This document shows positions 1 to 64,000 of a stretch of DNA of 64,000 nt, piece after piece. The notes beneath the pieces were generated by a model. The model searched no databases. It was not told the origin of the DNA and was given only the letters and a program-made list of their open reading frames with translations. Position 1 is the first letter of the stretch. Each line of letters begins with the position of its first letter. Source of the stretch: Rhodoluna sp. (GTDB lineage Bacteria; Actinomycetota; Actinomycetes; Actinomycetales; Microbacteriaceae); assembly GCA_024641985.1 (NCBI GenBank), contig JAHEBZ010000006.1, positions 1 through 64,000 on the forward strand, read 5' to 3'. Both the position numbers and the translations under genes were made by a program.

Positions 1-2
1 CC

Positions 3-500
3 ATCGATGGCGGCAAATTGGTCATCAAGGGCGAGGGGCGCAGCCTTGGCCACGAAGCACCAGCGTTTGTGGGCCGTCGCCAACGCAGGCTCGATGGAGT
101 GGTTCGCGCCAACCTAAGCGTTGCCGGTGTGGGTGGTCTAACTTTGCGTTATGACGAAGCCGCGCACTACGACATCGAAGTTGCTGGCGACAAGATCATC
201 GCTCGTTCGGTGCTTTCGCACACCACGCAAGAATTTGTGGTGGCAAAACCATTGAACGATTCGATCACTTTGATCGCCAAACTCGACCGCCCCGAGGGCA
301 TCGATTTTCCATCGATGCAAACCTCAGACATCGTGCGGCTTGGTTATCTTGATGAATCGGGCAACGAGATAATCGTGGCCAGTTTTGACGGCCGCTATCT
401 TTCGGCCGAAGTAACCTGCTCATTTACGGGTCGCGTGTTCGGGCTTTATTGTGTTGAGGGCGAGCTTGTGGCGCACTCATATGAAGAAGTAGGTAACTGA
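3..500 (+). CDS. Glycoside hydrolase family 43 beta-xylosidase-like protein, C-terminal part (5' end outside window)
   Basis: Frame is open from base 3; IDGGKLVIKGEGRSL...FVGRRQRR resembles the C-terminal concanavalin-like domain of GH43 xylosidases. Confidence 0.65.
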   Translation: MDGGKLVIKGEGRSLGHEAPAFVGRRQRRLDGVVRANLSVAGVGGLTLRYDEAAHYDIEVAGDKIIARSVLSHTTQEFVVAKPLNDSITLIAKLDRPEGIDFPSMQTSDIVRLGYLDESGNEIIVASFDGRYLSAEVTCSFTGRVFGLYCVEGELVAHSYEEVGN

Positions 501-1471
501 TGTCGGTTGAGCCGTGGTCGCTTGATTTGATTGCACCACGTTTTCGGGTAATCACCGATAACGACTATGCCGGAGACCCGGATGGCTTGGTTCAATTGGC
601 TCAAGAACTGTTGAGCCCAAGCACCGAAACCGTTGCCGTGATTGGCACCCACTTGCGTGTTGGTGACCCATGGGGGTCATCAGATGACACCGCTGCCGAT
701 GCCGTTGTTGCTGCTCAAAAGATTGTGGATCTGTGCGGGCTCACCGGCAAGATTTCGGTTTTGAAGGGCGCTGTGCCGCCGCTTAGCAACCGCACCACCC
801 CAAACGATTCTGATGGCGTTCAGGCAATCATTCGCGAAGCCATGCGCACCGACACCGATGTGCCGCTGATGGTGGTTTGCGGCGCAAGCCTAACCGAAAT
901 CGCCAGTGCTTGGCTCATCGAGCCCCGCATCGCCGAGCGCCTAACAGTTGTCTGGATAGGTGGCCACGAGCACGAGGGTTTGGCCGAAGTGCCACCCGAG
1001 GGCACCGATCTCGAATACAACTTGCACATCGACCCAATCGCTGGGCAAGTGGTGTTCAACGACTCAAACCTAAAGGTTTGGCAATTTGCCCGCGACACCT
1101 ATCGCCAGGTGATTGCCAGCCGAGCCGAGCTTTATGTGCGCATGCGTGCCCACGGCGAGCTTGGGCGGCACCTTTACGACAGCCTTGGCAAGGTTTCTAA
1201 CGAGGTAGCCGGCTTTGGTATGTCGACCGGCGAGGTTTACATTCTTGGCGATAGCCCGCTTGTGCTCGCAACTGCGCTAATGGCAAGCTTTCAACCCGAC
1301 ACCTCATCGAGCGCCTGGATAACCAAGCCGTGCCCAAACATTCTTGATTCTGGATTGTATGAAGAGAACCCCGCTGGCCGAGACCTTCGTGTTTTCACGA
1401 GGGTAGATTCTCGTGCACTACTCGAAGATCTTTATGCGAAACTAGAAATGCACGCTGCGGGGGCTCGCTAG
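500..1471 (+). CDS. Nucleoside hydrolase-like protein
   Basis: N-terminal Asp-rich motif FRVITDNDYAGDPDGLVQL and overall length fit the IU-nucleoside hydrolase fold; TGATG overlap with the upstream gene. Confidence 0.7.
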   Translation: MSVEPWSLDLIAPRFRVITDNDYAGDPDGLVQLAQELLSPSTETVAVIGTHLRVGDPWGSSDDTAADAVVAAQKIVDLCGLTGKISVLKGAVPPLSNRTTPNDSDGVQAIIREAMRTDTDVPLMVVCGASLTEIASAWLIEPRIAERLTVVWIGGHEHEGLAEVPPEGTDLEYNLHIDPIAGQVVFNDSNLKVWQFARDTYRQVIASRAELYVRMRAHGELGRHLYDSLGKVSNEVAGFGMSTGEVYILGDSPLVLATALMASFQPDTSSSAWITKPCPNILDSGLYEENPAGRDLRVFTRVDSRALLEDLYAKLEMHAAGAR

Positions 1472-1533
1472 TCGATACCTGTAAGTTAAAACTCTTGCCA
1501 CTCGGGCTAAGGCATCAAAGTTAGGCTCGAAGC

Positions 1534-3057
1534 ATGGCTCAACAAAACTCGGCTGAAGCAAACCCGCCGGCTCAGGCCCCGGTAATCGAAAAGCTGCCGC
1601 ACAGCAGCTTTGTAATCATTGCCATTTTGCTTGGTGCTGCGTTTGTGACAAACCTAAACGAGACAATCTTGGGTGTGGCTTTGCCGCAAATCATGGCAGA
1701 CCTAAACATTCAGCCAAGCACCGGCCAATGGCTCAACACCGCCTTTTTGCTAACCATGGCCACCATCATTCCAACCATGGGCTGGTTGCAGCTTCGTTTC
1801 AGCACCCGCCGCCTCTATATTTGGGCCACCGCAATTTTCTCGGTGGGCACCTTGGTTGGCGCACTGGCGCCTTCGTTCGAAGTTCTGCTTACCGCGCGAA
1901 TCCTGCAGGCCAGTGGCACCGCGGTCATGTTCCCGCTGATGGTTACCACCATGATGGTTCTCGTTCCTCAAAATCTTCGCGGTCGCGTGATGGGCAACAT
2001 TGGCATCGTGATGTCGGTTGCACCGGCTCTTGGCCCTGCAGTTTCGGGTCTCATTTTGAACTTCCTCGGATGGCGCTGGCTGTTCTGGCTCATCCTGCCA
2101 ATCGCCCTGTTTGCCTGCGTGGCCGGTGGCCGCAAGATCGTTTCGCTTGGCGATCACGCAAAGGCAAAACTCGATGTCTTCTCGGTGATTCTGTCGGCAG
2201 TGGCATTTAGCGGGCTCATCTATGGTTTGTCTAGTTTTGCCGAAGCCGCTCGCGGAACAGTTCAGTTCTCGCCTTGGATTCCGACCCTCATTGGCGCAGC
2301 CGTGATGGTTTATTTTGTGCTTCGCCAATTGCGTTTAGCCAAAGAGGGCAAGGCGTTTCTTGATCTCACTATTTTCAAGGTCAAGTCTTACGCCGTATCA
2401 CTTGGCCTAATGGCAATCGCCATGGTTTATCTGTTTGGTGTTGGCATTTTGGTGCCCATTTATGTTCAACAGTCGCTCGGCATGACACCGCTCGAAACCG
2501 GTTTAATCTTGCTCCCCGGCGGTTTGGCCATGGGTCTTTTGAGCCCAGTAATCGGGCGCCTATTTGACAAAATCGGTTCTCGAAAACTGCTCATTCCAAG
2601 CTCTTTCGGCGTTTCGCTGGCAATTTGGTACATGACCACCTTTGGTGCCCAAACCACCTTTGTTGAAGTTTTGATTGCCAACTCAATTTTGATGATTTCG
2701 CTCGGTTTCATGTTCACCCCATTGTTCTCGGTTTCAATGATGCGCGTTCCGATGCACCAGTATTCGCACGGAAGTTCGATCACTGGTGCAACCCAGCAGG
2801 TCTTTGGTGCTGCCGGAACCGCGTTGTTTGTAACCATCCTGACCATTCAGGGGTTGGCCGCAACCAAGGCTGGCGCCGATGCCCAAGAGTCTGTTGCAGC
2901 CGGTGTTCACTCGGCATTCTTAGTTGGCGCCATCCTGTCGCTTATTGCAATTGCAATGACCTTTTGGCTCGAAGATTCTAAAAAGCTCATCGCGCAAGCC
3001 GCGGCAGAGGGCAACTCTGCGATGCCTGGCGATGCACCCTCGGTGGCCGCGCACTAA
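1534..3057 (+). CDS. MFS transporter, DHA2 (EmrB/QacA-like) family
   Basis: About 14 hydrophobic segments; LNETILGVALPQIMADL and LRGRVMG motifs. Confidence 0.85.
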   Translation: MAQQNSAEANPPAQAPVIEKLPHSSFVIIAILLGAAFVTNLNETILGVALPQIMADLNIQPSTGQWLNTAFLLTMATIIPTMGWLQLRFSTRRLYIWATAIFSVGTLVGALAPSFEVLLTARILQASGTAVMFPLMVTTMMVLVPQNLRGRVMGNIGIVMSVAPALGPAVSGLILNFLGWRWLFWLILPIALFACVAGGRKIVSLGDHAKAKLDVFSVILSAVAFSGLIYGLSSFAEAARGTVQFSPWIPTLIGAAVMVYFVLRQLRLAKEGKAFLDLTIFKVKSYAVSLGLMAIAMVYLFGVGILVPIYVQQSLGMTPLETGLILLPGGLAMGLLSPVIGRLFDKIGSRKLLIPSSFGVSLAIWYMTTFGAQTTFVEVLIANSILMISLGFMFTPLFSVSMMRVPMHQYSHGSSITGATQQVFGAAGTALFVTILTIQGLAATKAGADAQESVAAGVHSAFLVGAILSLIAIAMTFWLEDSKKLIAQAAAEGNSAMPGDAPSVAAH

Positions 3058-3106
3058 CAATTCGGGTAATTTAGTAACTCGGTAATCCGAAAGGCACCTC
3101 ACCCAA

Positions 3107-4465
3107 ATGAGCAAAATTCTTCGCGTCGCAATCATCGGAGCCGGCCCGGCTGGCATTTATGCCGGCAACATTTTGGCCAACAAGCACCCAGACGTGTCGA
3201 TCGACCTGTTTGATAGCCTGCCAGCGCCTTACGGCTTGATTCGCTATGGCGTTGCGCCCGATCACCCTCGCATCAAGGGCATCGTGAACTCGCTTCACGA
3301 GATGCTAAACGAGGGCAAAATTCGCTTCTATGGCAACGTTACTTTTGGCCGCGACATAACTCTTGCAGACATCAAAGACCACTATCACGCGGTCATTTTT
3401 GCAACCGGTGCAATTAAGGATGCCCAGCTAAACATTCCCGGCGTTGACCTCGATGGCAGCTATGGCGCCGCCGATTTTGTGTCGTGGTTTGATGGGCACC
3501 CAGATGTGCCGCGCACCTGGCCTCTAGTTGCCGAGCAGGTAGCGGTTTTGGGCAATGGCAACGTTGCGCTAGATGTGGCGAGAATGCTCGCGAAGCACGC
3601 AGATGACCTGCTGACCACCGATATTCCCGAAAACGTGTACGAGGGGCTCAAGAGCTCACCCATAACCGATGTGCACGTGTTTGGGCGCCGTGGCCCAGCA
3701 CAAATCAAGTTCACACCTATCGAGCTTCGCGAACTTGGCGAAGTTGCCGATGTAGACATCGTTTTGTATGACGAAGACTTTGCTGATGGCTGGTTCGACG
3801 AAGACGCCGAGGGCGTGACCAACCAACACAAAGTGATGGCGCGGGTGATCGAATCTTGGCGCGACCGCGAGCTAACCGGTGCAAGCCGCCGCCTGCACCT
3901 GCACTTTTTCTCGAGCCCAGCCGAAATCATCGGCGATGGCAACGGCAAGGTGGCAGGCATCAAATTTGAACGAACCGAGTTGACCGAAAACGGTCAGGTG
4001 CGCGGCACCGGGGTGTTTGTTAACTATGCGATGCAAGCCGTTTATCGTGCGGTTGGATATTTTGGCAGCGAGCTGCCCGAGGTGCCGTTCGATGACGAGC
4101 ACGGGGTAATTCGCAACCAGGGTGGCCGAGTAATCGACGAATCGGGTGCGCAGGTTGCCGGGCTGTATGCCACCGGCTGGATCAAACGTGGCCCAGTTGG
4201 CCTGATCGGTCACACCAAGAGCGACGCCACCGAGACAATCGAAAACCTGGTTGCCGATCTTGAGTCGTTGACTGACCCGGCACACGCAGAACTCGATTCA
4301 ATGATTAACGAGCTCAGGGCTCGCGGCGTTCAATTCACTGACTGGGCTGGCTGGTTAAAGCTAAACCAGCATGAGCTCGAACTTGGTGCCGCCTTCGAGG
4401 GCGCCGACCGTGAACGAGTGAAGGTTGTTGCCCGCGACCAACAGGTTGCCATTTCGAACGCTTAA
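3107..4465 (+). CDS. FAD-dependent ferredoxin/adrenodoxin-NADP+ reductase (FprA-like)
   Basis: VAIIGAGPAGIYAG dinucleotide-binding motif; APYGLIRYGVAPDHPRIKGI and GNGNVALDVARML motifs. Confidence 0.88.
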   Translation: MSKILRVAIIGAGPAGIYAGNILANKHPDVSIDLFDSLPAPYGLIRYGVAPDHPRIKGIVNSLHEMLNEGKIRFYGNVTFGRDITLADIKDHYHAVIFATGAIKDAQLNIPGVDLDGSYGAADFVSWFDGHPDVPRTWPLVAEQVAVLGNGNVALDVARMLAKHADDLLTTDIPENVYEGLKSSPITDVHVFGRRGPAQIKFTPIELRELGEVADVDIVLYDEDFADGWFDEDAEGVTNQHKVMARVIESWRDRELTGASRRLHLHFFSSPAEIIGDGNGKVAGIKFERTELTENGQVRGTGVFVNYAMQAVYRAVGYFGSELPEVPFDDEHGVIRNQGGRVIDESGAQVAGLYATGWIKRGPVGLIGHTKSDATETIENLVADLESLTDPAHAELDSMINELRARGVQFTDWAGWLKLNQHELELGAAFEGADRERVKVVARDQQVAISNA

Positions 4466-4467
4466 AC

Positions 4468-4500
4468 AAAAATCTCCCGAGAAACTCTCGGGAGATTTTT
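4468..4500. terminator. Bidirectional intrinsic terminator
   Basis: Perfect palindrome AAAAATCTCCCGAGA-AAC-TCTCGGGAGATTTTT between convergent genes. Confidence 0.9.
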
Positions 4501-4504
4501 CTAA

Positions 4505-4723
4505 TTATTTAGACTCTTCGTCTTCTTCGCCGTCTTCGTCGTCATACAAGTCGGCCCACTTGTCTTCATATTCGGGTTCGGCATCGATGCCCACAGCGGC
4601 TGTGCTGACTGGTTCGATGTGCCCGATTTCTTTTTCAAGCGCGTTTAGATCGGTGTTTGGGCTAAAGTATTTTAGCTCGCGGGCAACCTTGGTGTGCTTT
4701 GCCTTTTGACGGCCACGCCCCAT
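4505..4723 (-). CDS. DUF3073 family protein
   Basis: MGRGRQKAKHTKVARELKYFSPNTDL is typical of DUF3073; start moved from the ORF-track ATG to 4723. Confidence 0.85.
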   Translation of the reverse strand: MGRGRQKAKHTKVARELKYFSPNTDLNALEKEIGHIEPVSTAAVGIDAEPEYEDKWADLYDDEDGEEDEESK

Positions 4724-4805
4724 GGCGAGACCCCCTAACGTGCTCGGCCGCAACTAATTGCGGGAAAGTCGAAGAAAATGTTGCAACAGCAACTGAAACC
4801 TGTGC

Positions 4806-5165
4806 CTATTTTAGCAGAATGCCGGCAAGCCAGAGCCCAAGCGTTGCAGCTGTGCAAACTAGCGCCATATTTGCCCCAATGTTGCCCAGGCCCTGTGCAA
4901 TTCGGCCGCGCCTAAAATAATCAACAGTCTGCCCGGCGAAGCTGCTGAAAGTTGAAAGCCCGCCGGCAAGGCCAACCACCAGCAGGGTTTGCAGCCCTTC
5001 ATCGCCAGTTAGCCCGCCGGTGGCTAAACCAGCCACAAATGAGGCCGCGGTGTTGGCGAGCAAAATGCCCCATGGCAAAACGCCAACCCAGCTACCAAGC
5101 CAAAGCCTTAGCGCAGCACCAAACCCTCCAGCCAAAATAACCAAGGTTGCCAGCATCAAATTCAT
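4806..5165 (-). CDS. crcB: Fluoride efflux channel CrcB/Fluc subunit
   Basis: Four hydrophobic segments and GGLSTFSSF motif. Confidence 0.88.
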   Translation of the reverse strand: MNLMLATLVILAGGFGAALRLWLGSWVGVLPWGILLANTAASFVAGLATGGLTGDEGLQTLLVVGLAGGLSTFSSFAGQTVDYFRRGRIAQGLGNIGANMALVCTAATLGLWLAGILLK

Positions 5166-5548
5166 CAGCGATCTCGCTTTTTGGCTATGCGCCTAGCCAG
5201 CCAATATGAACCCAGGCCTAATGCCAGTTGCAGGGCAATCAGCGCCAAGGCGGTCGCGCTCAGTTGCTCGGCAAACACCAACCAAATGGCTACGCCGCTA
5301 AGAGTAGTAAATCCGCCGGCCACACCCGTTGCCCAAAAGGCTCTGCGCGCAGGGCTAGCGAATCTTGAATCGCCGTTTAGCCAGCCGAGCGCGGCAGCAC
5401 CCAAAACGTTCGCAACAAACAGGCCAACAATTTGAAGCGCAGATGCGCTTGCGTTTAACCCAAAACCCAGCAGCTCGGCAATTGCAATGCGCATCGCAGT
5501 TCCAAGCGCCCCACCGGCAAAGGCAAGCGCGAAAAGCCTGGCATTCAT
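5165..5548 (-). CDS. crcB: Fluoride efflux channel CrcB/Fluc subunit (second copy)
   Basis: GGALGTAMR... and GGFTTLSGV motifs; abuts the first crcB. Confidence 0.85.
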   Translation of the reverse strand: MNARLFALAFAGGALGTAMRIAIAELLGFGLNASASALQIVGLFVANVLGAAALGWLNGDSRFASPARRAFWATGVAGGFTTLSGVAIWLVFAEQLSATALALIALQLALGLGSYWLARRIAKKRDR

Positions 5549-5582
5549 CGATCTGGCAATTCCGTTGCGGCCCTAACTTGGG

Positions 5583-7256
5583 CTAAGCCTTGGTGGCTTC
5601 GGCGTCAGCTTGGTCGGTGGCTTTGGCGCGCTTGGGTTTACGAACACCCAGGTTAAACGTGGTCAGAAGGCCCAAGAACAAGAATCCGGCTGCGGCATAC
5701 CCGGTGGCCTTCACACCATCGGTAAACCCGTTGTTTGCTGCGGCTTGCACATCATCGGCGATCTGCTGCGAAGCGCCCGAGGCAACTAAAAACCCAGTGA
5801 TGCCGGGCAAGGCGGCGCCAGCCGAATCGACCACCGGGGTAGAAATGGTGGTCACGAATTCGTCTTGCTGGGCAGCGGTCAGGGTCTGCACAAATTCAAC
5901 TTCTCGAATGCGAGCCTCGGCCGAAGCCTGGGTGCTGGTGAACAAAATTGTTCCGAGCACCGCAATGCCAAGCGCCGAACCGATTTGACGAACAGTGCTC
6001 TGCGAGCCAGATGCCTGACCAATTTTTTCTAGTGGCACCGCCACCATGATCACACCGGTTAGTTGTGCCGTGGCAAAGCCCACACCTATTCCGTAAAGCA
6101 AAAGGAACGGAGCGATTGGCCCCCATCCTTGACCGGTGTTGGCAAAGATTGCGATGCCCAGCACGCCGATAAGTTCGAGAACTACGCCCGCGCGAACCAG
6201 CTGAACGCCGGTAACCTTCGAGCCCAAGCCGCCGGCGATTCCAGAGGCCAAGAAGGCGCCCCCGGCCAGCCAAAGAATGACCAAACCCGATGAAATTGCG
6301 TTAAGGCCTTCAACGTTTTGAAGCCAGAGTGGAATGGCAAAAAGTAAACCGAACTCGCCCATCGAAATGATTCCGGCGGCAATCGAGCCGTTCCTGAAGC
6401 TTGCAATGTGAAAAAGCCCAAGGTCAAGCAGCACGTTCTTGCCGACCCTCTCGCGGGCTCGCTCCCACAGCACGAAAATCGCAATGAAGGCGACCGCAAT
6501 TGCCAGCGAAACCGGAATGATTGAGATTCCATCGGTTGGCCAAGCGAAATCGCCGATGCTAAATACGTTTGTGTCGCTTGCGTTCCACCAGCCATATACG
6601 CGACCCTCGATGAGGCCGAAAACCAGGGTGATAAACATCACGAACGAAATCGCGGCGCCAACTAGGTCAAGTTTTCCGGAACGATGTTGCTGCTTCGATT
6701 CGTTCACCCAAATGAACAAACCGATAATCACAATCAGCCCAAGCGGTGCGTTCACATTGAATGCCCAGCGCCAGCTAAAGTCGGTGGCCAACCATCCGCC
6801 AAGAACCGGCCCAATGGCAACCATTCCGCCGATGGTTGAGCCCCAAATTGCAAAAGCTATGCCACGTTCTTTGCCCTGAAAGTTTGCGTTAACCAGCGAA
6901 AGCGTTGTCGGCAAAACCATCGCACCACCGATTCCCTGCACGACGCGAGCCAAAATCATCGAGGTGGCATCGGTGCTGAGGCCAGCCCAAACGGAAGCAA
7001 TTGTGAAGATGGTCAAACCAATCACCAAAAGTTTGCGGCGGCCAATTCGGTCGGCAACCGAACCCCAAATCAATAGCAGCGATGCAAAAACCAGCACATA
7101 ACTTTCTTGAACCCACTGCACCTGCGATGAGGTGAGCATGAGGTCATTGATGATTGCGGGGAAGATCGTGTTCACGATTGTTCCGTCGATAATTACGAGC
7201 GAAATTGCCATCGAAATAAAGACGAGGCCGATCCAACGGTTGCGAGTTTTGGGCAT
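5583..7256 (-). CDS. MFS transporter, DHA2 family
   Basis: IDGTIVNTIFPAIINDL, WVQESYVL, GSVADRIGRRKLL motifs; about 14 TM segments. Confidence 0.87.
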   Translation of the reverse strand: MPKTRNRWIGLVFISMAISLVIIDGTIVNTIFPAIINDLMLTSSQVQWVQESYVLVFASLLLIWGSVADRIGRRKLLVIGLTIFTIASVWAGLSTDATSMILARVVQGIGGAMVLPTTLSLVNANFQGKERGIAFAIWGSTIGGMVAIGPVLGGWLATDFSWRWAFNVNAPLGLIVIIGLFIWVNESKQQHRSGKLDLVGAAISFVMFITLVFGLIEGRVYGWWNASDTNVFSIGDFAWPTDGISIIPVSLAIAVAFIAIFVLWERARERVGKNVLLDLGLFHIASFRNGSIAAGIISMGEFGLLFAIPLWLQNVEGLNAISSGLVILWLAGGAFLASGIAGGLGSKVTGVQLVRAGVVLELIGVLGIAIFANTGQGWGPIAPFLLLYGIGVGFATAQLTGVIMVAVPLEKIGQASGSQSTVRQIGSALGIAVLGTILFTSTQASAEARIREVEFVQTLTAAQQDEFVTTISTPVVDSAGAALPGITGFLVASGASQQIADDVQAAANNGFTDGVKATGYAAAGFLFLGLLTTFNLGVRKPKRAKATDQADAEATKA

Positions 7257-7297
7257 AGCCCAAGGCTACCCGAGTCGCATGCCCAAATTTTGCTGCA

Positions 7298-7338
7298 GGG
7301 GTTAGCTGATCACCATGCGTGGGGTTAGCTGATCACCA
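7298..7338. repeat. 17-bp direct repeat (GGGTTAGCTGATCACCA) with 24-bp period
   Basis: Two identical copies read at 7298-7314 and 7322-7338; the second spans the stop codon of the DMT transporter gene. Confidence 0.9.
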
Positions 7339-8236
7339 AAAGCGCGCTGCCGCTCAAGGCTAAAACCACCCCGACTGTTTGGGTGCGAGCGAGTTTTTCT
7401 TTCAAAAATATGCGCGCCAATATGATGGTTCCAAGTGGGTAAAGCGCGGTCAAAACGCTAACCACAGTGAGTGAGCCAAGCCTAGATGCCAGTATGAAAA
7501 ACACATTCGCGCTTGAATCGAATAAGCCCGTCACGGCAACCGAATACCAAAATTTCGCCGGCACTTTTTCGCGCAGAGTTTTCGAGTTCGAGTTTGAGTT
7601 TGAGCTCGGTTTCGAGTTCGAGTTGCCAAGATTTCTTCGAACTCCATTCACAAAGGTGAACAGGGTCACGGCGCCCAAAATCGCTGCTGCGGTTCCTCGC
7701 AAAAGAATTACCGGCGCCAAGCCCGAATCTGCCGGTGCCTGGTCTAGGCAAATTAGCACCACTCCAATTCCGGCGCCGGCGATGACCCCAAGAATTAAAC
7801 CCTTGGCCGAAGGCAGGCGCACATCTTGGCCTGGCACGAAACCAACCAGAAAAACGGCAGTTAGAATCGCTGCCAAAGCGGCAAAACCCAGGCCCGAAAA
7901 TCGGTCGCCCTGGGCAAACCCGACTGCGCTTGGCACGATTGCCGAAATCACAGCCGACAGCGGCGAGACAACCGAAATGGGCCCGATGGCAAGTGAGGCA
8001 TAGAGAGCACTCATTGCAACGGCCGAGGTGATGCCTGCGGCCGTGCCCCAAAACAGAGCTTCAGAGCTGAAATCAGAACCAAGAAAAATGCTTAGGAAAA
8101 GCAAAAAAGCAAGGCCGATGGTGCCCGAAACGAAAGTCACCGTAACCGGCTTGATGCGGCGGCTGGCAATCGCGCCAAAGAAATCGGCAAAGCCATAGAC
8201 CAACGAAGTCGCGAAGCCTAGGGCTATGGTTAGCAT
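7325..8236 (-). CDS. EamA/DMT family transporter
   Basis: About 10 hydrophobic segments; terminal LYPLGTIILARIFLKEKL is typical of EamA proteins. Confidence 0.82.
   Translation of the reverse strand: MLTIALGFATSLVYGFADFFGAIASRRIKPVTVTFVSGTIGLAFLLFLSIFLGSDFSSEALFWGTAAGITSAVAMSALYASLAIGPISVVSPLSAVISAIVPSAVGFAQGDRFSGLGFAALAAILTAVFLVGFVPGQDVRLPSAKGLILGVIAGAGIGVVLICLDQAPADSGLAPVILLRGTAAAILGAVTLFTFVNGVRRNLGNSNSKPSSNSNSNSKTLREKVPAKFWYSVAVTGLFDSSANVFFILASRLGSLTVVSVLTALYPLGTIILARIFLKEKLARTQTVGVVLALSGSALLVIS
7581..7625. repeat. Degenerate hexamer repeat (GAGTTC/GAGTTT) inside the DMT transporter gene
   Basis: TTCGAGTTCGAGTTTGAGTTTGAGCTCGGTTTCGAGTTCGAGTTG; encodes NSNSKPSSNSNSNSK on the minus strand. 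Confidence 0.85.
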
Positions 8237-8272
8237 CTTGCCGCCGGCCGGTTAGTTCGACTTTGGCTTGAT

Positions 8273-9322
8273 CTAAATTGTTGAGGCATCGATCACAAAG
8301 CGGTAGCGAACATCGCTTGCAACAACGCGATCCCAGGCTTTATCGATATCGGCAACGTTGGTTGCATCGACCAACTCGATGCTCGAGCCAATGCCATGTT
8401 TGGCGCAAAAATCTAGCATCGCTTGGGTTTCTTCAATGCCGCCGGTGTTCGAGCCCGCAATTGAACGGCGCTGAGGCACAATGCTAAAGGCGCCAAAGCT
8501 TTGTTGCTCTGGTGGCAAACCAACAAACACCAGCGAACCATCAACCTTTAGCAGCGATAGCAGTTGGTTTACATCGATGTTTGCCGAGGTTGCATTGACA
8601 ATAAAGTCGAGCTTGCCGCCCAAGATTTCGAAGGTCTTTTCGTCGCCGATCGAGAGGTAATCTTTGGCGCCATAGCCCAAAGCTTCCTCGCGCTTGCTGG
8701 TTGAGTGGCCAAGCACATAAACCTCGGCTCCCATTGCAACTGCCATCTTCACGGCAATGTGACCAAGACCGCCCATTCCCAAGATGGCAACCTTTTTGCC
8801 CGGGCCGGCGCCCCAGTGGGCGAGGGGGCTATAAACGGTGATGCCGGCGCACAGCAGCGGCGCAGATTCGGCCAGGTCGATTGCCTCAGGAATGTGTAGG
8901 GCATATTTTGCCTTCACCACTACTTCGCGGCTGTAGCCACCCATGGTTGGGGTGCCATCGTATTCGCGACCATTGTAGGTTTGTACGTTGCCCTTGAGGC
9001 AGTAATTCTCTTGCCCGGCTTGGCACGGTTCGCATTCGTTACAGCTGTCGACAAATGTTCCCACTCCCGCGCGGTCGCCCACTTTAAATTTCGTTACCCG
9101 GTTACCCACTTCAACAACGTGGCCGGCAATTTCGTGGCCCGGAACCATCGGAAAAATGCCGTCGAACCATTCGTTTCGGGCTTGGTGAATGTCGCTGTGG
9201 CAAATGCCAGAAAAGGCGATCTCGATGCGAACATCTTCGGGGCCAACTGCGCGGCGCTCGATATTTTCTTTAGAAAATGCAGAGGTGGGGGTTTTTGCGA
9301 TTAGCGCGCGGGTGGTAGTCAT
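8273..9322 (-). CDS. Zinc-dependent alcohol dehydrogenase, NAD(P)-dependent (CAD/AdhC-like)
   Basis: GICHSDIHQARNEW, GHEIAGHV, CNECEPCQAGQENYC structural zinc site, GMGGLGHIAVKMA. Confidence 0.9.
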   Translation of the reverse strand: MTTTRALIAKTPTSAFSKENIERRAVGPEDVRIEIAFSGICHSDIHQARNEWFDGIFPMVPGHEIAGHVVEVGNRVTKFKVGDRAGVGTFVDSCNECEPCQAGQENYCLKGNVQTYNGREYDGTPTMGGYSREVVVKAKYALHIPEAIDLAESAPLLCAGITVYSPLAHWGAGPGKKVAILGMGGLGHIAVKMAVAMGAEVYVLGHSTSKREEALGYGAKDYLSIGDEKTFEILGGKLDFIVNATSANIDVNQLLSLLKVDGSLVFVGLPPEQQSFGAFSIVPQRRSIAGSNTGGIEETQAMLDFCAKHGIGSSIELVDATNVADIDKAWDRVVASDVRYRFVIDASTI

Positions 9323-9339
9323 GTATTCAGACTAACGGG

Positions 9340-9415
9340 TGGTGGCTAGACGCGGGATTGAACCGCGGACCTAACGATTTTCAGTCGTTCGCTCTACCAA
9401 CTGAGCTATCTAGCC
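9340..9415 (-). tRNA. tRNA-Phe (GAA)
   Basis: Minus-strand GGCTAGATAGCTCAGTTGGTAGAGC...CTGAAAA...GGTTCGAATCCC...TCTAGCCACCA; encoded CCA. Confidence 0.96.
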
Positions 9416-9455
9416 TCAGCCAAAGAGTGAACTCGGGCTGAGCGGTTTTCACCGC

Positions 9456-9532
9456 TGGCGATCCTGACGGGACTTGAACCCGCGACCTCCGCCGTGACAG
9501 GGCGGCGCGCTAACCAACTGCGCTACAGGACC
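9456..9532 (-). tRNA. tRNA-Asp (GTC)
   Basis: Minus-strand GGTCCTGTAGCGCAGTTGGTTAGC...CTGTCAC...GGGTTCAAGTCCCGTCAGGATCGCCA; encoded CCA. Confidence 0.96.
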
Positions 9533-9566
9533 TTACTTTTGGAACTTTGAACTACCTGCTTCATAG

Positions 9567-9639
9567 TGACCCCAACGGGATTCGAACCCGTGCTGCCGCC
9601 GTGAAAGGGCGGTGTCCTAGGCCTCTAAACGATGGGGCC
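9567..9639 (-). tRNA. tRNA-Glu (TTC)
   Basis: Minus-strand GGCCCCATCGTTTAGAGG...CTTTCAC...GGGTTCGAATCCCGTTGGGGTCA. Confidence 0.95.
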
Positions 9640-9721
9640 TACAAAGCGGATACTTCATAGCACCAAGAGGAAAGAATAGTCGCTATTGGGTGGTTTGCGC
9701 AACCCGTGTTAGTTTCGATGT

Positions 9722-19077: not shown

Positions 19078-21120
19078 ATGAACTTCAAGAAGATTCTCAG
19101 CGGCCCATTTGTCTGGATTTTTGCCGCAGTATTGGTTTTGCTCATCGGCTCGTCGATGGTCAACGGCAACACCTTCAAAAAGGTCGACACCGCATATGGC
19201 CTTAGCCTGATCGAAAACGGCAAAGCCGAATCGGTGAAGGTGCTTGGCAACGACCAGCGCGTAGATGTGGTTTTGCTTACCGAAGACTCAAAATATGGCA
19301 AGAACGTTCAGTTCTTCTATGTTCAACCTCGCGGCACCCAGGTTACCGAGGCAATCGCGAATGCCCAGATCGCCAAGGGCTACAACGATGACGTTCAAGA
19401 CACACCTTGGTATTTGGCAATTCTTTCCTCACTCCTTCCATTCATCATCATCGGTGCAATTTTCTGGTTCTTGATGTCGGGCATGCAGGGTGGCAATAGC
19501 AAGGTCATGAACTTTGGCAAGTCGCGCGCAAAACTGGTGAACAAAGAGCAGTCGACCGTCACGTTCGCCGATGTCGCCGGTGCCGACGAAGCTCTCGAGG
19601 AACTTCAGGAAATCAAAGAATTCCTCAAGGAACCAGAGAAATTCCAAAAAGTCGGCGCCAAAATTCCTCGTGGCGTTTTGCTATACGGCCCTCCGGGAAC
19701 CGGTAAAACCTTGGTTGCAAAAGCGGTTGCCGGCGAAGCCGGTGTGCCATTCTTTGCAATTTCGGGTTCTGATTTCGTCGAAATGTTCGTCGGCGTTGGC
19801 GCTTCGCGCGTTCGCGACCTCTTCGAGCAGGCCAAGCAGGCTGCCCCAGCAATTATTTTTGTTGATGAAATCGATGCAGTGGGTCGCCACCGTGGTGCCG
19901 GCATCGGCGGCGGCAACGACGAGCGCGAACAAACTTTGAATCAACTGTTGGTTGAAATGGATGGCTTCGACTCGAAGACAAACGTAATTTTGATTGCAGC
20001 AACCAACCGACCAGACATTCTTGACCCTGCACTTTTGCGTCCGGGTCGTTTTGACCGCCAGATTGGCGTTGGTGCGCCTGACCTAATTGGTCGCGAGCAA
20101 ATCTTGAAGGTGCACGCAAAAAACAAACCGATGGCTGCCGATGTTGACTTGGCCGTGGTTGCACGCCGCACACCTGGCTTTACCGGAGCCGACCTTGCCA
20201 ACGTTCTAAACGAGGCTGCCCTGCTGACCGCGCGTCAAAACGAGAGCAAAATTACGGCGGCAACTCTTGATGAGGCTATCGACCGCGTTATTGGCGGGCC
20301 ACAGAAAAAGACCCGCCTTATGCAAGACCAAGAGCGCCTAAACACCGCCTATCACGAGGCCGGCCACGCACTTGTTGCCGCCTCAATGAACAACAGCGAC
20401 CCAGTCACCAAGGTCACAATTCTGCCTCGCGGCCGTGCACTTGGCTACACAATGGTGCTTCCACTTGAAGATCGCTATTCGGTTTCACGCAACCAGTTGC
20501 TCGACCAAATTGCCTACGCAATGGGTGGTCGCGTTGCCGAAGAAATTGTTTTTCACGACCCAACCACCGGGGCATCGAACGACTTCGAGAAGGCAACTTC
20601 GATTGCAAGACAGATGGTCACTCAATATGGCTTTAGCTCATCAATCGGCGCGGTCAGCTTTGGCGGTGGCGGCGAGGTGTTCATCGGCCGCGACATGGCT
20701 CAGGCTCGCGAATATTCAGAGGCAACCGCCCAGCAAATTGATCAAGAAATTCGTGCAATTCTCGATGCAGCACACGACGAGGCATACAAGGCACTAAACC
20801 AGAACCGAGCCATTCTTGACGCACTTGCAAAAGAGTTGATGGAGCGCGAAACCTTGAACCAAGAAGAAATTGCAGCAATCTTCATGGGTGTCAAAAAGAT
20901 TACCCCTCGCGCCCAATGGTTGAGCAAAAAAACTCGCCCGGTTTCGAAGCAGGGCCCGATTGCCGTGCCGGTAAAGGGTTCTTCGGCCGATAAGGCAAAG
21001 AAGGCAGCCGCTGCAGAAGCAAAGGCTGCAAAACCTGTGGCCAAAAAACCTGTGGCCAAAAAGCCTGTGGCCAAAAAGCCTGTGGCCAAAAAGCCTGCAG
21101 CAAAGAAGCCAACCGAATAG
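19078..21120 (+). CDS. ftsH: ATP-dependent zinc metalloprotease FtsH
   Basis: [44 protein letters not shown]; Lys/Pro/Ala repeat tail. Confidence 0.97.
21031..21105 (+). repeat. 15-bp tandem repeat (CCTGTGGCCAAAAAR) encoding KKPVA repeats at the FtsH C-terminus
   Basis: Four near-identical units plus a diverged fifth, read directly. Confidence 0.9.
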
Positions 21121-21123
21121 CCC

Positions 21124-21678
21124 ATGTTTGATTCAGCGCGCGTAAAGGCGGCGGTGGTTGAGCTAATCGCTGCCATCGGCGAAGACCCTAACCGCTCTGA
21201 ATTGCTGGCCACCCCGCAAAAGGTTGCCGAGGCATATGCTGAGTTTTTTAAGGGCATCGACATCGATGCGAAGTCGGCCCTGGCCGACACCTTCGAAGCC
21301 GAACACAACGACGTTGTGATTCTAAAAGACATCGATTTCGTGTCGATGTGCGAGCATCACCTGCTGCCATTTACAGGCATCGCACACATCGCCTATTTGC
21401 CAAGCGACCGGGTAGTTGGTCTTGGCCGCCTGCCTAAACTGGTCGAAATTATTGCGGCCAGACCGCAGTTGCAAGAAAACCTGACCGCTCAAATTGCCGA
21501 TGCCCTCGAGCAGGGCCTTGGCACCAAGGGTGTGGTTGTTGTGGTTCAAGCCCGGCATCACTGCGTGATTTCGCGCGGGGCTCGCCAACCCGAGGCAAAC
21601 ACCATCACCATGGCCACCAGGGGTTGCTATTCAGAACCTGCTGCGCGAGCCGAGGTAATGGGTTTGATCTCGAAATGA
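21124..21678 (+). CDS. folE: GTP cyclohydrolase I
   Basis: DIDFVSMCEHHLLPFTGIAHIAY, QARHHCVISRGAR. Confidence 0.96.
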   Translation: MFDSARVKAAVVELIAAIGEDPNRSELLATPQKVAEAYAEFFKGIDIDAKSALADTFEAEHNDVVILKDIDFVSMCEHHLLPFTGIAHIAYLPSDRVVGLGRLPKLVEIIAARPQLQENLTAQIADALEQGLGTKGVVVVVQARHHCVISRGARQPEANTITMATRGCYSEPAARAEVMGLISK

Positions 21679-22526
21679 GTTTTCACCGACCACTCGTGAT
21701 GGGCGTGCTGAATGTAACACCCGATTCGTTTAGCGATGGGGGCCAGTTTTCGTCGGTTAACTCGGCCCTCGACCATGCTCGCCTCTTGGTGATGGGCGGC
21801 GCAAACATCATCGATGTGGGCGGCGAATCTACTAGGCCCGGAGCCGACCGAATTGCAATCGAAGAAGAGCTTTCACGAGTAGTGCCAGTGATCGAGGCAA
21901 TTCACGCAGAATTGCTTGCCAGTCAAAACGGCGATGTAAAAATCAGCATCGACACCATGAATGCGGCTACAGCACTTGCGGCCGTTGCCGCCGGCGCCAG
22001 CATTATTAACGATGTTTCTGGCGGCCTTGCCGACCCACAAATGATTGAGGTTGCGGCTAACACCGGGGCAACTTTCATAATTTCTCACTGGCGCGGCTTT
22101 AGTGCCCAAATGGACCAGTTGAATACCTACCTCGATGTGGCCGCCGACGTTGCTCAAGAACTTCAACTTAGAGTTGATGCGGCCGTTGCCGGGGGTGTGC
22201 AGCGCAGCAAAATTGTGATCGACCCCGGGCTTGGTTTTGCCAAAGACCAGGCACAAAACTGGAAGCTGGTAGCAAGGCTGGACGAGCTAGAAAAGTTAGG
22301 GTTGCCAATTTTGGTTGGAGCCAGCCGCAAACGCTTCATCTCGGGGGTGCTCGACCAAGATCTAGCTGGCGGCATCTCCAACAGCAGGCGCGATTTGGCT
22401 ACCGCGGTGTTAACCGCATTGTTGCTTCAACGCAAACTTTGGGCAGTGCGCGTGCACAACGTGATTGATACCTCAGATGCAATCGCAATTGTGGCAGCGC
22501 TGCGCGATGCCGAAGGCAAACAATAG
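21675..22526 (+). CDS. folP: Dihydropteroate synthase
   Basis: PLVMGVLNVTPDSFSDGG, GGESTRPGADRI; ATGA overlap with folE. Confidence 0.96.
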   Translation: MSFHRPLVMGVLNVTPDSFSDGGQFSSVNSALDHARLLVMGGANIIDVGGESTRPGADRIAIEEELSRVVPVIEAIHAELLASQNGDVKISIDTMNAATALAAVAAGASIINDVSGGLADPQMIEVAANTGATFIISHWRGFSAQMDQLNTYLDVAADVAQELQLRVDAAVAGGVQRSKIVIDPGLGFAKDQAQNWKLVARLDELEKLGLPILVGASRKRFISGVLDQDLAGGISNSRRDLATAVLTALLLQRKLWAVRVHNVIDTSDAIAIVAALRDAEGKQ

Positions 22527-22535
22527 AGTTAACCC

Positions 22536-22934
22536 ATGGCCATCAAACCTCAAACTCACAAAATCAAGCTAACCGGTCTGCGCGTTTATGCGCACCACGG
22601 TGTTTTCGATTTTGAACGCCAGAATGGCCAAGATTTTTACATCGATGCCACCTTGTGGATTTCGGGCAACAAGGCTGCATTTAACGATGACCTAAACGCC
22701 ACCATTCACTATGGCGACCTAGCCAAAGCAATCGTTGACAACGTGAAAGCTCAGCCGGTTGATTTGTTAGAAACCCTTGCCCAGCGCCTACTCGACATGG
22801 TGCTCAACTTTGGTGGCCCAGCTAGCCCAATCATCAAGGCCCAAATCACCGTGCACAAGCCAAATGCGCCAATCGTTTATGAGTTTGAAGATGTGTCGGT
22901 GACCGTTAAAGCTAAGAAAGAATTTCATGGCTGA
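22536..22934 (+). CDS. folB: Dihydroneopterin aldolase
   Basis: LRVYAHHGVFDFERQNGQDFYID; between folP and folK. Confidence 0.95.
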   Translation: MAIKPQTHKIKLTGLRVYAHHGVFDFERQNGQDFYIDATLWISGNKAAFNDDLNATIHYGDLAKAIVDNVKAQPVDLLETLAQRLLDMVLNFGGPASPIIKAQITVHKPNAPIVYEFEDVSVTVKAKKEFHG

Positions 22935-23424
22935 GCCGGTTCGCGCAATTTTGGCTTTGGGTGGCAACCTTGGCAAACGTCGCAAAACTATTCGCTCTGC
23001 CCTGAAGGCGTTGGCTGCAACACCGGGCATCAAGGGCGTTAAGTGTTCGCCGCTGGTTGAGTCGGCGGCGGTCACCGAAGCCGGCGTTGATGAAACCAAG
23101 CCCAATTACATGAACGGCGTTGTTCAAATCGATACAACGTTGAAGCCAAAAGAGTTGTTAACCCAGATTCGTCGCATCGAAACCGAGCACGGCCGAATTC
23201 GCCTTGAACGTTGGGGCTCTCGAACTCTCGACATCGATATCATCACTTATGCAGACCTGCTGAAATCGGGCAAAGAACTAACCATTCCGCACCCGCGCGC
23301 GTTCCAACGAGCCTTTGTGGTGGTTCCGTGGGCAATGCTCGACCCACAAGCTGTGTTGCCTGGCCACGGATCAGTTAAAGACTTGGCCGCGCCACTCCAA
23401 GATCAGGTGTGGTTGTCAAAGTGA
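22927..23424 (+). CDS. folK: 2-amino-4-hydroxy-6-hydroxymethyldihydropteridine diphosphokinase
   Basis: ALGGNLGKRRKTI, WGSRTLDIDIITY. Confidence 0.95.
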   Translation: MAEPVRAILALGGNLGKRRKTIRSALKALAATPGIKGVKCSPLVESAAVTEAGVDETKPNYMNGVVQIDTTLKPKELLTQIRRIETEHGRIRLERWGSRTLDIDIITYADLLKSGKELTIPHPRAFQRAFVVVPWAMLDPQAVLPGHGSVKDLAAPLQDQVWLSK

Positions 23425-23954
23425 AGCCAACTCGCGTTTCAACTCTGCTCGGCTGGGCGATCTCGGCTATAACCGCCGGTTTTTTGCTTCCAAAAATTAT
23501 CATCGCTGGTGGTGGCCAAACACCACAGGCTGGCTTAAACATTATTTTGACTCTGCCCATAATCGGCATGCTGCTGTTGGCCTTTGCCATCCCCATGCTT
23601 CGATATCGCGCGGGTTTAGCCAAAGTTGCTAAAGCGGCGGGCCAGGCTAGGCCAAATCGCCCAAATCCCTTTTATGCGGTGCGATTGGTGGTTTTGTCTA
23701 AGGCAATCGCAATCTCGGGCTCAATTTTCTTCGGATGGTATTTGGGTGTGGTTTGGCTTCAGGCCACCGCGCCGGTTCTCACCGATGCAATCTGGCCAAA
23801 CTTGACCGCCGCCATAGGTGCCCTTTTCATGTCTGCGGTAGCCATAGTGGTTGAGCGAATTTGCCGAATTTCTGACTCGGATTCAGCGCCTTCGACGCAA
23901 TCAAAGGCGCAACCAGAGGGGCGCACCGGCTCCACCGAAGTGACCCCCGCTTAG
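23409..23954 (+). CDS. DUF3180-like membrane protein
   Basis: Four hydrophobic segments, position right after folK; start codon uncertain (GTG 23409 or 23421). Confidence 0.75.
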   Translation: MVVKVKPTRVSTLLGWAISAITAGFLLPKIIIAGGGQTPQAGLNIILTLPIIGMLLLAFAIPMLRYRAGLAKVAKAAGQARPNRPNPFYAVRLVVLSKAIAISGSIFFGWYLGVVWLQATAPVLTDAIWPNLTAAIGALFMSAVAIVVERICRISDSDSAPSTQSKAQPEGRTGSTEVTPA

Positions 23955-23957
23955 CCT

Positions 23958-24662
23958 ATGAACGGCAGGCTTTCGGTTGGAATCATCGGCGCAGGGCCGG
24001 TGGGTGTGGTCTTGGGGCAGGCGCTGGCCTCGGCAGGGCATCAAATTGTTGGTTTTGCGTCTACCGACCAAGAGCGCATCGAGCGAGCAGAATCGATGTT
24101 GCCCGGTGTGCCGGTTCTCACCATTCCAGTGGTCATCGAAAAGGCCGATCTGGTGCTGCTAGCAATTCCAGCCGACCAACTTAGCCCAACCATTTTGGGC
24201 CTTAGCCAAGCCAAGGCCTGGCATGCCGGCCAGTTGGTGGCTCATACCGCCGGCCAGTTTGGTTTCACCATTTTAAGCTCGGCCATGCAGCAGGGGGTTA
24301 TTCCGCTTGCCATTCATCCGGCCATCACATTCACCGGAACCAGCATCGACTTGACTCGAATTCGGGAAAGTTATTTTGCAGTCTCGGCCCCAAATGTGGC
24401 GCTGCCGATCGCTCAAGCCTTGGTAATCGAAATGGGTGCCGAGCCAGTGGTTATCAGCGAAGAAGACAGGGCAAACTACTTCGAGGCTATTTCGGTAGCC
24501 ACCAATTTTTCGAAGATAATTGTGAATCAAGCAATTGGGTTGCTCGAATCTGTGGGCATCGAAAACCCCCGCGGTGTTCTTGGGCCCGTGATTCGAAGTG
24601 CCGTTGAAGAGGCGATTGCCGATGGCCACGTGCCGCTTGATCCCGAAAGTTTGCTCGACTAA
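23958..24662 (+). CDS. Rossmann-fold / DUF2520 domain protein (PanE/ProC-like)
   Basis: VGIIGAGPVGVVLGQALASAGH; DUF2520-like C-terminus; precedes panC. Confidence 0.8.
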   Translation: MNGRLSVGIIGAGPVGVVLGQALASAGHQIVGFASTDQERIERAESMLPGVPVLTIPVVIEKADLVLLAIPADQLSPTILGLSQAKAWHAGQLVAHTAGQFGFTILSSAMQQGVIPLAIHPAITFTGTSIDLTRIRESYFAVSAPNVALPIAQALVIEMGAEPVVISEEDRANYFEAISVATNFSKIIVNQAIGLLESVGIENPRGVLGPVIRSAVEEAIADGHVPLDPESLLD

Positions 24663-25513
24663 TGCGCACCGTAATCTTGGCAAACGAACTGGCCGCTGCA
24701 GTTGCAAGCGCAAAGGCTGCTGGCAAAAAAGTTGCCCTGGTGCCCACTATGGGTGCGCTGCACGAGGGGCACCTATCGCTCATTGCTCAAGCCAAAAAAC
24801 GAGCCGAGTTTGTGGTTGTTTCGATTTTTGTGAACCCGCTTCAGTTTGGGCAGGGCGAAGATTTCGCCAAATATCCGCGAACTCTAGAAGCCGATGCAAA
24901 ACTGCTGGCTGAGGTTTCGGCCGACTTGCTATTTGCGCCGACAGCCGATGTGGTTTATCCAAACCAAGTTGCCGGGGCAACCCAGCCAGCGGCCAAGAGC
25001 GCTGGCCCGGTTGGCGAAATTTTAGAGGGAGCCATTCGCCCTGGTCATTTCGATGGCATGCTCACGGTAGTGGCCAGACTTTTTGATCTATGCCAACCCG
25101 ACATCGCTGTTTTTGGCGCTAAAGATGCCCAGCAACTGTTTTTGATTCGTCGCATGGCCGCAACCGACTACCCTCACCTAGAAATCATCGAGGCCGAAAC
25201 CGTTCGCGAACCTAGTGGTTTGGCGATGTCGAGCCGCAATCGCTACCTCGATTCAGAGCATCTCGAGCTGGCCAAGCAACTATCGGCGGCGCTGCGCTTT
25301 GCAAAGCAAAAGGCAAACACACCCGAGCAGGCTCTCGAATCGGCAAGAGCCGTGATGGCTAAGTCGCCTGCGGCTAAACTTGAATACATTGCGCTGGTCG
25401 ATTGCGATAGCTTTGGCGAGATCCAAGCTGGGTTTAAAGGCCGAGCGCTTTTGCTCATCGCTGCAAGGGTGGGCCAAACCCGACTTATCGACAACATCGA
25501 AATCGTTTTTTAG
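24662..25513 (+). CDS. panC: Pantoate--beta-alanine ligase
   Basis: VPTMGALHEGHLSLI, FVNPLQFGQGEDFAKYPRT, FGAKDAQQLF. Confidence 0.96.
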   Translation: MRTVILANELAAAVASAKAAGKKVALVPTMGALHEGHLSLIAQAKKRAEFVVVSIFVNPLQFGQGEDFAKYPRTLEADAKLLAEVSADLLFAPTADVVYPNQVAGATQPAAKSAGPVGEILEGAIRPGHFDGMLTVVARLFDLCQPDIAVFGAKDAQQLFLIRRMAATDYPHLEIIEAETVREPSGLAMSSRNRYLDSEHLELAKQLSAALRFAKQKANTPEQALESARAVMAKSPAAKLEYIALVDCDSFGEIQAGFKGRALLLIAARVGQTRLIDNIEIVF

Positions 25514-25515
25514 GA

Positions 25516-27021
25516 GTGCGCGTGAGCGACGAAAACTTGACTGCCGAACAAGAGCAAGAGCAAGACCTGCCTGAGCAGATTGCTGTTCGCCTTGCTAAGC
25601 GCGAGCGCCTAAACGAGATGGGCGGCGCCTACCCGGTGAGCGTGCCGATCACCCACACCATCGATCAGGTGCGCGAGGCATACCCGGCGCTTGAAATTGA
25701 TGTTGCAACCGGCGAGAAGGTTGCCCTTGCGGGTCGAATCGTGTTTCAGCGAAACACCGGCAAACTTTGTTTTGCAACTTTGCAGGCGGGTTCGGGCAAG
25801 CGAATTCAGGCCATGCTTTCGCTCGATAAAGTTGGCGAATCTCGTCTCGAAGAATATAAAGAACTGGTCGACCTCGGCGATCACCTGTTCGTTGCCGGCG
25901 AGGTAATCACCTCGAAGCGCGGCGAGCTTTCGATTTTGGTAGATGAATGGCAAATGGCGGCAAAAACAATTCGCCCGCTGCCTAACCTGCACAACGAACT
26001 TGGCGAGGAATACCGCGTTCGCCACCGCTACATCGACCTAATCGTGCGTGACCGTGCCCGCGAAGTGGTTCAGATTCGCTCGAAGGTTATGCAGTCGATG
26101 CGCCGCACCTTCGAAGCCGAAAACTTTCTCGAGGTTGAGACACCGATGCTGCAAACCATTCACGGTGGCGCTTCGGCTCGACCTTTCAAGACTCACTCAA
26201 ACGCATTCGACACCGAACTGTTTTTGCGCATCGCGCCAGAGCTCTTCTTGAAGCGCGCCGTGGTTGGTGGCATCGATAGGGTGTTCGAGATTAACCGCAA
26301 CTTTAGAAACGAGGGCGCCGACCGCACTCACTCACCCGAGTTCGCGATGCTCGAGGCATACCAGGCTTATGGCGATTACAACTCGATCGCCGATCTAACC
26401 CAAAAACTGATTCAAAATGCAGCTATGGATGTTTTTGGCACACACCAGGTTGAGTTCGAGGATGGCAGCATCAATGACCTCGGCGGTCAGTGGCCGCGCA
26501 TCTCGATGTATGAATCTCTTTCTGAGGCTTGTGGCAAGACCATAACGCCAGAGACCCCGATGGCCGAGCTCAAGGCTTTGGCCAAGTCTGTCGACATCGA
26601 AATTGAGCACCCGCTGCCCGGCAAATATGTAGAAGAATTGTGGGAGCACTTCGTGAAGGGTGACCTAGTCAACCCAACTTTCGTGATTGATTTTCCGGTT
26701 GACACCTCACCGCTAACCCGCGAGCACCGCTCGAAGGCAGGCGTTGTAGAAAAGTGGGATCTCTACATTCGCGGCTACGAGCAGGCCACCGGCTATTCGG
26801 AGTTGGTAGACCCAGTTATTCAGCGCGCTCGCTTTGTTGAGCAGGTTACTTTGGCTGCCGCCGGCGACCCCGAGGCTATGAAGCTCGATGAAGACTTCTT
26901 GAAAGCGCTCGAGTTTGGCATGCCGCCATCGGGTGGCATGGGCATGGGCATCGACCGCTTGCTAATGAGCCTTACCGGTTTGGGCATTCGCGAAACCATC
27001 ATGTTCCCGCTCGTGAAATAA
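25516..27021 (+). CDS. lysS: Lysine--tRNA ligase (class II)
   Basis: RHRYIDLIV, FEINRNFRNEGADRTHSPEFAMLEAYQAYGDY, GMGIDRLLMSLTG; start GTG 25516 or 25522. Confidence 0.96.
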   Translation: MRVSDENLTAEQEQEQDLPEQIAVRLAKRERLNEMGGAYPVSVPITHTIDQVREAYPALEIDVATGEKVALAGRIVFQRNTGKLCFATLQAGSGKRIQAMLSLDKVGESRLEEYKELVDLGDHLFVAGEVITSKRGELSILVDEWQMAAKTIRPLPNLHNELGEEYRVRHRYIDLIVRDRAREVVQIRSKVMQSMRRTFEAENFLEVETPMLQTIHGGASARPFKTHSNAFDTELFLRIAPELFLKRAVVGGIDRVFEINRNFRNEGADRTHSPEFAMLEAYQAYGDYNSIADLTQKLIQNAAMDVFGTHQVEFEDGSINDLGGQWPRISMYESLSEACGKTITPETPMAELKALAKSVDIEIEHPLPGKYVEELWEHFVKGDLVNPTFVIDFPVDTSPLTREHRSKAGVVEKWDLYIRGYEQATGYSELVDPVIQRARFVEQVTLAAAGDPEAMKLDEDFLKALEFGMPPSGGMGMGIDRLLMSLTGLGIRETIMFPLVK

Positions 27022-27059
27022 CCAAGCAAACTCTCAGCAAACAAAGTTAGGCTCAGAAC

Positions 27060-27287
27060 ATGGATCTTCAAATTCTTTGGGATGCCCTGCTTGCGCTGGT
27101 GCCACCACTGGCAGTGGGGTTTTTGTTCTATGTGATTATGCGTGGCATTTTGCGCGCAGATGCGACCGAGCGCCGCGTTTATGCCGAAATGGAAACGCAA
27201 ATGCGCGCAGACCTGGCGAAGCAGTCAGAAGGGCAAGCGAAGCAGTCAGAAGGCCAAGCGAAGCAGGTAAAAGAGTCGAAAAACTGA
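27060..27287 (+). CDS. Small single-TM protein with repeated KQSEGQA tail
   Basis: Hydrophobic N-terminus then acidic/basic helix; 21-bp repeats. Confidence 0.65.
   Translation: MDLQILWDALLALVPPLAVGFLFYVIMRGILRADATERRVYAEMETQMRADLAKQSEGQAKQSEGQAKQVKESKN
27216..27266 (+). repeat. 21-bp tandem repeat (GCGAAGCAGTCAGAAGGSCAA), about 2.4 copies
   Basis: Read directly at 27216, 27237, and partially at 27258. Confidence 0.9.
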
Positions 27288-27420
27288 CTCAATCTGGCTG
27301 GGTGTTTGAAGCCACGCAAGTTGCAGATTAACCCCAAAGCGAACACGCCCCAATCTGCTCGAAGAGCGACCTAACATCTTTAGTAGACGGCTATACCTTT
27401 AGCCGGCACAAGGAGTAAAG

Positions 27421-29934
27421 ATGTTCGAGAAATTCACCGACAAAGCCCGTCGAGTTGTTGTGCTTGCCCAAGAAGAGGCAAAACTGCTGAACCACAACTA
27501 CATTGGCACCGAGCACATTTTGTTGGGTCTCATTCACGAGGGTGAGGGCGTTGCAGCCAAGGCTCTCGAGTCACTTGGCATAGACCTAGCAGCTGTTCGC
27601 GAGCAAGTTCAAGAGATCATCGGCCAGGGCCAGCAGGCACCTTCGGGTCACATTCCGTTTACCCCACGCGCCAAAAAGGTGCTCGAGCTATCGCTTCGCG
27701 AGGCACTGCAGTTGGGCCACTCATACATTGGCACCGAGCACTTGCTCTTGGGCTTGATACGCGAAGGCGAGGGCGTTGCCGCTCAGGTGCTAACCAAGCT
27801 TGGCGCCGACACAAACAAGGTTCGCCAGCAGGTCATTCAATTGCTTTCGGGTTTTCAGGGCAAAGAAACCGTTGCCGTTGGCGGCGACAACAACGAAAAG
27901 CAAAAGGGCTCACAAATTCTTGACCAGTTTGGTCGCAACCTCACGCAGGCCGCCGCCGATGGCAAACTCGACCCAGTTATTGGGCGCGAGCGCGAAATCG
28001 AGCGCGTAATGCAGATTCTTTCGCGCCGCTCAAAGAACAACCCAATCTTGATCGGTGAGCCTGGCGTTGGCAAGACCGCGGTTGTTGAGGGCTTGGCTCA
28101 GGCAATTGTGAACGGCAATGTGCCAGAAACCCTTAAGGGCAAGCAGCTTTATACCCTCGACATGGGCTCGCTTATCGCCGGCTCGCGCTACCGCGGAGAC
28201 TTTGAAGAGCGGCTCAAGAAGGTAACCAAAGAGATTCGCACCCGCGGCGACATCATCACATTCATCGACGAAATTCACACTCTGGTTGGCGCTGGCGCTG
28301 CCGAGGGTGCCATCGATGCCGCTTCAATTCTGAAACCATTGCTGGCTCGAGGCGAGCTTCAAACTATTGGCGCCACCACCCTCGATGAATACCGCAAGCA
28401 CTTCGAAAAAGATGCCGCGCTAACCCGCAGGTTCCAGCAGGTCATGGTTAACGAGCCAAGCCTTCCGCAGGCAATCAACATTTTGAAGGGCCTTCGCGAC
28501 CGCTATGAGGTGCACCACAAGGTGTCAATCACCGATGGCGCCTTGGTTGCGGCTGCTCAGCTTTCAGATCGCTACATCACCGACCGCTTTTTGCCAGACA
28601 AGGCAATCGACCTAATCGACGAAGCCGGCGCTCGCCTTCGCCTCTCGATTCTGTCTTCGCCACCCGAGCTTCGCGAGATCGAAGAGCGCATTGTGGCCGC
28701 CAAGGTTGCCAAAGAGCAGGCCATCGAGAACCAAGAGTTCGAGCTGGCAGCATCAAAGCGCGACGAAGAAAAGAAGCTTAATGTCGAGCGCATCAAGATG
28801 GAAAAGCAATATCGTGCGGGCAACGTTGCCGCTCAGGGCCTTGTCGACGAAGGTTTGATCGCCGAGGTTTTGGCTCAGGCAACCGGAATTCCGGTTTTCA
28901 AGCTAACCGAAGAAGAGAGCGCCAAGCTCATTTTCATGGAAGACGAGTTGCACAAGCGCGTGATTGGCCAAGAAGATGCCATCGCCGCCATCTCAAAGTC
29001 GATTCGCCGTCAGCGCGCGGGCCTAAAAGACCCGAACCGCCCATCTGGTTCGTTTATTTTTGCCGGCCCTACCGGAGTCGGAAAAACCGAGCTTGCCAAG
29101 GCTTTGGCCGAGTTCCTATTCGACGACGAGGGTGCGCTTATCTCGCTCGACATGTCTGAATACGGCGAAAAGCACACTGTCAGCCGCCTATTTGGTGCCC
29201 CTCCGGGCTTTGTTGGCTTCGAAGAGGGTGGGCAGCTAACCGAAAAGGTTCGCCGCAAGCCGTTCTCGGTGGTGCTATTCGACGAGATTGAAAAGGCTCA
29301 CCCCGACATCTTCAACTCGCTGCTTCAGATTCTTGAAGAGGGCCGCCTCACCGATGGCCAGGGCCGCGTTGTTGACTTCAAGAACACCATCATCATCATG
29401 ACCACCAACCTCGGCACTCGCGACATTTCGCGTGGCACCATGGGCTTCTCGCTCGAGGGCGATCACGCCAACGATTATGAGCGCATGAAGGGCAAGGTCA
29501 ACGAAGAACTCAAGAAGAGCTTCAAGCCTGAGTTCTTGAACCGTGTCGATGAGACCATCGTGTTCCCTCAGCTAACCAAGCCAGAGTTGGTTCAAATAGT
29601 CGATCTGTTCATCAAGCGCCTTTCGGTTCGCCTCGAAGACCGCGACATGACAATCACCATTTCGCAGGCTGCCAAAGACCGCCTAATCGAAATCGGCTTC
29701 GACCCAACCCTGGGCGCCCGACCATTGCGTCGTGCGGTGCAGCGCGAAATCGAAGACAAACTGTCTGAGCAAATTCTGCACGGCCAGCTGTTAAACGCGT
29801 CGCACGTTACTGTCGATTTTGTGGGCAGTGAGTTTGTGTTCGTTAGCAAGCAACGCGAAGCGGTGGGTGCGGTTGCGGTTTCTGCTCCAATTTCAGAGCA
29901 GCAAATTAACCCAATCGACGACCAAGGCTTCTAA
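27421..29934 (+). CDS. clpC: ATP-dependent Clp protease ATP-binding subunit ClpC
   Basis: [21 protein letters not shown], two Walker A sites ([16 protein letters not shown]), UVR-like middle region. Confidence 0.97.
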
Positions 29935-29953
29935 GCCTGCAGCGCGAAATTCG

Positions 29954-29981
29954 GCCCCCGCTCACCTGAGTGGGGGCTTTT
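29954..29981 (+). terminator. Intrinsic terminator of clpC
   Basis: GCCCCCGCTCA-CC-TGAGTGGGGGC followed by TTTT. Confidence 0.88.
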
Positions 29982-29997
29982 CGCTAACCTAGAACCT

Positions 29998-30504
29998 ATG
30001 ACTCACCCAACCATCATCGTTCGTGCGGCAACGACTGCCGATGTCAAAGACATCCAGGCAATTCGCCAGGCTCACATTGGCGCGGTTCTGCTTGGCCGCG
30101 AACTTGTTGACATGTATGAATCGGTGCCCGAGTTTTTGGTTGCCGTAGACGAAAACAATTTTGTGGTTGGCGCCGGCGGGTTGCACGTAATGTGGGAAGA
30201 CCTTGCCGAGGTTCGTTCGATTGTGGTTAGCGATCTGGCCCGAAGCAAGGGCGTTGGGCGAGCCATCGTTGAGGGCCTGGTTGAGAAGGCTCGCGAACTT
30301 GGCATAAAGCGCTTATTTTGCCTGACCTTTGAGGTTGAGTTTTTTGCCAAGAGTGGTTTTGAAATCATTTCTGATGTTCCCGTAGATGCCCAAACCTATG
30401 CTGAAATGGTTCGTTCAAACGATGATGGCGTTGCCGAGTTCTTGGATTTGGCTCGCGTTAAACAGAACACCCTGGGCAACACGAGGATGCTTAAGCGTCT
30501 CTAA
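29998..30504 (+). CDS. GNAT family amino-acid N-acetyltransferase (NAGS-like)
   Basis: RAATTADVKDI, VRSIVVSDLARSKGVGRAIVEGLVEKARELGIKRLFCLT. Confidence 0.82.
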   Translation: MTHPTIIVRAATTADVKDIQAIRQAHIGAVLLGRELVDMYESVPEFLVAVDENNFVVGAGGLHVMWEDLAEVRSIVVSDLARSKGVGRAIVEGLVEKARELGIKRLFCLTFEVEFFAKSGFEIISDVPVDAQTYAEMVRSNDDGVAEFLDLARVKQNTLGNTRMLKRL

Positions 30505-30529
30505 CCTTTGGTTTGGCTAACCTTTAGTC

Positions 30530-31165
30530 ATGACTTCTCCGCGCAGCCCACGAAACGTTCCATCACGCCGCCAAAACCCATCGGTTTATAAGCGCCGCCG
30601 CATCATCGCGCTCGCGGTGGTTGCCGTTATCGTGGTGATTTTGTGGAACATTGTTGCTGGCATTGCAGGTTTTATTGGTGGAATTTTTGGTGCTAATGAA
30701 CCAGATCCGCTTGCTTCGACTGGCACTCAGGTAGTTGCCGGTGCGGCATGCGCCCCTGGAACTGTGAGCCTAGAGGCAATCGTGGCCAATGCTTCGGGCA
30801 GTTCGCAATCGTCTTTTGCAACCGGCGTGAACCCATATTTTGGCTACCAGATCACAAACAATTCTTCGGCAGATTGCACCTTCGATGTTGGCGGAGCAGT
30901 GACGTTTTTTAGCGTTACCAGTGGTGAGCAAACAATTTGGGATTCAAAGCAGTGTGATCGCACCGGGCTAACCAACATGCCATTGCTGCTGAAGGCCGGG
31001 GTGCCAACTGCAAGCGCACTGAGCGACTGGTATCGGGTTTATTCTTCGGAGACGGGCTGTGGGGCTGAACAAACAGCTGTGGCCGGCGGGGGAGCCTCGT
31101 ATCACCTATCTGCGAGCGTGAACGGCGTGATCTCGACCAATACGGTGCAGTTCATTCTGAACTAA
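30530..31165 (+). CDS. Membrane-anchored extracytoplasmic protein, DUF4232-like
   Basis: Basic N-terminus, one TM segment, extracytoplasmic beta-rich domain with paired Cys. Confidence 0.6.
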   Translation: MTSPRSPRNVPSRRQNPSVYKRRRIIALAVVAVIVVILWNIVAGIAGFIGGIFGANEPDPLASTGTQVVAGAACAPGTVSLEAIVANASGSSQSSFATGVNPYFGYQITNNSSADCTFDVGGAVTFFSVTSGEQTIWDSKQCDRTGLTNMPLLLKAGVPTASALSDWYRVYSSETGCGAEQTAVAGGGASYHLSASVNGVISTNTVQFILN

Positions 31166-31206
31166 TTCGGTCAAAAGCTGAGGCCCGGTTGGGGCTATGA
31201 ACCTTG

Positions 31207-32541
31207 CTACCAGTTGAGCCCGAGGCTGAGGGCGGCTCGCAAGTCGCCTACCTCGGAATCGACTGAGCGAATAAAGCCCAAGCGCTGCGCCTCGCTGGCG
31301 CGAACCTTGCTGTTCGACACCTTGCGCACTTCGCCGGCAAGTGAAATTTCGCCGAAGGCAACCAAGTTGTGAGCAATTGGTTTGTCTTGAACTGCCGAGG
31401 CGATGGCCAAGGCGATAGCAAGATCGGCGGCTGGCTCGGTAAGGCGCACACCGCCAACTGTTGACACATAAACATCGCTGTCGCCAACCCTTAGGCCGGC
31501 TCGGCGCTCGAGCACGGCAAGCAACATTGCAACGCGAGCCGAATCGACACCGTTGGTAACTCGGCGTGGTTGCGGAGTTGAAGATTTGACCACCAAGGCT
31601 TGCACCTCGGCAATTAGTGGGCGTTTGCCCTCGACCGTGACGGTAACGCAGGTGCCAGAAACGGGGGCATCGCCGCGCGACAAGAACATGCCACTGGGGT
31701 CGGCAACCTCGTTGATGCCCTCGCCGGTCATTTCGAAGCAACCAACCTCATCGGTTGGGCCAAAGCGGTTCTTCATTGAGCGAACAAACCTGAGTGCGGT
31801 TTGACGATCGCCCTCGAAGTGGCAAACCACATCGACCAAATGCTCGAGTGCGCGAGGGCCAGCTATGTTGCCGTCTTTGGTGACGTGGCCGACCAAAATA
31901 ACTGGCAACGAGCGTTCTTTGGCAACGCGAATTAGGTTGGCCGCCACCTCGCGAATTTGCGATGGCATGCCAGCTGCACCATCTATTTCGCCTGCGGCGA
32001 TGGTTTGAACCGAGTCGACAACTAAAAGCTGTGGGGCAATGGCATCGATTTGCCCAAGCACTGTTGACAGATCGGTTTCAGAGGCGATGAAGAGGTTGTC
32101 GCTCATTGCCCCGGTTCGCTCGGCACGAAGCCGAATTTGGCCAACCGACTCTTCGCCGCTTACATATAGAACTTTTTTACCTGATTTGGCGGTGTTGGCG
32201 GCAACCTCAAGCAACAGGGTTGATTTGCCCACGCCCGGTTCACCCGAAAGCAACACCACGGCACCCGGCACCAAACCGCCGCCCAAGACGCGGTCAAACT
32301 CGCCAACTTGAGTTGACCAAGCCGAAACTCGTTCGGTTGATACATCGGTGATTGGCTTGGCCGCCGAAGAGCCAACGATGGCCACCGCGCGAACATTGCG
32401 AACCGTGCCCAAACCTCGGCCGCCGCTAGCTGAGCCTTCTTGCATTGTGTCCCAGGATTGACATTCGCCGCAGCGCCCAACCCACTTGGGTGTGCTCCAG
32501 CCACATTCGTTGCAGGTGAAGGTGCTTTTAGGATTTGCCAT
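31207..32541 (-). CDS. radA: DNA repair protein RadA
   Basis: Zinc finger FTCNECGWSTPKWVGRCGECQSW, GEPGVGKSTLLLE. Confidence 0.96.
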   Translation of the reverse strand: MANPKSTFTCNECGWSTPKWVGRCGECQSWDTMQEGSASGGRGLGTVRNVRAVAIVGSSAAKPITDVSTERVSAWSTQVGEFDRVLGGGLVPGAVVLLSGEPGVGKSTLLLEVAANTAKSGKKVLYVSGEESVGQIRLRAERTGAMSDNLFIASETDLSTVLGQIDAIAPQLLVVDSVQTIAAGEIDGAAGMPSQIREVAANLIRVAKERSLPVILVGHVTKDGNIAGPRALEHLVDVVCHFEGDRQTALRFVRSMKNRFGPTDEVGCFEMTGEGINEVADPSGMFLSRGDAPVSGTCVTVTVEGKRPLIAEVQALVVKSSTPQPRRVTNGVDSARVAMLLAVLERRAGLRVGDSDVYVSTVGGVRLTEPAADLAIALAIASAVQDKPIAHNLVAFGEISLAGEVRKVSNSKVRASEAQRLGFIRSVDSEVGDLRAALSLGLNW

Positions 32542-32638
32542 TATTCAAAACTACCTTCTGCCCACGACAAAAGGAGCAGATAACTCATTGCCTCCCCCGA
32601 CTGCTTCGTTGCACACACGCGCAACATAAACTGAACCT

Positions 32639-33472
32639 GTGAACATCGAACGAATCGCAATTCTTGGCACCGGCTCTATGGGCGGCGCAATTTTGGCCGG
32701 CCTGCTAAAGTCGGGCATCTCGCCGAATAATATTTCGGTAAGCACCAAAACCACCGCGAGTGCTGAGCGGCTAGCCGACGAACTTGGTGTTCTGGCCTTT
32801 GCAATGGAAGACGGCGACGATGCCAACCAAATGGCCGTGGCCAACGCGCAGCTGGTGCTGATCGGCGTTAAGCCAGCCTATGTTCTAGAAGTGCTCGCCG
32901 ATGTGGCTGATTCGCTGAACGACAACACCCTTGTTGTCAGCGTAGCCGCGGGCGTGCCAACCGCCGCGATGGAGGCAGTGCTGCCGGAGGATGTGGGCGT
33001 GATTCGTGCTATGCCTAACACCCCGGCAATTGTTGGGCGCGCGCTGACCGGTGTTGCGGCAGGCTCGCGAGCCACCGATTGGGCAGTCGAAACGGCGACT
33101 CAATTGTTCGAAACGGTAGGTCAGGTGCTGGTTCTTGACGAATCACAAATCGATGCGCTTGGCACCATCTCGGGTTCGGGCCCAGCATACGTGTTTTATT
33201 TGATCGAACAGCTAACCAAGGCCGCCAAGCATCACGGCTTTAGTGACCGCGATGCTGCCTTGCTGGTTAATCAAACTTTCTTGGGTGCCGCAGAGCTTTT
33301 GGTGGCTAGTGATAAAACCCCAGAGCAATTGCGCAAGCAAGTGACCAGCCCCAATGGCACCACCGAGAGGGCAATCGCCCGCCTGGCACAAACCGACCTC
33401 GAAGGCATGTTCATCGAGGCCACCGAAGCCGCGTTGGCGCGCTCGCGCGAACTGGCCGAAGGCAAAGCCTAG
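32639..33472 (+). CDS. proC: Pyrroline-5-carboxylate reductase
   Basis: IAILGTGSMGGAILAGLLKSG, RAMPNTPAIVG, ISGSGPAYVF; GTG start. Confidence 0.96.
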   Translation: MNIERIAILGTGSMGGAILAGLLKSGISPNNISVSTKTTASAERLADELGVLAFAMEDGDDANQMAVANAQLVLIGVKPAYVLEVLADVADSLNDNTLVVSVAAGVPTAAMEAVLPEDVGVIRAMPNTPAIVGRALTGVAAGSRATDWAVETATQLFETVGQVLVLDESQIDALGTISGSGPAYVFYLIEQLTKAAKHHGFSDRDAALLVNQTFLGAAELLVASDKTPEQLRKQVTSPNGTTERAIARLAQTDLEGMFIEATEAALARSRELAEGKA

Positions 33473-34123
33473 TTAAACGTTGAGTTGGTCATTGATGATG
33501 AATAACCCGCCAAAGGCGCTCAACATCGCTTGATTCCACTCTTGATCGCTCACCGGTGTGCGATCAAATTCGGCAATGATGCGCCCGTGCAGCATGCCTA
33601 GCGCCATAACCGCGGCAGCCCTCGGGGTTAGGTGTGGTTTGAGCATTTTTCGATCATGCAACAGCTGCATTACCTCGGTAAAACCATCGGTGAGTTCGTT
33701 TTGCACCTCAACTATGGCATCCCTTAGCAGCGGTCGGCCAGCAGTGTTTCCAAGAACATTGGCTTGCTCACGTGCCGGGAACATCAAAAAGTGATTGTTC
33801 AAAAATTCGATCATCTCGTCGTAGTGTTGGCCCATTTCTTCTACCGAGTGCATGCGCTCCATAAAGGTTTTCGCTCGACGAATGTCTTCTTTAACGCTTG
33901 CTTCGAACCGGTTCACATAGGCCGCGCGAATCAACCCATCTCGATCGCCGAAGTGGTGATAGATCGAGCCGATAGACACACCGGTGTTGGTCGAAATTTC
34001 TTGAATTCGCACCGATGCCTCACCGCCATCTCGCAGAGCCGCATCGGCCGCGACCAGCACCTGTTCAATTGTGTCTTTCGCGCGCTCTTGCTTGGGCTGC
34101 GGTGTCACTTTTCGCTTTGCCAA
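33473..34123 (-). CDS. TetR/AcrR family transcriptional regulator
   Basis: IQEISTNTGVSIGSIYHHFGDRDGLIRAAY HTH. Confidence 0.93.
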   Translation of the reverse strand: MAKRKVTPQPKQERAKDTIEQVLVAADAALRDGGEASVRIQEISTNTGVSIGSIYHHFGDRDGLIRAAYVNRFEASVKEDIRRAKTFMERMHSVEEMGQHYDEMIEFLNNHFLMFPAREQANVLGNTAGRPLLRDAIVEVQNELTDGFTEVMQLLHDRKMLKPHLTPRAAAVMALGMLHGRIIAEFDRTPVSDQEWNQAMLSAFGGLFIINDQLNV

Positions 34124-34231
34124 TTTTTACCCCCACTTCACTCGTTCTAGAAAGTTTGAACCATTTTTTCCAATTTGTGCCGATTTTTCAACAATCTCTC
34201 CCGATTTGTTACCAAATTCACAGCAAAAGAA

Positions 34232-34257
34232 AACGCACCGACCGAAGCCGATGCGTT
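34232..34257 (-). terminator. Intrinsic terminator of aquaporin gene with UUCG tetraloop
   Basis: Minus-strand AACGCATCGGC-TTCG-GTCGGTGCGTT followed by TTCTTTT. Confidence 0.85.
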
Positions 34258-34273
34258 CTCTGAAAGTGGAATA

Positions 34274-34927
34274 TTATTTTTTTGCGGCTTTCTTAGCTTT
34301 GATGGCCTTTGCATTGAAAACCGAAATGCCAACGATTCCGCAAGCTGCGCCCACTACCTGAGCAATAATCAGCCCGCCCTGCACGCCCACATCGTGACCC
34401 GCCAACAAAAGTGCAACTGTTACGGCGGGGTTGGCCTGTGCACCCGTTGCGGTTAGCTGCAAGCCGGCAAAAACCCATAGAGCTACAGCAACCGGGATGA
34501 GGTTGCCCTTTTTGTTCGAGGCAAGGTAGCCAACCAAAAAGACCAGTCCGCCGGTGATTACCCATTCGCCAACGAGTTCGGGAAGGGTGGCATTTCGACT
34601 ATTTGATAATGCGCTCACGTTCTTTCCCCAAATTGACATACCAATCCAGATGCCAACCAGGCCGCCGCCAATCTGTGCTGCGATATAACCAAATAGTTCG
34701 CTTAGAGACAGCTCTTTCTTCGAATAGAAGTAAAGCGAAACAACCGGGTTTAGGTGCCCGCCACTAATGCCGCCGGTTACCAAAATTGCCAGACCGAGTG
34801 TGATCGCGATGCCAGCGGTGGCGAGTTGAGTGCCCGAAGATGAAATCGCTGCGCCAATCGCGGTTAGAAATAGGGTGACACCTAAAAATTCGACTACGAG
34901 CTTTTGCAAGGTTGCATTGATTTTCAA
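34274..34927 (-). CDS. MIP/aquaporin family channel
   Basis: GGHLNPVVSLYF and GAQANPAVTVALL NPA-box pair; six TM segments. Confidence 0.9.
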   Translation of the reverse strand: MKINATLQKLVVEFLGVTLFLTAIGAAISSSGTQLATAGIAITLGLAILVTGGISGGHLNPVVSLYFYSKKELSLSELFGYIAAQIGGGLVGIWIGMSIWGKNVSALSNSRNATLPELVGEWVITGGLVFLVGYLASNKKGNLIPVAVALWVFAGLQLTATGAQANPAVTVALLLAGHDVGVQGGLIIAQVVGAACGIVGISVFNAKAIKAKKAAKK

Positions 34928-35153
34928 TTAAGTCTTTCCTTTTGTTTGATTAGTGCATCATTGCGCTTTAGAAAACCACGTTTGCACGTTGGTGAAATCC
35001 TGCCCAGTATAGGTTTTGGTCGGCGTCAAAACCCTCACTTTTGGCAGCGTTGCGCAAAAGTTAATTTGGCACCACCCTACGCGTGTAGAATAGAGCCATC
35101 GTTTTGCTTCCGGCTTATCTGGCTGGCTAGCATCCAAAATCTGTGAGGTCCCT

Positions 35154-35252
35154 ATGGGTTCAGTAATTAAGAAGCGCCGCAAGCGTATGTCGAAGAAGAA
35201 GCACCGCAAGTTGCTTCGTAAGACTCGTCACCAGCGTCGCAACAAGAAGTAA
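35154..35252 (+). CDS. Small ribosomal protein bS22 (AURKAIP1/COX24-like domain), 32 aa
   Basis: [32 protein letters not shown]; below the size cut-off of the ORF track. Confidence 0.95.
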
Positions 35253-35280
35253 GTCGTTTATCGGCTTACTCAACAAAAAT

Positions 35281-35308
35281 CCCGCCAGGCATTAGCTCGG
35301 CGGGTTTC
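35281..35308 (+). terminator. Intrinsic terminator of bS22 gene
   Basis: CCCGCC-N12-GGCGGG then TTTCTT. Confidence 0.75.
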
Positions 35309-35334
35309 TTGTTTAACTGGCAAATGATAAGTGG

Positions 35335-35463
35335 CTATTTGACCTTTTTTAGGGTCGACAAAGCCGTTGCGGCCCAAGGCCTGGTTTTGGCAAGCCGACC
35401 AAGCACGATTAGCAAAATCGGAAACCAAAATCGCTTTAAAATCCAACGAACCAGTTTGAACAT
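35335..35463 (-). CDS. Predicted 42-aa hydrophobic/basic small protein
   Basis: MFKLVRWILKRFWFPILLIVLGRLAKTRPWAATALSTLKKVK; start overlaps upstream stop as TAATG. Confidence 0.6.
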   Translation of the reverse strand: MFKLVRWILKRFWFPILLIVLGRLAKTRPWAATALSTLKKVK

Positions 35464-35765
35464 TAAACGCACCTTTCATTTTTTAAATATCCGGGTTTCG
35501 AAACCAGCGCGTCGAGAGCCGCTCTAAATCGGGTTGGATCTATGCGCCAATAATTGTGCACCTTGCCATTGATCAACAGCACCGGAATTTCGTCGCGATA
35601 ACGGTCGGCAAGCGCGGCATCATCGAGGATGTTTTTTTCGACAAGTTGAATATTGGCTGCTGGAAACGCCGAGCTGAAGTCGGTGGCCACAGAATTAACA
35701 ACGATCAGGGCATCATCGCAGAGATGACAACCGGGTTTGCCGATCAAAGTTAGTTCGATGTTCAC
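35463..35765 (-). CDS. Glutaredoxin-like (DUF836) protein
   Basis: LTLIGKPGCHLCDDALIVV, ...DEIPVLLINGKVHNYWRID. Confidence 0.88.
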   Translation of the reverse strand: MNIELTLIGKPGCHLCDDALIVVNSVATDFSSAFPAANIQLVEKNILDDAALADRYRDEIPVLLINGKVHNYWRIDPTRFRAALDALVSKPGYLKNERCV

Positions 35766-35832
35766 GCTTTAACACTAATCATGCTTGGCCAAAACAACTG
35801 CCTCAAACCTTGCGCACGACTAAACTTCAAGG

Positions 35833-36546
35833 GTGCCGACACCCCCAGAGAAGCAACCAAAGATTGCCGCAGCTTTCTTTGACGTTGACAACACTCTGAT
35901 TCGAGGTTCGAGCAGCTTCTTGTTTGGCAAAGCCGCATTTGAGCGCAAGTTTTTTAGCCGCAAAGATTTTTGGAACTTTGCCTGGCACCAATTCAGGTTT
36001 ATTTGGCGTGGCGAAAGCGCAAAGACGTTAACCAGCATCAAGGATCGAGCGCTTGGGCTAATTGAAGGTCACAAGGCCGAAGAATTAGCTGCTCTCACCG
36101 AAACCGTCTACGACGACTATATTTGCCCAAAACTTTGGCCCGAAACGGTTCGATTGGCCAAAGAGCACATCGCCGCCGGCCGCGAGGTTTGGTTGGTTAC
36201 GGCAACGCCTCAAGAGATAGCCGAGGTGATGGCCAAGCGGCTTGGTCTTACAGGTGGGTTGGGCACGATAGTAGAGCGAAAAGACGGCATTCTTACGGGT
36301 CAACTCGAGGGCGATGCGTTGCATGGCAAGGCCAAGCGCAAGGCAGTGAAACAGCTTGCCAAAGATCGCCGAATCAGCCTCAAGCGTTCCTTTGCCTACA
36401 GCGACAGCCACAATGATCTGCCAATGCTTACAGCGGTTGGCAACCCAGTTTGCGTGAACCCCGATGCCATATTGCGAATTCGTGCCAAGGCGGCGGATTG
36501 GCAAATTCTAGATTTCAAAAAGCGCGAGCTGCGCGCAAATAAATAA
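35833..36546 (+). CDS. HAD-IB family hydrolase
   Basis: AAFFDVDNTLIRGSSSF, AYSDSHNDLPMLTAVGNPVCVNPD; GTG start. Confidence 0.92.
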   Translation: MPTPPEKQPKIAAAFFDVDNTLIRGSSSFLFGKAAFERKFFSRKDFWNFAWHQFRFIWRGESAKTLTSIKDRALGLIEGHKAEELAALTETVYDDYICPKLWPETVRLAKEHIAAGREVWLVTATPQEIAEVMAKRLGLTGGLGTIVERKDGILTGQLEGDALHGKAKRKAVKQLAKDRRISLKRSFAYSDSHNDLPMLTAVGNPVCVNPDAILRIRAKAADWQILDFKKRELRANK

Positions 36547-36563
36547 CTCGGCTCCACCCGCAA

Positions 36564-36586
36564 TGTCTATACTTTGAATATAGACA
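36564..36586. promoter_or_regulatory. Operator-like perfect inverted repeat upstream of vapBC
   Basis: TGTCTATA-CTTTGAA-TATAGACA, overlapping a possible -10 (TATACT). Confidence 0.7.
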
Positions 36587-36589
36587 AAG

Positions 36590-36868
36590 GTGGATATTGT
36601 GGAAACCGAAATCAAGACAAAATTTTTTCGCAATGGCGGAAGCGTGGCCGTTCGAATACCGAGTGCCTGGAGTTTTAACCCCGAACAGGTCACGATGACT
36701 TTCGATGAGATCACTCGCCAAATCACAATCACGCAGCAACCGAGGCGCGATATTCAAGATTTTTTTGACCTGCAAGATCGGTTGGGGCCAATCGATGATG
36801 CGCAGCCGCTCTTCGACCGAGAACAGCAACTTGACGCTTTTGCCAGCCCACTCGATGAATTGGCGTAA
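36590..36868 (+). CDS. vapB: VapB-like (AbrB/SpoVT fold) antitoxin
   Basis: TKFFRNGGSVAVRIPSAW; overlaps position of paired PIN toxin; start may be 36600 (GTG). Confidence 0.85.
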   Translation: MDIVETEIKTKFFRNGGSVAVRIPSAWSFNPEQVTMTFDEITRQITITQQPRRDIQDFFDLQDRLGPIDDAQPLFDREQQLDAFASPLDELA

Positions 36869-36870
36869 CT

Positions 36871-37269
36871 ATGTTTCTTTTAGACACCGACATAGTTTCC
36901 GCGGTCATCAAAAATCGAAACTCGTTGGGCGATTCGGTTCATTACCTAACTGAGGCTGAATGGGCAATATCGGCCATTAGCCAGATGGAGTTAAGGTTTG
37001 GAATGCTAATAATGCCGCCCGAACACAAGAGCCGGAATTTAATAGCGAGTTTTTTGGCGAATGCCCCAGTATTGGATTTTGATTCTGCCACCGCCGACCA
37101 AACAGCAAAGGTTAGGGCGCAGCTGAAGGCGCAGGGCGCCCAGATCGGTTGCTACGATCCTCTAATTGCGGGTCACGCGTTGGCAATCAATGCCGTTTTA
37201 GTGACCGGCAATACAAAACACTTTTCAAAAATTGAAGGTCTAAAGACAATCAATTGGCTAAATAAGTAA
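36871..37269 (+). CDS. vapC: VapC-like PIN domain toxin
   Basis: FLLDTDIVSAVIKNR, SQMELRFGM, GCYDPLIAGHALAINAVLVTGNTKHF. Confidence 0.9.
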   Translation: MFLLDTDIVSAVIKNRNSLGDSVHYLTEAEWAISAISQMELRFGMLIMPPEHKSRNLIASFLANAPVLDFDSATADQTAKVRAQLKAQGAQIGCYDPLIAGHALAINAVLVTGNTKHFSKIEGLKTINWLNK

Positions 37270-37296
37270 TCCCTCACCTTTCGGCGAGGGATTACT
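37265..37296. terminator. Long stem-loop between convergent vapC and aspS, possible bidirectional terminator without U-tract
   Basis: AGTAATCCCTC...GAGGGATTACT, 11-bp perfect arms, inner CC-TTTC-GG. Confidence 0.65.
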
Positions 37297-37312
37297 CGAT
37301 GACTAGCTTTGC

Positions 37313-38638
37313 TTATGGTTCCAAGCGGTTCGGGCCGCGGAACAAATAGCCAACTTCGCGAATGTTTGGCTGGTGCAAAAGCAGCATCAGCACGCGCAGC
37401 AAGCCCATTCCAAAACCACCGTGAGTTGGCGCTCCATACTTGAAGAAATCAAGGTAGGTCTGCAGGCCTTCGGGCTCGAGACCCTTTTGCTTAACCTGCT
37501 CGATCAATACATCTAGGCGGTGTTCACGCTGCGCGCCGGTGGTGATTTCGGTGCCGCGCCAGATTAGGTCGTAGCTGTTGGTGAGCGCCGGGTTATCGGC
37601 GTGACGCATGTGATAGAACGGGCGCACGGTTGCCGGGTAGTCGGTGACAAACACAAATTCGTGCCCGTGAGTCTCTTCGGCCCAAGCGGCAATTTGGCGC
37701 TCGCCCTCTGGGTCGAGGTCGCCACCTCGCTCAACAACATGGCCGCGCTCTTTGATGATTTCAACCGCATCGGCAAGGGTTACGCGTGGGAACGGGATTG
37801 CTGGAACCTTAACTTCGATGCCAAACAGCTTCTCGATTTCGGCGCCATGCTTTTCTTTCACGGCGGCGATCGCCAAGTGCATCAACTCTTCTTGAATCGC
37901 CATGATGTCTTCGTGCGAGTCGATCCATGAAACCTCCATGTCGACCGACACAAACTCGGTTGCGTGACGTGAGGTGAACGATGGGTCGGCGCGAAAGACC
38001 GGGCCGATTTCAAAGATGCGGCCAAGGCCAGACATCATTGCCATCTGCTTATAGAACTGTGGAGATTGGGCAAGGTAGGCGTGCCCCTCGAAATATTCGA
38101 GCTTGAAAAGTTCGGCGTTTGACTCTGAAGCCGAAGCCATCAACTTTGGAGTGTGAAGCTCGACAAAGCCGTTCTCGACCCAGTATTTGCGCCAGGTCGC
38201 TTCGATGGTGGTCTGAATGTGAAAGACCAGGTTCATCTCTGGTCGGCGCAGATCTAGGAATCGCCAGTCCATGCGCTTGTCGATCGAGGTGTCGTCGGCA
38301 ATCGGAGTTTCTGGGTCGGCGAGAGTGACGATTTCAACGTCGTCGAGTTGGATCTCAAGGCCACCAAGCTTGACGCGCTCGTCGTGCACCAAACGGCCCT
38401 TAATCCAGACAAACGAACCGTTGGTTAGGGTCGAAACCTTCGCAGCAAGAGCGTCGTTTTCATCCGGCTGTTCGTCGATAACTGGGCGCGGGTATGTGAC
38501 CTGGGCCGAGCCGGTTTCGTCGCGAATGATGATGAACTGAATGCGCTTTTGGTCGCGCAGTTTTTCGACCCAGCCGCCAAGCAGAACAGGGCCGTCTTCG
38601 CGAGCTTGCAGAGAAGAAATTAGGGAGCGGTCACGCAT
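37313..38638 (-). CDS. aspS: Aspartate--tRNA(Asp/Asn) ligase, archaeal-type
   Basis: FRADPSFTSRHATEFVSVDMEVSW, GAPTHGGFGMGLLRVLMLLL; about 441 aa with no GAD insertion; start assigned at MRDRSLISS. Confidence 0.92.
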   Translation of the reverse strand: MRDRSLISSLQAREDGPVLLGGWVEKLRDQKRIQFIIIRDETGSAQVTYPRPVIDEQPDENDALAAKVSTLTNGSFVWIKGRLVHDERVKLGGLEIQLDDVEIVTLADPETPIADDTSIDKRMDWRFLDLRRPEMNLVFHIQTTIEATWRKYWVENGFVELHTPKLMASASESNAELFKLEYFEGHAYLAQSPQFYKQMAMMSGLGRIFEIGPVFRADPSFTSRHATEFVSVDMEVSWIDSHEDIMAIQEELMHLAIAAVKEKHGAEIEKLFGIEVKVPAIPFPRVTLADAVEIIKERGHVVERGGDLDPEGERQIAAWAEETHGHEFVFVTDYPATVRPFYHMRHADNPALTNSYDLIWRGTEITTGAQREHRLDVLIEQVKQKGLEPEGLQTYLDFFKYGAPTHGGFGMGLLRVLMLLLHQPNIREVGYLFRGPNRLEP

Positions 38639-38729
38639 GTGGAACCTTGCTTTCGTTTGTTGCCCAAATAAGCCTGAGAGAAGGCTGAGGGCTCTAAAAG
38701 ACAAGTTTAGCGGAGGGTAGACTTGAGCC

Positions 38730-39365
38730 ATGCCCGCCGATCGCATTCATCTCATTCGCCACGGCGAAGTGCACAACCCAGATGGCGTTTTGTATGGCCG
38801 GTTGCCACACTTTCGATTGAGCGATTTGGGGCACAAAATGGCCGAGGCCGCGGCTGCCGACCTTCGCAGGCAAGGCCGCAAAGTCACTGCAATTGTGTCG
38901 AGCCCTTTGCTGCGCACTCGAGAATCGGCCGAACATGTTCAGGCCATTTTTGGGGTAAACCCCACCATCGATGAGCGCCTAATCGAGCCGACCAACGTTT
39001 TCGAAGGCAAGCAACTTTCGGCTAAATATTTGATGGCTCACCCGCACCAACTTCTTCACCTGCGAAACCCTCAAAAACCAAGTTGGGGCGAGCCATACAG
39101 GCAAATTGCTCAGCGCATGCAGGCGGCAATTTTTGATGCCTGGAATAACACTTTCGACGGTGATGTTGTTTTGGTTAGCCACCAGCTTCCGATTGTGATG
39201 GCGAGTTTGTCTCTGGGTGGTCAAAACTTGCCACACAACCCAAAGCAACGTCGTTGCAGCCTCTCGAGCATCACCACTTTTGAACGTCAAGGAACCTCTT
39301 TTGTTGAAGTTGATTATCGCGAGCCAAGCAGGGGCCTGCACGCAATCGACCGAGGTGCAGTTTGA
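38730..39365 (+). CDS. Histidine phosphatase family protein
   Basis: IHLIRHGEVHNPDGVLYGRL phosphohistidine motif. Confidence 0.9.
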   Translation: MPADRIHLIRHGEVHNPDGVLYGRLPHFRLSDLGHKMAEAAAADLRRQGRKVTAIVSSPLLRTRESAEHVQAIFGVNPTIDERLIEPTNVFEGKQLSAKYLMAHPHQLLHLRNPQKPSWGEPYRQIAQRMQAAIFDAWNNTFDGDVVLVSHQLPIVMASLSLGGQNLPHNPKQRRCSLSSITTFERQGTSFVEVDYREPSRGLHAIDRGAV

Positions 39366-39970
39366 AATTTAGAAAGTATCAAAAGCAAATCGCCCTTGGG
39401 CTAGTTATTTTTATGCTCGGCACTCTTTTGATTGGCACTCTCTCAGGGTGTTCGGCCAACGACCCACTGGCTCAACAGTTCAAGGCCGGAGACAACAAAA
39501 ACTACATAGCCGGAGATGGCACAGTGACCGAGTTTGCCAAAGGCAACCGAGCCAAGGCAGCCGTTTGGAGCGGCGTAACCGAGAGCGGCCAAAGCATCGA
39601 CAGCAGTCAACTTAAAGGCGTTGTTCACGTGGTCAACTTTTGGTATGCCGGTTGTGCCCCCTGTAGGGCAGAAGCCCCCGATCTGGTCGCTACTGCCAAG
39701 CAATTTCCGACAGTGCAGTTCATCGGTGTGAACGTGCGCGATTCGGCTGCAACCACTGTTGCATTTGATAAGAATTTTGGCATCACCTGGCCTTCGATAA
39801 TCGATGCAAAAACGGGGTCGGTGGTTCTGGCTTTCACCGGAATTGTTACCCCACAGGCTGTGCCAACGACATTGGTGATTGATAAAAACGGGCAAGTTTC
39901 GGCGCGCATCCTTGGCCGAATCGACAAATCTATTCTCAACACCCTGATCAAAACCGCGAACGAAGAGTAA
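39362..39970 (+). CDS. TlpA/ResA-like thiol-disulfide oxidoreductase, lipoprotein-like
   Basis: NFWYAGCAPCRAEAPDL (CxxC); LIGTLSGCS lipobox-like. Confidence 0.9.
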   Translation: MKFRKYQKQIALGLVIFMLGTLLIGTLSGCSANDPLAQQFKAGDNKNYIAGDGTVTEFAKGNRAKAAVWSGVTESGQSIDSSQLKGVVHVVNFWYAGCAPCRAEAPDLVATAKQFPTVQFIGVNVRDSAATTVAFDKNFGITWPSIIDAKTGSVVLAFTGIVTPQAVPTTLVIDKNGQVSARILGRIDKSILNTLIKTANEE

Positions 39971-39973
39971 CCC

Positions 39974-40702
39974 TTGAACCCGGGCGAAATTATTCTTGGT
40001 GGCTCGCTGCTGGCGGCTATTGCGATGGCCCTGCTTGCAGGAATCGTTTCGTTTATAAGCCCTTGCGTGCTGCCGCTGGTGCCGGGATATTTGGGGTTCG
40101 TTTCGGGCCTTTCAAATAATCGAAAGCGAATGGTTTTGGGAGCAGTGCTTTTTGTTCTCGGGTTCTCGGCTGTATTCGTATCTTTCGGCGCCCTGTTTGG
40201 CGGTATTGGCGCGGTTGTCTATAGCAGCGGCCTCGACTGGGTGCAGCGGGTGCTTGGCATTTTTGTAACGCTATTTGGCCTCGTGCTAATCGGGCAATTT
40301 TCGTTCATGCAGCGCACCATCAAAATGCAGGTGTCTTCAAAATTAGGGCTGATTGGCGCACCGCTGCTGGGCATTGCGTTTGGCCTCGGCTGGACACCGT
40401 GCATTGGCCCCACTCTGGCTGCCGTTTTAACCCTTGCCGCCGATGCTGCCTCTCCGGCACGAGGGGCGCTTCTGGCGTTTGTTTATGCGCTCGGAATCGG
40501 TTTGCCTTTCATCGCGATTGCCGCGGGCTTTGGTTGGGCGACAAAATCGGTGGGGTTTGTAAAAAGGCACATCCGAGGTTTCAACATTGCCGGTGGCCTG
40601 CTCTTAATTGCACTAGGTGTGATGCTTGCACTTGGCGTGTGGAACGGCTTTGCCGCCTGGATTCAGTTGGAGGTGTTTGGTTATTTCAAGCTCGTCCTCT
40701 AA
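39974..40702 (+). CDS. ccdA: Cytochrome c biogenesis protein CcdA
   Basis: GIVSFISPCVLPLVPGYLGFVSGL, GWTPCIGPTLAAVL; TTG start. Confidence 0.93.
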   Translation: MNPGEIILGGSLLAAIAMALLAGIVSFISPCVLPLVPGYLGFVSGLSNNRKRMVLGAVLFVLGFSAVFVSFGALFGGIGAVVYSSGLDWVQRVLGIFVTLFGLVLIGQFSFMQRTIKMQVSSKLGLIGAPLLGIAFGLGWTPCIGPTLAAVLTLAADAASPARGALLAFVYALGIGLPFIAIAAGFGWATKSVGFVKRHIRGFNIAGGLLLIALGVMLALGVWNGFAAWIQLEVFGYFKLVL

Positions 40703-42278
40703 ATCGGATTTTGATGCGAACCAAGAAATCAAGTCACCTCAGTTGAGTCTCGGTGGCTGGGCTCGCTGGGTTTGGCGCCAACTTACCTCAATGAAAACGG
40801 CGTTGTTTTTGTTGCTAATGCTTGCGGTCGCAGCCGTGCCTGGCTCGGTGTTTCCGCAGCGGTCGGCAGACCCAAACGGTGTCACAGCTTATTTCGATGG
40901 CAACCCTCAATTGGCACCAATTCTTGATGCGGTGCAGCTTTTTGATGTCTACACCTCAGCCTGGTTCTCGGCCATCTACATACTGCTGTTCATCTCGTTG
41001 ATTGGTTGCGTTTTGCCAAGAACGGCGGTGCATTTCAAGGCGCTGCGATCAGCCCCGGTTGATACCCCTCGATCACTTTCTCGAATGCCAGCCCACCTCG
41101 AGATCAAGGCCTCGGCAAAAACTCGCGAATCGGTTATCGAGGCTTCGGCGGCATTGCTTAAACGTCAGGGATACCGGATTCAAATTCAGCCGGGGCTAGA
41201 CGACACACCGGCATCGGTTAGTGCCGAACGCGGATACCTTCGCGAAACCGGAAACCTGGTTTTTCATCTTTCGTTGATTGGTGTGTTGATTGCCGTGGGT
41301 TTTGGTGGCGGACTGAGCTACAGCGGCCAAAGAGTTTTGGTTGAAGGCGAGTCTTTTGTGAACAACCTTGCCGGTTTTGATTCTTTCTCGCCCGGCACAT
41401 TTTTCACCGAAGACAAACTTGTGCCTTTTAGCGTTTCTCTAGACAAATTTGAAGTCGATTTTGATTTACAAAACCAGAGCAACATCGGCACTCCGCTCGA
41501 TTTTCGTGCATTCGTAACCAGCCAAGTGGTTGGCGAGACAGCCCCTCGAACCGCCGTGATCAGGGTTAACGAGCCACTCGAATTGCCGGGTTCCAAGCTC
41601 TATTTGACTGGCAATGGCTACGCCCCGCAGCTAACCATTCGTGACCCCGAAGGCAACATCACCTACCAGGGGGCCACCCCGTTTTTGCCGCAGTCGGCAA
41701 AATACACCTCGCTGGGCGTTATTAAGGTGCCCGATGCAAAGCAGCAATTTGGCTTGATTGCCTTCTTCTATCCAACAGTTGCCGAACTCGAAACGGGGGC
41801 GCTCACCTCGCTCTACCCGGCACCCTATGACCCGCTGCTAACCATGAACGTTTATGTTGGCGATCTGGGCATCGACGGCGGAGCACCGAAGAACGTCTAT
41901 GCACTAGATACCTCGAGCATGAAGCAGGTGGCTGGCGGAAAGAGCGGCGTAAAGGGCTTGAAGTTGCAGGTTGGGCAAACGGTCAAACTTCCGGGCGAGC
42001 TCGGCACAGTGACCTTCGATGGCCTCAAGCGATTCGCATCGCTCGACGTAAGTTATAACCCCGGCGGCCTTTGGGTTCTGGTTTTCTCGTTGCTTGCTTT
42101 GGCAGGCGTGACAACCTCGCTGCTGGTGCCACGCCGCAGAGTTTGGGTAAAGCTTGCCGACGAGGGCTTTGAGCTTGCGGCATTGGCCAGGGGCGACGAC
42201 CCAACCCTTGAAAAAGTGCTTGGCGACCTTGCTCGAGAACTGAAACCTAAATCAATCAAGAAAGAAAGCAAGGCATGA
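40677..42278 (+). CDS. resB: Cytochrome c biogenesis protein ResB
   Basis: Large extracytoplasmic loop between TMs; follows ccdA and precedes ccsB; start uncertain (ORF opens at 40626). Confidence 0.88.
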   Translation: MVISSSSSKSDFDANQEIKSPQLSLGGWARWVWRQLTSMKTALFLLLMLAVAAVPGSVFPQRSADPNGVTAYFDGNPQLAPILDAVQLFDVYTSAWFSAIYILLFISLIGCVLPRTAVHFKALRSAPVDTPRSLSRMPAHLEIKASAKTRESVIEASAALLKRQGYRIQIQPGLDDTPASVSAERGYLRETGNLVFHLSLIGVLIAVGFGGGLSYSGQRVLVEGESFVNNLAGFDSFSPGTFFTEDKLVPFSVSLDKFEVDFDLQNQSNIGTPLDFRAFVTSQVVGETAPRTAVIRVNEPLELPGSKLYLTGNGYAPQLTIRDPEGNITYQGATPFLPQSAKYTSLGVIKVPDAKQQFGLIAFFYPTVAELETGALTSLYPAPYDPLLTMNVYVGDLGIDGGAPKNVYALDTSSMKQVAGGKSGVKGLKLQVGQTVKLPGELGTVTFDGLKRFASLDVSYNPGGLWVLVFSLLALAGVTTSLLVPRRRVWVKLADEGFELAALARGDDPTLEKVLGDLARELKPKSIKKESKA

Positions 42279-43189
42279 CTTCGATCGCGCTAAACCCCGA
42301 GCTTGCCGGCATCTCTCGCTTGTTCATTCAAGCCGCCATGCTGGTTTATACGGCCGCTTTTTTAAGCTTTGCCTTTCACCTTTCAAAGCTGGCCAGCACT
42401 AAAAAGGCGGTGCGTTCGAGCGCTTCAAAACTTGAACGCGCGGGCATAGTGCTTCTGGCCATCGCAGCCGTTATTCACGGCGCAGGCGTGGTGTTGCGAG
42501 GCATCTCGGCTTCACGTGTGCCTTGGGCAAACATGTATGAGTTCTCGATCACCGGTTCGTTCGTGGTTGTTTCGATCTTCTTGCTCGCTCTTGCAATCAA
42601 AGACATTCGTCTGATCGCTACCTTCGTTGCGGGCTTTAACCTTCTAATTCTTGGCACGGCAGACACCGTATTTTGGGTGAACGTGAAGTCACTTATGCCG
42701 GCCTTGCAAAGTTATTGGCTAGTTATTCACGTTTTGGTTGCTGTGCTGGCAACGGCCTTCTTTAACATCGGTGCAGCGCTGGCCATCGCATACATTTTTA
42801 AAACTGCCAAGTGGGTCGAAAAATCTAAGCTCAAAATGGTGGCAACATTTAGGCGCATATTGGCGCTGTTTCCAAACGAAGACAAAATGGAGCGCCTGTC
42901 TTATCGCTTCAACATCATCGGCTTTATTCTTTGGAGCTTCACCCTGATTGCTGGCGCGATTTGGGCCGAGCGAGCCTGGCACCGCTATTGGGGTTGGGAC
43001 ACCAAAGAGGTTTGGACATTCATCATCTGGACAATTTATGCCGGATATTTGCACGCAAATGCAACACGTGGCTGGAGCGGAAAACGCTCGGCTTGGTTGG
43101 CGATCGTTGGGTTTGTGGCGATCTTGTTTAACTTCACCGTTGTGAACTTGTTCTTCAAGGGATTGCACGTTTACAGTGGCCTCAAATAG
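42275..43189 (+). CDS. ccsB: Cytochrome c synthase subunit CcsB/CcsA
   Basis: WGWDTKEVWTFIIWTIYAGYLHA WWD-like motif; ATGA overlap. Confidence 0.93.
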   Translation: MTSIALNPELAGISRLFIQAAMLVYTAAFLSFAFHLSKLASTKKAVRSSASKLERAGIVLLAIAAVIHGAGVVLRGISASRVPWANMYEFSITGSFVVVSIFLLALAIKDIRLIATFVAGFNLLILGTADTVFWVNVKSLMPALQSYWLVIHVLVAVLATAFFNIGAALAIAYIFKTAKWVEKSKLKMVATFRRILALFPNEDKMERLSYRFNIIGFILWSFTLIAGAIWAERAWHRYWGWDTKEVWTFIIWTIYAGYLHANATRGWSGKRSAWLAIVGFVAILFNFTVVNLFFKGLHVYSGLK

Positions 43190-44180
43190 ACCTGAACTAA
43201 GCGACCTGCGCGCGAGTGCGCGGGTAGTTTCGTTGCCATTGCGCACTCGTTTTAGAGGGGTCGTTGACCGCGAGGTGCTGTTGTTTGAGGGGCCAAACGG
43301 TTGGGCCGAGTGGTCGCCATTTGCCGAATATGCAGATGAAGAAGCGGCAGTGTGGTTGAACGCCGCAATCGAGTATGCGTTTGGTGCGCAGCCGGTTCAA
43401 TTGCGAGATCGAATACCAGTAAACGCCACCCTGCCGGCTGTCGATGCAAACCATGTTGTTGCAACGCTTGCACCCTCTGGAGGGTTTAGAACTGTCAAAA
43501 TAAAGGTTGCCGAAAAGGGGCAAACCCCAGGCCAGGATGTTGATCGAATCGTTGCGGTGAAAAACAATTTTGCGAACGCAAAAATTAGGTTAGACGCAAA
43601 CGGCGGTTGGGCACCCGAGCTTGCATTTAGCTTCATCAAGGCGCTTGCCGGCCAAGGCATAGAACTCGAATATTTAGAACAGCCATGCCGCTCTATCGAA
43701 GAGTTAGCCAGACTGCGAAGCCTGATTGCCGATTCTGATTACTCGGTCAAGATTGCTGCCGACGAATCGGTGCGCCGGGCCACCGACCCGCTCGAGGTAG
43801 CTCGCGCAGGTGCGGCCGACATTTTGGTTTTGAAAGCGCAACCACTTGGAGGAGTTAGGCGTGCTTTAGATATTGCCGCCGAAGCGGGGTTGCCCGTTGT
43901 GGTTTCGAGTGCGCTCGATTCATCGGTGGGGTTGGCAATGGGGGCCCAACTTGCAGCGGCCTTGCCCCAACTCGAATTTGATTGCGGTCTTGGCACCGCT
44001 GCGTTGTTGGCCGGCGACGTTACGCGCGAACCGCTGCGGCCTATCGACGGTTTTATTGATGTTCGCCGAGTTGAAGTTGACCCTGTGAAGTTGCAGGTGT
44101 TTGGGGCCGAAGATCACCGCTTTGACTGGTGGATCGACAGACTCGAACGCAGCTATTCGCTGTTGAACTGGGCAAGTTAG
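43176..44180 (+). CDS. menC: o-Succinylbenzoate synthase
   Basis: VKIKVAE, RLDANGGW, EYLEQPC, KIAADES enolase-superfamily motifs; men cluster. Confidence 0.92.
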   Translation: MASNRPELSDLRASARVVSLPLRTRFRGVVDREVLLFEGPNGWAEWSPFAEYADEEAAVWLNAAIEYAFGAQPVQLRDRIPVNATLPAVDANHVVATLAPSGGFRTVKIKVAEKGQTPGQDVDRIVAVKNNFANAKIRLDANGGWAPELAFSFIKALAGQGIELEYLEQPCRSIEELARLRSLIADSDYSVKIAADESVRRATDPLEVARAGAADILVLKAQPLGGVRRALDIAAEAGLPVVVSSALDSSVGLAMGAQLAAALPQLEFDCGLGTAALLAGDVTREPLRPIDGFIDVRRVEVDPVKLQVFGAEDHRFDWWIDRLERSYSLLNWAS

Positions 44181-44189
44181 GCTTGAGGC

Positions 44190-45101
44190 ATGACCAATCA
44201 GGTTTCTGAGATATTTGATGCGAGCATCTGGCACGAAGTTCCGGGCTTCAACCAGCTTGAAGACGTGACTTATCACAAGCACATGACTCTGGGCATTGTG
44301 CGAATTGCGTTCAACCGCCCCGAGGTGCGCAATGCTTTCAGGCCAAAAACGGTAGATGAACTTCATCAAACTCTCGATCACGCGCGCATGGATTCGCGAG
44401 TGGGCGTAGTGCTGCTAACCGGAAACGGCCCTTCGGAAAAGGACGGCGGTTGGGCATTTAGCTCGGGCGGCGACCAGCGAGTTCGTGGCCGTGATGGCTA
44501 CAAATATGCCGATGGCCACACAGCCGAAAGCATCGATGCCGGCCGTTCTGGGCGCCTGCACATTCTTGAGGTTCAACGCCTAATTCGTTTCATGCCAAAG
44601 GTTGTCATCGCGCTTGTGCCAGGCTGGGCAGCCGGTGGCGGGCACTCGCTAAACGTGGTTGCAGATCTTTCGATTGCCAGCGCCGAGCACGCCCGATTTA
44701 AGCAAACCGATGCCGATGTTGGTTCGTTCGATGCCGGCTATGGCAGCGCATATCTTGCTCGTCAAACGGGTCAAAAATTTGCCCGCGAAATCTTCTTTCT
44801 AGGTGCCGAATATGACGCGCAGCGAGCCTATGAAATGGGTGTCGTTAACAGGGTTGTTCCCCACCAAGATCTTGAAGCTGTTGGTGTTGAATGGGCAACC
44901 GAAATTTTGCGCAAATCGCCTCAGTCAATTCGAATGCTCAAATTCGCTTTCAATGCTGTCGATGATGGCATTGCCGGGCAGCAGCTTTTTGCAGGCGAGG
45001 CCACGCGCCTTGCATATGGCACCGATGAGGCCGTTGAGGGCCGCGATTCATTTTTGCAAAAACGCGAACCAGACTGGTCGCCGTATCCTTGGCATTTTTA
45101 A
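44190..45101 (+). CDS. menB: 1,4-Dihydroxy-2-naphthoyl-CoA synthase
   Basis: AFNRPEVRNAFRPKTVDEL, VPGWAAGGGHSL, DVGSFDAGYGSAYLAR. Confidence 0.96.
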   Translation: MTNQVSEIFDASIWHEVPGFNQLEDVTYHKHMTLGIVRIAFNRPEVRNAFRPKTVDELHQTLDHARMDSRVGVVLLTGNGPSEKDGGWAFSSGGDQRVRGRDGYKYADGHTAESIDAGRSGRLHILEVQRLIRFMPKVVIALVPGWAAGGGHSLNVVADLSIASAEHARFKQTDADVGSFDAGYGSAYLARQTGQKFAREIFFLGAEYDAQRAYEMGVVNRVVPHQDLEAVGVEWATEILRKSPQSIRMLKFAFNAVDDGIAGQQLFAGEATRLAYGTDEAVEGRDSFLQKREPDWSPYPWHF

Positions 45102-45113
45102 TCGCCCACTAAC

Positions 45114-46241
45114 GTGACTAAACCGCTCAAGCTAATTGCCGCAAACGACACCTTTGGTGCGCTTTTGGCATTTGCCGACATGCTTGATGGCAAGCTAGCC
45201 GTGTTCGTTACGGCCCCCGAGGTGAACGGCAAGATGCCAGAGACCTTTGGGTTGCCAAACGAGGTGCCCGAAGATGTGGCTTTAATTGTTGAGAGCTCGG
45301 GTTCAACCGGCACCCCAAAACGCATCCAAATTTCACGCGAAGCACTGCTAAATTCGGCCAACGGTTCAGCCTTGGCTTTGGGCTCGGTTGAGGCTAGCTC
45401 GCAGTGGCTTTTGGCTCTGCCCATAAATTTCATTGCCGGGGCTAACGTGCTCATCAGGTCGGTTTTGTCTGGCAATCAACCTGTCATGATGAATCTTTCG
45501 GTGCCATTCACCGCCGAGGCTTTTGCTCGTTCGGCATCGCACCTGCGGGCCGACCGGCGATACACCTCGTTGGTTCCGGCTCAACTCAAGCGGGTTGTTG
45601 CGGCTGCCAAAACCGATGACTTCATTAGAGCTCAATTAGCCAGATTCGATGCCATTTTGGTTGGCGGGCAGTCGGTGTCTGAAGAGTTGATTGCTCAGGC
45701 TCAAACTCTCGGAGCCAACATTGTGGTCACCTACGGCATGACCGAAACCTCGGGCGGTTGCGTTTATAACGGGCTGCCATTGGCGCAAGTTGAGGTTCGA
45801 ATCGATGCCGATGCTCGAGTGGCAATTAGGGGAGCCACCCTTGCAAAAGTGCCAACCGATGAACGTGGCTATTTTGTGACCAATGACGTGGGCGAAATCG
45901 ACGAGTCGGGCAAGGTCGTAATTCACGGTCGGGTTGATCGGGTCATTTCATCGGGTGGCATCAAAGTTTCGCTTGATCGAGTTGAGGCCTTTGGTGCTGC
46001 GGTAGTAGGGGTTACCGACATTGCCGCAGTTGCCATCGAAGATGCCGAATGGGGGCAGCGCGTTGGTATTGCCTATGTTGGCAGCCCAGAGGTGGCCGAC
46101 ACGGTGGCGTTGGCGTTGGCGACTGATTTAGGGCCAGCCGGAAAGCCGATTCGAATTTTGCGCGTCGACACCGTGCCTAAACTTGCCGCAGGCAAGAATG
46201 ATTTGCAGGCAATCAAAAGGTTATTTGAGGAGATGCGTTGA
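45114..46241 (+). CDS. menE: o-Succinylbenzoate--CoA ligase (AMP-binding enzyme)
   Basis: ESSGSTGTPKRIQIS, VTYGMTETSGGCVYNG; GTG start. Confidence 0.92.
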   Translation: MTKPLKLIAANDTFGALLAFADMLDGKLAVFVTAPEVNGKMPETFGLPNEVPEDVALIVESSGSTGTPKRIQISREALLNSANGSALALGSVEASSQWLLALPINFIAGANVLIRSVLSGNQPVMMNLSVPFTAEAFARSASHLRADRRYTSLVPAQLKRVVAAAKTDDFIRAQLARFDAILVGGQSVSEELIAQAQTLGANIVVTYGMTETSGGCVYNGLPLAQVEVRIDADARVAIRGATLAKVPTDERGYFVTNDVGEIDESGKVVIHGRVDRVISSGGIKVSLDRVEAFGAAVVGVTDIAAVAIEDAEWGQRVGIAYVGSPEVADTVALALATDLGPAGKPIRILRVDTVPKLAAGKNDLQAIKRLFEEMR

Positions 46242-47149
46242 GCAAGAAATCTAAGAAGAAGGCTTCGCTAAAACTTTGGATCGAAGGCGCAAGGTTGCGC
46301 ACACTTCCTTTGGCTATCGCGCCGGTGGCAATTGGTGCTGGCGTTGCCGGCGAATTGCAGATGTTTAGCCTGCCCCTCTCGCTGCTGGCGCTCGCTGTGG
46401 CGCTATTTCTGCAAATTGGCGTCAACTTCGCCAATGACTACTCAGATGGCATTCGCGGCACCGATGCCCAAAGAGTTGGCCCACTGCGGCTCACCGGTTC
46501 GAAATCGGTTCGCCCGGCTGCTGTCAAATATGCAGCTTTCGCATTCTTTGGCTTGGCAGCAATCTCTGGTTTTGCAATTGTTTTAATCACCTCGCACTGG
46601 TGGTTCTTAGCTGTGGGCGCCTTGGCAATTTTCGCGGCTTGGTTTTACACCGGCGGCAAAAACCCTTATGGCTATGCAGGTCTTGGCGAATTGGCAGTGT
46701 TCATATTTTTTGGACCGGTTGCGGTTTATGGAACCGCGTTCATTCAAATTGGGCGCTACAGCGATTTTGCGATGCTCGGTGGCGTGGCAGCCGGATTATT
46801 TGCCGCCGCCGTTTTGATGGTTAATAATATTCGCGATCTCGAACTCGATAAGCGCGTGGGCAAGCGCACCCTGGCGGTAAAGATTGGCCCACGCTGGTCG
46901 AAGGCGCTTTACTTTGCGATGCTGTGGGTGCCCTTCGCAATTCTTGCCCCGCTGCCGATGGTGTTTCCGGCGACGTTTTTCACCTGGTTGGCACTGTTTT
47001 TCGTGATTCCGGCAACGCTCATTGTGGCAACTGCCAAGAAACCCAAAGAGCTTATTTTGGCGCTTAAACTAACCAGCTTGGCGGCACTAACCTATGCGTT
47101 GTTCTTGGGCTGGGGCCTTGCAACCGTAGTGTTTGTGCTCGGTTCTTAG
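46238..47149 (+). CDS. menA: 1,4-Dihydroxy-2-naphthoate polyprenyltransferase
   Basis: NFANDYSDGIRGTD and MVNNIRDLELDKRVGKRTLAVKIG prenyltransferase motifs. Confidence 0.95.
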   Translation: MSKKSKKKASLKLWIEGARLRTLPLAIAPVAIGAGVAGELQMFSLPLSLLALAVALFLQIGVNFANDYSDGIRGTDAQRVGPLRLTGSKSVRPAAVKYAAFAFFGLAAISGFAIVLITSHWWFLAVGALAIFAAWFYTGGKNPYGYAGLGELAVFIFFGPVAVYGTAFIQIGRYSDFAMLGGVAAGLFAAAVLMVNNIRDLELDKRVGKRTLAVKIGPRWSKALYFAMLWVPFAILAPLPMVFPATFFTWLALFFVIPATLIVATAKKPKELILALKLTSLAALTYALFLGWGLATVVFVLGS

Positions 47150-47412
47150 CCGTTGTCGGCGTTAGAGTCGCCGGCGTCTTTAGGGTCTTCTGCATCGGTG
47201 TCTTTATCGTTGCGCTTTTGCATTCGGGCATAAATGTCTTGCGACACAGCAGACCGATGCTTTTCAAAGAACAACAATGAAATCGCCAGCGCCACCACCG
47301 CGGCAATCAGTGCCGCAAAGAATGGGTCAAAACTCAAGGCCAACATGATGGCAAGCAAGCCAACAAAAAGCCCAACTCTGATGACGATGTATTTGACCCA
47401 AGGATTCTTCAT
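47146..47412 (-). CDS. DUF4229 family membrane protein
   Basis: KYIVIRVGLFVGLLAIML...; acidic tail; position beside menA. Confidence 0.8.
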   Translation of the reverse strand: MKNPWVKYIVIRVGLFVGLLAIMLALSFDPFFAALIAAVVALAISLLFFEKHRSAVSQDIYARMQKRNDKDTDAEDPKDAGDSNADNG

Positions 47413-47450
47413 GGAATAAGTCTAAGTTTTTGGCTGGTTAGAGTTAACCT

Positions 47451-47675
47451 ATGCGTCTTTTGATTTTCGTTTGGGTGGTTATCGGCATCGCCGTGATTTT
47501 TGGTCTGGTCTATGGCATCAGTGCCCTAATCGAACGCGGCAAGCGTGCCAAAACTAAGACCACCGCCCCCGATGATGACCCTCAGTTTTTGCGCGATTTG
47601 GCCAAGCGTCTTGCCGAAGAAGAAGAGCAAAAGAAGCGCGATCAGAACCCAGATTTAGGTTCAGATGAGCAATAG
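47451..47675 (+). CDS. Small single-TM protein
   Basis: Hydrophobic N-terminus, charged tail; overlaps menD start. Confidence 0.65.
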   Translation: MRLLIFVWVVIGIAVIFGLVYGISALIERGKRAKTKTTAPDDDPQFLRDLAKRLAEEEEQKKRDQNPDLGSDEQ

Positions 47676-49239
47676 TTCGCCCGCTCAGGTTTATGCGGCG
47701 AATCTGTTGGCCAGCTTTGCAAAAGCCGGCGTTCGCAACTTCTTTTTGGCCCCTGGTGCACGTTCACAAGCGCTAGCCATCGCGGCAGGCCAACTTGCTG
47801 ACGCCGGCAAAATCGAGCTGCATGTGCGCCTCGATGAACGCAGTTTGGCCTTCAACGCTCTTGGTGCTGCATTAGCAAGTGGTGAACCCTCGGTCATCAT
47901 CACTACCTCGGGAACAGCGGTTGCAAATCTGCATCCGGCAGTGCTCGAGGCCCACCACTCGGGTGTGCCGCTAATTTTGTTAACCGCAGATCGCCCGGAT
48001 GAACTGCGCGGGGTTGGCGCCAATCAAACCACTAATCAAATCGGCATCTTTTTTGACGCCGTTCGAGAGGTGTTTGATGTGCAGGCCCCGAGTGGCAGGC
48101 CAGCCGAAATTGCTGAGGCAATAAAGTTGGCCACCGATTCGATCGGCGTTTGCATGGGCTACAGCGGCGAGCAACCGGGGCCGGTGCAGGTGAATTTGGC
48201 TTTTCGAGAACCACTCTCGGCAATCGAGCCCAATGCGGCAAACCTTGATCCGGCAGTTGCGTTGCCAGAAATTTTTGAACCGCATCCAGAATTTGCAATC
48301 CTCACAGCTGCTGTTCCAACCGTGGTGGTGGCTGGTGCCGGCGCTGGTGGCGATGCGGTCGAGTTGGCAGAAGCGTTCGGCTGGCCGCTCTTGGCTGAGC
48401 CTTCCTCGGGCGCTCGCATTGGCTCAAACGCCATCTTGGGATATCGAAAAATCATTGAAATGCAGCCCGACCTCGCCGACCAAATTGGTCGAGTAATCGT
48501 ATTCGGAAAACCCACGCTCGGTCGTGCAGTCATCAAACTTCTGTTCAATCCCGGGGTCGAAGTTGTGGTGATACGCAGCAAAATGATGGGCTTTTTTGAT
48601 CTGTCGCAACGCGCCATCGCCATCGTTGACGAAGTGACACTAGACGATGAAGTTGATTTCGAGTGGCTCGAAACTTGGCGCCAAGCCGACCAGGCTTTAA
48701 CTCATGCTGGCTCAAACAAACTCGATCGAAGGGCTTTGGTCGAGGCGGTTTGGTCGGCTACCCAGCCCCAGGATGACTTGGTTCTCGGCGCTTCCAGGCT
48801 TATCCGCGAGGCAGATGTGTTTGCACCCGCCAAGGCAATCCGAGTTTATTCGAATAGGGGTTTGGCTGGCATCGATGGCACCGTTGCAACGGCCACCGGA
48901 ATTGCGTTAAATCAAACCGGCATAACTCGCGCGTTGATGGGTGATTTGACGATGTTGCATGATGCCTCATCGCTCGCCACCGACCCGGCTGAACCGGCGC
49001 TAAATGTTCAAATCATCGTTGGTAATGATGGTGGAGGTTCGATTTTTGCGGGCCTAGAGATGGCGCAAAGCCTCGATTCAAAGAGTTTTGATCGCCTGTT
49101 CAAAACGCCTCAAAACGTAGATATTTGGCACCTTGCGCAAGCCTATGGTTGGCAATATCTGCGAGTAGAAACCATCGGTGAGCTAGCGGCGGGTCTAGCT
49201 GCAGCGGGTCGAATTCTGATCGACGTTCGACTCGATTAA
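47665..49239 (+). CDS. menD: 2-Succinyl-5-enolpyruvyl-6-hydroxy-3-cyclohexene-1-carboxylate synthase
   Basis: FFLAPGARSQALAIAAG, RLDERSLAFNALG, TADRPDELRGVGANQT, NRGLAGIDGT. Confidence 0.96.
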   Translation: MSNSSPAQVYAANLLASFAKAGVRNFFLAPGARSQALAIAAGQLADAGKIELHVRLDERSLAFNALGAALASGEPSVIITTSGTAVANLHPAVLEAHHSGVPLILLTADRPDELRGVGANQTTNQIGIFFDAVREVFDVQAPSGRPAEIAEAIKLATDSIGVCMGYSGEQPGPVQVNLAFREPLSAIEPNAANLDPAVALPEIFEPHPEFAILTAAVPTVVVAGAGAGGDAVELAEAFGWPLLAEPSSGARIGSNAILGYRKIIEMQPDLADQIGRVIVFGKPTLGRAVIKLLFNPGVEVVVIRSKMMGFFDLSQRAIAIVDEVTLDDEVDFEWLETWRQADQALTHAGSNKLDRRALVEAVWSATQPQDDLVLGASRLIREADVFAPAKAIRVYSNRGLAGIDGTVATATGIALNQTGITRALMGDLTMLHDASSLATDPAEPALNVQIIVGNDGGGSIFAGLEMAQSLDSKSFDRLFKTPQNVDIWHLAQAYGWQYLRVETIGELAAGLAAAGRILIDVRLD

Positions 49240-49266
49240 TTTCGGCCCGAACTGCAGATTTGCTTT

Positions 49267-50496
49267 TTAACCCAAGGCCTCGCGAATCGGCGCAAACTTA
49301 AGTTCGGTTTCGGCCAGCTCGGCCTCTGGCTCTGATCCTGCAACAATTCCACAGCCCGCAAATGCCCGAATGCTGCGATCGCTAATTTGAGCTCCGCGCA
49401 ACGCTATTGCCCATTCACCGTCGCCGTCGGCGCCAATCCAACCAACTGGCCCCGCATATCTGCCTCGGTCAAAATCTTCCAATTCGGCAAGAAGTTTTTG
49501 GGCTTCCAGCCGAGGTGTTCCGGCAACGGCAGCGGTTGGGTGAAGGGCTGCCGCCAAATCGAGCACAGAGGCATTCTTAATCAGCACTCCGTGAACATCG
49601 CTTGCCAGATGCCACAGGTTGGGCAGGGCCAAGCTAAAGGGTTTAGTGTCGGCATCTACCTGGCTGCAAAATGGGGTCAATGCGTTCACCAAAGAATCAA
49701 CCGCAAAAGCGTGTTCGAAAGTATTTTTTGCCGATGCCGCCAAAGCCGTGGCAATTGCTGCATCAACTCCGGGGTCGGTTCCGCGGCCAGCAGTGCCGGC
49801 AAGAACTCGTGCCGAAACTTGCCCGTGCGAAACGCGCACCAGCAGTTCTGGCGATGCACCAAACATTCCATCAACCGAATAGACCCAGCAGGTTGGGTAC
49901 TTTTTTGCCAATCGAGCAAGCACCGGCCGCAGATCAAAGTATGGCGCCAGCTGCGCAATCAAGTCTCGAGCCAAAACGACTTTCTCAAGCTTTGCTGCCC
50001 GAATATTTTCGACTGCTTCGACAACCGCCGACTTGAATTCGGCCGGGGTGTAATCACCTATTTTGAACTGCACCGCAGGGTTAGCTTCATAGGAAAGCTC
50101 TTTTGACCAAAAATCATCGCAGGCCGCGTCATCAACTTTGGTCAACCAAGTTTTGCCATCTCGAGTGCCCAGCACGACCTTTGGAACAACTAAAACGCTC
50201 TCTGCCTCGCTATCATCGGCAAAGGCAATGCTGCCGAAAGCCACCAAACCGGTGCCAGGCAGCCGCAGGTTGTCGGTGATTTCGAATTTCTCTGCCAGGT
50301 TGCGCCACTGTTCTGCCAGAGAGCCGATGCGGTCTGGGCCCGTTGCCGTTAGGCGCATCGCCTCGCCCCAGCCAACGATGCCTTGGCCGCCGCGAATAAA
50401 GGTGGTTGGTTCTGAAGGAAGGTGTGCAAGCAAGTCGAAATCTTCATCGGTGTGCAGTTCGGTCGTAACGAGGCTATAAACCATGGTTTGCCTCAT
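49267..50496 (-). CDS. menF: Isochorismate synthase
   Basis: KVVLARDLIAQ, GASPELLVRVSHGQVSARVLAGTAGRG, HPTAAVAGTPR. Confidence 0.94.
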   Translation of the reverse strand: MRQTMVYSLVTTELHTDEDFDLLAHLPSEPTTFIRGGQGIVGWGEAMRLTATGPDRIGSLAEQWRNLAEKFEITDNLRLPGTGLVAFGSIAFADDSEAESVLVVPKVVLGTRDGKTWLTKVDDAACDDFWSKELSYEANPAVQFKIGDYTPAEFKSAVVEAVENIRAAKLEKVVLARDLIAQLAPYFDLRPVLARLAKKYPTCWVYSVDGMFGASPELLVRVSHGQVSARVLAGTAGRGTDPGVDAAIATALAASAKNTFEHAFAVDSLVNALTPFCSQVDADTKPFSLALPNLWHLASDVHGVLIKNASVLDLAAALHPTAAVAGTPRLEAQKLLAELEDFDRGRYAGPVGWIGADGDGEWAIALRGAQISDRSIRAFAGCGIVAGSEPEAELAETELKFAPIREALG

Positions 50497-50611
50497 CTTT
50501 CGCTAACTGAGCGTTCGCTGTGAACATTGAAAATGCGCTGGGCCTTGTGCCCGCTATGGATAACCTAGAAATCGACCCAAAAAAATCCTAAACCCGCGAA
50601 AGAGGTTCGAG

Positions 50612-51181
50612 ATGCGCAAGTCGTCGCTGGCAGCCATCGCAGCATCGGGTTTAGTTGTTTTTGGCATTTTATTTGTGCCTTCGCTGGCCTTGGCCGAAGA
50701 AGCTGAAGGCACCCCAAAAGATAGCGACAGTTCGATTGTTGAGCCAACCCGGCCGGGCCACAGCGAAACCGATCGCAAACACAAAGACCTAGAAGAGCGC
50801 TATGGCAAAGAGGGGCACCTAATTGTTCCACCACTTGTCATTCGCCCCGAGAACGATGCCGAACAGGTTGAAGAAGATGCGAACGGCGAACTGGTAAGCA
50901 GTCAAAAAACTTCGGTAAATTCTGGGTTTGTGTTAACCACACCGAGCGCCGGCATAACCGGTGAAAGCGTTAACCCAACCGCGGGCAGTTTGCCTGCAGA
51001 GGTTCTTACCTCGTTCGACCCCGAACAAAACCTGCCAGTCGAAATCGACTCATCAAAACTGGCCGGCAAAAGCCCAGCCGATATGTTCATCGAAAGCGCT
51101 ACTGCCGGGTTAGCCGCAATGGCAATCGGAGCAATTGCGCTTGGTGCGATAGCCGGAACAAGGGCCATTCGCCGCAAGTAG
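50612..51181 (+). CDS. Exported protein with C-terminal TM anchor
   Basis: Signal peptide ending ALA; hydrophobic segment then RAIRRK at C-terminus. Confidence 0.65.
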   Translation: MRKSSLAAIAASGLVVFGILFVPSLALAEEAEGTPKDSDSSIVEPTRPGHSETDRKHKDLEERYGKEGHLIVPPLVIRPENDAEQVEEDANGELVSSQKTSVNSGFVLTTPSAGITGESVNPTAGSLPAEVLTSFDPEQNLPVEIDSSKLAGKSPADMFIESATAGLAAMAIGAIALGAIAGTRAIRRK

Positions 51182-51190
51182 ACTTAAGGT

Positions 51191-51943
51191 GTGAGCAAAG
51201 CTGATTTGGCTAAAAAGCCTGCCGAAGTTGCCGCCATGTTTGATGGCGTGGCCTCAACCTACGATCTAACCAACGCGCTTCTATCCTTTGGGCAAGATCG
51301 CCGTTGGCGGGCCATTGTTCGCGATGCCGTTGACCCACAGAGTGGTCAAAAAATCCTCGATCTCGCTGCGGGCACGGGAGCATCATCGGTTGCGTTTGCG
51401 GCCCCCGGCGTAAAGGTGATTGCAGGTGACTTTTCGGAGGGCATGTTGGCCGTTGGACGAAAGCGCCACCCCGAAATTGAGTTTGTTTTTGCCGATGCCA
51501 CCAATCTGCCTTTCAAAGACAACGAATTCGACGCCGTAACAATTTCGTTTGGCCTTCGAAATGTAGTCAACGTGAAAAAGGCGCTCGCCGAAATTAACCG
51601 GGTAACTAAGCCAGGCGGCCGCATCGTTATCTGTGAATTCTCAACGGTAACCAGCTCGCTGCTAAGCCCGTTCTACAACTTCTATCTCAAGCGCGTATTG
51701 CCTGCCCTTTCAAACCTGGGCAGCAAAACTCCTGAGGCCTACAGCTACCTTTCTGAATCAATTTTGGCTTGGCCAGACCAATACGAACTGGGCAAAAAAA
51801 TTACCAAAGCCGGTTACCGCGATGTGCAGTTTCGTAACCTAACCTTCGGAGTAGTGGCAGTGCACCGCGGCCTCAAGGTTGCTGCCAAACCGGCCGCCAA
51901 GCCGGCTGCCAACAAGCCTGCAACAAAGAAATCGGCAAAGTGA
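51191..51943 (+). CDS. menG: Demethylmenaquinone methyltransferase
   Basis: MFDGVASTYDLTNALLSFGQDRRWR, LDLAAGTGASS; KPAAKPAANKPATKKSAK tail; GTG start. Confidence 0.95.
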   Translation: MSKADLAKKPAEVAAMFDGVASTYDLTNALLSFGQDRRWRAIVRDAVDPQSGQKILDLAAGTGASSVAFAAPGVKVIAGDFSEGMLAVGRKRHPEIEFVFADATNLPFKDNEFDAVTISFGLRNVVNVKKALAEINRVTKPGGRIVICEFSTVTSSLLSPFYNFYLKRVLPALSNLGSKTPEAYSYLSESILAWPDQYELGKKITKAGYRDVQFRNLTFGVVAVHRGLKVAAKPAAKPAANKPATKKSAK

Positions 51944-52950
51944 GCTCGATTTCGCTGCCTAAGCAGCTTCGCAAAGTTGCCGACCGGGCACTTTTAAAAT
52001 CACTTGAAAGTGGTCTCGAGATCATCGAGACCAAGCTCAAAGAGTCAACCAGTCACGCCGAAAAAATCATCAACGATTCGGCTCGACACCTTGTTGATGC
52101 CGGCGGCAAAAGGGTTCGGCCAACCTTGGTGTTGCTAACCGCACAACTCGGCGACCCAACTCGGCAGCTAGTTATCGACGCATCGGTGGTTGTTGAGCTC
52201 ACCCACCTGGCCACGCTTTACCACGATGATGTGATGGACGAAGCTCCAACCCGCAGAGGTGTGCCTACGGCGCAAATGGTTTGGGGAAACTCGGTAGCGA
52301 TTCTTACTGGCGACTTGCTTTTCGCTCGCGCATCTCAGGTTGGAGCCCACCTGGGCCAAGCCTCGCTTGAGTTGCAGGCTGAAACATTTGAGCGCCTCTG
52401 CCTTGGGCAACTTCATGAGACTCTTGGGCCAACCCAAGACGAAGACCCAATCGCTCACTACATTCAGGTGTTAGCCGACAAAACCGGTTCGCTCATCTCT
52501 GCCGCAGCCCGGCTTGGCATCATTTTGAGTGGTGCACCCGCCGAATTTGAAGAGCCGTTGCGCATCTATGGCGAAAAAATTGGTGTGGCATTTCAACTAA
52601 TCGATGACGTAATCGACATTTCAGAGGCCGGCCCTTCTGGCAAGACCCCTGGCACAGACCTTCGCGCCGGTGTGCCAACTTTGCCCGTGTTGCTTCTTCG
52701 CAACGCTGCCGCCGGCGGCGATCAAGGCGCTCGCGACTTGCTAGAACTTATCGATGGCGGTCTCGAAGATGACGCCACATTGAACGAGGCCTTGGTTCGC
52801 CTGCGCAACCACCCCGTTGCCGAGCTTGCTTATCAAGAGGCAAAACGTTGGGCCGACGAAGCGGTGGCCGAGATTCAGGTGCTGCCTGCCGGCGCCGTCC
52901 GAAACGCCCTGGCTACATTTGCCCAAACCATAGTCGATCGCCAGCAGTAA
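51940..52950 (+). CDS. Polyprenyl diphosphate synthase
   Basis: GGKRVRPTLVLL, LYHDDVMDEAPTRRG, QLIDDVIDI. Confidence 0.95.
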   Translation: MSSISLPKQLRKVADRALLKSLESGLEIIETKLKESTSHAEKIINDSARHLVDAGGKRVRPTLVLLTAQLGDPTRQLVIDASVVVELTHLATLYHDDVMDEAPTRRGVPTAQMVWGNSVAILTGDLLFARASQVGAHLGQASLELQAETFERLCLGQLHETLGPTQDEDPIAHYIQVLADKTGSLISAAARLGIILSGAPAEFEEPLRIYGEKIGVAFQLIDDVIDISEAGPSGKTPGTDLRAGVPTLPVLLLRNAAAGGDQGARDLLELIDGGLEDDATLNEALVRLRNHPVAELAYQEAKRWADEAVAEIQVLPAGAVRNALATFAQTIVDRQQ

Positions 52951-52959
52951 GCGCTTTCA
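52946..52959. promoter_or_regulatory. LacI-family-like operator upstream of alpha-galactosidase
   Basis: AGTAAGCGCTTTCA, 13 of 14 positions of TGNAANCGNTTNCA. Confidence 0.65.
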
Positions 52960-53017
52960 GTCTGGTTGCTTCGGCAATAAACTGAGAACTTCCGATTACT
53001 CGATCAGGTAGGGCTCA

Positions 53018-55129
53018 ATGAGCAATCTCACTCACCTAACTAATGCCGGCGTTTCTGTGGTCATCGCCACCAGTTCAGGCACTCCATCGATCTTGCACTG
53101 GGGAAGAGCAATCAGCCCAGGCTTTGATGCATCTGCGTTGGTGCAGACCCAGCTTGAACCAACACCACACTGCGATTTTGATGAGCCCCAGACAATCGGC
53201 ATTTGGCGAGAAAACTCTCGCGGTTTTATCGGCGAACCAACCATCAAGGGTTCGCGCCCGGGGCGTGATTGGAGCCACCACTTCACAGTTCGCAGCACCC
53301 AACTCGATGGCAACACGGTCACATATGTGTCGATCGATGCAGAGGCCGAGCTAGAGATTGAAGCCCGATTTGAACTGACCGAACAAGGGGTTTTGAAGCT
53401 CAGCCAAAGGGTCACCAACCTTGGTCTAAGCGAGTTCACCGTTGAGGCTCTCACAAGCTATTTGCCAGTGCCCGATTATACGAAAGACGTTCTCGATTTT
53501 CACGGGCGATGGATGCGCGAGCGCCAGCCGCAGCGCCAGGCTATTCGAGTTGGCAACTGGGTTCGAGAGGGGCGCGAGGGGCGCACCGGCCACGATTACA
53601 CTCTGATTCAGTTTGCACTTGCCGAGGGAACCACCTTCGAGCACGGTGAGGCCTGGGGTTTGAGCCTGGCTTGGTCGGGCAACAATCGCCATGTGGTTGA
53701 GCGCACGGCAATTGGCCGCACCAGCATGGGTGCAGGCGAGTTACTCTTGCCAGACGAGATGGTTTTGGCAAGCAACGAGTCATACCAGGCACCCACAGTG
53801 GTTGCGGTTTATGCAAACGACGGCATCGATGGCGCCAGCCACCGCTTGCACAGCATGCTGCGAGCTCGCCCAAACCACCCAACCAACATTCGCCCTCGCC
53901 CGGTCACCCTGAATGTTTGGGAAGCCGTCTATTTTGACCACGATTTCGACAAGTTGGCTGCACTTGCAGATGCGGCTGCCGCAATCGGTGTTGAGCGATT
54001 TGTGCTTGACGACGGTTGGTTTGGCGCTCGCCGCCACGATCGCGCCGGCCTTGGCGACTGGGTGGTTAGCAAGGATGTTTGGCCCGAGGGTCTTGGCAAA
54101 TTGGTCGACAAGGTTAAGTCTGTCGGCCTCGAATTTGGGCTTTGGTTCGAAGGTGAAATGGTCAACCAAGACAGCGATCTCTATCGCGAACACCCAGAGT
54201 GGATTCTTCAGGCGGGCGGTCGAATTCCGCCGGAGTTCCGAACCCAACAGGTTCTCGATCTTGCTCACGACGGAGCCTACAAGCACGTCTTCGACCAGAC
54301 TCACGCAATTCTCAGCGAATACGACATCGCATATATCAAGTGGGATCACAACCGCGTGCTCACCGAGGCTTCGCACTATGGCAAGGCTGCGGTGCGCAAG
54401 CAGGTCGAGGCCATTTATCGCATGTTTGATGAGCTGAAGGCGGCTCATCCGGGGCTCGAAATTGAAAGCTGCTCATCGGGTGGCGGCCGCATCGATCTTG
54501 GAATGATCGATCACGCAGATCGCTTCTGGACTTCGGATAACAACGATGCTCTTGAGCGTCAGTCGATAAACCGCTACACCTCGATAGCGATTCCGCCAGA
54601 GTTGCTTGGCACACACATTGGCCCAACCAAGGCGCACTCGAGCGGGCGCACTCACAGCCACACGTTCAGGGCTATCACGGCACTTTGGGGTCACGCCGGC
54701 CTCGAGTGGGATCTAACCGAGGCGTCGGTTGAAGACATGGAGCTGCTCAAGGGCTGGACCAGTTATTACAAGGCCAAGCGCGGGCTTTTGCACTCTGGCC
54801 GAACGGTGCGCGTAGATGGTTCAGAAACCAGCAACCAAATTCATGGTGTGGTCGCTCAAGACAAGAGCGAGGCGCTTTATATGTATGCCCAGCTCACCAC
54901 CTCTGAATACAGCCGCCCGGCTAACATTCGCCTGACTGGTTTGGATTCCGAGGCGACCTATTTGGTCAAGGTAGTCGAACCCGCCGGTGCAGCTGTTGGC
55001 ATGCAATTGTTGCCGCCAAAGTGGTATGCCGGGGTTCGGGTTCCAGGCGCATTCTTGGCCTCGAGCGGTTTGCGTGCTCCGGTGCTGCGGCCAGAACAGG
55101 CAATGTTGATTGAAGCGACCCGAGTCTAA
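53018..55129 (+). CDS. Alpha-galactosidase, GH36
   Basis: RFVLDDGWFGARRHDRAGLGDW, YIKWDHNR, ESCSSGGGRIDLGMIDHADRFWTSDNNDA. Confidence 0.95.
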   Translation: MSNLTHLTNAGVSVVIATSSGTPSILHWGRAISPGFDASALVQTQLEPTPHCDFDEPQTIGIWRENSRGFIGEPTIKGSRPGRDWSHHFTVRSTQLDGNTVTYVSIDAEAELEIEARFELTEQGVLKLSQRVTNLGLSEFTVEALTSYLPVPDYTKDVLDFHGRWMRERQPQRQAIRVGNWVREGREGRTGHDYTLIQFALAEGTTFEHGEAWGLSLAWSGNNRHVVERTAIGRTSMGAGELLLPDEMVLASNESYQAPTVVAVYANDGIDGASHRLHSMLRARPNHPTNIRPRPVTLNVWEAVYFDHDFDKLAALADAAAAIGVERFVLDDGWFGARRHDRAGLGDWVVSKDVWPEGLGKLVDKVKSVGLEFGLWFEGEMVNQDSDLYREHPEWILQAGGRIPPEFRTQQVLDLAHDGAYKHVFDQTHAILSEYDIAYIKWDHNRVLTEASHYGKAAVRKQVEAIYRMFDELKAAHPGLEIESCSSGGGRIDLGMIDHADRFWTSDNNDALERQSINRYTSIAIPPELLGTHIGPTKAHSSGRTHSHTFRAITALWGHAGLEWDLTEASVEDMELLKGWTSYYKAKRGLLHSGRTVRVDGSETSNQIHGVVAQDKSEALYMYAQLTTSEYSRPANIRLTGLDSEATYLVKVVEPAGAAVGMQLLPPKWYAGVRVPGAFLASSGLRAPVLRPEQAMLIEATRV

Positions 55130-55153
55130 ATAGCAACTTAGACTTGAACTCTT

Positions 55154-56407
55154 ATGAGTTTGAGTGCAGCTAGGGGCCGCAGTGCCGAAATAGGCATGGC
55201 CGGCGCGTTTTTTGTGCAGGGCATTTCAAACACCATGATGATTCCTCGCGTTCCAGAGCTAATCGATCAGATCAATGTCGAGTTCACTACCTGGGGCTTA
55301 ATCATCGGGCTTGCCGGCCTGGGGTCACTCTTGGGTCTAACGGTTTCGGCAAAAATTATCAGCCGCTTCGGCACCCGTTTGGTGGTGCGCTGGGGTGCAA
55401 TCATCTCGGCTTGTTTCATGATGTCTTTGCCCTTCGTGCACGAGGCTTGGGTGTTCTTTGCAGCTCAGCTAGGCATGTCATTTGTTGGCGCATTTGTGGG
55501 TGTGGCAATCAACGCACAAGCGGTGGCAGTTCAAAAATTGCTAAATCGAGTCGTCATCGGCAAGTTCCATGGCTCGTGGAGCATCGGTGCCGCAATTTCG
55601 GTAGCGTTCAGCGGTTCTCTCGCGCTCGTAATGTCGCTCGTGGTGCACTTTTTGGTGCTCGGAAGCATTTGCATAATCGCGCTCTTCGTCACCACCCACT
55701 ATCTGCTGACGCCCGACGAAGTGGGCAAATCAGACAATCGCAAGTTTGGTAAAAAGATTTCATTTTTCAAAACCCCCAAGCAGGTTTGGTTGCTTACGGC
55801 AGGGCTTTTTGCCGGCATGTTCCCCGAGATTTGCCTGATGGACTGGAGCGCGGTTTTTGCAAAAACCGAAATCGGTGTCAACGCCTCGCTTGGCGCGATG
55901 CCCTATACGGTGTTTGGCATTGCCATGATCGTCGGCCGCCTTTCGATCGGCAGATTAACTAAAAAGTTCCACATTAGTGAGCTATCAAAATGGGGCGGCA
56001 TCTTTGGGTCGATAGCACTTGGTCTTGGTGTGTGGCTTGGCCCAACGCTGGCTGCCTCAGATCAAATTCTGGGTCTTGTTGTGCTGGTTGCCCTCTGGTC
56101 GATCAGCGGTTTAGGCATGGCCCCAATGGTGCCTTCATTCTTCAGCGGCGCCGGTTACGTTAAGGGGCTGCAAACCGCCCAAGCTCTTGCTCGCATGACC
56201 TTGGTCAACTCGATTGTCATGATGGGTGCCAAAATCACAATGGGCGGCATCGCTCAGGGGGTTGACCTACAGGTCGCCTTCATCTTTCCGACAACCATGA
56301 TGTTCACTGCCGGGTTTATTGCTCACGTGGTAGCCAAACGGGCAAAACGAGCCGAGGCAATTGCAAACGCCTTCCCGCCAACCGGCCCAATTTCTATCGG
56401 AAGTTAG
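55154..56407 (+). CDS. MFS transporter
   Basis: 12 hydrophobic segments; [18 protein letters not shown]. Confidence 0.85.
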
Positions 56408-56882
56408 TGAATTGCACGTCGATGTCGAGGTCTTTGCCCTTTAGAAGGGCCATGGTTTCTTGCAGGTCATCGCGGCTTTTGCTTTGCACTCGAAGCTCAT
56501 CGCCCTGAATTTGGCTCTTCACGCTCTTTGGGCCTTCTTCGCGAATAATCTTTGAAATCTTCTTGGCTTGCTCTTGGTCGATGCCGTTCTTCAGCTCGCC
56601 CTCGATGCGATATTCCTTGCCCGAAGGAAAAGGCTTTCCGTCTACAAAGCTTTTTAGCGAGATGCCACGCTTGGCCAGCTTTGACTGAAACACGTCGAGC
56701 ACTGCTTTAACGCGGTCTTCGCTCGAAGCCTTCATCAAAATCTTCTCGCCGCTCCAATCGATTTCGGCGCCGACGCCCTTAAAGTCGTAGCGCGACTCAA
56801 TTTCTTTTTGAGCCTGCATCAAAGCGTTGTTCGCTTCTTGCTTGTCTACTTTGCTTACGATGTCGAATGTTGAATCAGCCAT
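56394..56882 (-). CDS. YajQ family cyclic-dinucleotide-binding-type protein
   Basis: [36 protein letters not shown]. Confidence 0.95.
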
Positions 56883-56908
56883 GGGTTCAGTTTACCTTTT
56901 GGGTCAAT

Positions 56909-57946
56909 TTACTTTTGCGAGAGTTTTGCAGGTCGGGCGGTGCTCGAACGAATCAAGAGTTCAACCGGCCATTCGGTCGATTCTTCAACGCTAAGCTTGC
57001 TTTCGTAATCGGGGTCATCGATTAATGCCAAAAGCATGTTGGTGGCATTTTGCCCTTGATCGCGAACTCTCTGGTTGATGGTGGTCAGCCCAAAAAATTC
57101 AGCCATATCGTGGTTGTCAATGCCAATCACCGAGATGTCTTGTGGCACGCGAAGGCCAAGGTCTTTAACCGCGATGATGGTGCCAAAACCCATTTCGTCT
57201 GAGTTGCAAAAAATTGCGCTCGGTGCATCCAACGGGTTTCCCAAGATTTGTTTGGTCACGTGATATGCGCTTTGAATTGTGTAGTCAGCCTCGCCTTGCC
57301 AAGCCGGGTATGGCGCTAATCCAGCCTCTTTCATGGCGTGCAAATAACCCTGATGGCGCAGAGATTCTTGATTGAACTCTTTGTCGCCGCCGGGCTTGCC
57401 GCTCACGTGCGCGATGCGAGTGTGCCCAAGCGAGATCAGGTGTTGGGTTGCCAGCATTCCTGCCTTAAAGTCATCCATCACTAGGCTTCGGCCTCCTTCA
57501 ATGATGCCGCCAACGCCGATAACCGGTTTCTTCATGGCGGTTAGGCTAGCCAGCTCGGCAGCGCTCGGGCGAACGGCGATGGTTAAAACGGCATCCACGC
57601 GTTTGCGCAACAAGAAGTCGTTAAATATTTTGGCGCGCTGTTCTTCGCCACCGCTCAGGTTATACAGAGTTAGGTCATAACCGTGTTCGATCAGGTTGTT
57701 TTCGATTGACTCGAGCATCGCCGAAAAGAACCAGCGGTCGATGTATGGCAAAACCACACCGATGTTTCGGTTGCGGCCGGTTGCCAAGGTGTAGGCAGAG
57801 TGCGAGGCAACATAACCAAGTTCGGCGGCGGCTTGCTCAACTTTTGCGCGAGCGCGATCAGAAACGTGGTCTTTACCGCTTAGTGCGCGCGACACCGTCG
57901 CGGTCGAAACTCCTGCAAGTTTTGCAACATCTTCAATGCCGGCCAT
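56909..57946 (-). CDS. LacI family transcriptional regulator
   Basis: MAGIEDVAKLAGVSTATVSRALSGKDHVSDRARAKV; start moved to 57946. Confidence 0.93.
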   Translation of the reverse strand: MAGIEDVAKLAGVSTATVSRALSGKDHVSDRARAKVEQAAAELGYVASHSAYTLATGRNRNIGVVLPYIDRWFFSAMLESIENNLIEHGYDLTLYNLSGGEEQRAKIFNDFLLRKRVDAVLTIAVRPSAAELASLTAMKKPVIGVGGIIEGGRSLVMDDFKAGMLATQHLISLGHTRIAHVSGKPGGDKEFNQESLRHQGYLHAMKEAGLAPYPAWQGEADYTIQSAYHVTKQILGNPLDAPSAIFCNSDEMGFGTIIAVKDLGLRVPQDISVIGIDNHDMAEFFGLTTINQRVRDQGQNATNMLLALIDDPDYESKLSVEESTEWPVELLIRSSTARPAKLSQK

Positions 57947-58010
57947 GAAATTCCTGTAAATTCGAGGGATTTTTGTAAAACCCGTTGAAAATAATCGTAA
58001 TGGAAACTTT

Positions 58011-58024
58011 TGTAACCGCTTGCA
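58011..58024. promoter_or_regulatory. LacI-family-like operator upstream of the lacI-type gene
   Basis: TGTAACCGCTTGCA, full match to TGNAANCGNTTNCA. Confidence 0.7.
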
Positions 58025-58105
58025 CTGTTTAGTGTCGCCATAAAAATGGGCTAAACTTGTCAAGCACCTTCGATCGGCTGATTACAGGCGACCGAAAGTG
58101 CATCT

Positions 58106-58187
58106 GGCTAGTTACCCAAGCGGCCAAAGGGATCTGACTGTAAATCAGCCGGCTCAGCCTTCGGGGGTTCGAATCCCTCACTAGCCA
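58106..58187 (+). tRNA. tRNA-Tyr (GTA)
   Basis: GGCTAGTTACCCAAGCGGCCAAAGGGATCTGACTGTAAATCAG...GGTTCGAATCCCTCACTAGCCA, long variable arm. Confidence 0.96.
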
Positions 58188-58198
58188 CATACGGGAAG

Positions 58199-58238
58199 CC
58201 CCGCCAACACAGGCATGTAGCAGTGTTAGCGGGGTTTT
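58199..58238 (+). terminator. Intrinsic terminator after tRNA-Tyr
   Basis: CCCCGCCAACAC...GTGTTAGCGGGG then TTTT (one mismatch). Confidence 0.8.
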
Positions 58239-58396
58239 CTGGTACTCGGTGTGCATTTTTATGTGCTAGCGCGGAGATTGCTTGCCTTCCCGCGACAAAG
58301 GGTTGAGAGAAATAGTTGTCGCTAGGTGGAAAAGTCTCGCCTCTGAGTTAGCGTTATTCAACGCGTTCATAGTTGTGTAAATTGGGGGACATTGAA

Positions 58397-59794
58397 ATGA
58401 CTAAAAAGGCAGCACCCGAACCAGAAATCACGAACCTGGACTTCATGTTTGCCGATGAAGGTTCTTGGAACGGTTCCGACTACTCATATGACCCAGCTTT
58501 TTGGCACAGGTCCATGGCAGATGTAGAGGCAGTTCTAGACAGTGAGTTCGCGTATGAGGACCCTGCGCCTCAGGCTACTTTCGCTCCAGATTTCAACGCA
58601 GAATCTTGGAAGAAAACCGCGAACTTTGGCGAAATTTCGACTCATGTGTCAGATTGGGCTAAGTATCTATCGGACCCCGATGAACCTTTGTACCTGGAAA
58701 TTCCGTTCCCAGAGCACTTCCGCGAAAGTATTAGGAATCAGTTTCGAATCGATGCGGGCTTAGCCCTCATTCGCTCTTCAAGGTCAATGCGCGAGTATTT
58801 TCGGTACTGGTCTGCCTATCAAGCCGCTGTAGTGACCAACGCTTCGCTAGTAAGACCGAACAGTAATGCAAATTGGAATTATGGATGCTCAGGAATCTTG
58901 GGGCTCTTTATCCTGCTCTTCATAGTCACGGGAATCAAAAGTGACAATCTTGGAGGCGCAAGCTTCTTCGCAGTTCTTTTTGGTTTGGGTATTGTTTGGT
59001 TGATGAGAAGCGGAAGGCGGCGAGTAGAGTTGCGGCGTCAAGACTTCGAAGACCGTGTTCAGCGCGCCAACTCTGACTTAGCTAAGTCGCGCAAGAAGGT
59101 AATGGGGTTTCTTGAGCGCAACGGCTGGTACGCCCCTGCGCTTGATAAAGTCATCGCTGCTGCTGCTGAACTGGCAGAAAACTTCATCGAAGAACAAGAA
59201 GTTATTTTGGCAAAACGTAGAGACGCCAACAAGTTCATTGACGCTCCGCACTCGCCTAAACAAATCCAAGGACTTATGTCGGATGGTGCGACTAAGGCAG
59301 GTCCAAAAAAGATGGAACGCTTTAGTCCGCGAGACTATGAAATTTTCTGTGCTGGTTGGGTCGAATATTTAGGTGGCGAAAATGTGCGTGTAACGCAGCA
59401 AAGCGCAGACGGTGGGATAGACATCGTTTCCGACAACGAGGTTGCTCAGGTAAAGCTTCATGGCTCTCCAGTCTCAGTACAACCGATTCGCGAGTTGTTT
59501 GGAGTTTCTCAGTCGGTGTCTAAGACGCCTCTCTTCTTTACTTCAACTGGCTATACGCAGGCCGCGATTACATTCGCAGAGGCCAACGACGTTTTCCTCT
59601 TCATCGCAGACCCTGTGAACGAGGACCTAAAGGGTGTGACTGAAATTTCCCGAGCTCTCAAACGCACAGGTCTGACGTTAAATCGGGCTACGGATGATGT
59701 GCCGCTTGTTTTTGGGAATACTGAGGGCAACGCACATTCAGGAATAGATGGCTACGAAGATGGCCACGCTTCTGACGGTTACCTGAACAGATAG
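58397..59794 (+). CDS. Membrane-anchored Mrr-like restriction endonuclease domain protein
   Basis: Two adjacent TM segments mid-protein; C-terminal FSPRDYEIFCAGWVEYLGG...GGIDIVSDNEVAQVK (D...QxK nuclease signature). Confidence 0.8.
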   Translation: MTKKAAPEPEITNLDFMFADEGSWNGSDYSYDPAFWHRSMADVEAVLDSEFAYEDPAPQATFAPDFNAESWKKTANFGEISTHVSDWAKYLSDPDEPLYLEIPFPEHFRESIRNQFRIDAGLALIRSSRSMREYFRYWSAYQAAVVTNASLVRPNSNANWNYGCSGILGLFILLFIVTGIKSDNLGGASFFAVLFGLGIVWLMRSGRRRVELRRQDFEDRVQRANSDLAKSRKKVMGFLERNGWYAPALDKVIAAAAELAENFIEEQEVILAKRRDANKFIDAPHSPKQIQGLMSDGATKAGPKKMERFSPRDYEIFCAGWVEYLGGENVRVTQQSADGGIDIVSDNEVAQVKLHGSPVSVQPIRELFGVSQSVSKTPLFFTSTGYTQAAITFAEANDVFLFIADPVNEDLKGVTEISRALKRTGLTLNRATDDVPLVFGNTEGNAHSGIDGYEDGHASDGYLNR

Positions 59795-59882
59795 TTTTGG
59801 GTCAATCTGGTGGCAAGGCCTACCTCATCGCTCAAGCGCATTCTAAAAGCGATGAGGCGCCTTTGCCCCCTAACTCCATCGA

Positions 59883-64000: not shown

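Follow-up and report, generated by a model that had tools for sequence, protein, structure and literature searches.

Membrane-associated defence and the Mrr nucleases

The closest functional precedent for the gene described here is SNIPE (PD-lambda-1), a nuclease bound to the membrane, which cuts phage DNA as it is injected and becomes toxic without its transmembrane (TM) segment (PMC13190303). Self-cleavage is prevented by membrane anchoring, which makes SNIPE a proven case of a nuclease restrained by its location, and its homologues share a conserved nuclease domain while their N-termini are diverse (PMC13190303). Zorya and Kiwa are also membrane-localised and act where phage DNA enters the cell (reviewed in PMC12904381). 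Our search of the open full-text literature yielded no account of a membrane-linked Mrr nuclease. The Mrr_cat domain is the catalytic domain of Escherichia coli Mrr, a type IV restriction enzyme.

The window analysed here is a stretch of 64,000 nucleotides from a Rhodoluna sp. contig of 75,023 bp, and it contains a gene for a predicted membrane-tethered nuclease of 465 residues (58397-59794, plus strand). In common with SNIPE (PMC13190303), this is a single gene whose product combines a TM anchor, a middle part and a C-terminal nuclease, and in both cases the N-terminus is variable. However, SNIPE carries GIY-YIG and DUF4041 domains, whereas the present protein is of the Mrr type and neither of the two domains was found in a Pfam scan; membership in SNIPE was therefore rejected. 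In addition, SNIPE usually has one TM segment in its first 70 residues and a periplasmic N-terminus, while here a hairpin (residues 162-203) follows an N-terminus of 158 residues. At most, the nuclease may work like SNIPE. It shares with E. coli Mrr the Mrr_cat domain with D...QxK, and differs from it in having a TM hairpin and no Mrr_N winged helix detectable in the Pfam scan. Zorya and Kiwa, in contrast, are multi-gene systems with a separate membrane sensor, none of which was found beside the nuclease.

Two further groups of proteins resemble the nuclease in part. The PADLOC model PDC-S02, a candidate single-gene defence system, matches the Mrr region (best E=7.5e-6), but the match spans residues 304-397 alone and 191-291 of 334 profile positions, leaving the N-terminal part unmatched, and membership was rejected. 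Several actinobacterial proteins annotated as 'restriction endonuclease' (WP_255181438.1, WP_148258213.1 and others) have the same succession of TM hairpin, linker and Mrr domain, with Mrr regions approximately 34-36% identical to that of the nuclease; their N-termini are unrelated to its own, and no functional description of them appears in the literature searched.

A predicted TM hairpin joined to an Mrr catalytic domain

The open reading frame is intact from the ATG at 58397 to the stop at 59794, and the spacing of 7 nt between GGGGGA (58384-58389, plus strand) and the ATG makes this motif a good ribosome-binding site. The sole Pfam match above cut-off over the whole protein is Mrr_cat (PF04471) at residues 307-402 (59315-59602, plus strand; E=9.1e-12, 45.6 bits against a curated cut-off of 21), as expected from the D...QxK Mrr domain proposed in the initial annotation. 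The domain contains E315 and an intact catalytic D342...Q351-x-K353, in agreement with the D...(E/Q)xK pattern of Mrr_cat. An absence of catalytic residues on alignment, which the initial annotation had named as evidence against its own reading, is not what the 18-row alignment of relatives reveals: D342 and K353 are the same in every row, as is the DGG motif, and Q351 is the usual residue. A Pfam match to the TacA1 antitoxin at residues 252-289 was rejected, being under the cut-off and within a helical stretch.

An AlphaFold2 model of the 465-residue protein, built from 12 input sequences with plasmid rows left out, has a mean pLDDT of 62, and its nuclease fold lies mostly above 90. The top PDB match of the model in Foldseek is 1y88 (E=1.5e-3, probability 1.00), and lower matches include splicing endonucleases and a Holliday junction resolvase, which have the restriction-endonuclease-like fold in common; PDB sequence searches with the nuclease gave no match. 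By its domain and conserved catalytic residues, the protein appears to be an Mrr-type (PD-(D/E)XK) nuclease that would cleave DNA.

The N-terminal region (residues 1-158; 58397-58870, plus strand) is acidic and unrecognised. Its pLDDT is mostly below 50, with residues 1-104 disordered or unpredicted at this level, and no Pfam family matches residues 1-250 above cut-off. A search with this region over 396 genomes of the order returned noise-level matches alone, the best of which (E=0.002) was to the linker helix. It is followed by two hydrophobic segments, at residues 162-180 (58880-58936, plus strand; KD 2.16) and 185-203 (58949-59005, plus strand; KD 2.04), which are parted by four residues (KSDN) and succeeded by RSGRRR on the predicted cytoplasmic side. 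As shuffling the nuclease sequence 300 times never gave an equally strong hydrophobic pair (threshold 1.8), the hairpin is not expected from composition. AlphaFold2 places helices at residues 160-181, 185-241 and 247-282, with the hairpin continuing into a long helix, and residues 204-282 (59006-59242, plus strand) form a long helical, coiled-coil-like linker between the hairpin and the Mrr domain. The two close TM helices, the coiled-coil stretch and the unrecognised N-terminus of about 150 residues that had been read from the sequence at the outset are all recovered by these analyses. Hydropathy and the model together point to what is apparently a membrane anchor, a TM hairpin N-terminal to the nuclease domain, and the positive-inside rule would place both termini in the cytoplasm. 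In that case the protein has no outside sensor, and we count this against the explanation favoured below.

The nuclease as cargo of an integrative element

The integration target is a tRNA-Tyr gene (gta; 58106-58188, plus strand; ARAGORN). An exact 23-bp repeat, GTTCGAATCCCTCACTAGCCACA, lies at its 3' end as attL (58167-58189, plus strand) and again as attR at contig position 72537-72559, beyond the window, and delimits an element of 14.4 kb. An integrase together with attL/attR direct repeats at the 3' end of a tRNA identifies it as a tRNA-site integrative element. The nuclease is the first gene within it, starting 208 bp past the tRNA, and its suspected place at the edge of a mobile element can now be given precisely as just inside attL. 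A terminator-like hairpin within the element (58196-58240, plus strand; fold z=-3.97) follows the tRNA and is shared with a sister element (aligned to L063). The nuclease and integrase genes converge, and the inverted repeat between them may be a terminator (59823-59858, no strand assigned; fold z=-2.95). Flanked by the tRNA and the integrase, the nuclease gene is on its own, with no sensor or protease gene as an operon partner.

Next in order are the tyrosine integrase (59883-61166, minus strand; Phage_integrase, E=3.6e-25), an excisionase-like HTH_17 protein (61108-61320, minus strand; E=1.2e-4, under the curated cut-off), a 175-residue ORF without assigned function that is likely part of the element backbone (61475-62002, plus strand), an NgoFVII-type restriction endonuclease with PLD and B3-like domains in Pfam (61999-63006, minus strand) and a C5-cytosine methyltransferase (63006-64000, minus strand), which in the contig sequence continues beyond the window end (L022:5507-6613). 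The remainder comprises a 433-residue protein, an SNF2 helicase, a NOV_C protein, a 187-residue ORF, an ATPase and a Prim-Pol; the ATPase has a weak Pfam match to an AAA lid alone and is called DUF3987-like from its look. GC3 is 0.494 for the nuclease and 0.473 and 0.498 for the restriction-modification genes of the element, and flanking chromosomal genes are higher, at 0.56-0.62.

Two neighbouring groups of genes were also observed. The 433-residue protein without a Pfam match, SNF2 (607 residues) and NOV_C (244 residues) are encoded in the same direction at contig 64211-68093 (L022:6712-10594), and this operon beside the restriction-modification pair is a possible uncharacterised defence operon. 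Past attR, at contig 72646-74751 (L022:15147-17252), are a HigB/HigA toxin-antitoxin pair and a secreted Excalibur-domain protein, possibly a tandem second insertion.

The same tRNA-Tyr carries a sister element in another genome of the genus (G693), with the same backbone: the integrase is 58% identical, the 175-residue ORF, which there lies between the integrase gene and the cargo, 74%, the DUF3987-like protein 84% and Prim-Pol 72%. In the slot that the nuclease occupies here, between attL and the integrase, this element encodes a secreted Excalibur-domain protein without an evident role in defence, which counts against the explanation favoured below; its second slot is taken by an HKD-SNF2 helicase and a type IIG restriction enzyme. 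As the backbone is kept and the slot contents differ, the nuclease is exchangeable cargo. In a further genome (G727), two att copies at tRNA-Tyr enclose a segment of 4.8 kb (L064:748-5597) that encodes a Drt4-like reverse transcriptase; this segment also encodes a helix-turn-helix-like protein, and no integrase was seen within it. The replication module has a third relative, in genome G730, where a different integrase lies near a tRNA-Arg; a DUF3800 assignment for the protein adjoining that integrase was dropped for want of a Pfam or PADLOC match. Tandem att copies at tRNA-Tyr occur in several genomes, and the site collects defence genes.

Distribution and neighbourhoods of relatives

Matches to the nuclease were identified in 20 of 300 genomes of the family, its own included, and all others are confined to about residues 256-449, with 24-42% identity. 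Mrr_cat is present in five of the 67 genomes of the genus, and only one other of these (G703, 38%, cut by the contig end) belongs to the same subfamily. Named relatives occur in Planctomonas, Cryobacterium, Mycetocola, Agromyces, Microbacterium, Leifsonia and others, and plasmid-borne ones in Cellulosimicrobium, Pseudarthrobacter, Curtobacterium, Rhodococcus and others. Whole-protein searches of genome contigs and viral contigs gave no match, nor did a phage tblastn with the nuclease, and an alignment-based viral scan yielded no confirmed relative. A strict TM pair is present in nine of 26 actinobacterial relatives versus none of nine non-actinobacterial ones. As about two-thirds of the relatives checked are without it, anchoring is not a common trait of the whole subfamily, which also weighs against the favoured explanation. 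The N-termini of 25 named relatives have no similarity to that of the nuclease, and among relatives with a TM hairpin and Mrr domain each has a different one. The N-terminal region was initially described as novel; about 400 genomes of the order indeed yielded no relative of it, but since N-termini vary throughout the subfamily, its novelty is less special than it seemed.

Other arrangements were noted as well. A Rhodococcus plasmid protein (L082:7929-8645) has the reversed order, with the Mrr domain first and the TM pair after it. A 639-residue protein of an Actinomycetota MAG (L105:4447-6363), encoded among housekeeping genes, combines several hydrophobic segments with an Mrr domain at its C-terminus, and the QQSADGG motif of that domain is identical to that of the nuclease.

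Five of the eight plasmid relatives examined have clear defence-type genes within 8 kb, a count made without a matched control, so that enrichment near defence genes is not established. These genes are a DNA methyltransferase, a Z1/PD-(D/E)XK/AIPR set, a type ISP restriction-modification system, an EcoRI-type methylase with multiubiquitin/ThiF, and BREX. In the regions of chromosomal relatives (104 ORFs) the neighbours are mostly housekeeping genes and PADLOC matches are sparse, although one relative lies near a type I restriction subunit and one with type I-E Cas genes; two further targeted inspections, of other relatives, again gave mostly non-defence neighbours. The defence context supposed at the start is therefore sustained by the restriction-modification genes in the element, by other defence genes at the same tRNA-Tyr in two sister genomes and by the plasmid relatives. 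The counter-observation it had named, that homologues are housekeeping and outside defence islands, gives a mixed picture, being largely true of the chromosomal relatives in other genera, with type I restriction-modification or CRISPR genes close to only some of them.

Possible function

The explanation that we favour, with about an even chance of being correct, is that a single cargo gene between attL and the integrase encodes a membrane-tethered Mrr-type defence nuclease that cuts incoming DNA; the initial annotation had suggested either such action or an abortive response. The two TM helices would form a tight hairpin with a four-residue loop, leaving both termini in the cytoplasm, and the long helical linker would keep the Mrr domain close to the inner face of the membrane. 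There the domain would cleave foreign DNA (of a phage, possibly of a plasmid or other element) upon entry, while anchoring would keep most of the chromosome out of the nuclease's reach. Specificity, or the binding of a partner, would probably reside in the variable N-terminus.

A regulatory role is instead conceivable for the N-terminus and the long helical linker, and NLR-like STAND systems of P4 satellites use Mrr_cat domains as effectors (PMC9122126), as would suit an abortive effector that is inert while tethered and upon infection is released or activated to degrade host DNA. The lack of a sensor or protease gene in an operon with the nuclease, and the membrane tether as an awkward place for a chromosome-degrading effector, make this role unlikely. 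The position beside an integrase, the contested nature of the tRNA-Tyr site with its tandem att copies, and the occurrence of relatives on plasmids would fit a nuclease that keeps out rival plasmids or integrative elements, and not phage, and so protects the site; yet the best precedent, SNIPE, does not block plasmid transformation (PMC13190303), and we regard such exclusion as improbable. Type IV-like restriction of modified DNA, with the membrane location incidental, is suggested by the Mrr_cat domain itself, but the Mrr_N winged-helix domain was not detected in the Pfam scan and an enzyme cutting 5mC would conflict with the element's own C5-cytosine methylase, which leaves this reading quite improbable. 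A housekeeping or element-maintenance nuclease (for example in repair or element processing) with no defence role is very improbable, for despite the many chromosomal relatives among housekeeping genes the distribution in the family and genus is patchy, and absence from the sister element means that the gene is not needed for mobility.

Beyond this locus, it is conceivable, although somewhat doubtful, that a family of Mrr-type nucleases exists in actinobacteria, each encoded by one gene, tethered to the membrane and fitted with an interchangeable N-terminus, and that these enzymes catch incoming DNA on the cytoplasmic side; the solution of SNIPE would then have been reached independently with a PD-(D/E)XK nuclease. 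The present protein would be a member whose N-terminus has been seen nowhere else so far, carried on a mobile element in a small-genome actinobacterium. If this is true, location, and not DNA sequence or modification, would be the rule by which self is told from non-self, and a second, unrelated nuclease fold would be using such a rule in Gram-positive actinobacteria. Because TM hairpin and Mrr domain recur together behind variable N-termini, the idea of a tethered nuclease is open to direct test. To our knowledge, genome injection across the actinobacterial envelope has been little studied, and tethered nucleases of this kind would provide a handle on it.
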